Assembly (NCBI GenBank): GCA_018669475.1
Contig: JABHCC010000032.1
Coordinates: 310,753-374,752, forward strand
From: Bacteroidota bacterium
GTDB taxonomy: Bacteria; Bacteroidota; Bacteroidia; Bacteroidales; UBA12481
DNA: 64,000 bases
Direction of reading: 5' to 3'
Of the stretch, positions 1 through 64,000 are shown piece after piece (the first letter of the stretch is position 1; each line of letters opens with the position of its first letter). The position numbers were made by a program, and so were the translations under genes. Under the pieces are notes generated by a model, which saw only the letters and a program-made list of their open reading frames with translations, searched no databases and was not told the DNA's origin.

Positions 1-1766
1 GTGAGTTTATAGAAACACCTGAGCCAACTGAAGAATTTGATCCAATTTTCGAAATGAAAGTTAAATTTCATTCTTTTGAAGCTACATTCACACAGCGAAT
101 CAAGATATTATCAGCTGATCCAATTACCATCTCTGGTGAACTTTCATACCAATCCTGTAATGATGAAACATGTGTTCCCGGATATGAAGATTTTGAGTTC
201 AGCTTCAACAATGAGTCCGAAGAAAATGAAGTATTAGCAGTTGATCAGGATTCAAAGCTTAAGCCAGAAAAACAAAAGATTGATCCCAGGTCTCCTGTTG
301 ATATCTCATCTCGCTCATTGTGGGGATTATTTTTTATCGCATTCCTGGCCGGACTGGTCGCCTTGTTAACACCATGTGTCTTCCCTATGATTCCGATGAC
401 CGTGTCATTCTTTATGCACGGAGGCAAAAACAAAAGAAAGTCTTTATTTCAGGCAATATTCTTTGGGCTTTCGATAATTGGAATTTATACAATTATTGGT
501 ACTCTGGTTGCTGTTATATTCGGACCGGGTGTAGCTAATTTCATGAGTACTCATTGGTTCCCAAATGTTTTATTCTTCCTGATCTTTATCTTTTTCGCTG
601 CATGGTTCTTTGGTATGTTTGAAATCAACCTTCCTAATTGGATGGTTAGTAAATCAGATAAACAAGTTGATAAAGGAGGATTTGGCGGACCTTTCTTCAT
701 GGCCTTTACACTTGTACTTGTATCATTTTCCTGTACAGGTCCTATTGTAGGCACTATTCTCGTTGAATCTGCGGGAGGAGCAATATTAGAGCCAATTATT
801 GGAATGTTAGGTTTCTCAGTGGCTTTCGCACTTCCCTTTACCTTATTCGCAATATTCCCTTCATGGCTTAGCAGTATGCCAAAATCCGGAGGATGGTTGA
901 ACTCGGTTAAGGTTATTCTAGGTTTCATTGAATTGGCATTAGGATTGAAATTCCTGAGTATAGCCGACCAAACCTATCATTGGGGAATTCTTGACCGTGA
1001 AGTTTATCTGGCCATTTGGATTGTGATATTCACTTTGATGGGATTCTATCTCCTGGGTAAAATCAAGTTTAAGCTGGACTCTGAAACAAAATATGTTGGA
1101 GTTCCAAGATTGATGTTGGCCATTGTTACCTTCTCTTTTGTGGTATACATGATTCCGGGCTTACTTGGTGCACCGCTGAAAGGCCTGTCTGGATACCTAC
1201 CTCCAATGACCACTCATGATTTCGATCTTCATCAGGTTATAAGAGATAATTCTGGTTCAGGAGGAATTGCTGAAGCAGAAAACTCTATTTGCGAAAAACC
1301 AAAATATTCTGATCGCTTACACCTGCCTCATGGTCTTGAAGGTTACTTCGATTACGAACAGGGATTAGCCTGTGCAAAAAGTCAAAATAAGCCTGTATTT
1401 ATTGACTTCACCGGTCATGGCTGTGTGAATTGTCGACAAATGGAAGATCGCGTATGGGGAGACCCCAGGGTGCTTAAACGCCTACGCGAAAACTATATTA
1501 TCATCGCATTATATGTTGATGATAAAAACATCAAGCTTCCTGAAGAAGAATGGGTAGTTTCAAGCTATGACGGCAAGGTGAAGAAAACTCTGGGTAAAAA
1601 ATATCAGGATTTCCAGATTACAAGGTTTAATCAGAATTCTCAACCTTTGTACGTACTAATTGATACTGATGGAGAACCTATAATTTCACCACGAGCTTAC
1701 AACCTTGATGTTGATGAATTCATTGATTTCCTGGACGAAGGAATTGAAGAATTTTCAAAGAAATAA
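1..1766 (+). CDS. dsbD: Protein-disulfide reductase, DsbD family (5'-truncated by window edge)
   Basis: Membrane thiol-disulfide transporter that would pass electrons from cytoplasmic thioredoxin to periplasmic thiols (family knowledge). The frame stays open to the left edge, so the ATG at 54 is internal and the true start is outside the window. Visible order: the end of the N-terminal alpha domain with its CNDETC cysteine pair, about eight membrane segments starting with the TPCVFPMIP motif, a second membrane cysteine in FSCTGPIVGT, and a C-terminal thioredoxin-like domain with GCVNCR as the CxxC redox site. All three redox modules of DsbD are therefore present. A hairpin terminator follows directly. 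It converges on the ubiD-like gene. Family assignment is firm; the exact substrate (general oxidised proteins or cytochrome c maturation) cannot be read from the sequence. Confidence 0.92.
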   Translation, partial: EFIETPEPTEEFDPIFEMKVKFHSFEATFTQRIKILSADPITISGELSYQSCNDETCVPGYEDFEFSFNNESEENEVLAVDQDSKLKPEKQKIDPRSPVDISSRSLWGLFFIAFLAGLVALLTPCVFPMIPMTVSFFMHGGKNKRKSLFQAIFFGLSIIGIYTIIGTLVAVIFGPGVANFMSTHWFPNVLFFLIFIFFAAWFFGMFEINLPNWMVSKSDKQVDKGGFGGPFFMAFTLVLVSFSCTGPIVGTILVESAGGAILEPIIGMLGFSVAFALPFTLFAIFPSWLSSMPKSGGWLNSVKVILGFIELALGLKFLSIADQTYHWGILDREVYLAIWIVIFTLMGFYLLGKIKFKLDSETKYVGVPRLMLAIVTFSFVVYMIPGLLGAPLKGLSGYLPPMTTHDFDLHQVIRDNSGSGGIAEAENSICEKPKYSDRLHLPHGLEGYFDYEQGLACAKSQNKPVFIDFTGHGCVNCRQMEDRVWGDPRVLKRLRENYIIIALYVDDKNIKLPEEEWVVSSYDGKVKKTLGKKYQDFQITRFNQNSQPLYVLIDTDGEPIISPRAYNLDVDEFIDFLDEGIEEFSKK

Positions 1767-1786
1767 TTGAAAGATAATATTTTGTG

Positions 1787-1815
1787 AAGGCTGGTCATTG
1801 ATCAGCCTTTTTTTA
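1787..1815 (+). terminator. Rho-independent terminator of dsbD
   Basis: AAGGCTG pairs with CAGCCTT across a short loop, and the stem can extend inward with one mismatch. A run of seven T follows on the plus strand. It lies 20 nt after the dsbD stop, between two convergent genes. The minus-strand side lacks a clean T-run, so it probably works mainly for dsbD. Confidence 0.8.
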
Positions 1816-3711
1816 TTCATCTGCAACCGCTCCGGATCCATTCATCATGCTTATATACCTGTTAGAAGGACTTGTCATGAAATCTCCAATTTGATATTGT
1901 GGCCAGTTCTCATCCACCATCTTTATGGTATCCAAATCCATAACGACCGGATTGGGCCAATCCCTTGAAAAACCATCGATTAGTTTGGTCTTCCGACTGG
2001 CGTCCAGGAATAATATCCCCTGCTCTTCAATGTCAAAAGCATGCATAACCTGGCAATCACGAGAAGGATCCACATGACTTCCGGCAATCCAGGCCACTTC
2101 ATACCAACTTTTATCTGGTAAATCCGCATCAGTAAAGATCCAGAACCTTATTCTACTCAGGTGTTTTGAATGAGCAATTTCTTTTGCCAGATATTTTACC
2201 TGATCAGGATCAGTTTTATCAAAGCTTAAGGCAGCCAATGAAATCCCTGCTTCCAGTAAATCCACCTGTATTTGCTTAATGCATGGATTAGCACTTCTGA
2301 GCATCTGGATTTCATCAGTAAGAATATCCGGATCAGGTTCAATCATTATTGCTTTCTGTCCGGTAGCGTCAATACCAAGTTTTCCTCCGTATGCCAGTTT
2401 TTCTGAGGCATGATCAAGAATATCAAGCGGCCCGGATAAGAATATCAGGTCATGTAGTGGATTAACTCTATCTGAAACGACTTTTGCTAATTCAGAATAA
2501 TTCCTCAGGTCTTTTAGACGGTCAAACACAAATCCAAACTTCGTAAACATCATTTGTCCGGCTCCCCATACTGTATTTAAAGCTTTTCGTCCTTGTCCCG
2601 GATAGTCAATTTCAACGCTAAAAAATCCGATGTTATGAGCGACTCCTGGCTCTGGCAGGTGCAGGCTTTGCAACTCCGGGATCATTGATAAGCGTATAGG
2701 ATCCATAAACATTTCTTCCGTAGCCTTTGCAAACCAGGCATCTTCTTGCGGTGGTATCCCAACAATAGTTGTAGGATAAGTTGCATTTTTACGATGAGTT
2801 ATTGCTGTGACATGAAATACAGGGTACTGATCAGCTAAACTGTAATAACCGGTATGGTCGCCAAATGGACCTTCCAGGGTGAGTTCTTCATTCGGATCCA
2901 CGTATCCTTCGAGAATTATATCAGCATCGGCAGGAACCCAGATATCCTGGGTCAGGCATTTAACCAATTCAACAGACTTCCTCCTTAAAAATCCAGCCAG
3001 CATATATTCATCAATGCCATCTGGCAAGGGAGCAGTTGCAGAATAAGCATATACCGGGTCTCCACCAAGGGCTACAGCTACAGGCATGATTGCACCCTTC
3101 TTCTTATACTCCCTGTAATGCCTAGCCCCTGTTTTATGCATATGCCAATGCATACCTGTAGTATTTTTGCTAAGAACTTGCAGGCGATACATCCCAACAT
3201 TTCGTATCCCGGTCTGAGGATCAGTTGTGTGGACCATAGGAAGAGTTATAAAGGGTCCTCCATCAGCAGGCCAGCATGTCAAGACAGGAAGTTTCGATAA
3301 ATCAGCTTGCTCCATTAGCACTTCCTGACAAATTCCCCTTCCCTTTTTTTTCTTTGGCATCCAGGAAGCAATCTTTTTAAGCTGAGGAATTTTCATTATC
3401 TGGCTTATAAAGCCGGAAGAAGGACCAGTCATCGATTGAAAAAGCTTAAATATCTCAGCACTGATTTGTTCAGCTTGCTGGTTTTTAAAAACAATTTCCA
3501 TCCTCTTTTGAGAACCATAAGCATTAATCAATACTGGAAATGTTGTACCAGTATTATTAAACAAAAGGGCTTCACCCCCATTTTCTCTTTTAGAGATTCT
3601 ATCTGCTATTTCAGTAATTTCCAGATTCGGACTAACAGGTTTATCAATTACCCTGAGCTCTCCCGCTTTTATAAGCTTATTAATAAACAACTTAGACCCA
3701 CTTCCTTTCAT
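1813..3711 (-). CDS. UbiD family decarboxylase
   Basis: Member of the UbiD (de)carboxylases, which use prenylated FMN to act on aromatic or alpha,beta-unsaturated acids. The 632-aa product is at the long end of the family. The region EGPFGDHTGYYS and the later TTIVGIPPQEDAWFAKATEE are characteristic of the UbiD active-site and cofactor region, and the N-terminal part GEALLFNN is also typical. Close Bacteroidetes relatives are annotated as menaquinone-biosynthesis decarboxylases, but no mqn/men genes or ubiX-like prenyltransferase are adjacent, so the substrate is open. It sits alone between the ribosomal cluster terminator and the dsbD terminator. ATG start at 3711. Confidence 0.88.
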   Translation of the reverse strand: MKGSGSKLFINKLIKAGELRVIDKPVSPNLEITEIADRISKRENGGEALLFNNTGTTFPVLINAYGSQKRMEIVFKNQQAEQISAEIFKLFQSMTGPSSGFISQIMKIPQLKKIASWMPKKKKGRGICQEVLMEQADLSKLPVLTCWPADGGPFITLPMVHTTDPQTGIRNVGMYRLQVLSKNTTGMHWHMHKTGARHYREYKKKGAIMPVAVALGGDPVYAYSATAPLPDGIDEYMLAGFLRRKSVELVKCLTQDIWVPADADIILEGYVDPNEELTLEGPFGDHTGYYSLADQYPVFHVTAITHRKNATYPTTIVGIPPQEDAWFAKATEEMFMDPIRLSMIPELQSLHLPEPGVAHNIGFFSVEIDYPGQGRKALNTVWGAGQMMFTKFGFVFDRLKDLRNYSELAKVVSDRVNPLHDLIFLSGPLDILDHASEKLAYGGKLGIDATGQKAIMIEPDPDILTDEIQMLRSANPCIKQIQVDLLEAGISLAALSFDKTDPDQVKYLAKEIAHSKHLSRIRFWIFTDADLPDKSWYEVAWIAGSHVDPSRDCQVMHAFDIEEQGILFLDASRKTKLIDGFSRDWPNPVVMDLDTIKMVDENWPQYQIGDFMTSPSNRYISMMNGSGAVADE

Positions 3712-3734
3712 GCTATTACTTTTCAGGCAAGATA

Positions 3735-3769
3735 CAAAAAACCCGGATCAGAAAATTCCAATCCGGGTT
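3735..3769 (-). terminator. Terminator of the ribosomal supercluster
   Basis: The inverted repeat AACCCGGAT / ATCCGGGTT has a 12-nt loop and is followed on the minus strand by a T-run (reads GGGTTTTTTG). It lies about 25 nt past the rplQ stop and so ends the str-S10-spc-alpha transcript just before the ubiD-like gene. The T-run leads straight into the short upstream region of that gene. Confidence 0.85.
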
Positions 3770-3792
3770 GAATTAAAGTCTAAATTGACTAC

Positions 3793-4428
3793 TTATTCCT
3801 TAGTATCGTCTTCCTTGGTGTCTTCTTTTTCCTTCTCCGGTACATCATCCTCATCAGCAGTAACTTCATCAACTACTTCAACAACAGCCTCATCAGCAAT
3901 CTCATCAGCAATCTCATCACCTGAAGTATCTTCAACTGCATCCTCTACTGCAACTTCAGTTACAACTTCAGCTGCAGGTAAAGCATCATCAACAGGCTTC
4001 TTACTTCCTCCACGACGTGAACGACGGGTTGTTTTAGTTTGTGTTTCCTTCTCCGTACCGAGCATATTCTCATTGTAATCAACCAGCTCAATTATACACA
4101 TCTCCGCATTATCACCCAAACGTGTACCTGTTTTCAGTATTCTGGTATATCCACCAGGTCTTTCAGCAATCTTACCAGATATCTCTCTGAAAAGCTCGCT
4201 TACTGCATCTTTATTCTGCAAATAACTAAAAACAACCCTTCTTGAGTGGGTGGAGTCATCTTTGGCTTTAGTGATTAATGGCTCAACAAAACCTCTTAAA
4301 GCTTTAGCTTTTGGTACAGTTGTCTTAATCCTTTTATGCATAATCAATGACACAGCCAAGTTGGCCAGCATGGCCTCGCGGTGCTCTTTTTTACGACCTA
4401 AATGGTTGAATTTCTTTCCGTGTCTCAT
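3793..4428 (-). CDS. rplQ: 50S ribosomal protein L17 with long acidic C-terminal extension
   Basis: Large-subunit protein near the exit-tunnel rim. Residues 1 to about 120 are a standard L17 ([21 protein letters not shown], ending [10 protein letters not shown]). Family members are usually 115-130 aa, but this one is 211 aa. The extra ~90 residues begin with a basic patch ([10 protein letters not shown]) and continue as a low-complexity run of Glu, Asp, Val, Ala and Thr. The extension is in frame with no sign of a frameshift. It is the last gene of the alpha operon, 5 nt after rpoA, and is followed by a terminator. Confidence 0.97.
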
Positions 4429-4433
4429 TATCC

Positions 4434-5426
4434 TTATTCCTTGTCTAATTTATACTTGACTATATCCATACCAAAATTCAGACTCATCGCTTTCAATAAA
4501 TCCTCCAACTCCGTTAGAGATTTCTTTCCAAAGTTTCTAAATTTCAGCAGATCGTTTTTATTGTAGGATACCAGATCTCCAAGAGTGTCCACGTCAGCGG
4601 CTTTTAAACAATTCAAAGCACGAACAGACAGATCCAGATCAACCAGTTTAGTCTTTAACAGCTGTCTCATATGCAGAACTTCCTCATCGAATTCCTCGTT
4701 CTCCATTTTTTCATCACTATCCAGAGTCATTTTATCATCTGAGAACAACATGAAATGCTGAATCAGAATCTTTGCAGCCTCCTTCATGGCATCTTTCGGA
4801 TGGATTGAACCATCAGTAGTGATCTCAATTAAAAGTTTCTCGTAGTCAGTCTTCTGCTCAACTCGATAGTTTTCAATCTCGTAACGCACATTTTTAATTG
4901 GTGTAAATACAGAATCAACTGCTACCAATCCGATTTCTGCATCAGCAGGTTTGTTCTCTTCCGATGCAACATACCCACGTCCCTTATTAATTGTGAGAGT
5001 CATTTGAAGTTTCACAGAACTCTCGAGACTGCAGATTAGCAAATCAGGGTTTAAAACTTCGAATCCAGTAAGAAAGTTACCGATATCACCAGCTTTTACA
5101 ACTTCTTGTCCGGTTAATGTAACGGTAACTTTTTCGTCTTCAACACCTTCGATTTGTTGTTTGAATCTAACCTGTTTAAGATTTAGAACAATCTCGGTTA
5201 CATCCTCAATAACTCCTTTAACAGAAGAAAATTCGTGATCTACTCCTTCAATGTTAATAGTAGTGATCGCAAATCCTTCCAGTGAGCTTAGTAGTATTCT
5301 CCTTAGAGCATTGCCGATAGTAATTCCGTATCCGGGTTCAAGAGGTCGGAACTCGAATCTCCCGTACATATTATCGGATTCGAGCATAATGACTCTGTCA
5401 GGTTTTTGAATAGCAAGAATAGCCAT
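4434..5426 (-). CDS. rpoA: DNA-directed RNA polymerase subunit alpha
   Basis: Assembly platform of RNA polymerase. At 330 aa it has normal length. The N-terminal dimerisation domain carries [26 protein letters not shown]. After a short acidic linker (~residues 235-250) comes the C-terminal UP-element/activator-binding domain with [22 protein letters not shown] and [13 protein letters not shown]. It is located in the conserved order rpsM-rpsK-rpsD-rpoA-rplQ. Confidence 0.99.
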
Positions 5427-5447
5427 AATAGATCAGGATTTATCAGA

Positions 5448-6059
5448 TTACTTAGAATACAATTCAACGATCAACTGCTCCTTGATATTTTCAGGTATCT
5501 CAGATCGCTCAGGTAGGTTAAGAAATTTTCCACCTAACTGGGCCTGATCCCACTCTAACCAAGGGTAGCTGGATGCTTTGGACGATGAAGCCAGTGAATC
5601 CAGGATTGCTTCCATGGATTTTGACTTTTCACGTACACCAACAACATCACCACTACGAACAGAATATGAAGCAATATTAACGACTTCACCATTAACAATT
5701 ATATGGCGATGCGAAACCAGTTGCCTCGCACCAGCTCTTGTTGGTGCAATTCCTAAACGATACACAACGTTATCTAAACGAGATTCCAATAATTGTAAAA
5801 GAACCTCACCGGTAACGCCTTTTGTTCCTTGTGCTTTCTTAAAAAGATTAGAAAATTGCTTCTCCAATACTCCGTAAGTATACTTTGCCTTTTGCTTTTC
5901 TTTGAGCTGAATTCCGTATTCAGAAAGTTTTCTTCTTCTACGGTTATTTCCATGGAAACCAGGGGGATAATTCTTACGCTCAAAGCTTTTATCCGGACCA
6001 TAAATCGGTTCGCCAAATTTTCTAGCAATTTTGGTTTTGGGTCCAATATATCTAGCCAT
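5448..6059 (-). CDS. rpsD: 30S ribosomal protein S4
   Basis: 16S rRNA-binding assembly protein of the small subunit, and in many bacteria a translational repressor of the alpha operon (known elsewhere, not shown here). The 203-aa product starts [18 protein letters not shown]. The S4 RNA-binding domain contains [34 protein letters not shown]. The N-terminal region lacks the four zinc-ligand cysteines of C+ S4 proteins, so this is the zinc-free form. It lies between rpsK and rpoA. Confidence 0.99.
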
Positions 6060-6091
6060 CGACTTCTAATTTTTCAGTTTATTCCTATTCA

Positions 6092-6484
6092 TTACACTCT
6101 TCTTCTCTTCGGAGGACGACATCCATTATGCGGTAATGGAGTGACATCCATTATCTCAATAACTTCAATCCCATTATTGTGAATAGTCCGTATGGCTGAT
6201 TCACGTCCATTTCCAGGTCCTTTTACAAAAACCTTTACTTTTCTCAAACCCAGATCATAAGCTACTTTTGAACAATCCTGAGCAGCAATCTGAGCAGCAT
6301 AAGGGGTATTTTTCTTTGAGCCACGAAAACCCATCTTTCCACTGGATGACCAGGAAATTACCTGACCAGCATTATTGGTTAATGTAACAATAATGTTATT
6401 GAAAGAAGAATGAATGTGCGCTTGTCCCATCGGTTCGACCTGGACAACTCTTTTCTTAGCTGACTTTCCTTTTTTCTTCGCCAT
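6092..6484 (-). CDS. rpsK: 30S ribosomal protein S11
   Basis: Platform protein of the small subunit near the 3' end of 16S rRNA. The 130-aa product contains [24 protein letters not shown] and the conserved C-terminus [13 protein letters not shown]. It sits 8 nt downstream of rpsM. The N-terminus is Lys-rich ([12 protein letters not shown]), as is usual. Confidence 0.99.
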
Positions 6485-6492
6485 TTTTACGA

Positions 6493-6870
6493 TTATTTAG
6501 TCGCTTTCTTCTTGTTTGCAACAGTTTTTCTTTTTCCCTTACGGGTACGGGCATTGTTTTTGGTACTTTGTCCCCGTACTGGTAATCCAATTCTGTGGCG
6601 GATGCCCCGGTAACTTCCAATGTCCTGTAAGCGCTTGATATTCATCTGTACCTCAGAGCGTAATTCACCTTCAATCTTAAAATTGTCGTTTATTACATTT
6701 CTGATAGCCGCACTCTGGTCATCAGTCCAATCCTGGACTTTTATGTTCCGATCGACACCTGCTTCATCTAAAATCTTTTGCGCTGAACTTGCTCCGATAC
6801 CATAAACATAAGTAAGACCTATTTCGCCTCTTTTATTATTAGGTATGTCAACACCAACTATACGTGCCAT
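6493..6870 (-). CDS. rpsM: 30S ribosomal protein S13
   Basis: Head protein of the small subunit, contacting the large subunit and P-site tRNA. It is 125 aa long. It begins [26 protein letters not shown] and ends in the basic tail [37 protein letters not shown] is a family signature. It follows rpmJ in the alpha operon order. Confidence 0.99.
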
Positions 6871-6900
6871 ATTATACTTTTTGTTAGTTACGTGTTAATA

Positions 6901-7017
6901 CTATCCCTGTCTTTGTTTGAACTTGGGATTCTTTTTATTGATCACATACAAACGTCCCTTACGACGTACAATTTTGCAATCTGAGCTGCGCTTCTTTACA
7001 GATGCTCGTACCTTCAT
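6901..7017 (-). CDS. rpmJ: 50S ribosomal protein L36, mostly cysteine-depleted form (not in ORF track)
   Basis: Thirty-eight-residue large-subunit protein, too short for the supplied ORF track. It reads [20 protein letters not shown] and ends [11 protein letters not shown], which aligns along its length with L36. Classical L36 has a zinc ribbon of three Cys and one His. Here only one Cys remains (SSDC); the other positions are Ser, Asn and Phe, so zinc binding is not expected. It lies between infA and rpsM, the standard position. ATG start at 7017. Confidence 0.96.
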
Positions 7018-7028
7018 TGTTTTATTCT

Positions 7029-7250
7029 TTAATTTTTATATCTAAACGTAATTCTGCCCTTTGTTAAATCATAAGGAGACATATCTATTTTAACTTTGTC
7101 TCCAGGCAAAATTTTAATGTAATGCATTCTCATTTTTCCGGAAATGTGTGCTGTGATCACATGTCCGTTCTCCAGTTCCACCCGAAACATAGCATTTGAC
7201 AAAGCTTCGACAATGGTACCGTCCTGTTCTATTGAAGGTTGTTTGGCCAT
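7029..7250 (-). CDS. infA: Translation initiation factor IF-1
   Basis: Binds the A site of the 30S subunit during initiation. The 73-aa single S1/OB-fold protein contains [43 protein letters not shown] and [15 protein letters not shown]. Its position between map and rpmJ is the usual one in Bacteroidetes spc/alpha junctions. Confidence 0.98.
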
Positions 7251-7258
7251 AAATTATT

Positions 7259-8041
7259 TTATCCTATTTTCTTTATCGCTTCGTCAATAATTGAAAAATC
7301 AGAAAGAATATCTGCCTTCCCCTGACGGATCACCACTGAATGCTCAAAGTGAGCAGACATACTTCCATCACTAGTGCAAATCGTCCATCCATCCTTCTCC
7401 TGAAAAATAAACCGCTGACCCATGTTGATCATTGGTTCGATCGCAATCACCATACCATTCTTTAGTTTGGAACCAGATCCTTTTCGTCCATAATTGGGAA
7501 CTTCAGGAGCTTCATGCAAATTCCGGCCAACACCATGTCCGACCATTTCCCTGACCACCGAAAATCCATGTCTTTCAGCATGTGATTGCACGGCATGTCC
7601 AATATCCCCAATATGCTTCCCCACCACTGCATTTTCTATTCCAAAAAAAAGAGATTCACGCGTAACTTTCATTAGTTTCTTCGCTTCAACTGAAACTTCA
7701 CCAACCTCATAGGTAAAAGCTGAATCTCCATGAAAACCATTCATATATACTCCACAATCAACCGACACTATATCTCCTTCTTTCAGTTCTGTCTTTGCAG
7801 GTATACCATGAACAACCTGATCATTCACCGAAATACACAAACTACTAGGGTAGCCCTGGTATCCCTTAAAACCTGGAATAGCACCATTATCCCTAATAAA
7901 TTCTTCAGCAAAATGGTCGATCTGTTCTGTTTTCATTCCTGGTTTCATAAAAGGAACGATTGCAGCATGGGTTGCAGACACCAGAAGATTGCATTGTCTT
8001 AACAATTCAATTTCTGCGTCTGTCTTTATTGTAATCATCAC
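7259..8041 (-). CDS. map: Methionine aminopeptidase type I
   Basis: Removes the initiator methionine from nascent proteins. At 260 aa it is a type Ia enzyme without an N-terminal extension. Metal ligands are visible: Asp in VSVDCGVYMNGFHGDS, His in MVGHGVGRNLHE, Glu in AIEPMINMG and Glu in AHFEHSVVI. It lies between secY and infA, 8 nt from infA, so it is co-transcribed with translation and secretion genes. ATG at 8041; a second Met follows at once, so the start could be one codon later. Confidence 0.97.
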   Translation of the reverse strand: MMITIKTDAEIELLRQCNLLVSATHAAIVPFMKPGMKTEQIDHFAEEFIRDNGAIPGFKGYQGYPSSLCISVNDQVVHGIPAKTELKEGDIVSVDCGVYMNGFHGDSAFTYEVGEVSVEAKKLMKVTRESLFFGIENAVVGKHIGDIGHAVQSHAERHGFSVVREMVGHGVGRNLHEAPEVPNYGRKGSGSKLKNGMVIAIEPMINMGQRFIFQEKDGWTICTSDGSMSAHFEHSVVIRQGKADILSDFSIIDEAIKKIG

Positions 8042-8060
8042 AAAGAACGCTTTCGGCTAA

Positions 8061-9392
8061 TTAAATAGCTCTTCCTGTCCGGCCTTTTATCCGGCCTGAT
8101 TTCATCAATCCGTCATAATGACGCATCATAAGGTGACTCTCAATTTGCTGAAGTGTATCTAGCACAACACCAACAAGAATCAGCAGAGAAGTACCCCCAT
8201 AGAACTGTGCAAAATTATTGTTTACTCCAATAATAATTGCAAAGGTTGGAAGTAAGGCAATTAAGGCAAGAAACATTGAGCCCGGCAGTGTTATTCTAGA
8301 CATAATTGTATCGAGAAATTCCACAGTTTTTCTTCCAGGTTTAACCCCTGGAATAAAGCCTCCGTTTCGTTTCATATCCTCAGCCATTTGCGTTGGATTA
8401 ATAGTTACTGCGGTATAAAAATATGTGAACAGGATAATCATTATTGCCAGAGTCATGTTGTACCAGATTCCAGTTGAATTTGCAAACGCTGCAACAAATT
8501 TACTTGCGGCATCTGAGTTAAATCGCCCGAACATCATTGGCAGGAACATAAGTGCCTGAGCAAAAATAATAGGCATTACACCAGCAGCATTCACCTTTAA
8601 TGGTATATACTGCCTAACCCCTCCATATTGCTTATTCCCTACTATTCTTTTTGCGTATTGTACCGGGACTCTCCTCGTCCCCTGTACCAGGGCAATTGAG
8701 CCCATAAAGACTAAAAATAGCAGAACTAATTCAACCAGCAGCATAACTAGTCCTCCTCCCTCTTGCTCAATTTTTGCTGCAAATTCAGCAAACATCGACA
8801 TTGGCAAACGAGCAATAATCCCGATCATAATAATCAGAGAAATTCCATTTCCCAATCCTCTATCAGTAATCCGTTCTCCAAGCCACATTACAAACATTGT
8901 TCCCGAAGTCATAATAACAACTGAAGACAATGTAAAGAATACACCTTTGAGAATGAATGCACTTTCAGGCAATGTTGCATGGAGGTTAAATAAATAACTA
9001 GGCCCCTGAGCAGCAGTAATAGCGACAGTCAGCCAACGGGTTATCTGGTTAATTTTTTTCCTTCCACTTTCACCTTCACGTTGTAAACGCTGGAAATAAG
9101 GGATGGCAATTCCCATCAACTGAATTACAATTGATGCGGAAATATAAGGCATTATACCCAAAGCAAAAATCGAAGCATTACTAAATGCTCCTCCAGAAAA
9201 CATATCTAACAAGCCCATAATCCCGCCAGCTGTTTGCTGTTGCAACTGATCTAATTGGGAAGGATCAATACCAGGAAGAACAATATGCGTTCCCAACCTG
9301 TATATTAGAATTAATCCAAGTGTTGTTAGAATACGTTGACGAAGGTCATCGATTTTCCAGATATTCTTGAGCGTTTCTATAAACCTCTTCAT
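8061..9392 (-). CDS. secY: Preprotein translocase subunit SecY
   Basis: Pore-forming subunit of the Sec translocon in the inner membrane. The 443-aa product has about ten membrane segments. Family motifs include ALGIMPYISASIVIQLM, GERITDRGLGNGISLIIMIGI and the cytoplasmic loop GGFIPGVKPGRKTVEFLDTIMSRIT. It follows rplO by 4 nt, the classic spc-operon position. Confidence 0.99.
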   Translation of the reverse strand: MKRFIETLKNIWKIDDLRQRILTTLGLILIYRLGTHIVLPGIDPSQLDQLQQQTAGGIMGLLDMFSGGAFSNASIFALGIMPYISASIVIQLMGIAIPYFQRLQREGESGRKKINQITRWLTVAITAAQGPSYLFNLHATLPESAFILKGVFFTLSSVVIMTSGTMFVMWLGERITDRGLGNGISLIIMIGIIARLPMSMFAEFAAKIEQEGGGLVMLLVELVLLFLVFMGSIALVQGTRRVPVQYAKRIVGNKQYGGVRQYIPLKVNAAGVMPIIFAQALMFLPMMFGRFNSDAASKFVAAFANSTGIWYNMTLAIMIILFTYFYTAVTINPTQMAEDMKRNGGFIPGVKPGRKTVEFLDTIMSRITLPGSMFLALIALLPTFAIIIGVNNNFAQFYGGTSLLILVGVVLDTLQQIESHLMMRHYDGLMKSGRIKGRTGRAI

Positions 9393-9396
9393 GCAA

Positions 9397-9843
9397 TTAT
9401 AGTTTTACAACGGTTCCTTCTTGTGCTTCAATGGCTTTCATCGCTGATTCTGAAAAAGCATGGGCAGTCACTTCCAGCTTAGCAGAAAGCGTTCCATTAC
9501 CCAATATTTTAATCAGATCATTTTTTCTGGCCAAACCTGCTTCAACCAGAATCTCAACATCAATAGATGTCAAATTCGTTTTTTCAGCAATTGTTTGCAA
9601 AGCACTAATATTGATCCCTTTATACTCCTTGCGGTTAATGTTCTTAAACCCGAATTTGGGTACCCGACGCTGGAGAGGCATTTGACCTCCTTCGAATCCA
9701 ATTTTACGGGAGTATCCTGAGCGTGATTTGGCTCCTTTATGTCCGCGAGTAGATGTTCCTCCTCGTCCTGACCCTTGACCGCGGCCGATCCTTTTTTCCC
9801 GATGGGTAGAACCCTCAGCTGGTTTTAAATTTGTAAGATCCAT
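9397..9843 (-). CDS. rplO: 50S ribosomal protein L15
   Basis: Late-assembly large-subunit protein. The 148-aa product has the typical Gly/Arg-rich N-terminus RGQGSGRGGTSTRGHKGAKSRSG and the sequence FEGGQMPLQRRVPKFGF. It lies between rpmD and secY in normal order. Confidence 0.99.
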   Translation of the reverse strand: MDLTNLKPAEGSTHREKRIGRGQGSGRGGTSTRGHKGAKSRSGYSRKIGFEGGQMPLQRRVPKFGFKNINRKEYKGINISALQTIAEKTNLTSIDVEILVEAGLARKNDLIKILGNGTLSAKLEVTAHAFSESAMKAIEAQEGTVVKL

Positions 9844-9863
9844 TTGCTATTCTGTAAATCAGG

Positions 9864-10052
9864 TTATCGCTTTGTTTTTTTTTCAACACTGACAAGGTGT
9901 TCTACTTTTTTCACCATACCCAGTATTTGTGGTGTTGCTTCATGCTCCACAGTTCCACTCATCTTCTTCAGACCCAGAGCCTCCAAAGTTTTCTTTTGTC
10001 TTTCGTTGCTCCCGATCTTACTCCTTGTTTGAGTAATTTTAATTTTTGCCAT
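9864..10052 (-). CDS. rpmD: 50S ribosomal protein L30 (start corrected from ORF track)
   Basis: Sixty-two-residue large-subunit protein. The ORF track opens this frame at 10214, but that would overlap rpsE by more than 140 nt. The in-frame ATG at 10052 gives MAKIKITQTRSKIGSNERQKKTLEALGLKKM, a standard bacterial L30 beginning, and leaves a 19-nt gap after rpsE. It lies between rpsE and rplO as expected. Confidence 0.97.
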   Translation of the reverse strand: MAKIKITQTRSKIGSNERQKKTLEALGLKKMSGTVEHEATPQILGMVKKVEHLVSVEKKTKR

Positions 10053-10071
10053 GAGATCTGAATTATCCTGC

Positions 10072-10587
10072 TTAACCATTAAATACTTTTTCCATATTAA
10101 CTCCACGATGCTGGGCAATAGTATGTGCATCTCTGAGTTCAACCAAAGCCTGCATAGTTGCTTTAACCAGGTTGTGCGGGTTAGATGAGCCTTTTGATTT
10201 TGCAAGAACATCACTTATACCAACACTCTCCAATACTGCACGCATCGCACCACCGGCTTTTACTCCAGTACCACTCGAAGCGGGCTTCAACCATACACGT
10301 GCACCGCCATACTTGGCTAATTGTTCGTGAGGGATTGTGCCTTTATAGACTGGTACTTTTATCAAGTTTTTCTTGGCAGCTTCAACACCTTTGGCTATAG
10401 CTGTAGTTACTTCATTTGCCTTACCAAGGCCCCATCCTACAACACCGTCCTCATTTCCAACTACAACAATAGCTGAAAAACTGAAATTCCTACCACCTTT
10501 GGTTACTTTGGTTACTCTATTGATAGCAACCAAACGGTCTTTGAGATCCAGATCACTGGTTTTTACTTTTCGTACACTTGTTGCCAT
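10072..10587 (-). CDS. rpsE: 30S ribosomal protein S5
   Basis: Small-subunit protein involved in decoding fidelity and helicase activity at the mRNA entry. The 171-aa product has the S5 N-terminal domain signature [31 protein letters not shown] and the C-terminal domain with [30 protein letters not shown]. It sits 5 nt after rplR. Confidence 0.99.
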
Positions 10588-10592
10588 ATCAG

Positions 10593-10952
10593 CTATAGTT
10601 TAAGACCACCTTTACGGGCAGCATCGGCTAATGATTTAACTCTTCCATGATATAAATACCCATTGCGATCAAAAACAACAGTTTTTATTCCTTTCTCAAG
10701 GCTCTTTTGAGCTATGAGTTTTCCAACTAGTTGTGCTTGTTTACTTTTGGGTATACCTGTTTTTGCAGCAATTTCTTTTTCCAAACTGGAAGCTGCAACC
10801 AGAGTAGTTCCAGTCAGATCATCAACAACCTGAGCAGATATCTGGCGGTTACTTCTATATACGGATAGCCTCGGGGTTTCCGTGGTTCCGGATATTTTCT
10901 TGCGGATTCTCCGCTTAATTTTGTTTCTGCGTTCTATCTTTGACAAAGCCAT
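10593..10952 (-). CDS. rplR: 50S ribosomal protein L18 (start corrected)
   Basis: 5S rRNA-binding protein of the large subunit. The track begins at a TTG (10961). The ATG three codons later gives [19 protein letters not shown], the normal N-terminus, and a 119-aa protein. Family motifs [19 protein letters not shown] and [25 protein letters not shown] are present. It lies between rplF and rpsE. Confidence 0.98.
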
Positions 10953-10976
10953 TTTTACCAAGTATTTCCAGATTAA

Positions 10977-11534
10977 TTATTTAGCTGCTGCTGCTTTACC
11001 GGCTTTACGACGAATAACTTCACCAACAAATTTGACACCTTTTCCCTTATAGGGCTCGGGTGGACGAAATGAACGGATTTTAGCAGCTACTTGTCCGATC
11101 AGTTGTTTGTCGATGCTTTTGAGAGTAATAATTGGATTCGACCGACGTTCGGTAAGCGCCTCAATTTTCACCTCAGGAGGAAGCTCTAAGTAAATCGGAT
11201 GTGAAAACCCAAGACTAAGCTCAAGTAATTGTCCCTTCGTAGTAGCCTTGTAACCAACTCCAACAAGTTCTTGTTTGATCTCGTATCCTTTAGATACTCC
11301 AATAACCATATTGTTTACTAATGAACGGTAGAGCCCATGCTCAGAACGATCTTTTTTATCGTCCTTCATACGCTTCAAAATAAACCTTCCATTCTCAGTT
11401 GTCATCTCAATTCCCAGAGCTACTTTTTGTGAAAGTTCACCCAGAGGCCCCTTTACCACAACCGTGTTGTCATCCTGAACCGTGATGGAAACACCTTCTG
11501 GAATACTAATGGGCAATTTTCCTATTCGTGACAT
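10977..11534 (-). CDS. rplF: 50S ribosomal protein L6
   Basis: Large-subunit protein near the factor-binding site. The 185-aa product starts MSRIGKLPISIPEGVSI and carries the C-terminal signature RSFRPPEPYKGKGVKF followed by a basic/Ala tail. It is 12 nt downstream of rpsH. Confidence 0.99.
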   Translation of the reverse strand: MSRIGKLPISIPEGVSITVQDDNTVVVKGPLGELSQKVALGIEMTTENGRFILKRMKDDKKDRSEHGLYRSLVNNMVIGVSKGYEIKQELVGVGYKATTKGQLLELSLGFSHPIYLELPPEVKIEALTERRSNPIITLKSIDKQLIGQVAAKIRSFRPPEPYKGKGVKFVGEVIRRKAGKAAAAK

Positions 11535-11546
11535 TTCTTTTTCTTT

Positions 11547-11942
11547 TTAATAAACGTAACACAATACTTCACCTCCAACAAGCTCACTTCTCGCTTCTTT
11601 GTCAGTCATTACACCTTTTGAAGTTGAGAGTATTGCTATACCCAGTCCGTTAAGAACTCGTGGTACACTATCCACCCCGGCATATTTTCTCAGTCCTGGC
11701 TTACTAATCCGTGTTAAGGATTTGATTGCTGGTGCTTTAGAAATCGGATGATACTTCAGTGCGATTTTAATTAATCCTTGTTTGCTATCGTCCTCAAATT
11801 TATAACTGAGAACATAACCTTTGTCAAACAGGATTTTTGTCATCTCCTTTTTGATGTTTGAAGCAGGTATTACAACGACCTTATGCTTAGCCATCATGGC
11901 ATTGCGAATGCGGGTCAAATAATCTGCAATAGGGTCTGTCAT
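11547..11942 (-). CDS. rpsH: 30S ribosomal protein S8
   Basis: Central-domain assembly protein of the small subunit, and in E. coli the translational repressor of the spc operon (not tested here). The 131-aa product begins [20 protein letters not shown]. The C-terminal part [33 protein letters not shown] is diagnostic. It lies between rpsN and rplF. Confidence 0.99.
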
Positions 11943-11958
11943 TTTCTTATTGATTTAA

Positions 11959-12228
11959 TTACCAACTTGCTTTTTTTATTCCGGGGATTAAACCAGAAGA
12001 TGCCATTTCCCTGAAAGTAATCCTGCTAATCCCAAATTGTCTCATATAGCCTTTTGGCCTTCCTGTCAGGTTACATCTGTTGTGCAAACGCACTGCAGAT
12101 GAATTTTTCGGAAGTCTGCTTAAGCCAATATAATCTCCTTCAGCCTTCAATTGTGCTCTTTTATCAGCATATTTGGCTACCATCTTTTGCCTTTTAACCT
12201 CGCGGGCTTTCATGGATTCTTTAGCCAT
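11959..12228 (-). CDS. rpsN: 30S ribosomal protein S14, zinc-free form
   Basis: Small-subunit head protein. The 89-aa product has the basic N-terminus [16 protein letters not shown] and the core [28 protein letters not shown]. It is the longer type without the two CxxC zinc pairs. It starts 2 nt after the rplE stop, in spc-operon order. Confidence 0.99.
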
Positions 12229-12230
12229 AA

Positions 12231-12788
12231 CTATTTCTTATTATTTTTTTTAAATGGTAATCCAAAACTCTTCAGTAATGCGAATCCTTCTTCATCAGTA
12301 TTAGCTGATGTAACGAAAGTAATTTCCATACCCAGGATTGAATGAATTTTATCAATATCAATCTCGGGAAAAACTATTTGTTCTGTAATGCCCATAGTAT
12401 AATTACCACGACCATCCAGTTTGTTTTCAATTCCATGGAAGTCTCTTGTTCTCGGCAATGCAACAGAGACCAATCTATCCAGAAATTCATACATCCTATC
12501 ATTGCGAAGAGTTACCTTAATACCAATAGGCATTTTTTTCCGCAATTTAAAGTTAGATATATCCTTTTTCGACAAGGTTTGTATAGCTTTCTGCCCAGCA
12601 ATAGCAGTCAACTCTGCCTGAGCAACTTCGATCAGTTTTTTGTCCGCAATTGCACGGCCAACACCTTGATTAAGGACAATTTTTTTAAGTTTAGGAACCT
12701 GCATAACAGACTTGTAGCTAAACTCTTTTATCAAAGCAGGTGTAATTTCCTCCTTGAATTTTGTTTTAAGGGTAGGTGCTTGTACCAT
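12231..12788 (-). CDS. rplE: 50S ribosomal protein L5
   Basis: 5S rRNA-binding protein of the central protuberance. The 185-aa product includes [42 protein letters not shown] and FPEIDIDKI. Its ATG overlaps the rplX stop codon (TAATG), implying translational coupling. Confidence 0.99.
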
Positions 12789-13111
12789 TACTTAATCTCC
12801 TCTCCTGATTTTTTTGCGTAACGGACCAACTTGCCTTTATCATTCAAACGGCGTCCAATTCTTGTTGCACCTCCGCTGGATGGATCCACCACCATTAGGT
12901 TAGAAATATGAACTGGTCCTTCTTTCTTAATAATTCCGCCTTGCGGGTTATCCTGATTGGGTTTGGTGTGTTTGGATACCATATTCACACCTTCAACAAT
13001 GGCGCGGGATTTACTCCTTATCACCTCAAGTACACGTCCTTGTAGTCCCTTTGAGTTTCCGGCAACCACAATAACATTGTCACCCTTCTTGATATGTAAT
13101 TTTTTTTGCAT
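12788..13111 (-). CDS. rplX: 50S ribosomal protein L24
   Basis: Assembly-initiating large-subunit protein. The 107-aa product contains the KOW motif [23 protein letters not shown] and [13 protein letters not shown]...[16 protein letters not shown]. It shares one base with rplE and lies between rplN and rplE. Confidence 0.99.
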
Positions 13112-13129
13112 GATCCGTGCTTATTCTTT

Positions 13130-13495
13130 TTACAACACTTCTGGTGCGAGTGAAACAATTTTCATATACTGGTCGCGAAGTTCACGTGAAACAGGTCCAA
13201 AGATCCTGGTTCCACGCATCTCGCCGGTGGCATTTAGTAGAACACAGGCATTATCGTCAAACCGTATATAAGAACCATCTGCTCGACGTATTTCTTTCTT
13301 TGTTCTAACCACTACTGCACGAGTAACCGTACCTTTTTTAATTTCTCCGCCCGGGATAGCTGATTTAACAGTAGCAACTATAAGGTCGCCAACTGAGGCA
13401 TATCTTTTTCCTGTTCCTCCCAGAACGCGGATGCACAAAACTACTTTTGCACCGCTATTATCTGCTACTGACAGTCTGCTTTCTTGCTGTATCAT
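13130..13495 (-). CDS. rplN: 50S ribosomal protein L14
   Basis: Large-subunit protein at the intersubunit bridge. The 121-aa product starts [27 protein letters not shown] and ends with the conserved [23 protein letters not shown]. It is 2 nt from rpsQ. Confidence 0.99.
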
Positions 13496-13497
13496 GA

Positions 13498-13758
13498 CTA
13501 CTTAGCTCTTTCAATAATTTCAATTAGTCTCCAGTTTTTACGCTTACTTAAAGGTCTGGATTCCATAATTTTTACCTGATCACCTTCATGACAAGTATTC
13601 TCCTCATCATGAGCAACAAACTTGGTTGTCTTGTTCACAAATTTGCCATAGATAGGATGCTTAACTTTTCTCTTGACAGCTACTATAATGGATTTATCCA
13701 TTTTGTCGCTGATCACAACACCTACTCGTTCTTTTCTAAGATTTCTCTTGACTTCCAT
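13498..13758 (-). CDS. rpsQ: 30S ribosomal protein S17
   Basis: Primary 16S rRNA-binding protein with an OB fold. The 86-aa product contains [34 protein letters not shown] and the S17 signature [23 protein letters not shown]. It lies 5 nt after rpmC. Confidence 0.99.
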
Positions 13759-13763
13759 TGTGT

Positions 13764-13973
13764 TTATTTGCTTGTCTGATTTTCACTAAGCTCCCGTTTC
13801 TTTTTCTCGGTTTTCAAGCGGGCCAGTACCCGGCGTGCAAATTTCAGCTGCAAAGGATTGTCGAGAGGAGAAACCGTATGGTTCATCCTCATACGAGTCA
13901 AGGTTACTTGCTCATTATCTATTCTTTCGACCAGTTCCTGATCAGTCAATTCGCGAATTTCAGATGTTTTCAT
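13764..13973 (-). CDS. rpmC: 50S ribosomal protein L29
   Basis: Small two-helix large-subunit protein near the tunnel exit. The 69-aa product reads [22 protein letters not shown] and contains [15 protein letters not shown]. Its ATG overlaps the rplP stop codon (TAATG). It lies in the normal order rplP-rpmC-rpsQ. Confidence 0.98.
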
Positions 13974-14407
13974 TATTCAGCATTTGAACTTTCAACATAA
14001 TCACGCCGGATAACAAATTTTGTTTTTACCGGCAATTTCTGAGCAGCTAAACGTAAAGCTTCACGTGCTACTTCTAAAGGTACTCCATCTGCTTCAAAAA
14101 TGATTCGGCCAGGAGATACCCGTGCAACAAATCCGGAAGGAGCACCTTTACCCTTACCCATCCTGACTTCAGCAGGTTTGGAGGTAATTGGCTTATCCGG
14201 AAATACACGGATCCATATTTGTCCTTGACGCTGCATGTACCTTGTTACGGCAACACGAGCAGCCTCAATTTGACGGCCTGTCATCCAGGTTGTTTCAAGA
14301 GATTTTATCCCAAATGATCCGAAAGCTAAGCGGTGACCACGTTGGGCATTGCCCTTCATAACACCTTTTTGCTGCCTTCTGAATTTTGTCTTTTTCGGTT
14401 GTAACAT
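13973..14407 (-). CDS. rplP: 50S ribosomal protein L16
   Basis: Large-subunit protein contacting A-site tRNA. The 144-aa product begins [30 protein letters not shown] and contains [24 protein letters not shown]. It shares one base with rpmC and follows rpsC. Confidence 0.99.
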
Positions 14408-14432
14408 CAGTTTCCTCTTTTAAATAGGAAGA

Positions 14433-15125
14433 TTATCGAGTTCTTCTCTTAAATCCTTTTTTAGGACTTTTTGCTCCAATATTCGGTGATAGGTCACGTT
14501 TTCCATAAACCTCACCTTTACATATCCACACCTTGATTCCGGTTGAACCAACTTTCGTATGTGCTTCTGCTAATGCATAGTCAATATCAGCCCGCAAAGT
14601 ATGTAAAGGAGTACGACCTTCTTTATACATTTCAGCGCGAGCCATCTCTGCTCCATTCAATCGTCCTGAGATCAGAACTTTAATTCCCTCTGCACCCATT
14701 CTCATAGTAGAAGCAATTGCCATTTTTATCGCTCTTCTGTACGCAATACGGCCTTCTACCTGACGTGCAATATTGTTAGCAACTATTCCTGCGTCTAACT
14801 CAGGTCGTTTGATCTCATAAATATTGATCTGAACTTCCTTCTTGGTAATCTTTTTCAGCTCTTCTTTTAGCTTATCCACTTCTTGTCCACCCTTACCAAT
14901 AATGATTCCTGGTCGGGCAGTATGAACTGTAATAGTGATTAGCTTCAGTGTGCGCTCAATAATAATTTTTGAAACGCTAGCCTTAGCTAAACGAGCATTA
15001 AGATACTGGCGGATCTTATGATCTTCAACCAATTTCCCGCTAAAATCTTTGCCTCCAAACCAATTGGAGTCCCAGCCTTTGATGATCCCCAGACGGTTGC
15101 TGATCGGATTTACTTTTTGTCCCAT
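14433..15125 (-). CDS. rpsC: 30S ribosomal protein S3
   Basis: Head protein at the mRNA entry channel. The 230-aa product starts [26 protein letters not shown] domain with [18 protein letters not shown] is followed by the S3 C-terminal domain ([45 protein letters not shown]). It is directly adjacent to rplV. Confidence 0.99.
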
Positions 15126-15542
15126 CTATGCCTCTGTTTTTTCAACTTGTTTTTTACTATCCAGATAAATGGTCACATGATTTGACCTTTTTCTAATCCT
15201 GTATGCCCGACCCTGTGGAGCAGGACGTAACCGTTTCAATACTCTTCCCGAGTCAACAAAAATTCCTTTTACAAAAAGATTGCTGTCTTCAATCCGTACA
15301 CCCTCATTCTTTGCTTGCCAGTTTGCGATAGCTGACATTAAAAGTTTTTCAAGTTTACGACTTGCTTCTTTCGGACTGAAGTGCAACATATCAAGAGCTT
15401 TTTGTACTTCTTTCCCTCTTATCATATCTGCAACCAACCGCATCTTCCGTGGAGATGTAGGGTTGTTGCGCAAGGTTGCGAAGTACTGATTCTTACGCTC
15501 TTCCTTTGCTTGTTCACCTAATTGATGCTTTCTTGAACCCAT
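15126..15542 (-). CDS. rplV: 50S ribosomal protein L22
   Basis: Lines the peptide exit tunnel. The 138-aa product contains [28 protein letters not shown], and its loop [23 protein letters not shown] reaches the tunnel constriction. An N-terminal basic leader of about 20 residues precedes the core. It is adjacent to rpsC with no gap. Confidence 0.99.
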
Positions 15543-15573
15543 TTTCTATCGCCTTAACATTTTATAATTAGGG

Positions 15574-15843
15574 TTATTTCCTTTTATTACCGGCATGTCC
15601 CCTAAACTGTCGGGTTGGTGCAAACTCACCGAGTTTATGTCCAACCATGTTTTCAGTAACATAAACAGGAATAAACTTATTTCCATTATGCACTGCGATG
15701 GTATGTCCGACAAAATCCGGAGATATCATAGACCTTCTGGCCCATGTTTTAACTACTGTCTTCTTCCCAGATTCATTCAAAGCCAGGACGCGTTTCTCCA
15801 GCTTGTATTCAATAAAGGGACCTTTTCTTAATGATCGACTCAT
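15574..15843 (-). CDS. rpsS: 30S ribosomal protein S19
   Basis: Small-subunit head protein that pairs with S13. The 89-aa product reads [19 protein letters not shown] and carries the signature [24 protein letters not shown]. It lies between rplB and rplV. Confidence 0.99.
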
Positions 15844-15863
15844 AATCTAATAGCGTTTCGGAA

Positions 15864-16685
15864 TTACTTACGTTTTTCCAGGATGAATTTATTAGATGCT
15901 TTCTTTTTCGAACGTGTTTTAAAACCTTTGGCCAACAATCCTTTTCTGGATCTAGGATGACCTCCGGATGAACGACCTTCACCACCACCCATAGGATGAT
16001 CAACAGGGTTCATCGCAACACCACGTACTCGTGGTCGACGTCCCAACCATCGAGAGCGACCAGCTTTACCTGAACGCTCTAATCCATGATCTGAATTAGA
16101 AACACTTCCCACAGTAGCACGACAGGTTACAAGAACCAGACGTGTTTCACCTGAAGGTAAACGTAAAATAGCATAGCGGCCTTCTCTTGACACTAATTGT
16201 GCATAAGAACCGGCACTTCTTGCCATTACTCCACCCTTTTTTGGTTGGAGCTCAATACTATGTACTACTGTTCCTAAAGGAATCTCAGCAATAGGTAATG
16301 AATTTCCAATCTCGGGTGCGACACCTGTACCGGAAACTAATTCCTGCCCAACCTGAATTCCATTTGGCGCAATAATATATCTTTTCTCACCATCTGCATA
16401 GTGCAATAATGCTATACGTGCTGTGCGGTTTGGATCATATTCAATACTGGCAACCTTTGCCGGAATATTATCTTTCTCCCTTTTAAAATCAATCACACGA
16501 TAACGTTTCTTATGGCCGCCACCCAGATAACGCATAGTCATGCGTCCCTGGCTGTTCCGCCCACCACTTCTCTTCTGAGGCTTCAGCAAAGATTTCTCAG
16601 GTGATCCTTTGGTGATCTCCTCAAAGGTCCCTATAACTTTTCTTCTCTGCCCCGGAGTTACGGGTTTGAATTTTTTAACTGCCAT
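15864..16685 (-). CDS. rplB: 50S ribosomal protein L2
   Basis: Core large-subunit protein next to the peptidyl-transferase centre. The 273-aa product contains [27 protein letters not shown] and the highly conserved [21 protein letters not shown], including the catalytic-centre His of VDHP. It lies between rplW and rpsS. Confidence 0.99.
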
Positions 16686-16691
16686 TACTTC

Positions 16692-16982
16692 TTATATATT
16701 GCTGTAAAAATCAATTGTATCTCCCTCGGCCAGGGTTACAATAGCTTTCTTATAACCAGCCGTTTTTCCCAGTACTGTACCAGCTTTAGTGAATCGGGAT
16801 TTCTTTTTACCACCATAACGGAGGGTATTAACAGAAACTACCGAAACACCATACATATCTTCAACCGCTCTCTTGATCTGGATTTTGTTCGCCTCACGAT
16901 CAACCTTGAAACCATAGCGGTTCAGGTCTTCGCTCTGCGCTGTCATTTTTTCAGTGACGATCGGTTTTTGTAAAACACTCAT
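16692..16982 (-). CDS. rplW: 50S ribosomal protein L23
   Basis: Tunnel-exit protein that docks SRP and trigger factor. The 96-aa product starts MSVLQKPIVTEKMTAQSEDLNRYGFKVDREANKIQIKRAVEDMYGV. It is 6 nt upstream of rplB. Confidence 0.98.
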   Translation of the reverse strand: MSVLQKPIVTEKMTAQSEDLNRYGFKVDREANKIQIKRAVEDMYGVSVVSVNTLRYGGKKKSRFTKAGTVLGKTAGYKKAIVTLAEGDTIDFYSNI

Positions 16983-16994
16983 AGTTACCTGCTC

Positions 16995-17624
16995 TTATGA
17001 TCCAAAATTTTCACCAATATCTCCAATTGAACTCTCATCGATTGCCAGTTTTGATGCGTTCATTATGTCGTATGTACTTAATTCAAAGGACGTTACAACT
17101 TTTACACCTGGCAAATTTCGAGACGACAAATATACGTTTTTATTTGATTGATTTAAAACGAATAGCACTTTTTTCTCGTCGATATTCAGGTTTTGTTTCA
17201 AATCAACCATGTTTTTTGTCCTTGGCTCTTCAAACTGGAAGTCCTCAATAATCATTATCGACTTGTCTTTCAGCTTGTAAGTCAATGCAGATTTTCTAGC
17301 TATCTGCTTGACCTTTTTATTCAACTTAAAGCCATAATTTCTTGGGCGAGGTCCAAAAACACGTCCTCCTCCTCTGAAAATAGGTGACTTAATAGAACCA
17401 GCACGGGCTGTACCTGTACCTTTTTGTCTTTTTATCTTTCGCGTTGAACCAACGATGTCAGCCCGCTCTTTAGACTTATGCGTGCCTTGTCGGGAATTCG
17501 CCAGAAACTGTTTCACATCCAAATAGATTGCATGATCATTAGGCTCCACCCCAAAAATATCATCACGCAATTCAACAGTGCGACCGGTTTCCTCTCCTGT
17601 GGTTTTATATACTGCTAGTTTCAT
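16995..17624 (-). CDS. rplD: 50S ribosomal protein L4
   Basis: Tunnel protein and, in E. coli, regulator of the S10 operon (not shown here). The 209-aa product has [45 protein letters not shown], the L4 extended loop. Its start codon overlaps the rplC stop (TAATG). Confidence 0.99.
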
Positions 17625-18247
17625 TACTTCTCTATTATTACGTATGAACCCTTTGCTCCAGGAACAGAGCCTTTCACAATCATTAAATCATGCTCAGGAA
17701 GAATCTTCATAACGCGAAGACTAATCATCTTAATCTTTTTATTACCATCTTGTCCACCCATTCGCATGCCTTTGAAAACACGACTTGGATAGGAAGATGC
17801 ACCCAGCGAACCAGGAGCACGGAGACGGTTATGCTGACCATGAGTTTTGTCACCCACACCCTTAAAACCGTATCTTTTTACAACACCTTGAAATCCTTTA
17901 CCTTTTGTAATGCCAGAGACATCAACCCAGGTGTCACGGTTAAAAGTCTCAACCGTTACAAAATCTCCAAGTTTAAGTTCCTCTTCAGAATCATCCAGTT
18001 CAAATTCAGCCAATTTCCTTTTAGGAGTTGTGTTTGCATTTTTGAAGTGCCCCATCATGGCGCGACTGGTGTTCTTTTCCTTTTTCTCATCATAAGCAAC
18101 CTGTGCAGCCTCATATCCGTCGTTTTCAACTGTCTTCAGTTGGGTAACTACACAAGGGCCAACCTCAATAACCGTGCATGGAATATTTTTCCCATTGGCA
18201 TCGAAAACCGAAGTCATCCCAATTTTTTTACCTATTAAGCCTTTCAT
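17624..18247 (-). CDS. rplC: 50S ribosomal protein L3
   Basis: Early-assembly large-subunit protein. The 207-aa product begins [36 protein letters not shown] and contains the signature [43 protein letters not shown]. It lies between rpsJ and rplD. Confidence 0.99.
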
Positions 18248-18265
18248 GTTATTATACCCTTTCAG

Positions 18266-18571
18266 TTAGACTTTAATTTCGACTTCAACTCCACTTGGCA
18301 ATTCAAGCTTCATCAAAGCATCGATGGTCTTTGCAGTGGAACTATAAATATCAATTAACCTTTTGTAAGAGGATAATTGGAATTGCTCCCTTGATTTTTT
18401 GTTGACGAAGGTAGACCTCAAAACAGTAAACACCCGTCTGTGGGTTGGCAATGGTATTGGGCCACTAACCACAGCTCCGGTACTTTTTACCGTTTTTACG
18501 ATCTTCTCAGCAGATTTATCCACCAGATTGTGATCGTACGATTTCAACTTAATTCTAATTTTCTGACTCAT
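18266..18571 (-). CDS. rpsJ: 30S ribosomal protein S10
   Basis: Small-subunit head protein that also acts as NusE in transcription antitermination (family knowledge). The 101-aa product carries [39 protein letters not shown]. It sits 6 nt after fusA, which joins the str and S10 operons without an intervening tuf. Confidence 0.99.
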
Positions 18572-18577
18572 CAGTTT

Positions 18578-20695
18578 TTACTTTTTCTTCAATAAATCAA
18601 CTCGTCCAAATATTTTTTCCAAAATTCCCACGGCAATATTCCGTGGAACTTCATCATATTTTTCTACTTCCATTGTTGAGCTGGCACGCCCAGAGGTCAG
18701 TGATCTTAATATAGTCACATATCCAAATTGTTCAGCCAAAGGTACCATTGCTTTAATCACCCGCATTCCAGATCTTGTTTCCATTCCCTCAACCTGTCCT
18801 CTTCTTTTATTAAGATCTGCAATAATCTCACCCATATATTCTTCCGGACCAATTACTTCGGTACGCATTATAGGTTCCATTAGTATTGGGCCTGCCTTTT
18901 CACATCCAGCTCGATAAGCTTTTTGAGCTGCAACTTCGAAGGCGATTTCATCGGATTCATTTGGATGATGGTCTGCATTCTTAAGAGTAACCTTCAGATT
19001 CTGCATAGGGTATCCGGCTAAAACTCCGCTATTCATAGCGTTCTTAAATCCTCTCTCAATTGCTGCTATGAAGATTCGTGGTAGTTTATCTGAATCAAGT
19101 TCCGATTCAAAAACCAGTCCTTTTACACTATCATCAGCCTTCCCTAGTTCAACATCAATGTCTGCAAACAAATGCTTGCCCCCAACCTCCTTATCGAAAA
19201 TTTCACGATGGAAAACATTTTCTGTCAGAGATTCATGATAAGCAACCTGAGGAGTCCCCTTATTAATATTCAGCTTGAACTCTCTACTTAATCGATCAAT
19301 AACAATCTCTAAATGGAGTTCTCCCATCCCACTGACAATAGTTTGTCCTGAATCTTCATCAGTTCTCACTCTGAAGGTCGGATCTTCTTCGGTCAGCTTT
19401 ATCAGGGCAGATGATAATTTATCAACTTCCTCCTGAGAGCGGGCTTCAATTGCAATCCCAAGAACGGGATCAGGAAATGTTATATTCTCCAGATGAATTT
19501 TGTGTTTGTCATCACAAAGTGTATCACCTGTCTTTATATCCTTAAAACCTACTATAGCACAAATATCACCAGCTTCAACCTGGTCTTTTGGATTTTGTTT
19601 ATTTGCATGCATTTGATACAATCGGGTGATTCTTTCTTTCCGATCTGTACGCATGTTATAAACAGCGGCCCCAGATTTAATCACTCCAGAATAGATTCTT
19701 ATGAAGGCAATTCGGCCAACAAAAGGATCAGTTGCAATTTTAAAGGCCAACGCTGCAAAAGGAGATTTGCTTTCAGGTTCCCTGCTGACTTCGTCACCGC
19801 TTCTCGGATCAGAACCAACAATTGCACCGACATCTATCGGACTGGGCAGATAAGCAGCTATTGCATCAAGCAGAGGCTGCACTCCTTTGTTTTTAAAAGC
19901 AGATCCACAAATTATGGGGATCATGCTGTTTGAAAGAGTGGCTTTTCTAACAACCCGACGAATATCTTCATTAGTAATCGAGTCTTTGTCTTCAAAATAG
20001 CGTTCAAGCAAATCATCATCTGTTTCACAAACAGTTTCTAATAATTTCTCACGCCATTGTTCTATTTGTTCCTGATATTCTTCAGGTACATCCACCTTTT
20101 CATAAATTGCACCCAATGAACTGTTTTCTGGCCAAAGTATAGCTTTTTGTTCGATCAGATCGATAACTCCTTCAAAACTATCCTCAGAGCCAATCGGAAT
20201 TTGCAATACTAAAGGAACAGCTAGTAATTTTTCTTGAATTTGAGTAATCACTGAAAAGAAATCAGCGCCCACCCGATCCATTTTATTTATGAAAGCTATT
20301 CTGGGTACCTGGTATTTGTCAGCCTGACGCCAGACTGTTTCTGACTGAGGCTCAACTCCACCAACACCACAAAACACTGCAATGGCTCCATCCAGAACCC
20401 TTAATGATCGTTCAACCTCAACAGTGAAATCCACATGTCCAGGTGTATCGATGATATTAACCTTATACTCATGACCCAGATACTTCCAGAAAGCTGTTGT
20501 AGCAGCAGATGTAATTGTTATCCCCCGCTCCTGCTCCTGAACCATCCAGTCCATTGTTGCAGCACCATTATGAACCTCTCCCATCCGGTGATTAATTCCG
20601 GTATAATACAAAATCCGCTCAGTCGTAGTAGTTTTGCCCGCGTCTATGTGGGCCATAATTCCGATGTTGCGGTAATATGAGAGATCCTGTGCCAT
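18578..20695 (-). CDS. fusA: Elongation factor G (canonical copy)
   Basis: GTPase that drives translocation and, with RRF, ribosome recycling. At 705 aa, all G motifs are intact: P-loop AHIDAGKTT (from residue 15), switch [10 protein letters not shown], switch [10 protein letters not shown] with catalytic His at residue 87, and NKMD. Domains II to V follow, including GMGELHLEI and [18 protein letters not shown] near the C-terminus. It lies in the str order rpsL-rpsG-fusA. Compare the paralog at 25313, which lacks the switch-II His. Confidence 0.99.
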
Positions 20696-20729
20696 CCCAA
20701 CAAGTCAAAGAACTTTTTTTTTAAAAATC

Positions 20730-21206
20730 TTAAAACCGGAAATGTGCAAACGCCCGGTTAGCTTCCGCCATACGGTGGGTATCTTCCTTTCGTTTGAAAG
20801 CTCCACCTTCATCGTTAAAAGCTGCAACAATCTCAGCAGCCAGTTTCTCGCTCATTGAGCGACCTGAACGCTTTCTTGCAAAATCGATCAAGTGTTTGTT
20901 TCCAATTGAAATTTTCCGGTCAGGACGAATCTCCATTGGCACCTGAAATGTAGCACCACCAACACGACGAGATTTCACCTCAACAGCTGGTGTGATATTT
21001 TCCAAAGCCTTCTTCCAAACTTCTAATGCACTGGATTCAGTTTCACCTTTTTTCTTCTCAACTATATCCAAAGCATCATAAAAGATTTGGAAACACTTTG
21101 TCTTTTTCCCGTCCAACATCAAATCATTTACAAAACGGGTTACCCGAATTTCTCCGAATTTCGGATCAGGTAATAATACTCTTTTCTTTGGTTTTGACTT
21201 CCTCAT
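20730..21206 (-). CDS. rpsG: 30S ribosomal protein S7
   Basis: Primary assembly protein of the 30S head. The 158-aa product contains [41 protein letters not shown] and ends [20 protein letters not shown]. It lies between rpsL and fusA. Confidence 0.99.
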
Positions 21207-21228
21207 GGTTATAACTTACAGTCAAGAA

Positions 21229-21606
21229 TTATTTTTTCTTAGGTCGCTTTGTTCCATATTTCGAACGGCGCTGTGTCCGACCCTCAACACCAGCTGCATC
21301 TAATGTTCCACGTACCATATGGTAGCGAACACCTGGTAAATCTTTTACCCTGCCTCCACGTACTAAAACAATGGAGTGTTCCTGCAAATTGTGTCCTTCA
21401 CCAGGGATATAAACGTTAACTTCTTTTTGATTGGTTAATCGTACCCTGGCCACTTTTCGCATGGCTGAGTTAGGCTTTTTTGGTGTAGTAGTATAAACTC
21501 TCACACATACTCCCCTTCTCTGGGGGCAAGCATCCAGTGCAGGAGCCTTACTCTTATCCTTAACCTTTTGCCGTCCTTTTCTTACTAACTGCTGTATTGT
21601 AGGCAT
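21229..21606 (-). CDS. rpsL: 30S ribosomal protein S12
   Basis: Decoding-centre protein. The 125-aa product carries [23 protein letters not shown] and [27 protein letters not shown]. The lysines at the two usual streptomycin-resistance positions (in TPKKPNS and GRVKDLPG) are the wild-type residue. It is the first gene of the supercluster, behind a good Bacteroidetes-type promoter. Confidence 0.99.
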
Positions 21607-21646
21607 ATAAACCTTATTTTTCTTAACTTTTCACAAAATCGGTGTG

Positions 21647-21674
21647 CAAAGGTATAGATTTTTTTTAAAACAAA
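21647..21674 (-). promoter_or_regulatory. Promoter of the ribosomal supercluster (Bacteroidetes type)
   Basis: Read on the minus strand, TACCTTTG (21654-21647) matches the Bacteroidetes -7 element TAnnTTTG exactly, with an upstream TTTG (21674-21671) about 16 nt away and an A/T-rich spacer. It would start transcription roughly 35 nt before rpsL. The upstream element lies inside the T-rich tail of the terminator at 21681-21710, so the two signals abut. Confidence 0.6.
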
Positions 21675-21680
21675 AAACAA

Positions 21681-21710
21681 AAAAGGGAGCTTTGATCAAA
21701 GCTCCCTTTT
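21681..21710 (-). terminator. Perfect palindromic terminator after the small secreted-protein gene
   Basis: A 30-bp perfect palindrome: AAAAGGGAGCTTTGA and its exact reverse complement, with essentially no loop in the formal match. On the minus strand it is followed by a T-rich tail (TTTTGTTTTTTGTTTT). It lies 18 nt beyond the stop of the gene at 21729 and immediately before the rpsL promoter. Confidence 0.8.
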
Positions 21711-21728
21711 AATGTCGTAATATACCTG

Positions 21729-22166
21729 CTACGGATACTTGATAATAATCACTGTAGGAGGTGGCGTCCCACCAGGTCCGCCATCACTATTATTAGGAAT
21801 ATAAAAACCATCAGCTTTGACAAAAACTTGCTTTGAACCAATCTCAATCATAACTTTAAAATCTCTGTTGAGATTCAAATCCCCGATATCGAATATGTAC
21901 AAATCCCAATTCCCATATGATACAATTTTTGCATTTGCGAGCATCTCACCCTTAATGCCAGCTATTTGGACTGCACTCACAAACTGATCTGATTTTTTCT
22001 TCTTTTTTACCATGAAAGTAAAAACATCAAAATCTCCATCCTGATCGGCATCAAAAACAAAGCCTTTTTGTATTTCAATATCCTTAGCCTTAAATGTCTT
22101 TTGACCATAGGATTGACTCATGGTCAATAGTATAATACTTACGGATAACAGGACAATTTTTTTCAT
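21729..22166 (-). CDS. Small secreted protein of unknown function
   Basis: I do not recognise a family. The 145-aa product has a clear signal peptide (MKKIVLLSVSIILLTMSQSYGQ, cleavage expected after YGQ). The mature protein holds DADQDGDFDVF, which has the DxDxDGxxD spacing of EF-hand-like or dockerin-like calcium loops, then a predicted beta-rich middle. It ends in a Gly/Pro-rich tail GGPGGTPPPT and VIIIKYP. It has its own promoter-like sequence and terminator, so it is a monocistronic unit divergent from the CHAT-protein gene. Export is likely; calcium binding is a guess from one motif. Confidence 0.75.
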   Translation of the reverse strand: MKKIVLLSVSIILLTMSQSYGQKTFKAKDIEIQKGFVFDADQDGDFDVFTFMVKKKKKSDQFVSAVQIAGIKGEMLANAKIVSYGNWDLYIFDIGDLNLNRDFKVMIEIGSKQVFVKADGFYIPNNSDGGPGGTPPPTVIIIKYP

Positions 22167-22217
22167 CTGAATTATATTTTAAGATTATTTTCCTAATGGT
22201 TAATCCCTATTGAGTCC

Positions 22218-22249
22218 GAAAGGTAACCCCATAAAATCGAAAAAATCAA
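22218..22249 (-). promoter_or_regulatory. Probable promoter of the small secreted-protein gene
   Basis: On the minus strand, TTG (22249-22247), a 21-nt spacer and TACCTTTC (22225-22218), one base off the TAnnTTTG -7 consensus. It lies about 50 nt before the start codon at 22166. Confidence 0.4.
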
Positions 22250-22328
22250 CTATTAAGACCATTTTTTGACGAACGACAAGAATTCAGGCTGTTTTTATAT
22301 ATATATTTACCTCCCACCGTCTGAGTCT

Positions 22329-25178
22329 ATGGCCAAATATACCATATTTAAAATATTACCCATACTAATCTTAAGCAGTTTCTTGTTGATTCTGTCAGAA
22401 AGTTATTGTGCATGCCAGGAAAGTATGCTGTATCCTGAAACTGTAGTCGATGAGTATTTCTCTGAGAATTATAATGAGGCAGCTACATTAGCTTCAAATC
22501 ATTTTCAGAATGTAATTGGTGCCTCACATGATAGTCTCAAGCAAGGATTTGTGATACGTCTGGCCTTTCTTTCTGCTTGGTCAGAGAACATTGTCACCGC
22601 CGAAATCTATAACCGGGGGTGGAGTCAGGTCGAAGAAAAAGACAGCATACCACCAAACTCTTGGGAAATCGCTGATCACTATGCAATCTATTCAGTAATT
22701 GCCAACCTGGATAGACGATACAAAGATGCACTGGACACACTCCAACTTTCAATCAATCACAGACTCCCTACAAACCGATTGGAAAAAGCGATTTTGGCAG
22801 ATTGCTATCAGTTTATGGGAGTCCTCAATGCCCAACTTGGGGATTACGCAAAAGCCATTGCCAGCTACCGTGAAGCAAAAACAATAAACCTTGGCAATAA
22901 ACGCAAGGCTGCTAATTATCAAATAGAATATGAGATGGCCAAATCCAGGATCTTTTTAAACCCTGGTGAACCATCAATTCTGGATTCATTAAACAACTGT
23001 CTTGAGTATTTCATCCGGGAGGAAAAAACAAATCTCATCGTCAATACTTACAATGAAATTGGAAACTTCTACCTGTCTGATAACAACAACATTGAGGCAG
23101 CCAAACAGTTCAGAATCTCTCTGGATTTGCGAATAAAAACTCATAATCTTGATGAGATAAATGTCGCTTTCAACAATCTTGGAGCTGCCTTTAATCTGTT
23201 AAATCAGGCAGATAGCGCAATATTCTATTTTTATCAGGCCATAGCGCACACACCAGATGACAACTACAATCAGGCTGCTAATTATCACAATAATCTGGGA
23301 GCCCAGTTCGGTAAGTTGAATAAACCGGATTCTGCGCTATATCATTTTAGCCATGCCATTAACCTGATATTTCCTTATAAAATAAGCAATTCATTGAATG
23401 AGCTGGGCAATCTTAAAATATTATCTCCAATACTACCAGTTTTTTTAGCCAACCAGGGGAATGCGAAACTTGACCTGTATTATGATACCAGGGAACATCA
23501 TTGGCTTACTGAAAGCGTACAAACATTAGAATATGCAGTTGATCTACTTGATCAGTTGAGATATATGTCCTCATTCGAGTCAAAGAATTTTTCAGTCCGT
23601 GAAAACAGGGGTTTCTATTTCCTCGCCCTGGAAGCTGCAATTGAACAGTACAAAGACAATCCCACAACAATCAACTTTCAAACTGTATTTAACTTCTCCT
23701 ACAAAGCTAAGTCGGCAGTATTTAATGAATATCAACGAGTTTTGAATGCCAGAGATTCAATGATGATTGATCAGACTTTAATTCAAAAAGATGATAGCCT
23801 TAAAAGGTTATTGACCCAAACCTCGCAAGAATTGATTCAATTCAGAAGGCTTGGTCCTGACTGGGCTGATTCAGTGGCCCACCGTAACAGTTTGCTGATA
23901 AATCTGGATCTGATGATTCAAGATCATTCAAAGGTATTACGCCAGAAATATCCGGCCTATTATAATTATATACATACCCCAGACCAAATAGACTATACTG
24001 ACATTCAGGCAAAGCTTGAAAAGGATGAAGTTATTATTGACTTCACATATTCTGCTGATCTTATAGCTGCTTTATTAATTGCCAGGGATAATATATCGAT
24101 CCATACAGAGACCCTATCGGATGATTTCATTGCCAAAATAGAAGATTACAGGAATTTCTTTGCCCGTTTCTCAAAGCTGGGTTTTAGTGATTTCATCGGG
24201 ATTGGGTATGATCTTTATATGAAGCTTCTTGAACCTTTCAAAGACCAAATCCTTGATAAGGATTTGATTATTATTACTGATGGACCACTCGGATATATCC
24301 CCTTTGACACATTCTGTACATGTGCAGATATTCCCGTCAGAAAAAACTATAGTGAATTGCCCATGCTTGTTAAAACAACAACAATATCACTATTGAATTC
24401 CATTCAGCAGTTCCATGATGCCCGAAACTTTCATTCAGATAATTTGGTAAGCGTACAGGCTTTTGCTCCTTTTACCGATACGCACTACTATTATAATGAA
24501 TATAAACTTCCCCAACTAATGGGAAGTAGGAGAGAACTCAGATCAATCAGCAATCACATGGCATCCCATTCTCACCAGGGATCAAAAGCTTCTCTAAGCA
24601 AATTCCATCAGGTCAGGAATCAGGGGGATATCCTCCACCTGGCAACTCATGGAATACTTTCATCAGACAACCCAATGGACAATCTGCTGATTTTCAGCCC
24701 TGAAGGACAGCAAAAGCACAAACTACACCTTTACGATGTAATTAATCTCTCAATAAAATCTCCATTAGTTGTGTTAAGTGCTTGTGATACAGGAACTGGT
24801 GATTTATTTGAAGGAGAGGGAATAATGAGTGTTACCCGTGGATTTCATTTTGCCGGTGTACCGGCCGTTATTATGAGCCTTTGGCCTGCCTATGACCGTC
24901 CGGCTGTTGTAATCATGGATAATTTTTATCGTGAATTAGGGCAGGGATTGGGCACTGCAGAATCTTTACGTCAGGCTAAGCTTAATTATCTTATATCAGC
25001 ATCATCAGCTGAGAGTCATCCTAGTTTATGGGCCAATTATCAACTGAGTGGGATAAATAGCAAAATCCCACTCAAAAACAAGTTTGGATGGCCCCTGTTA
25101 TTAGGATTAATTTCCGGGCTCATCCTAATGTATTTTGTTGTTAAATCCCTTGGGTCCAGATTTGGAAAAACAGATTGA
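22329..25178 (+). CDS. Exported TPR-CHAT domain protein with C-terminal membrane anchor
   Basis: Start set at the ATG at 22329, which gives the signal-peptide-like MAKYTIFKILPILILSSFLLILSES; the track's TTG at 22266 adds 21 unlikely residues. The protein is 949 aa. The first half has tetratricopeptide-like repeats (for example QFMGVLNAQLGDYAKAIASYREA, NAQLG, NNLGAAFNLLNQADSAIFYFYQA). The C-terminal third is a CHAT caspase-like peptidase domain with the expected pair: His774 in LHLATHG and Cys819 in LSACDTGTGD, followed by GVPAVIMSLWP. A single hydrophobic segment (WPLLLGLISGLILMYFVV) is near the end. A CHAT protease tethered in the envelope is likely; its substrate and trigger are unknown. 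Confidence 0.88.
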   Translation: MAKYTIFKILPILILSSFLLILSESYCACQESMLYPETVVDEYFSENYNEAATLASNHFQNVIGASHDSLKQGFVIRLAFLSAWSENIVTAEIYNRGWSQVEEKDSIPPNSWEIADHYAIYSVIANLDRRYKDALDTLQLSINHRLPTNRLEKAILADCYQFMGVLNAQLGDYAKAIASYREAKTINLGNKRKAANYQIEYEMAKSRIFLNPGEPSILDSLNNCLEYFIREEKTNLIVNTYNEIGNFYLSDNNNIEAAKQFRISLDLRIKTHNLDEINVAFNNLGAAFNLLNQADSAIFYFYQAIAHTPDDNYNQAANYHNNLGAQFGKLNKPDSALYHFSHAINLIFPYKISNSLNELGNLKILSPILPVFLANQGNAKLDLYYDTREHHWLTESVQTLEYAVDLLDQLRYMSSFESKNFSVRENRGFYFLALEAAIEQYKDNPTTINFQTVFNFSYKAKSAVFNEYQRVLNARDSMMIDQTLIQKDDSLKRLLTQTSQELIQFRRLGPDWADSVAHRNSLLINLDLMIQDHSKVLRQKYPAYYNYIHTPDQIDYTDIQAKLEKDEVIIDFTYSADLIAALLIARDNISIHTETLSDDFIAKIEDYRNFFARFSKLGFSDFIGIGYDLYMKLLEPFKDQILDKDLIIITDGPLGYIPFDTFCTCADIPVRKNYSELPMLVKTTTISLLNSIQQFHDARNFHSDNLVSVQAFAPFTDTHYYYNEYKLPQLMGSRRELRSISNHMASHSHQGSKASLSKFHQVRNQGDILHLATHGILSSDNPMDNLLIFSPEGQQKHKLHLYDVINLSIKSPLVVLSACDTGTGDLFEGEGIMSVTRGFHFAGVPAVIMSLWPAYDRPAVVIMDNFYRELGQGLGTAESLRQAKLNYLISASSAESHPSLWANYQLSGINSKIPLKNKFGWPLLLGLISGLILMYFVVKSLGSRFGKTD

Positions 25179-25220
25179 AATTTTGTTATTAATCATACTT
25201 CTTCAAGTCAATTCTACCGA

Positions 25221-25250
25221 TTGATTCTTACGAAAAAAATGTTAGATTTG
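25221..25250 (+). promoter_or_regulatory. Promoter of fusA2 (Bacteroidetes type)
   Basis: TTG at 25221-25223, a 19-nt spacer and TAGATTTG at 25243-25250, an exact TAnnTTTG match at near-ideal spacing. It leaves a leader of about 55 nt before the ATG at 25313, long enough for control at the leader level, though I see no clear structure in it. Confidence 0.65.
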
Positions 25251-25312
25251 CATTCCTAAATAAACAGGCTGAAATCCTAATATTCAGATCATCAAGTTAA
25301 AAAGGTACTAAA

Positions 25313-27469
25313 ATGAAAGTATACCAAACCAATCAAATTCGGAACCTAGTGCTTTTAGGCAATTCCGGATCAGGAAAAACCACTCTGGCTGAATCGTTTA
25401 TGTTGGATGGCGGTATTATCAGCAGACGAGGCGATGTTGATAACAAAAATACCGTATCTGATTACCATGAGATAGAGCACGAAAGAGGCAGCTCAGTTTA
25501 CTCCACTGTTTTTTATTCAGAATTCAAAGATCATAAGCTAAACTTCATTGACACACCTGGCTCAGATGATTTTGTTGGAGCAGCTGTTGCAAGCTTGAAT
25601 GCAGCTGACGTAGCCCTGGTTGTTATGAACTCTCAGAATGGTGTTGAGGTTGGTACTGAAACTTTCATGCGTTATGCCAACAAATTCAACAAACCTGTTG
25701 TTCTGGTGGCAAATCAGCTTGATTCAGATAAATGTGTTTTTGACAAGCTTGTTGAGTCTGCCAAAGATGCTTTTGGCTCTAAGGTTGTTGTGGCACAATA
25801 TCCAGTTAATGAAGGAGAAAATTTTGACACAGTTCTTGATGTTATACGTAAGGTTGCTTATAAATTCCCTGTCGACGGAGGCCCACCAGAGGAGGTAGCT
25901 CTGACAGATTCTCAATCTGAAAAAGTTGAAGAATTATACATTGAGCTAATTGAAGCCGTTGCGGAGACTGATGAAGAATTGATGGAGACATTCTTTGAAA
26001 ATGACACATTAACTGAAGATGAAATACGGAAGGGATTGAGAAAAGGATTAGCTGAAAGGGGCTTATTCCCAATCTTCTGTACGAGTGGCAAACAGGCGCA
26101 GGGCACACAGCGACTTATGGAATTCATTATCAACACAGTTCCTGAACCTACTGAATTTAGCGGCCCAGTTGATCAGGATGGTAATATAGTGAAGATTGAT
26201 CCTGATGGAAAAACTACCCTGTTCGTATTTAAAAACTTCACTGAACCTCATCTTGGCGAAGTAAGTTTCTTTAAAGTGATTTCAGGCGAACTAAATGAAG
26301 GCGACGACTTGTATAATCATAATACTAATACAAAGGAAAGACTCTCTCAGATGTTTTTGGTTGCCGGCAAGAATCGCGAAAAAATATCAAGTATTCATGC
26401 TGGTGATATTGGTGCTGCAGTGAAGCTGAAAGACACTAAAGTATTTACTACTCTGGGTGAAAAAGATTTACCCGCTCCATTAGTTCCGATTGAAATGCCT
26501 GAACCAAAATACCGGGCTGCCATTAAAACAAAGGACGAGTCGGATGACGAAAAATTAGGCGAAATGCTTAACCGTCTGCATCAGGAAGATCCTTCATTAT
26601 TGGTTGAATACTCAAAAGAACTCAAACAGATTATTCTTAGTGGGCAGGGAGAATATCACCTTAATATTATTTCTTCAATTTTGCTAAATCAGTATAAGAT
26701 TGAGACAGAATACTTGTCACCTAAGATTCCATATCGGGAGACTATAACAAAATATGCTCAAGCCCAATTCCGTCATAAAAAGCAGTCAGGTGGAGCCGGA
26801 CAGTTTGGTGAGGTACATATGATAATTGAGCCTCATGATGATAATAGCCCAGAAAGGAATGTCTTCAAGGTAAATGGAAAAGAGCTGACACTATCCCTCA
26901 GAGGGAAAGAAGAACATCCTCTGGCCTGGGGAGGTAAGCTTGTATTTTATAATTGCATTGTAGGTGGATCTATTGACACCCGTTTCTTACCTGCCATTCT
27001 TAAAGGTTTGATGGAAAAACTTGAAAATGGTCCATTAACCGGCAGTTATGCAAGGGACATCAGAGTTTACGTTTATGACGGCAAAATGCACCCGGTTGAC
27101 TCAAATGAAATTTCATTTAAGCTTGCTGGTGCAAAAGCTTTTGCTGAAGCGTTCAAAAATGCCGGCCCAAAGATTCTTGAGCCAGTTTATGAGGTTGAAG
27201 TGATGGTTCCAGGTGACCGTATGGGTGATGTTATGAGTGACTTACAGGGACGAAGAGCTATGATTCTTGGAATGAGTTCTGAAGGTCGCTATGAAATCCT
27301 TAAGGCAAAAGTCCCTTTAGCTGAATTGAATAAATACTCAACTGCTTTGAGTTCTCTAACCAGTGGTCGCGCAACTTATACTATGAGATATAGTGATTAT
27401 GCTTTATGTCCACCTGATATTCAGGACAAACTGATTTCAAGTTATGAAGCAGATCAGGATGATGAATAA
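25313..27469 (+). CDS. fusA2: EF-G paralog (EF-G2) lacking the catalytic switch-II histidine
   Basis: A 718-aa EF-G-like protein with all five domains. The P-loop is intact (GNSGSGKT, residues 16-23). Switch I reads ERGSSVYST instead of RGITI, switch II reads DTPGSDDF with Ser84 where the catalytic His belongs, and the G4 motif is NQLD instead of NKMD. Domain IV-V signatures remain (GQGEYHLN, GGAGQFGEVHM, SLTSGRATYTMRYSDYALCP). A Bacteroides EF-G paralog is reported to support translation without GTP hydrolysis, and this sequence fits that type. It is a single gene with its own promoter and terminator, far from the canonical fusA. Confidence 0.9.
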   Translation: MKVYQTNQIRNLVLLGNSGSGKTTLAESFMLDGGIISRRGDVDNKNTVSDYHEIEHERGSSVYSTVFYSEFKDHKLNFIDTPGSDDFVGAAVASLNAADVALVVMNSQNGVEVGTETFMRYANKFNKPVVLVANQLDSDKCVFDKLVESAKDAFGSKVVVAQYPVNEGENFDTVLDVIRKVAYKFPVDGGPPEEVALTDSQSEKVEELYIELIEAVAETDEELMETFFENDTLTEDEIRKGLRKGLAERGLFPIFCTSGKQAQGTQRLMEFIINTVPEPTEFSGPVDQDGNIVKIDPDGKTTLFVFKNFTEPHLGEVSFFKVISGELNEGDDLYNHNTNTKERLSQMFLVAGKNREKISSIHAGDIGAAVKLKDTKVFTTLGEKDLPAPLVPIEMPEPKYRAAIKTKDESDDEKLGEMLNRLHQEDPSLLVEYSKELKQIILSGQGEYHLNIISSILLNQYKIETEYLSPKIPYRETITKYAQAQFRHKKQSGGAGQFGEVHMIIEPHDDNSPERNVFKVNGKELTLSLRGKEEHPLAWGGKLVFYNCIVGGSIDTRFLPAILKGLMEKLENGPLTGSYARDIRVYVYDGKMHPVDSNEISFKLAGAKAFAEAFKNAGPKILEPVYEVEVMVPGDRMGDVMSDLQGRRAMILGMSSEGRYEILKAKVPLAELNKYSTALSSLTSGRATYTMRYSDYALCPPDIQDKLISSYEADQDDE

Positions 27470-27488
27470 TTATTATAAAATAATATGA

Positions 27489-27525
27489 TAAAAAAAGGTC
27501 TGTCATTATTGGCAGACCTTTTTTT
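27489..27525. terminator. Bidirectional terminator between fusA2 and the T9SS type B gene
   Basis: AAAAAAGGTCTG pairs with CAGACCTTTTTT across a 10-nt loop. A-run and T-run flank both sides, so it can act on both strands, in keeping with the convergent genes. It lies about 20 nt after the fusA2 stop. Confidence 0.85.
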
Positions 27526-27582
27526 ATGACACCTGTTTCGCAAATAAACATCCGGCAGGTAATCATAATAAGTACCTTGCTC

Positions 27583-28809
27583 CTATCTTATCAAGGTAAG
27601 AAAACCTTTATAAATGCCTCCGATATATGGCTTATCATCCCATCCGGTAGCTTCAATAATATAATAATAAGTTCCTGAGGGGGAGTCTGCACCAGTTCCC
27701 TGATTCTTACCGTTCCAACCCGATTCAAGAGCCTTCCAGTCATCCCATTCATATACCAACTTACCCCAACGGTTAAATATTTTTCCATAAAAATGCCTCA
27801 ATGACAGAGACTTAACCTGAAAATAATCATTAGCTCCATCCTCATTTGGAGTAAATACATTTGGAATCTCGAGCAGTGATGAATCAACCTGTACCAACTG
27901 TTCTGATGCATAGCTATAGGTACACTGATCATATTTTGCTCTCATACGCGTCACATATTCTCCTGGCCTTTCAAAACTGAAAGTCATTTCAGAGGAATAC
28001 AACAAAATTGTCGGATCGCCAGATCTTTCATAAAATTCCCAATTATATTCGATAGAGGTTTCATTTCCACCATTACTACTTGAATCAATTGAGAAAGTAA
28101 CATCCAGAGGAGCTTCGCCAGTTAATGGATCCATTGTATATTCTGCATACACACCGTACAGAGTCAGGCTTGTATCATGAAAACAACCAAAATCATCCTG
28201 TACCCTGAAAATATAATCGAGATGGCCTTCGTCGAGGGGAGGCTCAGTACGACCTACGCCATGACGGTCAGACACCATATTAGAACCTGACCAAACAAAA
28301 TCTGATGGCAAAAAAGTATTGATAAATGGTGAATCATCGGCATCCCATAGCTTTGGGCTTACAAAACCTGTTAATGTAATGGATTCACCTGAACAAAAAG
28401 AGCTTCTATCAGATCTTGTACCAGTAAAATCAGGAGCCATTGCAACAAAAACATGCAAACTTGGAACATTCTGAGCTGGATCACCGTTTAAATTAGTCAC
28501 ATACAAACGGAGAATATAATGACCTCCTTCGGGATAGGCATAAGTTACAGTTTTTCCACTTACACTATTGGTTTCAAAACCTACATCCCAGGTAAATACA
28601 ACCTGATTCGGATCAAATGCTGTTCCATCTTCATTTTGTCCTTCGGCCATGTAAATAGTACTTTTCCCCGGGCATGTATACAAAGTATCCAAAGCCGGTT
28701 GCTTGATCTCAACAGAGAAATTACCTTCCTGGGCATGGAGTTGAGGTGTTAAACTTGTTAACACCAACAACGAACTGACTAATTGAGTCTTAATGATTAT
28801 CTTCTTCAT
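27583..28809 (-). CDS. PKD-domain cell-surface protein with T9SS type B sorting domain
   Basis: The 408-aa product has a signal peptide (MKKIIIKTQLVSSLLVLTSLTPQLHAQ). At least two PKD/Ig-like regions follow: FTWDVGFETNSVSGKTVTYAYPEGGHYILRLYVTN near residues 65-105, and a second around residues 235-300 (VTFSIDSSSNGG... FERPGEYVTRMRAKY). The C-terminal ~90 residues, from IPNVFTPNEDGANDYFQV to GGIYKGFLTLIR, are a gliding-motility/CHU_C type B sorting domain that directs export through the type IX system. Adhesion or surface display is likely; the ligand is unknown. It is a single gene. Confidence 0.9.
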   Translation of the reverse strand: MKKIIIKTQLVSSLLVLTSLTPQLHAQEGNFSVEIKQPALDTLYTCPGKSTIYMAEGQNEDGTAFDPNQVVFTWDVGFETNSVSGKTVTYAYPEGGHYILRLYVTNLNGDPAQNVPSLHVFVAMAPDFTGTRSDRSSFCSGESITLTGFVSPKLWDADDSPFINTFLPSDFVWSGSNMVSDRHGVGRTEPPLDEGHLDYIFRVQDDFGCFHDTSLTLYGVYAEYTMDPLTGEAPLDVTFSIDSSSNGGNETSIEYNWEFYERSGDPTILLYSSEMTFSFERPGEYVTRMRAKYDQCTYSYASEQLVQVDSSLLEIPNVFTPNEDGANDYFQVKSLSLRHFYGKIFNRWGKLVYEWDDWKALESGWNGKNQGTGADSPSGTYYYIIEATGWDDKPYIGGIYKGFLTLIR

Positions 28810-28903
28810 TGTGCCAAATGGCTATTATATTACAACAAGCTACAATATTAATAATTATTCAAGGATCTGCTTCATTCTTATGAGGCTTTCCCTATCATAT
28901 TGT

Positions 28904-28911
28904 TATTTTTG
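28904..28911 (+). promoter_or_regulatory. Possible -7 promoter element of the helicase gene
   Basis: TATTTTTG matches TAnnTTTG 73 nt before the ATG at 28985. I do not see a good TTG at the expected distance upstream, so support is weak. Confidence 0.3.
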
Positions 28912-28984
28912 TCTCGATTTTCGGGATTGCATATAAACTATAACGGAGCATCCCCCAATACATTTCACAGGAGATTGAATTGTC

Positions 28985-31252
28985 ATGAATTTTTTAGCAG
29001 AATTAAATGATGTGCAGCGCCAGGCTGCCGAAAACATTGATGGCCCATCGCTGGTCATTGCAGGAGCGGGATCGGGTAAAACAAGGGTATTAACCTATCG
29101 GATAGCCCATTTATTGTCTATTGGTGTACCTGCGAGGGAAATCATGGCACTTACATTTACAAACAAGGCTGCCCGTGAAATGAAAGAACGAATCGCGCGT
29201 CTGACGGATGATCAGACTGTAAGATATTTATGGATGGGTACCTTTCATTCTATTTTTGCCCGGATTCTGAGAAGAGAATCAGAGGCCCTGGGTTATCCTT
29301 CAAGTTTTACCATTTATGATATGGATGATTCTAAAAGTATGATCCGTACTATCATAAAAGACCTCAAACTGGATGATCAGATTTACAAAACAAATGACGT
29401 ACTGCGCCGTATATCATCGGCAAAAAATAACCTGATCTCAGCCGAACAATACGCGGCGATGGCCGAAATTCAATCACAGGATTTGTCGGCAAAAAAACCT
29501 GCTATCACTGACATATATAAAGCATACTCTACGCGTTGTTTTAAGTCAGGAGTAATGGATTTTGACGATTTACTGGTAAAGACGAATATTCTTCTCAGAG
29601 ATCACAGCAACATACTTGAACGCTACCAGAAACAGTTTAAATATCTGTTGGTTGATGAGTATCAGGATACAAATTATGCGCAGTATCTGATAGTGAAAAA
29701 ATTGGCTGAATTGCATAATAATATTTGTGTAGTTGGTGACGACTCACAATCCATTTATTCTTTCAGAGGAGCTAAGATTGAGAATATTCTGAACTTCAGA
29801 AATGATTATCCTGAGTATAAAATCTACAAACTCGAACAGAATTATCGCTCTACCCAGAACATAGTTGATGCAGCAAACAGCTTAATTGCTAAAAATAAAG
29901 ATCGAATTCCAAAAGAAGTTTGGTCAGAGAAAGAACCGGGTGACAAGGTGAAGATTATTGAGGCTCATACAGATCAGGAAGAAGGCTATCTGATTGCGAA
30001 TGGAATTAATCAGATCCGTCTTCAGAAACGAGTGGATTATAACGCTTTCGCAATACTATATCGGACAAATGCCCAATCCCGTATACTTGAGGAAGCATGT
30101 AGAAAGCAAAATATTCCATATCGTGTTTTCGGTAGTATCTCATTTTATCAACGAAAAGAGATCAAAGATGCTTTGGCTTATTTTCGACTATCAGTAAATC
30201 TTAATGATGATGAATCTATCCGTCGGGTAATAAACTATCCAACGAGAGGGATTGGTAAAACCACTCTGGAAAAATTATCAATGTCTGCTTTTGAAGCAGG
30301 TGTTTCATTATGGTCGGTACTAAATGATCCGGAATCCTTCAGCTCAAAATTTAATAAGGGGACATTAAGTAAATTAGCTGGGTTTAAAACAGTAATAAGT
30401 CATTTTCATAAACGGCAATCCGGAGAGGAAGCCTTTGATCTGGGTCAGGATATACTTACGAAAACAAGCATTTTGCAAGAATTCGCGTACGATCGCACGC
30501 CAGAATCACTGAGCAAGTATGAAAACTTGCAGGAGTTACTGAACGGGATTCGTGAATTTGCCGAAGATGAGAAAAAACATAATCCTGAAACAGAGATCCA
30601 TATGGAGCAATATCTTGAAAATATTGCCCTGTTAACTGATCAGGATACAAAAGCGCAAGATGACAAACCAAAAGTTAGTTTGATGACAATTCATGCTTCG
30701 AAAGGTTTGGAATTTCCGTATGTCCATATCGCCGGAATGGAGGAAGAGCTATTCCCATCTCAATTCTCGGCCTCCTCAGGCAAGGAACTACAAGAAGAGC
30801 GTCGTTTGTTTTACGTAGCACTCACCCGTGCAATGGAAACAGTAATTATCTCATACGCTCAAACCCGTTATCGCTGGGGCAGTTTGGTGAACTGCAGAAG
30901 AAGCAGGTTTATTCAGGAGATCAACAGCAGATTTGTTGATTTGCCTGAAACTTCTATCATCCAAAAAAAACCAAGCCGTCAGGACAACAGAAGCAACTGG
31001 AAACCATCCCGGAATCTGGTAAGGATACAAGAGGCTAAACCCAATGAGACCAACACTCCCGACTTTAAACCTGACTCCCCAGACCAAATGCAGGCCGGAA
31101 TGACAGTTCTTTATGCCCGTTTCGGGGAAGGGAAAATTTTAAAGATTGAAGGAGATAACCCCAATCGTAAGGCGACCGTATTTTTTAAATCATCCGGTCA
31201 GAAGCAATTATTACTAAAGTTTGCTAAGTTGAAGATTCTCAAACAACAATAA
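28985..31252 (+). CDS. ATP-dependent DNA helicase, UvrD/PcrA family
   Basis: Superfamily 1A 3'-5' helicase for DNA repair and replication-fork clearance. The 755-aa product has all core motifs: Q-motif LNDVQRQAA, Walker A AGAGSGKTRVLTYR, Ia LTFTNKAAREM, motif II LLVDEYQDTNYAQ, III VVGDDSQSIYSFRGA, IV LEQNYRSTQNI, V MTIHASKGLEFPYVHIAGMEE and VI RRLFYVALTRAMET. The C-terminal tail (~residues 690-755) resembles the PcrA Tudor-like RNA-polymerase-binding domain (GMTVLYARFGEGKILKIEGD). UvrD and PcrA cannot be separated by motif alone; the tail favours PcrA. Confidence 0.96.
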   Translation: MNFLAELNDVQRQAAENIDGPSLVIAGAGSGKTRVLTYRIAHLLSIGVPAREIMALTFTNKAAREMKERIARLTDDQTVRYLWMGTFHSIFARILRRESEALGYPSSFTIYDMDDSKSMIRTIIKDLKLDDQIYKTNDVLRRISSAKNNLISAEQYAAMAEIQSQDLSAKKPAITDIYKAYSTRCFKSGVMDFDDLLVKTNILLRDHSNILERYQKQFKYLLVDEYQDTNYAQYLIVKKLAELHNNICVVGDDSQSIYSFRGAKIENILNFRNDYPEYKIYKLEQNYRSTQNIVDAANSLIAKNKDRIPKEVWSEKEPGDKVKIIEAHTDQEEGYLIANGINQIRLQKRVDYNAFAILYRTNAQSRILEEACRKQNIPYRVFGSISFYQRKEIKDALAYFRLSVNLNDDESIRRVINYPTRGIGKTTLEKLSMSAFEAGVSLWSVLNDPESFSSKFNKGTLSKLAGFKTVISHFHKRQSGEEAFDLGQDILTKTSILQEFAYDRTPESLSKYENLQELLNGIREFAEDEKKHNPETEIHMEQYLENIALLTDQDTKAQDDKPKVSLMTIHASKGLEFPYVHIAGMEEELFPSQFSASSGKELQEERRLFYVALTRAMETVIISYAQTRYRWGSLVNCRRSRFIQEINSRFVDLPETSIIQKKPSRQDNRSNWKPSRNLVRIQEAKPNETNTPDFKPDSPDQMQAGMTVLYARFGEGKILKIEGDNPNRKATVFFKSSGQKQLLLKFAKLKILKQQ

Positions 31253-31268
31253 GTTAAGCGAAAAGAAC

Positions 31269-31276
31269 TATCTTTG
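31269..31276 (+). promoter_or_regulatory. Possible -7 promoter element before the DUF4290 gene
   Basis: TATCTTTG, an exact TAnnTTTG match, lies 17 nt after the helicase stop and 76 nt before the ATG at 31352. No clear TTG at standard spacing. It could give murA and its neighbours a start separate from the helicase. Confidence 0.35.
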
Positions 31277-31351
31277 CAGCAAATACCATTAAGCCCGGAT
31301 AAGCGTTAATCAATCACATTCATTTTCCGGTCTTCTCAAAAGAAGCTTTTT

Positions 31352-31960
31352 ATGGACTATAATACCTCAAGATCAAAACTAAAGTTGGCTGAATATGGCA
31401 GAAACATCCAAATGATGATCGAACATGCCATCAAACTTGAAAGCAAAGAAGAAAGAACAAAAGCGGCTGATTCTATTATTCAGGTGATGGGTAACATGAA
31501 TCCGCAATTAAAAGAAAATCGCGATTTCAGGCATAAGCTTTGGGATCATCTTCATGTCATCGCTGATTATAATCTCGATATCGAGGCCCCGTATGCTGCT
31601 CCTGAGAAGGCAGTGATGGAAGCCAAACCGGAAACTCTTCCCTACCCTGATGGAAAAATCAAATACAAGCATTATGGTAAAATTGTCGAGGCAATGGTGG
31701 CAAAAGGTAAAACCTTAGAGGATGGAGACAGCAAGAACAGTTTTGTCAAAGCAATAGCCAATCACATGAAATTGGCATATATGACCTGGCATAAAAACAG
31801 TGTTCCTGACATAGTTATCTTCAAAGCTTTGGGTGATATATCCAATGGGGCTTTATCTGTTCAGGAAGGAACCACATTGATTGATTTTAAGGAACCTCCT
31901 CGCCAACAAACCAAACCTAAAAAAAGAGGCTCTAAGCATTACCATAAAAGTTCCAGGTAG
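31352..31960 (+). CDS. DUF4290 family protein
   Basis: The 202-aa soluble protein matches the Bacteroidetes-specific DUF4290 pattern (MDYNTSRSKLKLAEYGRNIQMMIEHAI, HKLWDHLHVIADYNLDIEAPY, MKLAYMTWHKNSVPD). The N-terminal two thirds are predicted helical. The C-terminal ~25 residues are basic (PPRQQTKPKKRGSKHYHKSSR), which could bind nucleic acid. Function unknown. It lies 24 nt before murA, so the two are probably co-transcribed. Confidence 0.9.
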   Translation: MDYNTSRSKLKLAEYGRNIQMMIEHAIKLESKEERTKAADSIIQVMGNMNPQLKENRDFRHKLWDHLHVIADYNLDIEAPYAAPEKAVMEAKPETLPYPDGKIKYKHYGKIVEAMVAKGKTLEDGDSKNSFVKAIANHMKLAYMTWHKNSVPDIVIFKALGDISNGALSVQEGTTLIDFKEPPRQQTKPKKRGSKHYHKSSR

Positions 31961-31984
31961 TTTTTCACGGGAAAAGCAATTCTC

Positions 31985-33289
31985 ATGGCTACATTCGAAA
32001 TTCAAGGCGGTACCAAACTCAGCGGCGTTTTGCAAGCTCAGGGAGCAAAAAATGAAGCCTTACAAATTATTTGTGCAAGCTTATTGAGCGATGAGAAAGT
32101 TACTATCCATAACATTCCTGAAATTCGAGATGTTTTAAATCTTATCGAGCTCCTTCAGCACATGGGTTCAGATGTGAAAAAACTTGGAACCGGAAGTTGG
32201 TCTTTCAAAGCTGACAGCCTTGACATAGACTACCTACATACACCAGAATTCAGTGAACAAGCCACCAGGCTCAGAGGTTCAGTTATGATTATCGGGCCAC
32301 TCCTTGCCAGATTTGGTGAAGCAGTAATGCCACAACCGGGAGGTGATAAAATTGGCAGAAGGAGATTGGATACTCATTTCAATGGTTTCATTGGAATGGG
32401 AGCTGAAGTAAATTTCATCCATGAAAAATCCTTCTTTCATATTAAGGGGAAAAAGCTCAAGGAGTCAAGAATCTTACTCGATGAAGCTTCAGTAACTGGT
32501 ACTGCTAACCTAATAATGGCAGCTACTTTGACTCAGGGAAAAACTGTACTTTATAACGCAGCCTGTGAACCCTATGTTCAGCAACTCTGTAAGATGCTTA
32601 TATCAATGGGGGCCTCAATCAAGGGTATCGGTTCAAACTTGCTTGAAATCGAAGGAGTAAATTCCTTAGGAGGTACAGAACACCGAATATTACCAGATAT
32701 GATTGAGGTGGGTAGTTTCATCGGAATGGCAGCCATGACCGGATCATCCATCACTCTTCCATCTGTATCAATTGAGAACCTTGGAATTATACCAAAATCT
32801 TTTATGCAGCTGGGCATTGAGATTCAACAAATTGGAGACGACCTTTTTATCCCTGAGCACGATAATTATACTATCAACAGCTTCATGGATGGTTCAATTC
32901 TCACCATTGCTGATGCCCCCTGGCCAGGACTCACCCCAGACCTGCTCTCAGTTTTCCTTGTTGTTGCCACTCAGGCAAAAGGGTCAGTACTAATCCATCA
33001 GAAAATGTTTGAGAGCCGGCTTTTCTTTGTTGACAAGTTAATCGATATGGGTGCCCAAATTATTTTATGTGATCCACACAGGGCTACTGTAATAGGATTG
33101 AACAGGCAATTTCCTCTCAGAGCAACTACCATGACTTCACCCGATATTCGAGCCGGAGTAGCATTGCTAATTGCTGCTATGTGTGCAGAGGGTACGAGTA
33201 TCATACACAATATCGAACAAATCGACAGGGGTTATCAGAATATTGACCAGCGTCTCAACGCTCTTGGAGCCCAAATTAAAAGATTATAA
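31985..33289 (+). CDS. murA: UDP-N-acetylglucosamine 1-carboxyvinyltransferase, Asp-type active site
   Basis: First committed enzyme of peptidoglycan synthesis, adding enolpyruvate to UDP-GlcNAc in the cytoplasm. The 434-aa EPSP-synthase-like fold begins FEIQGGTKLSGVLQAQGAKNEALQI and carries RGSVMIIGPLLARFGEA. The active-site loop reads PQPGGDKIGRRRLDTH, so residue 121 is Asp where most MurA proteins have Cys (GGCxIG). Asp at this position is known to give fosfomycin resistance in other bacteria. It follows the DUF4290 gene. Confidence 0.97.
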   Translation: MATFEIQGGTKLSGVLQAQGAKNEALQIICASLLSDEKVTIHNIPEIRDVLNLIELLQHMGSDVKKLGTGSWSFKADSLDIDYLHTPEFSEQATRLRGSVMIIGPLLARFGEAVMPQPGGDKIGRRRLDTHFNGFIGMGAEVNFIHEKSFFHIKGKKLKESRILLDEASVTGTANLIMAATLTQGKTVLYNAACEPYVQQLCKMLISMGASIKGIGSNLLEIEGVNSLGGTEHRILPDMIEVGSFIGMAAMTGSSITLPSVSIENLGIIPKSFMQLGIEIQQIGDDLFIPEHDNYTINSFMDGSILTIADAPWPGLTPDLLSVFLVVATQAKGSVLIHQKMFESRLFFVDKLIDMGAQIILCDPHRATVIGLNRQFPLRATTMTSPDIRAGVALLIAAMCAEGTSIIHNIEQIDRGYQNIDQRLNALGAQIKRL

Positions 33290-33382
33290 AAAAAGAATTT
33301 GTCGCAGCTGTCAAATTGTCGTTAGACCAATATTGGCAAAGATTTTGCTGTGCGCGATTGACTAAAAACTACTATTTCAGTA

Positions 33383-33991
33383 ATGGAAGATAAAGACGAT
33401 AAAACATTGGAACAAGAAGAGGCTAAAAAAGAAGCTACAAAGGAAGAGCCTAAATCAACAAAAAAAGTTGAAAAGAAAGAGTCTGGTACAAGGAAAAAAA
33501 CGACTAGTAAGAGAAAAGCTTCAGCAACGACTCAATTGAAGAAGCAACTAGAGGAAAGCAATATCAAACTCGCCGAAATCCATGATAGATACCTGCGATT
33601 GTCTGCTGAATATGACAACTATCGTAAACGAACTTTGAAAGAAAAGATGGAATTGACCAAAACTGGCGGAGAGCAGGTTCTTATCAATATTCTACCGGTT
33701 ATTGACAACCTGGAAAGAGCCATCGGTTCGGTGAAGGAGGCAAAGGATGTATCTGCAATGAAAGAGGGCATTGAACTCATCTACAACAAATTTGTTGAAT
33801 ATCTAAGTCAAAATGGGGTGAAAGAGATTGCTGGTATTGGAGAAGCATTTGACACTGACAAACATGAGGCGATTACCAAAATACCTGCTCCCAGTAAAGA
33901 GCTTAAGGGAAAAGTTGTCGATGTTATTGAAAAAGGCTACTACCTTCATGATAAAATCATTCGTTATTCCAAAGTGGTTATTGGTGAATAA
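33383..33991 (+). CDS. grpE: Nucleotide exchange factor GrpE
   Basis: Releases ADP from DnaK. The 202-aa product has an N-terminal ~55 residues that are a highly charged Lys/Glu/Thr tail. Next come the long coiled-coil helix (LKKQLEESNIKLAEIHDRYLRLSAEYDNYRKRTLKEK) and the beta-wing head with the GrpE signature (GIGEAFDTDKHEAITKIPAP...VVDVIEKGYYLHDKIIRYSKVVIGE). It lies 30 nt upstream of dnaJ; dnaK is not in the window. Confidence 0.97.
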   Translation: MEDKDDKTLEQEEAKKEATKEEPKSTKKVEKKESGTRKKTTSKRKASATTQLKKQLEESNIKLAEIHDRYLRLSAEYDNYRKRTLKEKMELTKTGGEQVLINILPVIDNLERAIGSVKEAKDVSAMKEGIELIYNKFVEYLSQNGVKEIAGIGEAFDTDKHEAITKIPAPSKELKGKVVDVIEKGYYLHDKIIRYSKVVIGE

Positions 33992-34021
33992 GCTGCAGTA
34001 CGGACTGCGTCAGATATTAAT

Positions 34022-35167
34022 ATGGGAAAAAGAGACTATTACGAAATACTAGGGGTTCAGCGCGATGCTTCAGCTGAGGAGATAAAAAAAGCCTACCGGA
34101 AGCAAGCACTAAAATATCATCCGGATAAGAATCCCGGAAACCAAGCAGCTGAAGATCAATTTAAGGAAGCTGCCGAAGCATACGAAGTATTATCAAATAA
34201 GGAGAAAAAAGCACGATATGATCAGTTTGGACATGCTGGTATGGGAGGTGCATCTTCAGGATTTGGATCAGGCGGCATGAATGTTGAAGATATTTTTTCA
34301 CATTTTGGTGACATATTTGGAGATTTTGGTTTTGGAGGCTTCGGAGGATCATCCAGAAGCAGGGGGCGTGCAGTAAATAAGGGTTCGAATATTCGCGTTA
34401 AGGTCAAACTTACTCTTGAAGAGATCGCAAAAGGCACAGAGAAAAAAATAAAAGTTCCGAAATATATTAGCTGCAATTCTTGTCATGGTACTGGTGCTGC
34501 ACACGGCTCATCATATTCAAATTGCTCAACCTGTAAGGGCTCAGGGCAAGTAACTCGGGTTAGTCACACTTTTCTGGGACAAATGCAAACAACTGGTGTG
34601 TGTCCCAGTTGTAATGGAGAAGGAAAGATTATCACTCAGAAATGCACAAATTGTTATGGTGAAGGAGTCTCAAAGGGCGAAGAAATAATCCCATTAAATA
34701 TTCCTCCCGGAGTGACCCAGGGAATGCAGCTCACCGTTAGCGGAAAAGGGAATGCTGCCCGCAGAGGAGGAATAAACGGAGACCTTCTTGTGGCCATACT
34801 TGAAACTGAACACCCTGATCTGGTAAGGGATGAGACTGACCTCCTTTTCAATCTTTTCATTTCATTTCCTCAGGCAGCTTTAGGCTCGGCAGTGGAAATA
34901 CCAACACTCGATGGAAAGGTCAAAGTTAAGGTTGATCCAGGAACACAACCCGGCAAAGTATTACGATTACGAAATAAAGGGATTCCTGATATTAACGGCT
35001 ATGGCAAAGGAGACCTTTTGGTTAAGATTAATGTATGGGTGCCAAAGTCACTGAATAAAGAAGAGAAAAAACTAGTTGAAACATTGACAGGTTCAACTAA
35101 TTTTGAGCCAGCACCAAGCTCAACTGAAAAAAGTTTTTTTCGACGAATGAAAGATATGTTTGAATAA
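34022..35167 (+). CDS. dnaJ: Chaperone DnaJ (Hsp40, type I)
   Basis: Co-chaperone that delivers substrates to DnaK and stimulates its ATPase. The 381-aa product has a J-domain (residues 3-70) with HPD in YHPDKNPGN, then a Gly/Phe-rich linker. Four CxxCxGxG repeats follow ([32 protein letters not shown]) that bind two zinc ions, and then the C-terminal substrate-binding domains. All type I features are intact. It forms a pair with grpE. Confidence 0.98.
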
Positions 35168-35185
35168 ATAAACTCAGGATACACA

Positions 35186-36121
35186 ATGGAGTTTTTAAAA
35201 GCAACGAATATTGTAAAACAGTTTGCCAATCATCTCGCCCTTGATAAGGTTGACATTACAGTACCCGAAAAAAGCATTTTCGGACTGCTTGGACCAAACG
35301 GAGCAGGTAAAACAACTTTGATCAGAATAATCAACCAGATAACTGCACCCGACTCTGGTAGCATTTTAATCAACGGTCAGGCACTGAAGTCTGAAGATGT
35401 TCATCGAATAGGTTATTTGCCTGAAGAACGCGGACTGTATAAAAAGATGAAAGTGGGTGAACAAGCTCTCTATCTGGTTCAACTGAAAGGGATAAAAAAA
35501 CAGGATGCTTTGCGAAAGCTCAAATATTGGTTTGAGAAATTTGAGATCCAGGGATGGTGGGATAAAAAAGTGGAAGAACTGTCGAAGGGGATGGCACAAA
35601 AGATACAGTTTATCACAACCATATTGCATGAACCTCAATTACTCATTTTTGATGAACCCTTCTCAGGTTTTGATCCAATCAACGCTAACCTAGTTAAACA
35701 GGAAATTCTTAATCTCAGAGATAAAGGGGCAACAATTATTTTCTCAACTCACAATATGTCGTCAGTTGAAGAGCTTTGCGACCATATTGCACTCATCAAT
35801 GTTGGGAAAAATATTCTGGATGGATCGATCCATGATATCAGAAACAAATATAAAGCTGATACCTATCAGGTAATATATCGTGGAGATTCTACTAGATTAA
35901 AGGATGCATTACATAATAGGGTATCGTTTTCTGAAGAACCAGTTTCAGGAGACGAAACCAAAGTATATCTTAAGAAGCTTAACGGAAGCTCAACAAGGGA
36001 ACTAATTGAAATAATGAACCCTCTGGTAGACATCGTTTCCTTTAATGAAGTTGTACCAAACATGAATGACATTTTCATTCGTGCAGTTGAAGAAACTAAA
36101 ACTCAGGATAAGGCCCAATAA
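35186..36121 (+). CDS. ABC transporter ATP-binding protein (NatA-like)
   Basis: The 311-aa ATPase subunit has Walker A LLGPNGAGKTTLI, a degenerate signature ELSKGMAQKIQF (instead of LSGGQ), Walker B LLIFDEPFSGFDP and switch His in FSTHNMSSVEE. The ~80-residue C-terminal extension is common in NatA/CcmA-like exporters. The next gene encodes its permease, 10 nt downstream. The pair resembles sodium- or drug-efflux NatAB systems; the substrate cannot be read. Confidence 0.93.
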   Translation: MEFLKATNIVKQFANHLALDKVDITVPEKSIFGLLGPNGAGKTTLIRIINQITAPDSGSILINGQALKSEDVHRIGYLPEERGLYKKMKVGEQALYLVQLKGIKKQDALRKLKYWFEKFEIQGWWDKKVEELSKGMAQKIQFITTILHEPQLLIFDEPFSGFDPINANLVKQEILNLRDKGATIIFSTHNMSSVEELCDHIALINVGKNILDGSIHDIRNKYKADTYQVIYRGDSTRLKDALHNRVSFSEEPVSGDETKVYLKKLNGSSTRELIEIMNPLVDIVSFNEVVPNMNDIFIRAVEETKTQDKAQ

Positions 36122-36131
36122 GAATAACCCC

Positions 36132-37469
36132 ATGAATAAAATAGGTTTAATAATACGACGTGAGTTTCTATCCAGAGTGAAGAAAAAGTCATTTATCATA
36201 ATGACTATTCTGGCTCCTATACTTTTTGCCGGGCTTATGATTGTTCCGGGTCTCATGGCGACCATGGGTGACAAAGAGGAAAAGGTAATTGCCGTAATCG
36301 ATGAGACTAATATACTTGATGGAGTGTTCCACAATGATGATCATCTCAGCTTTGAGTATATCGACAACTCTTCACTGGGCGACATTAAGGATAGTTTTAA
36401 AGAATCAGGCTATTACGCAATACTTTTTATCCCAACAAATATTCTCACCGTTGAACGTGTACAGCTATATTCTGACAAACAAACAACTATTGGAGTTAAT
36501 ACCCATATATCTTCAGATCTGAATCGCTTTTTTGAAAAGATCAGACTCCAACAGGAAAATGTACCAATTGATATTTTAGAAAGAGTCAAAAGCAATGTCA
36601 AGGTTGAGACAAAGCAATGGACCAGTACCGGTGAAGAAAAATCTAGTTCAGCCGGATTAGCCAGTGGTATTGGATATGGAGCCGGATTCCTGATTTATTT
36701 CTTTATTTTCATGTACGGTGCTCAGGTTATGAGAGGCGTAATGGAAGAAAAAAGTAGTCGTATTGTTGAGGTAATAGTATCTTCAGTAAAACCTTTCCAA
36801 TTAATGATGGGGAAAGTTGTTGGAGTTGCTCTGGTTGGTCTAACCCAGTTTTTACTTTGGATAATTTTAACTTTGGTTCTCATCATGGGAGCCCAGATGC
36901 TATTGGTGGGTGATTCCGGTTCATCGTCTTCTCAGGAAATTGCACAGAGTGTTATGGAATCAAGAACCGGTGGCACAATGCAAGAACTTGATATATCAGA
37001 GCTTGAACAGGTATTCCAGGATATATCCGGTGCAATTGAAAGTGTTCCTGTCGGATTACTAATAGGCTCGTTCCTTTTCTTTTTTCTGGGAGGATATCTT
37101 TTGTATGCTTCGCTTTTTGCTGCAATCGGATCCGCGGTTGACAATGAAACAGACACCCAGCAATTCATGCTGCCTATTACTATCCCCTTAATACTTGGAA
37201 TTTTCGTAATGATAAATGCCATGCAGGCACCTCATGCACCGTTGGCTTTTTGGTTTTCTATTATCCCATTGACATCTCCTATCGTCATGATGGTAAGAAT
37301 CCCCTTTGGTGTTCCCGCATGGGAACTGGCCCTTTCAGCATCATTACTGATTTTATGTTTCCTAGGTACAATATGGCTTGCCGGAAAAATATACAGAACG
37401 GGTATTCTGATGTATGGTAAAAAAGTCAATTATGCCGAACTTTGGAAATGGATTCGGTATAAGAATTGA
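36132..37469 (+). CDS. ABC-2 type permease (NatB-like)
   Basis: Start set at ATG 36132 (MNKIGLIIRREFLSRVKKKSF); the track's upstream start adds 22 residues that overlap the ATPase gene. The 445-aa product has an N-terminal membrane segment, a large extracytoplasmic domain (~residues 45-185), and a cluster of five or six membrane helices. It includes MRGVMEEKSSRIVEVIVSSVKPFQLMMGKVVGVALVGLTQF, a hallmark of NatB/YhaP-type permeases. It pairs with the preceding ATPase. Confidence 0.92.
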   Translation: MNKIGLIIRREFLSRVKKKSFIIMTILAPILFAGLMIVPGLMATMGDKEEKVIAVIDETNILDGVFHNDDHLSFEYIDNSSLGDIKDSFKESGYYAILFIPTNILTVERVQLYSDKQTTIGVNTHISSDLNRFFEKIRLQQENVPIDILERVKSNVKVETKQWTSTGEEKSSSAGLASGIGYGAGFLIYFFIFMYGAQVMRGVMEEKSSRIVEVIVSSVKPFQLMMGKVVGVALVGLTQFLLWIILTLVLIMGAQMLLVGDSGSSSSQEIAQSVMESRTGGTMQELDISELEQVFQDISGAIESVPVGLLIGSFLFFFLGGYLLYASLFAAIGSAVDNETDTQQFMLPITIPLILGIFVMINAMQAPHAPLAFWFSIIPLTSPIVMMVRIPFGVPAWELALSASLLILCFLGTIWLAGKIYRTGILMYGKKVNYAELWKWIRYKN

Positions 37470-37498
37470 TAATTATGCCCTGAGTAATCCGGGCGCAA

Positions 37499-38680
37499 AT
37501 GAATAATACTATGTCACAAATCCTGGTTATCGATGATGAACGGCCTATCCGTAATACTTTAAAAGAAGTTTTAGAGTATGAAAAACATGAGGTTGATGTG
37601 GCAGAAGACGGTCTAATTGGTCTGGATCTGATCAAAGAAAAAAGTTATGATATTATTCTTTGTGATATCAAAATGCCTCAAATGGACGGAATGGAAGTTC
37701 TTGACCACATCATTGCAACAAACTACGATACTCAGGTTATCATGATAACCGGTCATGGATCGGTTGATACAGCGGTTGAAGCAATAAAAAAAGGTGCATT
37801 TGACTTTATTCAGAAGCCTCTTGATCTTAATCGATTAATGATTACGATCAGAAATGCCGGTGATAAAAGTATCCTCATAAGCGAAACCCGTGCCCTGAAA
37901 AAGAAAGTCAGCCAGAAATATGAGATGATAGGTGAATCATCAGTCATGGAAAAAGTACAAGACATGATTGATCGGGTGGCCCCAACTGACGCACGTGTTT
38001 TGATTACCGGGGGGAATGGTTCAGGAAAAGAATTAGTGGCTCGTCAATTACATGAAAAAAGCAATCGCTCCCATATGCCTTTTGTTGAAGTAAACTGTGC
38101 TGCAATTCCAGGTGAACTAATTGAAAGTGAGCTATTCGGACACGAGAAAGGATCATTCACATCGGCTCATAAGCAGAGAAAAGGAAAATTTGAGCTGGCC
38201 AATGATGGTACATTATTTCTTGATGAGATAGGCGACATGAGCTTGTCTGCTCAGGCCAAGGTCCTTAGGGCTTTGCAGGAGAACAAAATCAACCGGGTTG
38301 GCGGAGATAAAGATATCCAGGTCAATGTGCGCATTATTGCCGCAACCAATAAAAATCTAAAGAAAGAGATCTCAGAATCACACTTCAGAGAAGACTTATA
38401 TCATCGACTGAGTGTAATTCTAATTCAGGTTCCCTCCCTGAATGATCGAAAAGAAGATATTCCCTTGCTGTCTGATCATTTTATCCGTCAGGTTTGTGAT
38501 GAAATGGGCCTGCCGGAAAAAGGAATCTCGGAAGATGCCTTAGAAGAACTTCAAAAGATTAGCTGGACAGGTAATATCCGGGAGTTTAGAAATGTCATGG
38601 AAAGACTCGTTATTCTTTGCGGACAAACCATTAATGCTGAAGACGTGAAGCTTTATGCAGGAATCTCTGCCGGTTCTTAA
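37499..38680 (+). CDS. NtrC-like response regulator without DNA-binding domain
   Basis: The 393-aa product has a receiver domain (~residues 6-120) with acidic pocket DDE, phospho-acceptor Asp56 in LCDIKMPQMDG and Lys in FIQKPLDL. An AAA+ sigma-54 interaction domain follows, with Walker A GGNGSGKE and Walker B LFLDEIGD. The sigma-54-contact loop reads GSFTSA (residues 218-223), not GAFTGA. The protein ends about 20 residues past the AAA+ lid (ISAGS), so the usual Fis-type HTH is absent. An alternative start at 37511 would drop four residues. It overlaps the convergent VTC gene by 3 nt. It may act on RNA polymerase without binding enhancers, or not activate sigma-54 at all. Confidence 0.9.
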   Translation: MNNTMSQILVIDDERPIRNTLKEVLEYEKHEVDVAEDGLIGLDLIKEKSYDIILCDIKMPQMDGMEVLDHIIATNYDTQVIMITGHGSVDTAVEAIKKGAFDFIQKPLDLNRLMITIRNAGDKSILISETRALKKKVSQKYEMIGESSVMEKVQDMIDRVAPTDARVLITGGNGSGKELVARQLHEKSNRSHMPFVEVNCAAIPGELIESELFGHEKGSFTSAHKQRKGKFELANDGTLFLDEIGDMSLSAQAKVLRALQENKINRVGGDKDIQVNVRIIAATNKNLKKEISESHFREDLYHRLSVILIQVPSLNDRKEDIPLLSDHFIRQVCDEMGLPEKGISEDALEELQKISWTGNIREFRNVMERLVILCGQTINAEDVKLYAGISAGS

Positions 38681-39390
38681 AGCGATACTGAAGACCTGAA
38701 TCGGGAAATCCCGTTAACATACTTTGAACTTTTATTTACCCTTAGGGGAAATTTGTTTACGATATGCTGTGCATCATCATCAAATTTCGCATCATATTTT
38801 AACTCCAGAATTCGATGCCATGGATCAGATGACTTATTAATCACGCCGCGCAATCTGGTCCTGTAATCGTAGTAAATCAGATCAAAATCGACTGTACATC
38901 GAAACTTTTTATCGAATGATTTAAAATACCTCCTTTTATAGTGGTTCATCATTGTTGGCTCAAGATAGCTGAGCTCCTCCACAATAGCATCAGGCAGATT
39001 GCTCGAATCAAATATTTGATTAAAAAAGCCAGTTGGGATCTTCTCAGGAATTGCAAAGTCATTCAGTAAATAACTCTTTTTATATCCGACAAATCCTTCT
39101 TTTATTTTAAACTCAAGAACCGGCTTTTTGATCGAGTGCAGGTCTTCTCCGTACCACCTGATTCTTACTTTCTTTCTCTTGGAGAAACCTGAAACATTAT
39201 CATGGAAGAACTGCAGTCCCGAGGTGTCAAAGTATATATTATTAACTTCTCTTTCCCAGAAAATAGGGCTGAATAATGCCGGATGTTGTCGTATTATACC
39301 TTCAAGTTGCCACTGATCAAGTTCAGATGTAACAAATTTACGTTCAAATCTGAATCCTGTCTGTCTGCCTTTCTGAGTCTCCGTCTTCAT
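38677..39390 (-). CDS. VTC-domain protein (polyphosphate polymerase-like triphosphate-tunnel fold)
   Basis: The 237-aa product has the VTC/CYTH-like tunnel-domain pattern: RFERKFVTS near the start, VNNIYFDT, KKVRIRWYGED, VLEFKIKEGFVGYKKSY, MNHYKRRYFKSFDKKFRCTVDFDLIYYDY and RILELKYDAK. The alternating basic residues (RFERKF, KVRIRW, KYD) fit binding of a triphosphate chain, and the Glu of FKIK/ELKYD fits metal binding. Related yeast Vtc4 makes polyphosphate; activity here is inferred. Its ATG overlaps the DUF4956 stop (TAATG), so the two are translationally coupled. It is the last gene of the CotH set. Confidence 0.88.
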   Translation of the reverse strand: MKTETQKGRQTGFRFERKFVTSELDQWQLEGIIRQHPALFSPIFWEREVNNIYFDTSGLQFFHDNVSGFSKRKKVRIRWYGEDLHSIKKPVLEFKIKEGFVGYKKSYLLNDFAIPEKIPTGFFNQIFDSSNLPDAIVEELSYLEPTMMNHYKRRYFKSFDKKFRCTVDFDLIYYDYRTRLRGVINKSSDPWHRILELKYDAKFDDDAQHIVNKFPLRVNKSSKYVNGISRFRSSVSL

Positions 39391-40076
39391 TAAACTGGTG
39401 TGTTCTCAAGAAAACTGACACGTATGCCGGAATACTTCTTTTTTAGTTCATCATGAAATACTTGCAGACTTTTCGGATTCCTGGCTTCGATGAGGAAGGA
39501 TACATCCAATCCATCCGGGGATTCATCATAACGCTTTAATTCAGCATCCTTAAATTCTTTTTTAACAATACCGACGATATCACTTAAACTCAGTTGTCCT
39601 TGTTCATCAGCATGTACGGTTAAAAACAAGTTTTGATGGCTTGATCGTTTTATGGTAAGAAACCTGATCCAAATAATTGCCATCATAACAGCAAAACCCA
39701 TCAGAGCAATTACCCGTTGGTTTGCCCCCAGTACAAGACCAATTGATATAGCGATAAAAAGATACACCAATTCCTCAGGTTCTTTGATTGCTGCCCTGAA
39801 ACGAACAATGGAAAGAGCTCCCACCAATCCAAGAGAAAGAGCTAAACTGGATTTCACAGTCAGGATGATTATCATTGTTGTGAAGGCCAGCAAAGTGAAG
39901 TTAGCTGCAAAACCTCTGCGGTTCGATAAGGAACTTGCACACTTACTATAGCTTAGCTCAAGCAGCATAACTAAAATAATAAGTATACTGGAATTGATCA
40001 GGAAATCAGTTATCGAAATATTTGCATTCTCTGTGATCAGGAATTTCTGAAATAATCCCCATTTATCATTTTGCAT
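39390..40076 (-). CDS. DUF4956 integral membrane protein
   Basis: The 228-aa product has about four membrane helices in the first ~135 residues. The DUF4956 hallmark GLVGALSIVRFRAAIKEPEELVYLFIAISIGLVLGANQ is followed by a cytoplasmic domain of ~90 residues (LFLTVHADEQGQLSLSDIVGIVKKEFKDAELKRYDE) that looks like a ferredoxin-like fold. Biochemical function unknown. It sits between CotH (47 nt gap) and VTC (1-nt overlap). This trio is recurrent in bacteria as I recall. Confidence 0.88.
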   Translation of the reverse strand: MQNDKWGLFQKFLITENANISITDFLINSSILIILVMLLELSYSKCASSLSNRRGFAANFTLLAFTTMIIILTVKSSLALSLGLVGALSIVRFRAAIKEPEELVYLFIAISIGLVLGANQRVIALMGFAVMMAIIWIRFLTIKRSSHQNLFLTVHADEQGQLSLSDIVGIVKKEFKDAELKRYDESPDGLDVSFLIEARNPKSLQVFHDELKKKYSGIRVSFLENTPV

Positions 40077-40123
40077 ATGTTCTGTCTCAATTATTTTGTC
40101 GCAAAATTACGATTTTTCAAATA

Positions 40124-43108
40124 CTAATAGAAGCGTTTGGCAAGGTCATTTTCAGTTCCTTTGATAATAGAATTATTAAGGTGTAACAATGAGAATTGCT
40201 CCACAAGATACAGGCTTTCAACCATTTCTGCTGCAAAATGCCTTGCCAATATAGAAGCTGGCCCGAATTCAGGCTTCTTCTGAAAAACAACTAAACCATA
40301 AACTACATTCTCTGCACTACAATTATCAAGGTGAAGAGCAGACAAATCCTTACTTGCATATGCAATATTAGCACTTACAACACTCGTATTTACTACTCTT
40401 AAAATTGATTTTTCCCCACAGCTTACTCCTTTATCTCCAACCCTCTCAATGTGGCAATCAATAATATCAACATCCGATCCAGAGAAATCAATTGCATCAT
40501 TGCCGATATCTGTGAATAAAACTTCTTCAACAAGACCAGTACAAAAGTCAGAGTCAAATGCATCAGCAAAGGTGCCGGTAAACCGGGAGTTCTTAACCGT
40601 AAAAGTTGTTCGAATGATGTTCAAAGCATCCTCACACACATTATCCTCGAAGCGACACGAATCAATAATTACAGGGGATTCATAGAAATTAACCGCCCCG
40701 GTAAGCTTCCAGCCTTGCAAATCCAATGTATTTAATCCACTGAAGGTCACATTACTGATCCGGCAGGTATCATTCGTTTGTAAGAGGGTGAATCCGGCAG
40801 ATGTCTTATCTGAAGATATTACTTCAATCGGATCATTACCTGTTCCTGCCATTTCAATCGGAGACCAGCTAAGAAACATCGCCCCATTCACCATATCAAT
40901 TGAAGCACCAGCTTTAAACTGCACCTTATATCCTTCAGGAATAACAATCGGTGTATTGCATATTATCTTAGCAGCTGGGAAAGTAATAATATTGCCACGT
41001 ACGATTACCTCATCAGGCAGTTTCATGGAATAATCAGAACGTAATGATTGCTCTGGAGAAAAATTCCCGGGTGCAGGGAAGTGATTCACCATTACAGAGA
41101 ACTTTTCATCCTGGCCATCTGCTACTAAAAATATCTTGTCATTTCCCTCAGATACTTTTACAAGACACGTATCGGGGAAGAATTTCTCAAATGCATTAAG
41201 CTTCACAGGTGCAATAATTTCACCAGGCGCTGATGATCCGGATGATCCGGCGCCTACCACCCATACCTCACCGGGCCAGTAGTTACGAATTAGAATATGC
41301 TGATCACCAACACTATCTCCTCCCTGTTGATAGGCATTCACATACTGACCAGGAAAAGCCGGATGATATTCTGAGGAATAAGCTTCAAGCTGAATCTGAT
41401 CATCATTGAAATGAGCAAAATCAGGATTTTCATCTACGTATTTTATGAATTTTGGCAATTCTCTCCGGATATTTTCTGCGTTACTTTGGAGAAAATCCGA
41501 ATCATAGGTGTAATCCGGAAACTCTTGCCTTATCATTTTTGAATAATACTTCAGATCCGGCAGTTTATCTGACAAGAAATTATCCAGCCAATCAGAATCT
41601 GATACCTTTTCAAGCCATGAGATATAATGGCGAAGAAACTCTTTGTCCTGGAAAATCCGAACCCAAAATAAATTTTCAAATTTCTTCATGACACTTAAAT
41701 CCAGAACAATAAGTCCGGATATTGCGCTGCGCTCCGGCTCAAAAACGCCCAGTTCAGTATAAGCATCAAAGAAAATAGGTTCAATTCGGCTAATAACCGG
41801 ATTATAATAGCATCGTTGATTGTGCCAGGTGAGTCCATGAAAGCCACGACTAAGATCCATCATAGCCTGATAACCGGCAAGCTTCTCAATATCAAATATT
41901 TCTGAAGCTGGCCTCATGCCATTTTTATATTGGTACATTAGATTCTGAGCAATCTGAAACTCCTCAAATAAGGTAGTATCACTCAATGTTCTTGACTCTT
42001 TAAAAGCATTAATTTGTGCAGCTTGCAGAATCGGTAAATGCCAGTATACCCCCTCATTCAAAAACACTTTCTGGATAGTCCAGAAATGATCCTCGGTAAA
42101 TTTCAGAATTGGTCCTTCACGACGGTTGAGACTCTCTACCATTTGCTTCTCAAAGTGTTCCTCCCACGCATAAACACCCAAACTTTTCCCATTTAAAGTG
42201 AGAGGCACAAAACCATAACGAGGAGCCAGCAGATCAGCATCCCGGAACATTTCATGAGCCATCCATTCATTAATAAAATCACGCGCCACAGGAGTATGGA
42301 CAGAAAATGTTCTGATTTTATTCCAGGTAAATCCCTGTTTAACTTTTATTCTGAACGACCATTTTCTGCCTTCAAGATGATCAAGCCAATCTCCTTTCAA
42401 CCTTAAATCAACCGGTATAATAGTATCCTTATAAAACAATATCCCATCCACATAATCATCTTCATCAGTTTCCAAAATCCCGTTTTCAAAAGCCAGCAAC
42501 CTCTTCTTCTCAAGCTTTATCATATCGAGAGTGTCGATAAAAACATGCATCGTCTCCATCGGATCAAAAACAGGATAGGTTTTTTGCGCCTTATAACTCA
42601 AGCTGAAATCATCAGCATAAACAGTTCCACCTCCCGGATTCCATACATAAATATTCAGATCCTCGCCATCCATTTGTGGAGGGATAGATAATTCCAGGGT
42701 AAGTTTTTTCCAATTATTCAGCTCCTCAGTAATATCCGACTTTTTACTATAGAAAAAATTTGCATCCTGGTGGGAAGCAACTAAAACCAGTTCTCCCTTG
42801 CCACAAAAAAACACTTCCACCTTAATATACTCATCCAGTTCAACAGACTTTATCTTGAAATTCAAGCCAAATGGTGCAGATGGATCGAGACGAATGGCAT
42901 GTTTACCCGACAATACCGGCTGATCAACTAATTGTTTCTCCGCCCCCAGAATTAGATTCGTGGAGGTACTGACCCACTTAGAATCCTGCAATTCGAGATT
43001 CTCAAGTTTATCAACAAACTCCTCATCTGTCTGTCCTGTTTGCACACACGACACGGCAAGAACAGTCAATAACAAAGCAAAAATCCAAAGCGGTGAATTA
43101 ACTCTCAT
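40124..43108 (-). CDS. CotH-kinase family lipoprotein with C-terminal beta-helix domain
   Basis: The 994-aa product starts with a lipoprotein signal (LLTVLAVSC lipobox, Cys ~21). A carbohydrate-binding-like beta domain (~residues 45-170, QDSKWVSTST...YADDFSL) is followed by a CotH kinase-like domain with VDLRLKGDWLDHLEGRKWSFRIKVK, NGKSLGVYAWEEHFEKQ and PIFFDAYTELG. The last ~300 residues are short beta-strand repeats typical of right-handed parallel beta helices (VIIDSCRFEDNVCEDALNI, VDIIDCHIERVGDKGVSCGEK). CotH of Bacillus phosphorylates a spore-coat protein; here the domain would be outside the cytoplasmic membrane, and its substrate and phosphate donor are unknown. It is the first gene of the set with DUF4956 and VTC. 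Confidence 0.88.
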   Translation of the reverse strand: MRVNSPLWIFALLLTVLAVSCVQTGQTDEEFVDKLENLELQDSKWVSTSTNLILGAEKQLVDQPVLSGKHAIRLDPSAPFGLNFKIKSVELDEYIKVEVFFCGKGELVLVASHQDANFFYSKKSDITEELNNWKKLTLELSIPPQMDGEDLNIYVWNPGGGTVYADDFSLSYKAQKTYPVFDPMETMHVFIDTLDMIKLEKKRLLAFENGILETDEDDYVDGILFYKDTIIPVDLRLKGDWLDHLEGRKWSFRIKVKQGFTWNKIRTFSVHTPVARDFINEWMAHEMFRDADLLAPRYGFVPLTLNGKSLGVYAWEEHFEKQMVESLNRREGPILKFTEDHFWTIQKVFLNEGVYWHLPILQAAQINAFKESRTLSDTTLFEEFQIAQNLMYQYKNGMRPASEIFDIEKLAGYQAMMDLSRGFHGLTWHNQRCYYNPVISRIEPIFFDAYTELGVFEPERSAISGLIVLDLSVMKKFENLFWVRIFQDKEFLRHYISWLEKVSDSDWLDNFLSDKLPDLKYYSKMIRQEFPDYTYDSDFLQSNAENIRRELPKFIKYVDENPDFAHFNDDQIQLEAYSSEYHPAFPGQYVNAYQQGGDSVGDQHILIRNYWPGEVWVVGAGSSGSSAPGEIIAPVKLNAFEKFFPDTCLVKVSEGNDKIFLVADGQDEKFSVMVNHFPAPGNFSPEQSLRSDYSMKLPDEVIVRGNIITFPAAKIICNTPIVIPEGYKVQFKAGASIDMVNGAMFLSWSPIEMAGTGNDPIEVISSDKTSAGFTLLQTNDTCRISNVTFSGLNTLDLQGWKLTGAVNFYESPVIIDSCRFEDNVCEDALNIIRTTFTVKNSRFTGTFADAFDSDFCTGLVEEVLFTDIGNDAIDFSGSDVDIIDCHIERVGDKGVSCGEKSILRVVNTSVVSANIAYASKDLSALHLDNCSAENVVYGLVVFQKKPEFGPASILARHFAAEMVESLYLVEQFSLLHLNNSIIKGTENDLAKRFY

Positions 43109-43182
43109 TTAATGGTATTAGCTTTCCCGTTTATTACACAAAAATAGTCTTTTTGACACATTTTAAATACTTTCGTTCCGCA

Positions 43183-44643
43183 ATGAATAGGCACTTAATA
43201 GCATGGCTTATTAATATTCTGATTGGATCGACAATTTGTACGGCTCAATCACTTGAATATCTACAAGTAGGAGGCACAGCTAATGACCATGGATACTCCA
43301 TGATTTCTGATATCAGTGGAAATGTTTTCATTACAGGATCCACCCGGTCTTATGGTCAGGGTAGTGAAGATATTTTCCTTGTTAAGATGAATAAGTTCGA
43401 AGAATTAGAGTTCCAGAAAACTTACGGATCGACTCATCATGATATTGCCCGGTCTATTGATCTTGCAGCAGACGGGGGATACGTAATTTTTGGTGAGGCA
43501 TGGGATCATGGCCATGGCAGAGAGGATATGTATTTGCTAAAAGTTGACCAGGATGGTAATACCTTATGGGAACAGTCTTTTGGAGGCAATCATACCGACC
43601 AGGGCCATTCTGTTGAAGCCCTGCCGGATGGCTACGCCTGTTTAGGTTATACTGCCTCCTATGGAGGGTCAACCCGCGGAAATTTTTTACTTACCAGAAC
43701 AGATCTAAGCGGAAATATTCTTTGGGAAAAAGATTATGGCACTGAATTTCTGGACTATGGTTTCTCTGTAAAGCAGATATGGGATGGTGGCCTTGCTCTA
43801 CTTGGCAATAAAGGAGGATTCTTCAACCTCGCGCGTGCTGATTTTACCAATCACGATTCTGATGTCTTGTTGGTTTTAACCCTGCCGGATGGAGAAGAGG
43901 AGAAAAGAATAAGCTGGGGTGGCTCAGGACATGACTGGGGAAAAGACATGGTTCTTACTGACGAATCAATACTCGTTGTTGGATCCAGCCAACAAGAAGA
44001 AACCCAGTCATTTGACATATTCCTGGCAGAGATATCACAAGAAGGAAGCCTCACCAGAGAAAGCTATTATGGAGGTAATGGCTTTGAATTTGGAGAAGCA
44101 CTGTGTCGCTCCACAGATGGGATGATTTATATTGCAGGCACCAGTTCTTCTTTATCATCTGATGGCTCAACTGATATTTATATTGCTAAAACCATGTTGA
44201 ATGGTGACCTGATCTGGGAACAAAGATTAGGAGGAACAGGTTCAGATTATGGCTTTGACATTCTGCCAATGCCTGATTCAGGCTGTTTGGTACTAGGTGA
44301 AATTGAAGATCCAATTCTGCATACACAAGACCTGTACCTGGCAAGGCTGAATAAGAATGGTGAACTCATGAGTCTGGGCAAGCCAAAAGATCTTGAGCCA
44401 ATCATAATAAAAATATATCCTAATCCTGCATCCGACTACATCCGCGTAAAATGGCTTAACCAACTCGACAGCAGTTCAAGCATTCTGCAAATATTCAATT
44501 TATCCGGACAGATTGTTCACCACGAAGAAATTCCCGGGCAAGAAGAAACATTTATTTCACTTCCTGATTTGTCTCCACAGACCCTCATTTATCAAGTCAT
44601 ATCAAAAGATGCCCGTTTTACTGGCAAATTAGTCATCCAGTAG
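43183..44643 (+). CDS. Secreted repeat protein with T9SS type A sorting domain
   Basis: Start set at ATG 43183, giving the signal peptide MNRHLIAWLINILIGSTICTAQS; the track's TTG at 43153 adds ten residues. The 486-aa product has about seven repeats of the type GGYVIFGEAWDHGHGREDMYLLKVDQDGNTLWEQSFGG, each ~50 residues, forming a probable beta-propeller. The C-terminal ~80 residues (IKIYPNPASDYIRVKW ... FTGKLVIQ) are a type A sorting domain for type IX export. Its role is unknown. It overlaps the convergent phosphoesterase gene by 15 nt. Confidence 0.9.
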   Translation: MNRHLIAWLINILIGSTICTAQSLEYLQVGGTANDHGYSMISDISGNVFITGSTRSYGQGSEDIFLVKMNKFEELEFQKTYGSTHHDIARSIDLAADGGYVIFGEAWDHGHGREDMYLLKVDQDGNTLWEQSFGGNHTDQGHSVEALPDGYACLGYTASYGGSTRGNFLLTRTDLSGNILWEKDYGTEFLDYGFSVKQIWDGGLALLGNKGGFFNLARADFTNHDSDVLLVLTLPDGEEEKRISWGGSGHDWGKDMVLTDESILVVGSSQQEETQSFDIFLAEISQEGSLTRESYYGGNGFEFGEALCRSTDGMIYIAGTSSSLSSDGSTDIYIAKTMLNGDLIWEQRLGGTGSDYGFDILPMPDSGCLVLGEIEDPILHTQDLYLARLNKNGELMSLGKPKDLEPIIIKIYPNPASDYIRVKWLNQLDSSSSILQIFNLSGQIVHHEEIPGQEETFISLPDLSPQTLIYQVISKDARFTGKLVIQ

Positions 44644-45522
44644 GGAATTTAATGTAACAAAAGTCCAGCTCAGGCTTCTTGACTGAGGTTCATGAGCAAA
44701 GATTAGCACCTGATCTCTTGGCTGTTGCTCTCTTATCACCGGATCGGTATAGTATGAATTATTAAGTCCGCAACCCAGAAAAATAATACCATCTGTAGAT
44801 TCAGCTTCGAACTTCTTTGCGTTGGCCCCCATATCGCCGCTTACGCAAATCACATGAATACCCCTATCCTTTACGCTGACAAGCAAAGGGTAGATTTGGC
44901 CTCTGAAAGTATTGTTTGGCAAAAACTTACAGCTTGCATTCCAAAACGGAAATTCAGTATGAGAATAGGAACCTGGCCAGGGCAATCCGGGCAAACTATC
45001 CCATACTGCATGATGCATTAGTACGATAAGATGAGATGATGCAGCAAGAGTATCACAAACATTCTGAATCATCGTAAATTGTTTCTCAAGATCTTCGCAC
45101 TGGTATGGAGTAAGGCAGGTATTCAACACCATTGTCGTAACACCCAGACTATGATAAGCATAATAGGTTTCTCTCCCCGTTAATTCCTCAAACCATTCCA
45201 CATTACCATTTCTGATATCATGATTACCCAATGACCAATGATTGCCGGGAGCTCCAATATCGAACAAGCTGTCAATATATTGCAGGGTGGAATAATTCAA
45301 AGAAGCTTCGGAGCAAATATCCCCTCCCAGCCAGATCCTGCTGTAATCTGAAAAATCAAGTTCTTCAAGCCTGTGATCAACCTTTGCTCCACCTGTATGC
45401 CATTCATAAGTATGACCGAGAAAAATATACTGATGTCTTTGCGCAGACAGGTATTCCTGAGAAAACAAGCCAAGAAGCAAAATCACAATAAAAGTTCTGA
45501 AGCGAATTGTTAAACAAATCAT
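44629..45522 (-). CDS. Secreted metallophosphoesterase
   Basis: Start set at ATG 45522 (MICLTIRFRTFIVILLLGLFSQEYLSAQ, a signal peptide); the track opens at a TTG five codons earlier. The 297-aa product has the calcineurin-like motifs GGDICSE, GNHD, LMHHAVWD and CVSGDMGA. The usual first D-x-H block is replaced by FLGHTYEWH, so one metal ligand may be altered. Its 3' end overlaps the convergent T9SS gene by 15 nt. The phosphate ester it acts on is unknown. Confidence 0.85.
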   Translation of the reverse strand: MICLTIRFRTFIVILLLGLFSQEYLSAQRHQYIFLGHTYEWHTGGAKVDHRLEELDFSDYSRIWLGGDICSEASLNYSTLQYIDSLFDIGAPGNHWSLGNHDIRNGNVEWFEELTGRETYYAYHSLGVTTMVLNTCLTPYQCEDLEKQFTMIQNVCDTLAASSHLIVLMHHAVWDSLPGLPWPGSYSHTEFPFWNASCKFLPNNTFRGQIYPLLVSVKDRGIHVICVSGDMGANAKKFEAESTDGIIFLGCGLNNSYYTDPVIREQQPRDQVLIFAHEPQSRSLSWTFVTLNSLLDD

Positions 45523-45595
45523 GTCAGAAAAATACAAAAGATCCGGATAACCTTATCCTCATTTTTGTATATTGCTAATGAATAATTGAGATTTA

Positions 45596-47818
45596 ATGTC
45601 GTCAACCCTACTTCATAAAAAAGCCAATTTTGGTACTGGCCCGGTTTTTTTCACTGCCTTATCCACCATTCTTGGAGCCATATTATTTTTGCGTTTTGGA
45701 TGGGCTGTAGGCAATGTGGGATTCATAGGTGTGATGGGTATTGTATTGCTCGGACACCTGATTACCATTCCAACTGCAATGGCCGTTGCTGAGATAGCAA
45801 CCAATCAGAAAGTTCAGGGTGGTGGTGCATATTATATTATCTCGAGATCCTTCGGATTAAATATTGGAGGAACCATAGGAATAACCCTTTATTTGTCTCA
45901 GGCCATTTCAGTCGCATTTTATATTATAGCACTATCTGAAGCTTTCGATCCCCTGTTACAGTTTATCGATGGTAAATTAGGCTTTCTTATACCCAAGAAA
46001 ATTATAGCTCTGATATCAATGGCGTTATTAGCTTTTATCGTTTTGAGGAAGGGGGCTAATGTAGGGATGAAAGCATTGTACTGGGTGGTTGCCATATTAC
46101 TTACATCTTTAGTGATGTTCTTTTTGGGTTCCAGAGGAGAAAATCAAGCCACAACAATTGATCTTTACAGCAAGGCTCAGAATCCAGAGTCTTTCTTTTA
46201 TGTTTTCACAATTATTTTCCCGGCCTTTACCGGATTGGCTGCCGGACTAGGCTTAAGCGGAGATCTGCGTGATCCTAAAAAATCCATTCCCAAAGGAACG
46301 ATATGGGCCACACTTGCCGGCTTGTTAGTATACATTTTTGTAGCCTATAAGCTCACTACTTCAGCAAGTCCGGATGAATTGGTGAATGATCAGTTTATCA
46401 TGTCGAAAATTGCCATCTGGGGTCCGATCATACCTATCGGACTGGCTGCAGCATCGCTGTCAAGTGCATTGGGATCTATTCTGGTAGCACCAAGAACCTT
46501 ACAGGCGATAGGAGTGGATAAAATTTTTCCGAACGCCGGAATGAATAAATGGTTAGCTTATGGACAAAGCGGCTCGAATGAACCAACATATTCTTCTATA
46601 GTTACAGTAATCATTGCTTTCTTCTTCGTAGCCATTGGAGACATCAACTTTGTGGCCGAAATTATTTCCATGTTCTTCATGGTTACCTACGGGGTTATTT
46701 GTTCGATTTCATTCCTTGAACATTTCGCTGCTGATCCTGCATATCGCCCCACCTTTAAATCGAAATGGTACATATCATTGATTGGAGCTGCGCTTTCTTT
46801 TTGGGTTATGTTCAAAATGAATACTCCATACGCTTTGCTTTCCTTACTTATTATGGCTGGGATTTATTATTACATCTCAAGCCGTAACAAGGGACACAAA
46901 GGCCTGGCTAATCTTTTCAAAGGAGTTGTATTTCAACTTAGCCGGCAACTACAGATTTTCATGCAACGATCTGACAAAGAAGATAAAGAAGAGAATTGGC
47001 GACCTTTTATGATTTGCATTTCCAAGGATAGTTTCAAAAGAAGGGCTGCCTTTGACATGATCAGGTGGATATCATTTAAATATGGTTTCGGCACTTATAT
47101 TCATTTCATTGAAGGCTTGCTGACAAAAAGCACCAATGCTGAATCCAAAATAGTTTTGAATCGTTTGATCAACCTGTCACATGGTGCAAAAAGCAAGGTT
47201 TATCTTGACACTATCATCAGCCCATCATATACTAGTGCCATTGCTCAAACAATACAACTTCAAGGTATTTCAGGCAAAGGGAACAATATGATTCTGCTTG
47301 AATTCAGCCGATCAGAACCCGGTGATTTTCCTGAGGCCCTGAAGAATTTCCATCTGCTCAAATCAACACATTTTGACATTTGCGTGCTGAACACCTCATA
47401 CAAAGGTTTTGGTTATCGCAAAGAAATTCATGTTTGGATTACCTCTTCGGATTATGAAAATGCCAATCTGATGATCCTGCTAGCCTACATTTTACTTGGC
47501 CATCCGGAATGGAGCAAAGGGATTATCAAGATTTTTGCCCTTTACCCAAAGAAAATACAGGAGGAGCAGAGAGAAAAGCTACTGGGATTAATCAGAAGCG
47601 GACGATTACCAATTTCTCCAGAGAATATAGAGCTGATCCCCCATGAGGAAAACCATGATTATAAAGCTACAATTGCAGATAAATCAATTGACGCCGACCT
47701 GACCATTATTGGCTTCAGAGATAAAGACATTACTGAGTCCGAAGAACTATTCAGTGGTTTCGGTGACATAGGTAATATACTATTCGTAAACGCAGACAAA
47801 CAAAAAGAAATCAGATAA
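45596..47818 (+). CDS. Cation-chloride cotransporter-like APC permease (SLC12-like)
   Basis: The 740-aa product has about 12 membrane helices (to ~residue 430). It starts GPVFFTALSTILGAILFLRFGWAVGNVGFIGVMGIVLLGHLIT and includes the APC motif FPAFTGLAAGLGLSGDLRDPKKSIPKGT, as in Na-K-Cl/K-Cl cotransporters. A ~300-residue soluble C-terminal domain resembles the SLC12 C-terminal regulatory domain. It is more likely an ion/chloride carrier than an amino-acid permease. Single gene, followed by a simple-sequence intergenic repeat. Confidence 0.87.
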   Translation: MSSTLLHKKANFGTGPVFFTALSTILGAILFLRFGWAVGNVGFIGVMGIVLLGHLITIPTAMAVAEIATNQKVQGGGAYYIISRSFGLNIGGTIGITLYLSQAISVAFYIIALSEAFDPLLQFIDGKLGFLIPKKIIALISMALLAFIVLRKGANVGMKALYWVVAILLTSLVMFFLGSRGENQATTIDLYSKAQNPESFFYVFTIIFPAFTGLAAGLGLSGDLRDPKKSIPKGTIWATLAGLLVYIFVAYKLTTSASPDELVNDQFIMSKIAIWGPIIPIGLAAASLSSALGSILVAPRTLQAIGVDKIFPNAGMNKWLAYGQSGSNEPTYSSIVTVIIAFFFVAIGDINFVAEIISMFFMVTYGVICSISFLEHFAADPAYRPTFKSKWYISLIGAALSFWVMFKMNTPYALLSLLIMAGIYYYISSRNKGHKGLANLFKGVVFQLSRQLQIFMQRSDKEDKEENWRPFMICISKDSFKRRAAFDMIRWISFKYGFGTYIHFIEGLLTKSTNAESKIVLNRLINLSHGAKSKVYLDTIISPSYTSAIAQTIQLQGISGKGNNMILLEFSRSEPGDFPEALKNFHLLKSTHFDICVLNTSYKGFGYRKEIHVWITSSDYENANLMILLAYILLGHPEWSKGIIKIFALYPKKIQEEQREKLLGLIRSGRLPISPENIELIPHEENHDYKATIADKSIDADLTIIGFRDKDITESEELFSGFGDIGNILFVNADKQKEIR

Positions 47819-47825
47819 TGTTTTT

Positions 47826-47881
47826 ACTGAAAACTGTCTTCGACTAACTGAAAATTGAAAACTGATAACTGACAACTGAAT
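47826..47881. repeat. ACTGA-type simple-sequence repeat in an intergenic gap
   Basis: The gap between the permease and coaD is made mostly of imperfect copies of (A)ACTGA: ACTGAAAACTG, AACTGAAAATTGAAAACTGA, TAACTGACAACTGAA. A similar run occurs at 63334-63357, so this is a dispersed simple-sequence family rather than a single accident. No coding potential. Confidence 0.7.
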
Positions 47882-47890
47882 TTCACCCTG

Positions 47891-48364
47891 ATGATACAAA
47901 AAAAAATAGCTGTATTTCCCGGATCTTTTGATCCTTTTACTACTGGTCACCAAAACATCATTTCAAGATCTCTTGATCTGTTTGATGAGATTATAATAGC
48001 AATCGGAGCACATTCTCAGAAAACCAGTCACTTTCCACTTGAGAAACGGCTCAACATTATCCGGCATTTGTATAAGGATGAGGGTAAAATAAAAGTTGAT
48101 GATTACGACAACCTGACAATAGACTTTTGTAAAAAGGTAGGAGCAAATTACTTATTACGAGGTCTGCGTACCTCTGCCGATTTCGAATATGAAAGAGCCA
48201 TTGCACAGGTGAACAGGAAAATGAATGATCAGGTTGAAACAGTATTTCTTTTAACAACTCCGGAGCTTACACCTGTCAACTCTACTATTGTAAGAGAAAT
48301 TCTGCGTCATGGCGGAGATGTATCTCAATTTTTACCTTCAGGGATAAATCTTGATGATTTTTAA
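47891..48364 (+). CDS. coaD: Phosphopantetheine adenylyltransferase
   Basis: Fourth step of coenzyme A synthesis: transfers AMP from ATP to 4'-phosphopantetheine. The 157-aa product has the nucleotidyltransferase motif GSFDPFTTGHQNII and C-terminal NSTIVREILRHGGDV. LLRGLRTSADFEYERAIAQVN is diagnostic of CoaD. It lies upstream of pyrE. Confidence 0.98.
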   Translation: MIQKKIAVFPGSFDPFTTGHQNIISRSLDLFDEIIIAIGAHSQKTSHFPLEKRLNIIRHLYKDEGKIKVDDYDNLTIDFCKKVGANYLLRGLRTSADFEYERAIAQVNRKMNDQVETVFLLTTPELTPVNSTIVREILRHGGDVSQFLPSGINLDDF

Positions 48365-48389
48365 GGATTATTAAGGCTTAGAAAAGGCT

Positions 48390-48397
48390 TATATTTG
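48390..48397 (+). promoter_or_regulatory. Possible -7 promoter element of pyrE, very close to the start codon
   Basis: TATATTTG, an exact TAnnTTTG match, lies only 6 nt before the ATG at 48403. If used, transcription would begin at about the start codon and give a near-leaderless mRNA. No clear TTG is at standard distance. Confidence 0.35.
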
Positions 48398-48402
48398 CTG
48401 CC

Positions 48403-49038
48403 ATGATGGATTCACAACTACACATAGCCTCAGTCCTGCTGGATATTGAAGCAGTTAAACTCCAACCTGATAAGCCCTTTACCTGGGCATCTGGCTGGAA
48501 ATCCCCAATTTATTGTGACAATCGCAAAACTCTCTCTTATCCGGCAGCAAGAAAAACTATTCAGGATGAATTTGCCAGGCAAATAAGAGATAAATATCCT
48601 GACACCGAGGTAATTGCAGGAGTTGCAACCGGAGCTATCGCACTTGGCGTTCTGGTAGCTCAGGAATTGAATTTACCTTTTATATATGTACGTTCATCAG
48701 CAAAGAAGCATGGACTGGGCAATCAGGTTGAAGGTGCCTGGACTCCCGGCCAGAAAGTAGTGATTATTGAAGACCTGGTATCAACTGGCGGAAGTAGCCT
48801 TGCAGCTGCACAAGCACTTAAAGAAGCCGGACTCGAGATTTCTGGCATGATGGCAATTTTTACTTATGGTTTTACTATTGCGAGAGAAAACTTCAAAAAG
48901 GCAGAGATTGAATTAACTACTTTGAGTGATTATTCAACATTAATTCAACAGGCGGCAAATTCTGACTTCATTAGTCAGGAGCATGTCAATATACTCGAAG
49001 AATGGAGAAAAGCACCATCCAAATGGGGTGTGAAATAA
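48403..49038 (+). CDS. pyrE: Orotate phosphoribosyltransferase
   Basis: Converts orotate and PRPP to OMP in pyrimidine synthesis. The 211-aa product has the PRPP-binding loop VVIIEDLVSTGGSS, plus SGWKSPIYCDNRKTLSYP and YVRSSAKKHGLGNQVEG, as expected for PyrE. Two ATGs are adjacent (48403 and 48406). The next gene, an SRPBCC protein, follows by 21 nt. Confidence 0.98.
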   Translation: MMDSQLHIASVLLDIEAVKLQPDKPFTWASGWKSPIYCDNRKTLSYPAARKTIQDEFARQIRDKYPDTEVIAGVATGAIALGVLVAQELNLPFIYVRSSAKKHGLGNQVEGAWTPGQKVVIIEDLVSTGGSSLAAAQALKEAGLEISGMMAIFTYGFTIARENFKKAEIELTTLSDYSTLIQQAANSDFISQEHVNILEEWRKAPSKWGVK

Positions 49039-49059
49039 AATTTAAATTCTGATTTAACT

Positions 49060-49479
49060 ATGACCGATATAGTAAGTAAACAAGGCAAGATTGCTGGTAG
49101 TGATGAGGATATTTATTCCTTTCTCACTGACTTGAGAAATCTTGATTCTTATATCCCCTCAGATAAAATTAATGATTGGCAATCTGACGAAAACTCCTGT
49201 TCTTTTAGTATTCCGCAGGCCGGGACTATCTCATTGCAAATTACTGACAAAGAGCCCAACACCTTGATAAAGGTTGAACCCCAAGGTAATACTCCCTTCG
49301 GATTCAAATTTTTCATCCAGATAAAAGAGGTGGCTGAACAGGATACTCGCTTCAAATTAACCCTGAGAGCTGAGCTGAATGCAATGATGAAAACCATGTT
49401 TAAAGGTCAGATACAAAAAGGGCTGGATCAGATAGTAGATACGCTGTCTGGGATGAAAATACCTTCTAGTCCAGAATAA
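49060..49479 (+). CDS. SRPBCC (START-like) family protein
   Basis: The 139-aa soluble protein has the helix-grip pattern: IAGSDEDIYSFLTDLRNLDSYIP, then beta strands and a long C-terminal helix KTMFKGQIQKGLDQIVDTLSGM. It probably binds a hydrophobic ligand, but none can be named. It is likely co-transcribed with pyrE and overlaps the convergent birA by 14 nt at the 3' ends. Confidence 0.8.
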   Translation: MTDIVSKQGKIAGSDEDIYSFLTDLRNLDSYIPSDKINDWQSDENSCSFSIPQAGTISLQITDKEPNTLIKVEPQGNTPFGFKFFIQIKEVAEQDTRFKLTLRAELNAMMKTMFKGQIQKGLDQIVDTLSGMKIPSSPE

Positions 49480-50194
49480 ACTCTATTTCTTTGAGATCAA
49501 ATGATTGCTCCTCCCCTGATTTCAATTTAAGAATCAGGTGTCCGTATTCATTCACATTCACAATTTTAGCCTCAACCCATTTCCCCTTTATACGGTAAGG
49601 TGCAAACTCCTTATACCTATATAACTTATTAATATAGTGACCATTAATAAACTGGTTTTCTCCTCTTTCCAGATGGCTATACCAAGGCATAAAAACATCC
49701 AGGAACAGATTAATCATTTCCTCAAGATCATATTGGATTTCTGTTATTTGAGACAGGGAAACCGGATTTGGGAGTTTGGCATCAAATTTCAGCTGATTGA
49801 TATTTATGCCGACTCCAATTATTGAATTGGATACCATCTCTCCCTCAATGTCATTCTCTATCAAAATACCTCCGGCTTTCTTATCATCAATATACAGGTC
49901 ATTGGGCCATTTTATCCTTACATCTGGCAAGAACAATTCAAGAAAATCACAAGCTGCAAGGGAAATGACTTTTGAGAGCATAAATTGCTCTCTTGCCCGA
50001 AGATATTTAGGGTACACAACTAAGCTACCGGTTATATTAGCCCCAGTCTGACTTAACCAGCAATTATCAGACTGCCCCTTCCCTTTGAACTGATTATCAG
50101 TATATATCCAGAGTTCTTCATCAGGATACTCAGGCTTCATAAATCTGGCCCTTTCATTTGTTGATGGCAATTCACTAAAAAAGAAGTTTCTCAC
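49466..50194 (-). CDS. birA: Biotin--[acetyl-CoA-carboxylase] ligase
   Basis: Attaches biotin to the carboxylase carrier protein. The 242-aa product has the catalytic loop FKGKGQSDNCWLSQTGANITGS and KWPNDLYIDDKKAGGILIENDIEG, plus a small C-terminal SH3-like domain. There is no N-terminal HTH, so it is a monofunctional ligase and not a repressor. It overlaps the SRPBCC gene at its 3' end and is divergent from rsfS. Confidence 0.95.
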   Translation of the reverse strand: MRNFFFSELPSTNERARFMKPEYPDEELWIYTDNQFKGKGQSDNCWLSQTGANITGSLVVYPKYLRAREQFMLSKVISLAACDFLELFLPDVRIKWPNDLYIDDKKAGGILIENDIEGEMVSNSIIGVGININQLKFDAKLPNPVSLSQITEIQYDLEEMINLFLDVFMPWYSHLERGENQFINGHYINKLYRYKEFAPYRIKGKWVEAKIVNVNEYGHLILKLKSGEEQSFDLKEIEFILD

Positions 50195-50263
50195 AATGTA
50201 ATATGTATGGGATTAACTAAATTTACAGCTTACCAAAAATAATACTTCTGCTGATAAAGAACT

Positions 50264-50635
50264 ATGCAAGATTCACAAAACAAAAAGGAGTTACAAGAAA
50301 TTCTTGACATCATTATTGAAGCTATCAGAAATACTATGGGCCAGGACATCATGGATATTAATCTGACAAAATTGGATACCATAATTGCACGTCACTTCGT
50401 CATATGCCATGCAGAATCATTCAAACAGGTCAGGTCAATTGCTGAAGAAATTGAAGATCAACTTGTTTCGCAGCGAAAAACGAAGCCTTACCATAAGGAA
50501 GGAATGCAAAACTCCATTTGGATTTTACTGGATTATCAGGATATCATTGTTCATATTTTTCAGCATGATTACCGGTCTTTTTACCGACTCGAAGAGCTTT
50601 GGGCTGATGGAGTTACAACAAAATATGACTCCTGA
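50264..50635 (+). CDS. rsfS: Ribosomal silencing factor
   Basis: Binds L14 and blocks subunit joining under starvation (family knowledge). The 123-aa product carries the RsfS/Iojap pattern MDINLTKLDTIIARHFVICHAESFKQVRSIAEEIEDQL and WILLDYQDIIVHIFQHDYRSFYRLEELWAD. It lies upstream of ftsH, a common arrangement. Confidence 0.96.
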   Translation: MQDSQNKKELQEILDIIIEAIRNTMGQDIMDINLTKLDTIIARHFVICHAESFKQVRSIAEEIEDQLVSQRKTKPYHKEGMQNSIWILLDYQDIIVHIFQHDYRSFYRLEELWADGVTTKYDS

Positions 50636-50723
50636 TGTTAGTTTTGTTTATGTCAGATGCAATTTTTGGTATAAGAATTGACATACATAGTTAATTACAA
50701 GTGATTGAACGGAAACTGAAATA

Positions 50724-52871
50724 ATGGCAGATAAAAAATCTCAAAATACACGCCCGACTTTTAATCCCAAAAGGAAACTGGGTGATTCTCAAAAAAATAA
50801 AAAGAAATTCAATGTTTATTGGGTTTACGGGATAATCTTCGTCTTTTTCGTAGCATTTAATATTTTGAATGGACGAAATAAGGCAACTGAAATAACCAGC
50901 AGGCAGTTTGAGGAAGACATGCTGAAGCGGGGTGACGTTGCAAAAGTTGTGGTAGTGAACCGGGAATTGGTTGAGATTACCATCAAGGATGATCGCCTTT
51001 CTGATGCCAGATATGCAAATCTGCTCAACACAGGTTTCTCAACTGCTCCAAAAAAAGGTCCTCATTTCTATTTTCAAATTGCCTCAATTGACATATTTGA
51101 CAAGAACTTCTATCAAGCTCAGAAGGATTTATCAGATACCGACCAGATCAGCTATTCTGTATCCACCCGAAAAGACTATTTCATGGAGATCCTTGGATGG
51201 ATCATCCCAATTGGATTATTAGTCGTTGTGTGGCTGTTCCTTTTCCGACGTATGAGTGGTGGCGGAGGTGGTGCCGGCGGTGCCGGGAATATTTTCTCAG
51301 TGGGTAAAAGCAAGGCGAAAATTTTCAATAAGGAGGAATCGAACATTACGGTATCTTTCAAAGACGTTGCCGGATTACAAGAAGCCAAAGTAGAGGTAAT
51401 GGAAATTGTTGACTTTCTGAAAAGCCCGCAAAAATACACCAAATTGGGTGGAAAAATCCCCAAGGGTGCACTTCTCGTTGGCCCTCCCGGTACTGGTAAA
51501 ACATTATTGGCAAAAGCTGTTGCCGGTGAAGCAAATGTCCCATTTTTCTCTATGTCAGGATCTGATTTTGTAGAGATGTTTGTAGGTGTTGGAGCCTCCC
51601 GTGTTCGTGATCTTTTCAAGCAGGCCAAGGAAAAAGCTCCTTGTATAGTATTTATTGATGAGATTGATGCAATTGGACGTGCCCGTGGAAGAAATCCAAA
51701 TTATGGCTCAAATGATGAACGTGAAAACACTCTGAATCAGTTGTTGACTGAGATGGATGGTTTTGATTCTAATTCAGGAGTAATTATTCTGGCTGCTACA
51801 AACCGGGCTGATGTCCTTGACAAAGCTCTGATGAGAGCCGGTCGTTTTGACCGTCAGATTCATGTTGAGCTACCTGACTTAAATGAGAGAGCTGATATTT
51901 TTAAGGTCCACCTTAAAAACGTTAAATACGATCCTGATCTTGATATCGCCTTTTTTGCAAAACAAACTCCTGGTTTCAGTGGTGCTGATATTGCCAATGT
52001 TTGTAATGAATCCGCATTGATCGCTGCAAGGAAAGAGAAGAAGATGGTTGAGCGTCAGGATTTTCTTGATGCTGTTGACCGCATTATTGGTGGTCTGGAA
52101 AAGAAAAACAAATTAATCACACCCATTGAGAAAAAAGCTGTGGCATACCATGAAGCTGGTCATGCTACTGTGAGCTGGTTGCTGGAGCATGCCCATCCAT
52201 TGGTAAAGGTGACCATTGTACCCAGAGGAAAAGCTTTGGGAGCAGCCTGGTACCTTCCTGAAGAAAGGCAACTCACTACAACGGAGCAAATTGAAGATGA
52301 GATTGCTGCAGCTCTTGGTGGTCGTGCTGCTGAAGAACTGACTTTTGGACAAATATCCACCGGTGCATTAAATGACCTTGAGAAAGCTACCAAGCAGGCA
52401 TTCGCCATGGTCAGCTATTTTGGAATGTCAGAAAAAATAGGAAATATTAGCTTCTATGACTCAACAGGTCAGTCAGAATACTCTTTCAATAAGCCATATA
52501 GCGAAAAAACAGCTGAACTTATTGACCATGAAACCAAAGAAATCATCAATAAAGCCTATGCTGTTGCCAAAGACATTCTGGTAAAATATAAAGATCAGCA
52601 TATAAAACTTGCAGAATTACTACTTGAGAAAGAAGTAATATTCGCTGAGGACCTGGAAAAGATTTTTGGCCCCAGTAAAAACCAGAGTTCTGAATTGTTA
52701 GCTATGACCGAATCAGTTAAGGTTACCAAGAAGCCAGCAAAAAGGAAAAAGAAGGAAGAAGTTCTTGCAAAAACATATGCAAAAGACGAAAAGAAGAAAG
52801 TTGCTCCAAAGAAGCCAAAGCCTGTTAAAAAAGCAGAAATAAAAGACAAAGAAAAACCAGAAGATGCCTGA
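50724..52871 (+). CDS. ftsH: ATP-dependent zinc metalloprotease FtsH
   Basis: Membrane-anchored AAA+ protease that degrades misfolded membrane and short-lived proteins. The 715-aa product has an N-terminal membrane helix (~residues 32-48), a periplasmic domain and a second helix (~150-172). The AAA domain carries [26 protein letters not shown] and [21 protein letters not shown], and the protease domain has zinc site HEAGH. A poly-Gly linker and a Lys-rich C-terminal tail (~50 residues) are extra. Its stop overlaps the LUD gene by 8 nt. Confidence 0.98.
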
Positions 52872-53514
52872 ACCCAATCCTGGTAAAGATATTATTCAAA
52901 ATATTCGTAAGACCCTGAAAGGCCGTGTGGATAATGTAATTGGTAATGCTTTCAAACCAGAGATAAACTCAGCAGATTATCTTCCTGAATTTGATGACTT
53001 ACCAGAACTCATTTTTGCCAGAAATCTGGTTCGTGTGGGTGGCAAATTCTCTTTTTGTCTCGATAAAAAAGAATTACTAGCAGGCTTGGCAGATTTATAC
53101 CAGGAAAAAAAATGGGAAGCCATTTATACTCCTGAACAAAGTATAAAAGTTCTTCTTGACATGGCTGGGATACCCAATTATTCTGACATGCACAGAATAA
53201 AAGAAATGGATGCAGCTGTATCAGCTTGTGAATATCTAATTGCACGAACCGGCTCAGTTATGGTTTCGTCAGCTCAAATAAAAGAAAGAAGAATGCTGGG
53301 TTTTGCACCTATTCATATCGTTATTGCCTACACCTCGCAGCTTGTAAATGAAATAAAAGATGGTATTATTGGTATCAGAGAGAACTATATAAAGATGCCA
53401 TCTATGGTGAGTACTATCACTGGACCAAGCCGAACAGCTGATATTGAAAAAACTCTTGTTCAGGGCATGCACGGACCTGAAGAATTATATGTATTTTTGG
53501 TCAACGACAAATAG
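52864..53514 (+). CDS. LUD domain protein (LutC/YkgG family)
   Basis: The 216-aa product contains the LUD-domain signature TGPSRTADIEKTLVQGMHGPEELYVFLV, preceded by CEYLIARTGSVMVSS. LutC takes part in lactate utilisation with LutA and LutB, but neither is nearby. Instead it overlaps ftsH by 8 nt and precedes DUF2007 and cdsA, so its role may differ. As I recall the ftsH-LUD order is common in Bacteroidetes. N-terminal 50 residues lack a signal peptide. Confidence 0.9.
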   Translation: MPEPNPGKDIIQNIRKTLKGRVDNVIGNAFKPEINSADYLPEFDDLPELIFARNLVRVGGKFSFCLDKKELLAGLADLYQEKKWEAIYTPEQSIKVLLDMAGIPNYSDMHRIKEMDAAVSACEYLIARTGSVMVSSAQIKERRMLGFAPIHIVIAYTSQLVNEIKDGIIGIRENYIKMPSMVSTITGPSRTADIEKTLVQGMHGPEELYVFLVNDK

Positions 53515-53519
53515 CTCTT

Positions 53520-53726
53520 ATGGAAAAAGATTGGATAATAGTTTACACTCTGGATAAATCATACAAAGCAGATCTTGCAATTGAAATCCTTGCAGAAAAC
53601 TCCATACACGGAGTAATTATGAATAAAAAAGATAGCAGTTATAAATCATTTGGGGAATTTGAGATATACGTGAACAAGGCGGATGCCGAGAAAGCACGTG
53701 AATTATTGCAAATTTCAAAGATTTGA
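53520..53726 (+). CDS. DUF2007 family small protein
   Basis: The 68-aa product matches the DUF2007 pattern: WIIVYTLDKSYKADLAIEILAENSIHGVIMNKKDSSY, FEIYVNKADAEKARELL. Such proteins are called putative signal transducers or PII-like, without established function. It begins 5 nt after the LUD gene and its stop TGA overlaps the TTG start of cdsA, so it is translationally coupled to phospholipid synthesis. Confidence 0.9.
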   Translation: MEKDWIIVYTLDKSYKADLAIEILAENSIHGVIMNKKDSSYKSFGEFEIYVNKADAEKARELLQISKI

Positions 53727-54538
53727 AAGAGCTGCTAACCAGATCTGTAACTGGATTTATCTATGCAGCAACATTGCTGGGATCTGTATTAATCGGATCC
53801 TGGACCTTTTTTGCGGTCTACCTGATTTTGTGCGGACTTGCATTGCATGAATATCTCATTTTAGCTAAGCGTGAAGGCAGTAAACCTGCAATGGTGCTGG
53901 CCATCGTTTTAGGTATATGGCCCTTACTCAACAGCTTTCTTGTGCATCAATTCCAAATTAGCGGAACTTTGTATGCAGGAATTGCAGTTCTTTTATTGGC
54001 ACTCTTCATAGTTGAGCTGATAAGAAATACAGGAAAACCTTTTGTCAATATTGCCGCATCTACACTTGGTTTATTTTATATTGGTATTCCTTTCGGACTA
54101 CTTTCAGAACTAGCCCACTCGCCATACAAAGACGGTTTTGCACCTGAATTAATCGCATTCCTTCTCCTGATACTTTGGATCTTTGACACCGGAGCTTATC
54201 TCACCGGTAGTCTTATTGGGAGAACTCCTCTGTTCAAGCGAATTTCACCAAAGAAAACCTGGGAAGGATTTTTGGGTGGTTTAGTATTAGGCTCGGTAGC
54301 TATCTTCATATTATCAAAAATTATTGATCTCGTTCCACCAGGACATCTCTGGTTGTATGGTATGGCAATAATGATATTTGGCACTTTAGGCGACTTAATA
54401 GAGTCAATGTGGAAACGTTCTCTGGGTGTAAAAGACAGTGGCAATGCTCTGCCAGGACATGGAGGTTGGCTTGACCGTTTAGACAGTTTGCTTTTAGCAA
54501 TTCCTGCCCTATATTTATGCCTCTTAATTCTGGGCTAA
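53723..54538 (+). CDS. cdsA: Phosphatidate cytidylyltransferase (TTG start)
   Basis: Makes CDP-diacylglycerol from phosphatidic acid and CTP in the membrane. The 271-aa product has about eight helices and the full CDS signature SMWKRSLGVKDSGNALPGHGGWLDRLD. No ATG lies near the expected N-terminus, so TTG at 53723, overlapping the upstream TGA as TTGA, is the likely start. It supplies substrate for PssA (56845), and Psd follows by 4 nt. Confidence 0.97.
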   Translation: MKELLTRSVTGFIYAATLLGSVLIGSWTFFAVYLILCGLALHEYLILAKREGSKPAMVLAIVLGIWPLLNSFLVHQFQISGTLYAGIAVLLLALFIVELIRNTGKPFVNIAASTLGLFYIGIPFGLLSELAHSPYKDGFAPELIAFLLLILWIFDTGAYLTGSLIGRTPLFKRISPKKTWEGFLGGLVLGSVAIFILSKIIDLVPPGHLWLYGMAIMIFGTLGDLIESMWKRSLGVKDSGNALPGHGGWLDRLDSLLLAIPALYLCLLILG

Positions 54539-54542
54539 AAAC

Positions 54543-55199
54543 ATGCAAATTCATAAGGAAGGTTTTCATACTATTACCTGGATGTTTATCCTTGCTGGCT
54601 TAACAACAACTCTTCTGTGGCATTATCTGGACAACACTCTCATATCAGCTCTCATATCTCTTCCGATATGGGCCGGATGGGTTTTTATTCTTAGATTCTT
54701 CAGAAATCCCAATCGACCTGTGATCGAAAACAATAATGATCTGCTGGCGCCGGCTGATGGATTAATAGTTGAAGTAAGGGAGCATAATGAAACAGAGTTT
54801 TTTAATAAGCAGGTCACAAAGATCTCAATATTCATGTCAGGTTATGACATTCATGTGAACTGGATTCCTATCAGCGGACAGGTTACTTATTTCAAATACC
54901 ATCCTGGGAAAAAACTGTTCGCTCGTCATCCCAAATCATCCGAAGAGAACGAAAGAACCACGCTTGCAATTGAAAATTCTGCTGACAAATCAGTGCTTGT
55001 TAAGCAAATAGCAGGTCTTATGGCACGAAGAGTAGTTGCCTATATCAAGGCAGGTGATGAAGTAAAACAGGGTCAGGAAATGGGATTTATTAAATTCGGT
55101 TCCCGAGTAGAGTTATTCCTGCCGGATGGTTTTCAGGTCATGGTTAAACCCGGACAACGTGTGATCGGAACTAAAACAAGATTGGCGATTTGGGCCTAA
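54543..55199 (+). CDS. psd: Phosphatidylserine decarboxylase proenzyme
   Basis: Converts phosphatidylserine to phosphatidylethanolamine. The 218-aa short type has an N-terminal membrane segment pair (~residues 10-52) and LAPADGLIVEVREH, SGYDIHVNWIPISGQV. The self-cleavage site GFIKFGSRVELFLP, where Gly-Ser is expected to cleave to form the pyruvoyl group, reads FGSR rather than the LGST of long enzymes. It follows cdsA by 4 nt. Confidence 0.96.
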   Translation: MQIHKEGFHTITWMFILAGLTTTLLWHYLDNTLISALISLPIWAGWVFILRFFRNPNRPVIENNNDLLAPADGLIVEVREHNETEFFNKQVTKISIFMSGYDIHVNWIPISGQVTYFKYHPGKKLFARHPKSSEENERTTLAIENSADKSVLVKQIAGLMARRVVAYIKAGDEVKQGQEMGFIKFGSRVELFLPDGFQVMVKPGQRVIGTKTRLAIWA

Positions 55200-55303
55200 A
55201 CTTGTTAAAAAACTCTTAACATTCTACCTTTTAACTTTTCCTTAACAAACCTAATCAGCAAAACTACGTTTATTGCTTACAGAATAATTAATAAAAAAAC
55301 ATT

Positions 55304-55633
55304 ATGAAAAAAGTAGTTGCCCTTTTTGCACTCATTGCCTTTGCTGGCATCTTAACTGCACCTGCAGTAGCCGTAGTTGAAAAATCTAATCAAGTAGTTA
55401 TTGAGCAGTCAATCGACAATCAATTCGACCTTGATAAAGACAAGGACAAGGACAAAGACAAAAAGAAGAAGAAGAAAGCTAAAAAGACTGCAGTAAAAAA
55501 ATCTAAGAAAGCTGAAGCCAAGTCTGGTGAAGAATGTGGCGAGTCATGCGGAGAATCAAAAACAGGTTCATGCTGTAGCGAAGCAGAAAAGAAGACTGAA
55601 AAAAGTTCTTGCTGCGAAGGAGAAGGCAAATAA
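55304..55633 (+). CDS. Small secreted Lys/Cys-rich protein, function unknown
   Basis: I do not recognise a family. The 109-aa product has a signal peptide (MKKVVALFALIAFAGILTAPAVA). Mature order: a short linker, DKDKDKDKD, a run of Lys with AKK repeats (~residues 53-72), and a Glu/Ser-rich tail with six cysteines arranged as C-x3-C, CC and CC (GEECGESCGE, GSCCSE, SSCCEG). The cysteines could bind metal or form disulfides. It has its own strong terminator and is therefore a real, separate transcript between psd and a PorV/PorQ-family gene. Confidence 0.75.
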   Translation: MKKVVALFALIAFAGILTAPAVAVVEKSNQVVIEQSIDNQFDLDKDKDKDKDKKKKKKAKKTAVKKSKKAEAKSGEECGESCGESKTGSCCSEAEKKTEKSSCCEGEGK

Positions 55634-55652
55634 TAAGTTAGTTTGTATATTC

Positions 55653-55689
55653 AAAAAGCCGTCACGGATTATCGTGGCGGTTTTTTTTT
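55653..55689 (+). terminator. Terminator of the Lys/Cys-rich protein gene
   Basis: CCGTCACG pairs with CGTGGCGG (eight pairs, one G-T wobble) around a 6-nt loop, with an A-run before and nine T after. It overlaps the last bases of the convergent PorV/PorQ-family gene (stop at 55688). Confidence 0.85.
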
Positions 55690-56767
55690 ACCATGCCATG
55701 TGTAAGGACAGAATATTTGAGTACTGGGCTATTGCCAAATCTCCTAAATCTGTAATGGCATAATTGAATCTGATATTCTTAAACCTGACACCCAATCCCA
55801 AGGCAGGTTGCAAATTGAGTTCATTCTTACCCTCAAAGCCTTTGATCCATTGAAACTGACCAACTCCTAGACGAAGAGCCAGCCAATCCTTATATACCCA
55901 CTCAGTACCCAGATAGGGATCTATGCCCGTAAAACCCATCGAAAGCAGTACAGGACGCTTACCATCCATAGTAAAATGCAGATCAAGATCAGCAGAGGCT
56001 GAAAAATCTGAATTTATTTTGAAACTTTTACCAGCAGCCATAATCAATCGTGGCATAGTTAATTCCAACGAATTCTCCGGAATTTCATTTCCCGTCAGCA
56101 GGAAAACATCTACAAGTTTCTCTGTATTATAGCTCCAGGCATTGAATGTTGAGGTGACATCGCGTGCTACCAGGGCCAGGTTCCATCCATTAATGGTATA
56201 GCTTGCCGCAGCATCCAGACCAAAACCCCATGCATTGGCAAAATCACCAGTCCTACGATAGATTATCTTCACATTTCCTCCAACAGACAAACCCTCAACT
56301 GGCATTTTTCTGGAATAAGAGAATAATACCGCCATATCAGAGGCTGAAAAAGTACGAATTCTATCATAACGGATATTTCCGTCAGCATCAATTAACTCAA
56401 GTGTATTTGGAATATCATCAACACCAAAACGGATAAACGACAAAGCAGCAACACTTTCATTATCGATACGATATGCAGCCGAGGCGTAATCATATTTAGC
56501 CAGACCAGCAAAATATTCTGCATGCATCAGTCCTACATCCATAGTGGTAGATAGTCCCTGCAGATTGGCAGGATTCCAATAACCAGCACTAGCATCGTTA
56601 ACCAATGCAACACCAGCTCCTCCCATTCCCATTATCCGGGCGTTAACACCAATATGTAAAAACTCATTGCTATATTTAACCTGGCTCATTGCTGAGCTCA
56701 GGGAAACCAGCAGAAATACTACTCCAAAAACAATCCGCCTCATACAATTTTTGTCATTCATTACCAT
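55688..56767 (-). CDS. PorV/PorQ family outer-membrane beta-barrel protein (type IX secretion associated)
   Basis: The 359-aa product has a signal peptide (to ~residue 28, SSAMSQ). The beginning VKYSNEFLHIGVNARIMGMGGAGVALVNDASAGYWNPANL is diagnostic of the PorV/PorQ group, an outer-membrane FadL-like barrel family. PorV shuttles T9SS cargo and PorQ has a related role. The rest alternates beta strands to the C-terminal aromatic (LSLHMAW). It fits with the T9SS cargo genes at 27583 and 43183. Which paralog it is cannot be decided. ATG start at 56767. Confidence 0.88.
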   Translation of the reverse strand: MVMNDKNCMRRIVFGVVFLLVSLSSAMSQVKYSNEFLHIGVNARIMGMGGAGVALVNDASAGYWNPANLQGLSTTMDVGLMHAEYFAGLAKYDYASAAYRIDNESVAALSFIRFGVDDIPNTLELIDADGNIRYDRIRTFSASDMAVLFSYSRKMPVEGLSVGGNVKIIYRRTGDFANAWGFGLDAAASYTINGWNLALVARDVTSTFNAWSYNTEKLVDVFLLTGNEIPENSLELTMPRLIMAAGKSFKINSDFSASADLDLHFTMDGKRPVLLSMGFTGIDPYLGTEWVYKDWLALRLGVGQFQWIKGFEGKNELNLQPALGLGVRFKNIRFNYAITDLGDLAIAQYSNILSLHMAW

Positions 56768-56844
56768 TGCAATATAACCAAACTCTCATTTTTAACTATT
56801 TTTATAGCTAAATATTGCCATATTTGGCGTTAAAATTGCGCAAA

Positions 56845-57588
56845 ATGAACATGGTTAAACAAATACCCAATTTTCTCACCTTATGTAATCTGTTTTGCGG
56901 AAGTCTGTCAATATTACTTGCTTTTAATGACAAGCTCTGGACAAGCGCCATTGTTTTGTTAGTTGCATTCCATGCTGACATCTTTGATGGTTTTACAGCA
57001 CGCATGCTCAAAGCCCAGACAAAAATTGGCAAAGAACTGGATTCATTAGCTGATATGGTCTCTTTTGGCCTGGCACCAGCAGTCATCCTTCATGTTATGC
57101 TGCTTAACCAGTCAGGTCAGGATAGTTTTAGTTTCCAGACAGACTTTAATATATGGTTCCCCCTGCTGATCCCCTTTTTAATGACAATTTTTGCTGCACT
57201 AAGGTTAGCAAAATTCAATATTGATGAACGTCAGTCTGAAGTTTTCATCGGCTTGCCTACCCCCGCAAATGCCTTAATGGTTTTAAGTTTGCCATTAATT
57301 GCACACAGCCAGGCAGATTCATTTTTAATAACTTGGTTCAGCAACACCTGGGTCATAGTGGCTTATGCTATTACGGTAAGTGTATTAATGATAGCCCCTG
57401 TGTACCTGTATAGTCTTAAACTAAAAGGATTCAATTTCAGACTTAATAAATACAGATATTTCTTTGCCCTTATGTGTGTCATTATCCTGATCACATTGAG
57501 ACATACCGGATTATTCCTGATTATTGTCTTATATTTTGCTTATGGGGCAATTCTGGGCTGGCTTCAGAAACAAGGCAAAATCACTTAG
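56845..57588 (+). CDS. pssA: CDP-diacylglycerol--serine O-phosphatidyltransferase
   Basis: Makes phosphatidylserine from CDP-diacylglycerol and serine. Start set at ATG 56845 (MNMVKQIPNFLTLCNLFCGSLSILLAF); the track's TTG start adds ten residues. The 247-aa product has the CDP-alcohol phosphatidyltransferase motif DGFTARMLKAQTKIGKELDSLAD exactly as in the consensus, with about seven helices. It completes the CdsA-PssA-Psd route to phosphatidylethanolamine. Its 3' end overlaps the convergent PHP gene by 8 nt. Confidence 0.96.
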   Translation: MNMVKQIPNFLTLCNLFCGSLSILLAFNDKLWTSAIVLLVAFHADIFDGFTARMLKAQTKIGKELDSLADMVSFGLAPAVILHVMLLNQSGQDSFSFQTDFNIWFPLLIPFLMTIFAALRLAKFNIDERQSEVFIGLPTPANALMVLSLPLIAHSQADSFLITWFSNTWVIVAYAITVSVLMIAPVYLYSLKLKGFNFRLNKYRYFFALMCVIILITLRHTGLFLIIVLYFAYGAILGWLQKQGKIT

Positions 57589-58771
57589 GCCTCACTGGTT
57601 GTAACCAGGCCATTTCCACATCTCCTTCAGCATAAGGATTCTCCTTTTTTCTGGTAGAAGTGATTCTGGCTCTTACAAATATCTCGTCACCTGAGAATTT
57701 ATATCTTGCCTTTGCTCCATTTACAGTAGCAAGAGTTTTTGCATTCTCTTCGCCTTTCAATAAACCAATAAACTCAATCTTATATTCAACTTCAGGAGCA
57801 GGTATAAGCGAAACCACATATTTTCTGCTACTCACATTGAAATCTTTCAGCTCCACTCCGGTAGAGAAATAGTAATCTCCCTCCATCATAGATTTATATA
57901 ATGACTCTGAATCTAAGCTTTCTGCACGAATCATACTCCACCCCCGCCCCGGATTGGCACGTCCTATTCTGAACTCATGATAATGATGCACATCGTCGTT
58001 AGCCACCCCATAAAGAAGATCCTGTCCCTTCTCAGCCCTGATCTTATTCACCTGATCCCAAATCTCTTCAGTACCAGGATTATCCTCATTTCCATAATTA
58101 TTCACACTGGGATGACCATTGTAAACCTCAAAAAACCATGCTCCAGAAGCAGCAATATCCTCTGCTGTCATCGCCCAACCAAAATTTGGATGGTTTACAA
58201 TAATCCAGTTGGGGTGACCATCCTTTGCAAGAGCCTTTTCAATCGCCAGAACATTATTCCTCAGGCATTCCTTAACGGTTTCACCACCTGCCGGATGAAC
58301 GAGAGTGCTAATATCTACTCCATTCAGATGAACAGGCTTTTTTTCTGAGGCATCAGATATTTCTTCTCCTGACAACAATAGAAATTCACCAGGCACTTCA
58401 AATTCAGATCGATACTCTTTAAGTGTTCTTAATCTGACATGAAGCTGATCATTTTCAGTTTTGGTATCGAGACCCACACCTCCAAAATGCTCAAGATACT
58501 TATCGTATGTTTCTCTTATTGATTTATTTCTGTCGGCATTGATCCACTTTTCCCCCTCCTGAAGAATATTATGATCAGTTACCAGTAGAAAATTATAGCC
58601 ATTCTTCTTAAACCAGTATGCTACCTCCTCAGGAAAAGTATTCCCATCACTCCAGAATGAGTGTGTATGCATATTGCCTTTCCAGAATTGTTTCTTTGGT
58701 CCCGGACTCCAGGCCAGGGAAATGACTAAAAGAAATACACTCATTGATAGATAAATACTTGCTTTTTGCAT
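57581..58771 (-). CDS. Exported PHP-domain metallohydrolase
   Basis: The 396-aa product has a signal-peptide-like N-terminus (MQKASIYLSMSVFLLVISLAW). The PHP motif GNMHTHSFWSDGNTFPEEVAYWFKKNGYNFLLVTDHN supplies metal ligands, with more His in IIVNHPNFGW and YGVANDDVHHYHEF. It resembles CehA/McbA-type or histidinol-phosphatase-like hydrolases. An extracytoplasmic phosphoesterase or carbamate/ester hydrolase is possible; the substrate is unknown. It is 4 nt after the DAHP synthase gene, so the two are probably co-transcribed. Confidence 0.85.
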   Translation of the reverse strand: MQKASIYLSMSVFLLVISLAWSPGPKKQFWKGNMHTHSFWSDGNTFPEEVAYWFKKNGYNFLLVTDHNILQEGEKWINADRNKSIRETYDKYLEHFGGVGLDTKTENDQLHVRLRTLKEYRSEFEVPGEFLLLSGEEISDASEKKPVHLNGVDISTLVHPAGGETVKECLRNNVLAIEKALAKDGHPNWIIVNHPNFGWAMTAEDIAASGAWFFEVYNGHPSVNNYGNEDNPGTEEIWDQVNKIRAEKGQDLLYGVANDDVHHYHEFRIGRANPGRGWSMIRAESLDSESLYKSMMEGDYYFSTGVELKDFNVSSRKYVVSLIPAPEVEYKIEFIGLLKGEENAKTLATVNGAKARYKFSGDEIFVRARITSTRKKENPYAEGDVEMAWLQPVRPK

Positions 58772-58775
58772 GATA

Positions 58776-59852
58776 TTAATGTTTACTTTGAATTCTTATC
58801 GACTCCTGATGAATCAAATCAAGGATTTTCTTAATGAATTTATCCCCAATGCCCAATTGTACTGCCATGGCAGTACGTGTTCTTAGCACTTCAGTCCATC
58901 TTTCTAATTGTAATATAGCAACCTTATGATCTCTTTTATACCCTCCTATCTTATCTACCAGATCCATTCTCTGGGCCAGAAGCTCAAAAATTTGTGCATC
59001 AACACTGTCTATCTGATTTCTGTACTGGGTTAAAAGATCCTGAATTTCGCCTTGTTTAAAAGTGTTGGATCTAAGCACCAGATTATCCAGTAGAGTTGTA
59101 TAACTCTCAAAATTCAATTGCTGCTGGGCATCACTTAGTGCCACCTCAGGTTCCGGATGAACCTCTATCATGAGACCATCCATATGTAAATCCATGGCTC
59201 TTTGTGCAATACCAGGTACAATATCCTTAAGTCCGGCAATATGACTCGGATCGCAAACAAGAGGTAATCCAGGGCATCGAATCATCAGATCAATTGGGAT
59301 CTCCCATTTTGGTATATGTCTCAGATCAGATTTCTCAAAAGGATAAAAACCACGGTGGATGGCTGCGAGCTTTCTTACTCCTGCCTTATTAATTCGCTCC
59401 AGTGCACCCAGCCAGAGGCCCATATCAGGATGTAATGGATTCTTTACAAATACGGGAATATCTACTTCCTTCAAACGGCTTGCAATCTCCTCAATGGCAA
59501 AAGGATTGGTAGTAGTGCGGGCACCTATCCAAATCATATCAACGCCGGCCTCTAAAATACTGTCCAGGTGATCGGCCCTGGCCAGCTCGGTCATAATTTT
59601 TATGCCTGTCTCCTGCTTTACTTTTTTCAACCAGGGTAAGCCTTTTGCCCCTACCCCTTCAAAAGATCCGGGTCGTGTTCTGGGCTTCCACAAGCCGGCA
59701 CGAAAAACACTCACTTTTTTTGTTTCAACAAGATACTCTGCTGTTCGCAGCATTTGCTCCTCAGACTCAGCTGAGCAGGGACCTGCTATTAAAAGAGGGT
59801 ATTCCGAAAGTTCATTAAACCAGTCAAGATCAATATCTAAAGGATAATCCAT
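58776..59852 (-). CDS. DAHP synthase-chorismate mutase fusion
   Basis: Two steps of aromatic amino-acid synthesis in one chain. Residues 1 to ~260 are a type Ib/KdsA-like DAHP synthase (LLIAGPCSAESEEQM, FRAGLWKPRTRPGSFEGVGAKGLPWL, IMTELARADHLDSILEAGVDMIWIGARTT, CDPSHIAG). Residues ~270-358 are an AroQ chorismate mutase (LLTQYRNQIDSVDAQIFELLAQRMDLVDKIGGYKRDH). The mutase part may give feedback control by prephenate, as in related fusions. At 358 aa it is of normal length for the Bacteroidetes fusion. It precedes the PHP gene. Confidence 0.95.
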   Translation of the reverse strand: MDYPLDIDLDWFNELSEYPLLIAGPCSAESEEQMLRTAEYLVETKKVSVFRAGLWKPRTRPGSFEGVGAKGLPWLKKVKQETGIKIMTELARADHLDSILEAGVDMIWIGARTTTNPFAIEEIASRLKEVDIPVFVKNPLHPDMGLWLGALERINKAGVRKLAAIHRGFYPFEKSDLRHIPKWEIPIDLMIRCPGLPLVCDPSHIAGLKDIVPGIAQRAMDLHMDGLMIEVHPEPEVALSDAQQQLNFESYTTLLDNLVLRSNTFKQGEIQDLLTQYRNQIDSVDAQIFELLAQRMDLVDKIGGYKRDHKVAILQLERWTEVLRTRTAMAVQLGIGDKFIKKILDLIHQESIRIQSKH

Positions 59853-59874
59853 GGCAATACTTAATCAATCAAAA

Positions 59875-59888
59875 GGAAATATATTTCC
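59875..59888 (-). promoter_or_regulatory. Perfect 14-bp palindrome upstream of the DAHP synthase gene
   Basis: GGAAATATATTTCC is a perfect inverted repeat, 23-36 nt before the start at 59852. The position would suit an operator, but no regulator is identified and short AT-rich palindromes arise by chance. Confidence 0.25.
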
Positions 59889-60029
59889 CGATTTCGCTTG
59901 GCTTTCAGCAATGTAAACTGTATTCCTCTGCAGCCAGCCTGATCAAAAGTCGTAATATTTCTTGAAATTATCCCTGTTTTTCCTCAGATAAAGATGCGTC
60001 AGTCATCTATTAAAACTGAATGATCATGA

Positions 60030-63008
60030 TTACAATATGCCAAGAATCAATGTGCCCTTTCTTGTCTCACCTTTCTTAAGCGGCTGTCGCTCACTCGCTA
60101 AATGACTCGAAAAAAAGAGGTCTCCTCCGGCAGTTGAGAAACTGGCACCGAGAAAATAAATATTGTCATTCTGAAGAAATGCCCTGAAAGCACCTGTTCC
60201 ATCCGAAAACATTCTGATTCCATGTCCATCTTCATCAATCAAAGAAGCCTGGTACAAACGATCTCTTGTTGCCCTGAAATCATTCGATCCCATTGAATGG
60301 GTTTCTTCCTCCCATGTCCAGACGGGTTTATCCCCAAAATCCTCAGATGCAAGCATTCCTTTTGGAAAAGGTATGGCAGTACCCTTTGTACGGCCAATAT
60401 GATTTTCAGGATATACAGTCCACTGCCCTTCCCTAATCCAGTCGAGCTGATTAAACTCTGAAGGCATTGAGAATACCAGTCCTAGCTGACGCGGGCTAAT
60501 GTCTGCATGTGGTATAATCTCATAATCAATACTTACCCTGGCTGTTTGGTCGAAATTATATCTTAGTTTAAGATCTGCTTCATCATATGATCCCTCAACA
60601 TCTATATAAACAATTCCATTTTCTTTGCCTGTTCCGCTAATAGTTCCCTTCCAATTGTGACAAGGCTCGTTCAGTACTTCAATATGCAGACTGTGTTCGG
60701 TATTGCAAGGACCCGTTTTTAGCGGAACCATAAATAATTCAGGTCCGCCATTAATTATAATATTGTGCAACTTATCCACTGAACGTAGCTTTCCGCTTGG
60801 TGCATCAAATACCCATTCAGTATCACCCATCAGAACACTGGCTTTCCTTTCCAAAACATGGAGTTCAGGAGTAAGCATTTTTTGCAATGATTCCTGTATC
60901 TGTTCTGAACCCTGAAATGGCAATCGATAATGGTCCAGCTCTATTCCATATGGAGACACAAAACTCAGATCAAGTACCTCACCCCCTGCTGGCTCTTTTC
61001 CCGGCCAGACATGAAGTAGTCCGCTATTCCCGGGAGCAAGATTCATTGTGGCTGTACCATACTGATGGCCGATGGTCCATTTTATTGTTAGTTCATTTAT
61101 ATCTGAGAATAGCTGTCGGTTCTCTATTGGGACAATTATTGGTTTCCCAATTTCTGGTCTATCCAATTTACGGGCTACGATTTTCACTGGTGAATATATC
61201 TTTTTAAGATGCCAGTACTCCGGTTTCGGCCTTCGCCATCCATCAATCGGGCCCCATTCCCCATATCCGACAGCTGTACCATCCGGCAGGTAGAAAACAT
61301 CATCTACTCCTGACCAAATTGCCCCTCCCAAACAGCCTTTGCTATAATACATATTCTCCCACATCGATTCAAGACCCCTTCCCCATGCATCCCTTACACC
61401 CGGATCGGTCACAATTTCCTGTCTGTTGTAAGTATTCAGGTGGGCATACTCTCCAAAAAGTAGTGGCCGATCAAATTTCCAGGCAACAGCTGGTCCGCCT
61501 GGCCCGGGGTAATGGATATTAGCAATCTGGGTATTTGTGCTGCCATGATTATTAAATCCTCCATATGCCTGATCGTGGAAACTAACCGGGCGAGTAGGAT
61601 CAATAAGATTAATATCATCAAGTAATTCTTCCCAGATGGGACCCCAGGCCGATTCATTCGCCATCGACCAGATTATGATGGAGGGATGATTGCGATAATG
61701 AGCCACAGTCTCAAAGGCCTGCTGACGGATCAGACTCCGGAACCTCAAATCGTGTGGATTTTCCTTTCTCCAGGTGGCATTCGCTCCATGGCCAATCCAG
61801 CACATCGGAGCTTCAAGCTCAACAAACAGTCCGATACTGTCACATAAAGCAATAAACTCCTCTGCCGGCGGATAATGAGATGTGCGGATATAATTGACAT
61901 TGGCCTCCTTAAATAACTGAGCATCAGCCCGCCATTCAGTAATTGACAAGCTACGTCCCCGTGTGGGATGAACTTCATGTCGGTTTACACCCCTGAGTTT
62001 TATCGGCTTACCGTTAACAAACACCTGATTCCCTGCCACAACTATTTCTCTGAAACCAATAGTATGACTTGTTTTTTCAATAATCTCGCCATCACTTTTC
62101 ACGACAATATTTACCTGATAGAGCTCAGGATGTTCAGGATCCCATTTGACAGGTTTATTTACCGGGAGAGTTAATAATTTATCATGGGTATCACCTTTTT
62201 TCATTGCGCTAAACGACCAGCTCTTCGAAATAGTTTCTCCAGAAAAGCTCAAGGGACTTAAGCTCACTGAAATTTTAGGCTCGGTTATGGTTTTACCCCA
62301 AACATTATCAAGTCTCAACATTACTTTGAGCATAGCATCCTGATTGCTCTCATCAAGGTCAGTTTCAATATGACACCAGGCCAGATGAGTCTCTGGAACA
62401 GTGAATATTTCAATTTTCCTTGATATACCGCCCAACTGATGAGCTGCATATTGGGTAGCAGAAGCCAGTGTATCTGCCAGGGATTCATTTTGTACTGAGA
62501 GTAGCAGAGTATTCTCCTTCCCAAATTTCACCGCTTTGCTCAGATCAAATTCAAAGGGAGTAAATCCGCCTTCATGTCTGCCAATTTCCTTACCATTGCA
62601 ATATATTCTTGCTAAACTATATACCCCGTCACATTTCAGCATTACACGATTCCCCTTCCAGTCTTTAGGAATCATAATTGTTTTGGCATACGCAGCATCA
62701 GAATCAGGTGCAACATTGTATCCCTGCATGGCCCACTCACCAGGCACCTCAATAGGCTGCCAGTTTAACTTTGAAATCCGGGTCTTTTTCCAGAATGATT
62801 CAGGAGGAGCAGGATTAAAATCCCAGGTACCGTTCAGGCTGATCACAGAATTTGATACTCCCTTTACAAAATATGGCTTTGGAGTAAAACCCTCTGAAGA
62901 TTGTGCCCTCCCGGATAAGGAGAAAAAACTAAATACGCTTAAGCAAAATGCAATTTTGAGTAGAATGGCCGGGATTTGTGAGAGGCTTGTGCTAATGGTT
63001 CGTTTCAT
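60030..63008 (-). CDS. Secreted beta-galactosidase, glycoside hydrolase family 2 (LacZ type)
   Basis: The 992-aa product has a signal peptide (to ~residue 36, SGRAQS). The order is GH2 sugar-binding domain (GTWDFNPAPPESFWKKTRI...), Ig-like domain and TIM-barrel with KLRGVNRHEVHPTRGRSLS. The acid/base Glu lies in WSMANESAWGP and the nucleophile Glu in PLLFGEYAHLN. Then come the domain-4 region and the beta-galactosidase small-chain domain (LRYNFDQTARVSIDYEIIPH). Export suggests use of extracellular polysaccharide. No SusC/D or sulfatase genes are adjacent. A Bacteroidetes-type promoter lies directly upstream. Confidence 0.95.
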   Translation of the reverse strand: MKRTISTSLSQIPAILLKIAFCLSVFSFFSLSGRAQSSEGFTPKPYFVKGVSNSVISLNGTWDFNPAPPESFWKKTRISKLNWQPIEVPGEWAMQGYNVAPDSDAAYAKTIMIPKDWKGNRVMLKCDGVYSLARIYCNGKEIGRHEGGFTPFEFDLSKAVKFGKENTLLLSVQNESLADTLASATQYAAHQLGGISRKIEIFTVPETHLAWCHIETDLDESNQDAMLKVMLRLDNVWGKTITEPKISVSLSPLSFSGETISKSWSFSAMKKGDTHDKLLTLPVNKPVKWDPEHPELYQVNIVVKSDGEIIEKTSHTIGFREIVVAGNQVFVNGKPIKLRGVNRHEVHPTRGRSLSITEWRADAQLFKEANVNYIRTSHYPPAEEFIALCDSIGLFVELEAPMCWIGHGANATWRKENPHDLRFRSLIRQQAFETVAHYRNHPSIIIWSMANESAWGPIWEELLDDINLIDPTRPVSFHDQAYGGFNNHGSTNTQIANIHYPGPGGPAVAWKFDRPLLFGEYAHLNTYNRQEIVTDPGVRDAWGRGLESMWENMYYSKGCLGGAIWSGVDDVFYLPDGTAVGYGEWGPIDGWRRPKPEYWHLKKIYSPVKIVARKLDRPEIGKPIIVPIENRQLFSDINELTIKWTIGHQYGTATMNLAPGNSGLLHVWPGKEPAGGEVLDLSFVSPYGIELDHYRLPFQGSEQIQESLQKMLTPELHVLERKASVLMGDTEWVFDAPSGKLRSVDKLHNIIINGGPELFMVPLKTGPCNTEHSLHIEVLNEPCHNWKGTISGTGKENGIVYIDVEGSYDEADLKLRYNFDQTARVSIDYEIIPHADISPRQLGLVFSMPSEFNQLDWIREGQWTVYPENHIGRTKGTAIPFPKGMLASEDFGDKPVWTWEEETHSMGSNDFRATRDRLYQASLIDEDGHGIRMFSDGTGAFRAFLQNDNIYFLGASFSTAGGDLFFSSHLASERQPLKKGETRKGTLILGIL

Positions 63009-63027
63009 GGTTTACAGATTTGTCAAA

Positions 63028-63055
63028 CAAAAATAGTTGAAATCAAACTTACAAA
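63028..63055 (-). promoter_or_regulatory. Promoter of the beta-galactosidase gene (Bacteroidetes type)
   Basis: On the minus strand TATTTTTG (63035-63028) is an exact TAnnTTTG match with TTTG (63055-63052) 16 nt upstream. This is the same spacing as in the proposed rpsL promoter. Transcription would start about 10-15 nt before the ATG at 63008. Confidence 0.5.
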
Positions 63056-63105
63056 TTACAATAATCGGCAATGGGGAGGGAATTATTTTAATAAAAACGG
63101 AATTT

Positions 63106-63140
63106 GGGAGAGGGAGGAAGGGGACAAAGGGACGGGGGGG
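63106..63140 (+). other. G-quadruplex-like G-rich tract
   Basis: Five runs of three or more G (GGG, GGG, GGGG, GGG, GGGGGGG) are separated by 3, 5, 5 and 2 nt, which fits the standard four-tract quadruplex pattern on the plus strand. This stands out against the AT-rich surroundings. It lies between the beta-galactosidase promoter and the tandem array. Confidence 0.6.
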
Positions 63141-63150
63141 ACAGGAAAAG

Positions 63151-63240
63151 GTGACGCCATCGTGACGCCGAAAAACGTGACGCCATCGTGACGCCGGAAA
63201 ACGTGACGCCATCGTGACGCCGAAAAACGTGACGCCATCG
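63151..63240. repeat. 26-bp tandem repeat array built on GTGACGCC
   Basis: About 3.5 units of 26 bp start at 63151, 63177, 63203 and 63229. Each holds GTGACGCC twice (11 nt apart) followed by G(A/G)AAAAC; unit 2 has one A-to-G change. A further GTGACGCC is at 63254. The array is bracketed by GGTGACG (63150) and CGTCACC (63264-63270), an inverted pair. Repeats are contiguous with no spacers, so it is not a CRISPR array. Spurious minus-strand ORFs arise from the periodicity. Confidence 0.85.
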
Positions 63241-63278
63241 TAAAGGCCATCTCGTGACGCCGTCGTCACCCCAGACCA

Positions 63279-63357
63279 CGGACAACGGACTACGGACTCG
63301 GACTCGGACGCAGTCCGCAGACGTTTTGCTGATGACTGAGAACTGAGGACTGATGAC
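63279..63357. repeat. CGGAC and ACTGA simple-sequence segment
   Basis: CGGAC occurs five times between 63279 and 63309 at 6-7 nt spacing. It is followed by a short hairpin CGGAC-GCA-GTCCG (63305-63317) and then GACTGAGAACTGAGGACTGA (63334 onward). The second part resembles the repeat at 47826-47881. With the G-rich tract and the 26-bp array it fills the 394-nt gene-free stretch 63009-63402, in which no gene or RNA is recognised. Confidence 0.7.
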
Positions 63358-63402
63358 TTTTTTATATTATCTTGTGGCGTTTTTGCCTAAATCTTGTTAA
63401 TT

Positions 63403-64000
63403 ATGAAGAAATTTTGGTTGATATTCCTGCCTGGCTTACTTCTGGGGGGGATTTTGTTATGGGGGACAGGAAAAGCCATTGAGGCAAGCTCGACTGATGA
63501 TTATTGTATGAGCTGTCATGTTCATCCGCAGGCTGATAAGTCATGGAAAAAATCAGTGCATTATGCCACCCGTAGTGGAATTCATATTCACTGTGTCGAC
63601 TGTCATTTACCTCCGAAAGGTGAAGGTTATCTGGGACAGAAAATCAAAACAGGCTTACACGATGTTTGGGCGCATTGGTTTAAAGATTCTGCTGACTATA
63701 ATTGGGAGGCAAAGTCGAAACTTGAAAATGCTGTTCATCATACTTTTGATGTTTCCTGTAATAACTGCCATCAAAACCTGTTTCCTCTACAGTTAAGCAA
63801 GAAGGGATCTGATGCTCACTTATATTATAACTCTCAAATTGAAAAAGGAGTTGATATAAATTGCATCAATTGTCATTTGAACGCTGGTCATTATGATCCG
63901 AATTATACCCATGAGGCAAATACCGGATTTGGCAGCGTCTCATCCGATCCATCTGAGATTTATCAGGCTCCCGCTGAGGTTTCTGAATTCGAAAATTTCA
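63403..64000 (+). CDS. NapC/NirT-type tetraheme cytochrome c (3'-truncated by window edge; not in ORF track)
   Basis: The track missed this frame because it has no stop before the window ends, and lists an out-of-frame ORF (63518-63796) instead. From ATG 63403, 199 codons are open: MKKFWLIFLPGLLLGGILLWGTGKAIEASS, a single membrane anchor, then four heme-binding CxxCH motifs: CMSCH (35-39), CVDCH (64-68), CNNCH (119-123) and CINCH (154-158). This fits the quinol-oxidising NapC/NirT/NrfH group that feeds electrons to periplasmic reductases. The partner reductase would lie to the right. Further heme motifs may follow beyond the edge. Confidence 0.92.
   Translation, partial: MKKFWLIFLPGLLLGGILLWGTGKAIEASSTDDYCMSCHVHPQADKSWKKSVHYATRSGIHIHCVDCHLPPKGEGYLGQKIKTGLHDVWAHWFKDSADYNWEAKSKLENAVHHTFDVSCNNCHQNLFPLQLSKKGSDAHLYYNSQIEKGVDINCINCHLNAGHYDPNYTHEANTGFGSVSSDPSEIYQAPAEVSEFENF

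Follow-up and report, generated by a model that had tools for sequence, protein, structure and literature searches.

Does an EF-G paralog that lacks the switch-II His still hydrolyse GTP on the ribosome, and is the missing His what would silence it? The question is raised by fusA2, a gene in a 64,000-nucleotide stretch of DNA (the window) from a 5.56 Mb Bacteroidales assembly. The initial annotation read Ser84 in the DTPGSDDF motif of its product against His87 in the DTPGHVDF motif of the window's canonical fusA, which is right to the residue, and argued from the missing His that the protein is a Bacteroides-type EF-G2 without GTPase activity. The features concerned are as follows.

18578-20695, reverse strand: canonical fusA, EF-G, 705 aa, with His87, used as the comparator (TIGR00484, 949 bits)
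20730-21206, reverse strand: rpsG (S7) of the str operon (TIGR01029)
21235-21606, reverse strand: rpsL (S12) of the str operon (TIGR00981 match G000:C171:331987-332358, window offset 310752)
25313-27469, forward strand: fusA2, EF-G2, 718 aa (open reading frame with ATG start; NF058620 profile; 8dmf fold match)
25355-25393, forward strand: P-loop region LGNSGSGKTTLAE, residues 15-27, GxxxxGKT kept, with EFG II marks Gly16 and Leu25 (PMC3150367)
25484-25498, forward strand: switch I RGSSV, residues 58-62 (canonical RGITI), with EFG II mark Ser61
25550-25573, forward strand: G3/switch II DTPGSDDF, residues 80-87; the Ser84 codon is TCA, 25562-25564
25712-25723, forward strand: G4 motif NQLD, residues 134-137 (canonical NKMD)
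26837-26914, forward strand: domain IV insertion of 26 residues (509-534, DDNSPERNVFKVNGKELTLSLRGKEE) that T. thermophilus EF-G lacks
27089-27091, forward strand: His593, aligned to T. thermophilus H573 at the tip of domain IV and invariant in 194 EF-G2s

The canonical EF-G of the window reads DTPGHVDF and NKMD and adjoins rpsG and rpsL. It shares the five-domain fold and about 30% identity with the fusA2 product, but differs in having His87 and the P-loop Asp and in lying within the str operon. A second candidate for canonical fusA, the open reading frame at 50724-52871, was rejected, as it encodes FtsH. The altered switch I at 25484 and G4 motif at 25712 both read as claimed. The P-loop, described as kept, does retain the GxxxxGKT consensus, but Gly19 (NSGSGKT) replaces the Asp of canonical HIDAGKT. 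Elsewhere in the same genome, a second canonical-type EF-G with DTPGH is found in two pieces (L188:2556-3695 and L189:4289-5560, on contigs C11 and C168); both lie at contig ends, and their 333-bp overlap is only 94.6% identical, so they represent two copies or a strain mixture. A further 656-aa EF-G-like protein with DTPGH (L190:2773-4740, contig C58) is nearest the ribosomal protection family, scoring 589 bits with tet_protect, under the 775 cut-off.

The assignment to the Bacteroides EF-G2 class is borne out by several lines of evidence. The curated NCBIfam model NF058620 (EFG2_Bacteroid) matches residues 1-717 of 717 with 1132.9 bits, above its cut-off of 1000 bits. The best PDB sequence match is 7uvp/8dmf, full length and reading PGSDDF in the alignment; the sequence record labels this chain 'Tetracycline resistance protein TetQ', while the entry itself is EF-G2. 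Domains II-V, said to be kept, are recognised by Pfam, and the AlphaFold2 model forms one full-length EF-G fold (mean pLDDT 90.9), whose top fold match is 8dmf, ribosome-bound B. thetaiotaomicron EF-G2 (TM 0.93, rmsd 2.9). Margus et al. list six conserved EFG II positions, in 1WDT numbers Gly16, Leu25, Ser61, Thr291, Gly333 and Lys352 (PMC3150367); the fusA2 product carries five of the six (Gly16, Leu25, Ser61, Gly352 and Lys371 in its own numbering), with Asn308 in place of Thr. In the tree, it falls in a clade of 26-residue insertions with B. thetaiotaomicron-like proteins (support 94) and within its own family clade (support 100). The EF-G2s of seven sequenced relatives from its own family are 69-71% identical, and the nearest among named genomes, from Marinilabiliaceae and uncultured Bacteroidales/Bacteroidetes, are 57-61% identical. 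The assembly was assigned to Bacteroidales from these nearest EF-G2 relatives and from the order that it shares with Bacteroidaceae-like genomes. By sequence, fold and phylogeny, the fusA2 product is a Bacteroidales EF-G2, a paralog of the EFG II subfamily and an already known type, here in a lineage only distantly related to the gut species.

B. thetaiotaomicron EF-G2 (fusA2, BT2167; 8dmf/7uvp; NF058620) is colinear with the window protein over 718 aa at about 55-57% identity and shares Ser84, NQLD and a 26-residue insertion in the matching place. It differs in reading YGY and DCPG (DCPGSDDF) where the window protein has RG in switch I and DTPG, and the window gene lies beside the str operon without a clear Cur operator. 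T. thermophilus EF-G-2 (1WDT) shares the EFG II marks and also lacks the switch-II His (Tyr, DAPGY), but is 665 aa long and only about 32% identical in structural alignment. M. smegmatis EF-G2 (9k0z) has an EF-G-like fold and the same His-to-Tyr replacement (DTPGY), but is far more distant (30% in structural alignment).

To place Ser84 among its relatives, we used 194 aligned EF-G2 sequences, the window protein included, drawn from a phylum scan (396 genomes), 60 nearer relatives and 80 named-genome loci. His occurs at position 84 in none of the 194, so its loss in the window protein is not a chance event. The residue found instead is Ser (59), Tyr (47), Ala (32), Phe (28), Leu (15) or Thr (10), with a few Met and Pro. 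With the trait columns excluded from tree building, a single change suffices for the His/non-His split, against 18 for Ser versus any other residue and 44 for residue 84 overall. Because the residue varies and is never His, the position is free provided that it is not His. All seven same-family relatives have Ala here; together with the 18 Ser/other changes, this rules out Ser84 as a conserved functional Ser, and the Ser of the window protein probably arose from Ala independently. No catalytic His lies elsewhere in switch II, as His74, the sole His in residues 60-110, precedes the DxxG motif.

The step from a missing His to a missing GTPase is unsupported on its own, since no tested relative retains the His; T. 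thermophilus EF-G-2 is one of them, with Tyr at this position, and GTP hydrolysis has been reported for it (PMC3150367, PMC3832671). M. smegmatis EF-G2, also with Tyr, is reported to lack ribosome-dependent GTPase activity (PMC3832671). For E. coli EF-G, ribosome-stimulated hydrolysis is only 7-fold slower with H91A, at 28 per s, and near wild type with H91Q, and His91 mutants are affected more in Pi release than in hydrolysis; H91A has been called dead by earlier or other groups (PMC4532990). Loss of GTPase activity cannot be predicted from the switch-II residue alone, and the His, being absent in all 194 relatives, is not diagnostic of Bacteroides EF-G2.

The reasoning from Ser84 was also incomplete in that it overlooked the domain IV insertion. 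Residues 509-534, exactly 26, are skipped in the alignment to T. thermophilus EF-G, while 7uvp aligns across them; in the AlphaFold2 model they contain strands 517-520 and 523-526 and the start of 531-536. Han et al. 2023 reportedly described a 26-residue region that EF-G lacks, that EF-G2 requires for its function and that explains the missing GTPase; from its equal length and its placement in the reported protein, we take residues 509-534 to be that region. In the most basal relatives the insertion measures 0-2 residues; most other Bacteroidota have 17, and Bacteroidales have 24-42, usually 26. It is 26 residues long in 90 of the 114 members of the clade enclosing the window EF-G2. Only three changes on the tree account for the three length classes, the order of the 26- and 17-residue clades being that of a FastTree tree in which several deep nodes are weakly supported. 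In sequence, the insertion shares only about 30% identity with that of the host-associated clade, which counts against a GTPase-less reading. The P-loop Asp, which aids hydrolysis in translational GTPases, is missing from all of the 194 aligned relatives except one. The insertion is a better marker than the missing His, and the insertion, the lost P-loop Asp and the lost His together are a more likely cause of absent hydrolysis than Ser84 alone.

All domains of the protein are under strong constraint. Across the 194 relatives, G21-K22-T23, D80, G83 and N134 of the nucleotide site are invariant or nearly so and D137 is kept, while H593, Q491 and the GG-G loop (G493, G494, G496) at the domain IV tip are invariant. 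Within the genus, dN lies far below dS in all domains; dS is saturated, so dN served only to rank the domains. In close relatives, nonsynonymous change is low throughout and mostly lower in domains III-V than in the G domain. The host-associated clade mostly reads YGY and DCPG, whereas the window protein retains R58, G59 and DTPG, so that by its motifs it is less altered than Bacteroides EF-G2, a second point against a GTPase-less reading. Separately, EF-G2 is found in two pieces in two assemblies (L105 and L142), with an internal stop or frameshift that may reflect sequencing error or decay.

The kept nucleotide site, the invariant domain IV tip and the constraint fit hydrolysis-free translocation by analogy with B. 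thetaiotaomicron EF-G2, which reportedly carries out translocation without hydrolysing GTP (cited in PMC12775393 and PMC10294740). We consider it likely that the window EF-G2 would bind the ribosome together with GTP, drive tRNA-mRNA translocation by this binding and by the tip of domain IV, and leave without normal ribosome-stimulated GTP hydrolysis. Such translocation would be slow but cheaper in energy, and the canonical EF-G from the adjoining str operon would serve fast growth.

It is also conceivable, though we think it unlikely, that the window EF-G2 retains slow GTP hydrolysis like that of T. thermophilus EF-G-2, its changed switches retuning the activity rather than abolishing it. That protein reads DAPGY yet is reported to be active, and a nucleotide site under constraint, the low dN in all domains (against a saturated dS) and the RG and DTPG motifs lost in Bacteroides would all suit residual turnover; the 26-residue insertion and Ser84, however, are as in B. 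thetaiotaomicron EF-G2 and absent from T. thermophilus EF-G-2, and the P-loop Asp is gone as well. A role in ribosome recycling or rescue instead of elongation, as for spdEFG2 or mtEF-G2, has precedent in the split functions of Borrelia and mitochondria (PMC3832671) but is highly improbable here: neither the His at the domain IV tip nor the GG-G loop varies, translocation is supported by the closest relative of solved structure, and the best-matching family is EFG2_Bacteroid rather than spdEFG. The 44 changes at residue 84 might suggest that Ser84 is a random lesion in a decaying duplicate or an artefact of assembly, but this reading is already contradicted by the intact 718-aa reading frame, the conserved gene order in the family, the constraint across all domains and the lack of His in all 194 relatives.

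The genomic setting of this probable hydrolysis-free translocase is conserved within the family. In the window, fusA2 and rpsL are divergent and 3.7 kb apart, and in all eight mapped genomes of the family fusA2 neighbours the str operon (rpsL, rpsG and fusA; window 18578-27469) in this divergent arrangement. Both genes were mapped in 48 relatives; in 16 of them, which include these eight, fusA2 is less than 10 kb from rpsL and always divergent; none of the Bacteroidaceae-like genomes of this mapped set shows the linkage, and in many of the remaining relatives the two genes are on different contigs. The order of a CHAT-TPR protein, fusA2 and a PKD/CHU_C protein is kept in the family genomes. 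The first of these, a CHAT domain and TPR repeat protein (window 22266-25178) directly upstream of fusA2, is 29-39% identical across the family, compared with about 70% for fusA2.

The Cur/BT4338 operator is the site of a carbon-starvation regulator (PMC6989115). With at most one mismatch, it occurs upstream of EF-G2 genes in 14 of 47 members of the host-associated clade versus 1 of 145 elsewhere (Fisher P 6e-9, a value inflated by related sequences; about 0.01 expected by shuffling). The best match upstream of the window fusA2, at 25182-25197, has three mismatches (shuffle P 0.03-0.05) and those in seven family members have four to five, so this candidate operator is not convincing and Cur starvation control of the window gene is not established.

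Tentatively, the str-linked EF-G2s of Bacteroidales outside the host-associated clade may represent an earlier GTP-sparing translocase, in which GTPase activity would have been lost stepwise, with the His and P-loop Asp lost once, followed by a 17- and then a 26-residue insertion. Gut lineages might later have relocated the gene and brought it under Cur; in the window's lineage it may instead be co-controlled with ribosome synthesis. The finding cautions that the switch-II His alone misleads as a diagnostic, as none of the 194 relatives has it, and activity is reported for a relative with Tyr in its place. It extends the Bacteroides EF-G2 type well beyond gut species, and the parts worth keeping are the gradation in insertions and switch changes and, outside host-associated lineages, the linkage to the str operon. 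This graded natural series, with insertions of 0-2, 17 or 26 residues and Tyr, Phe, Leu, Thr, Ala or Ser at residue 84, could test what silences GTP hydrolysis, and whether translocation needs that hydrolysis at all.
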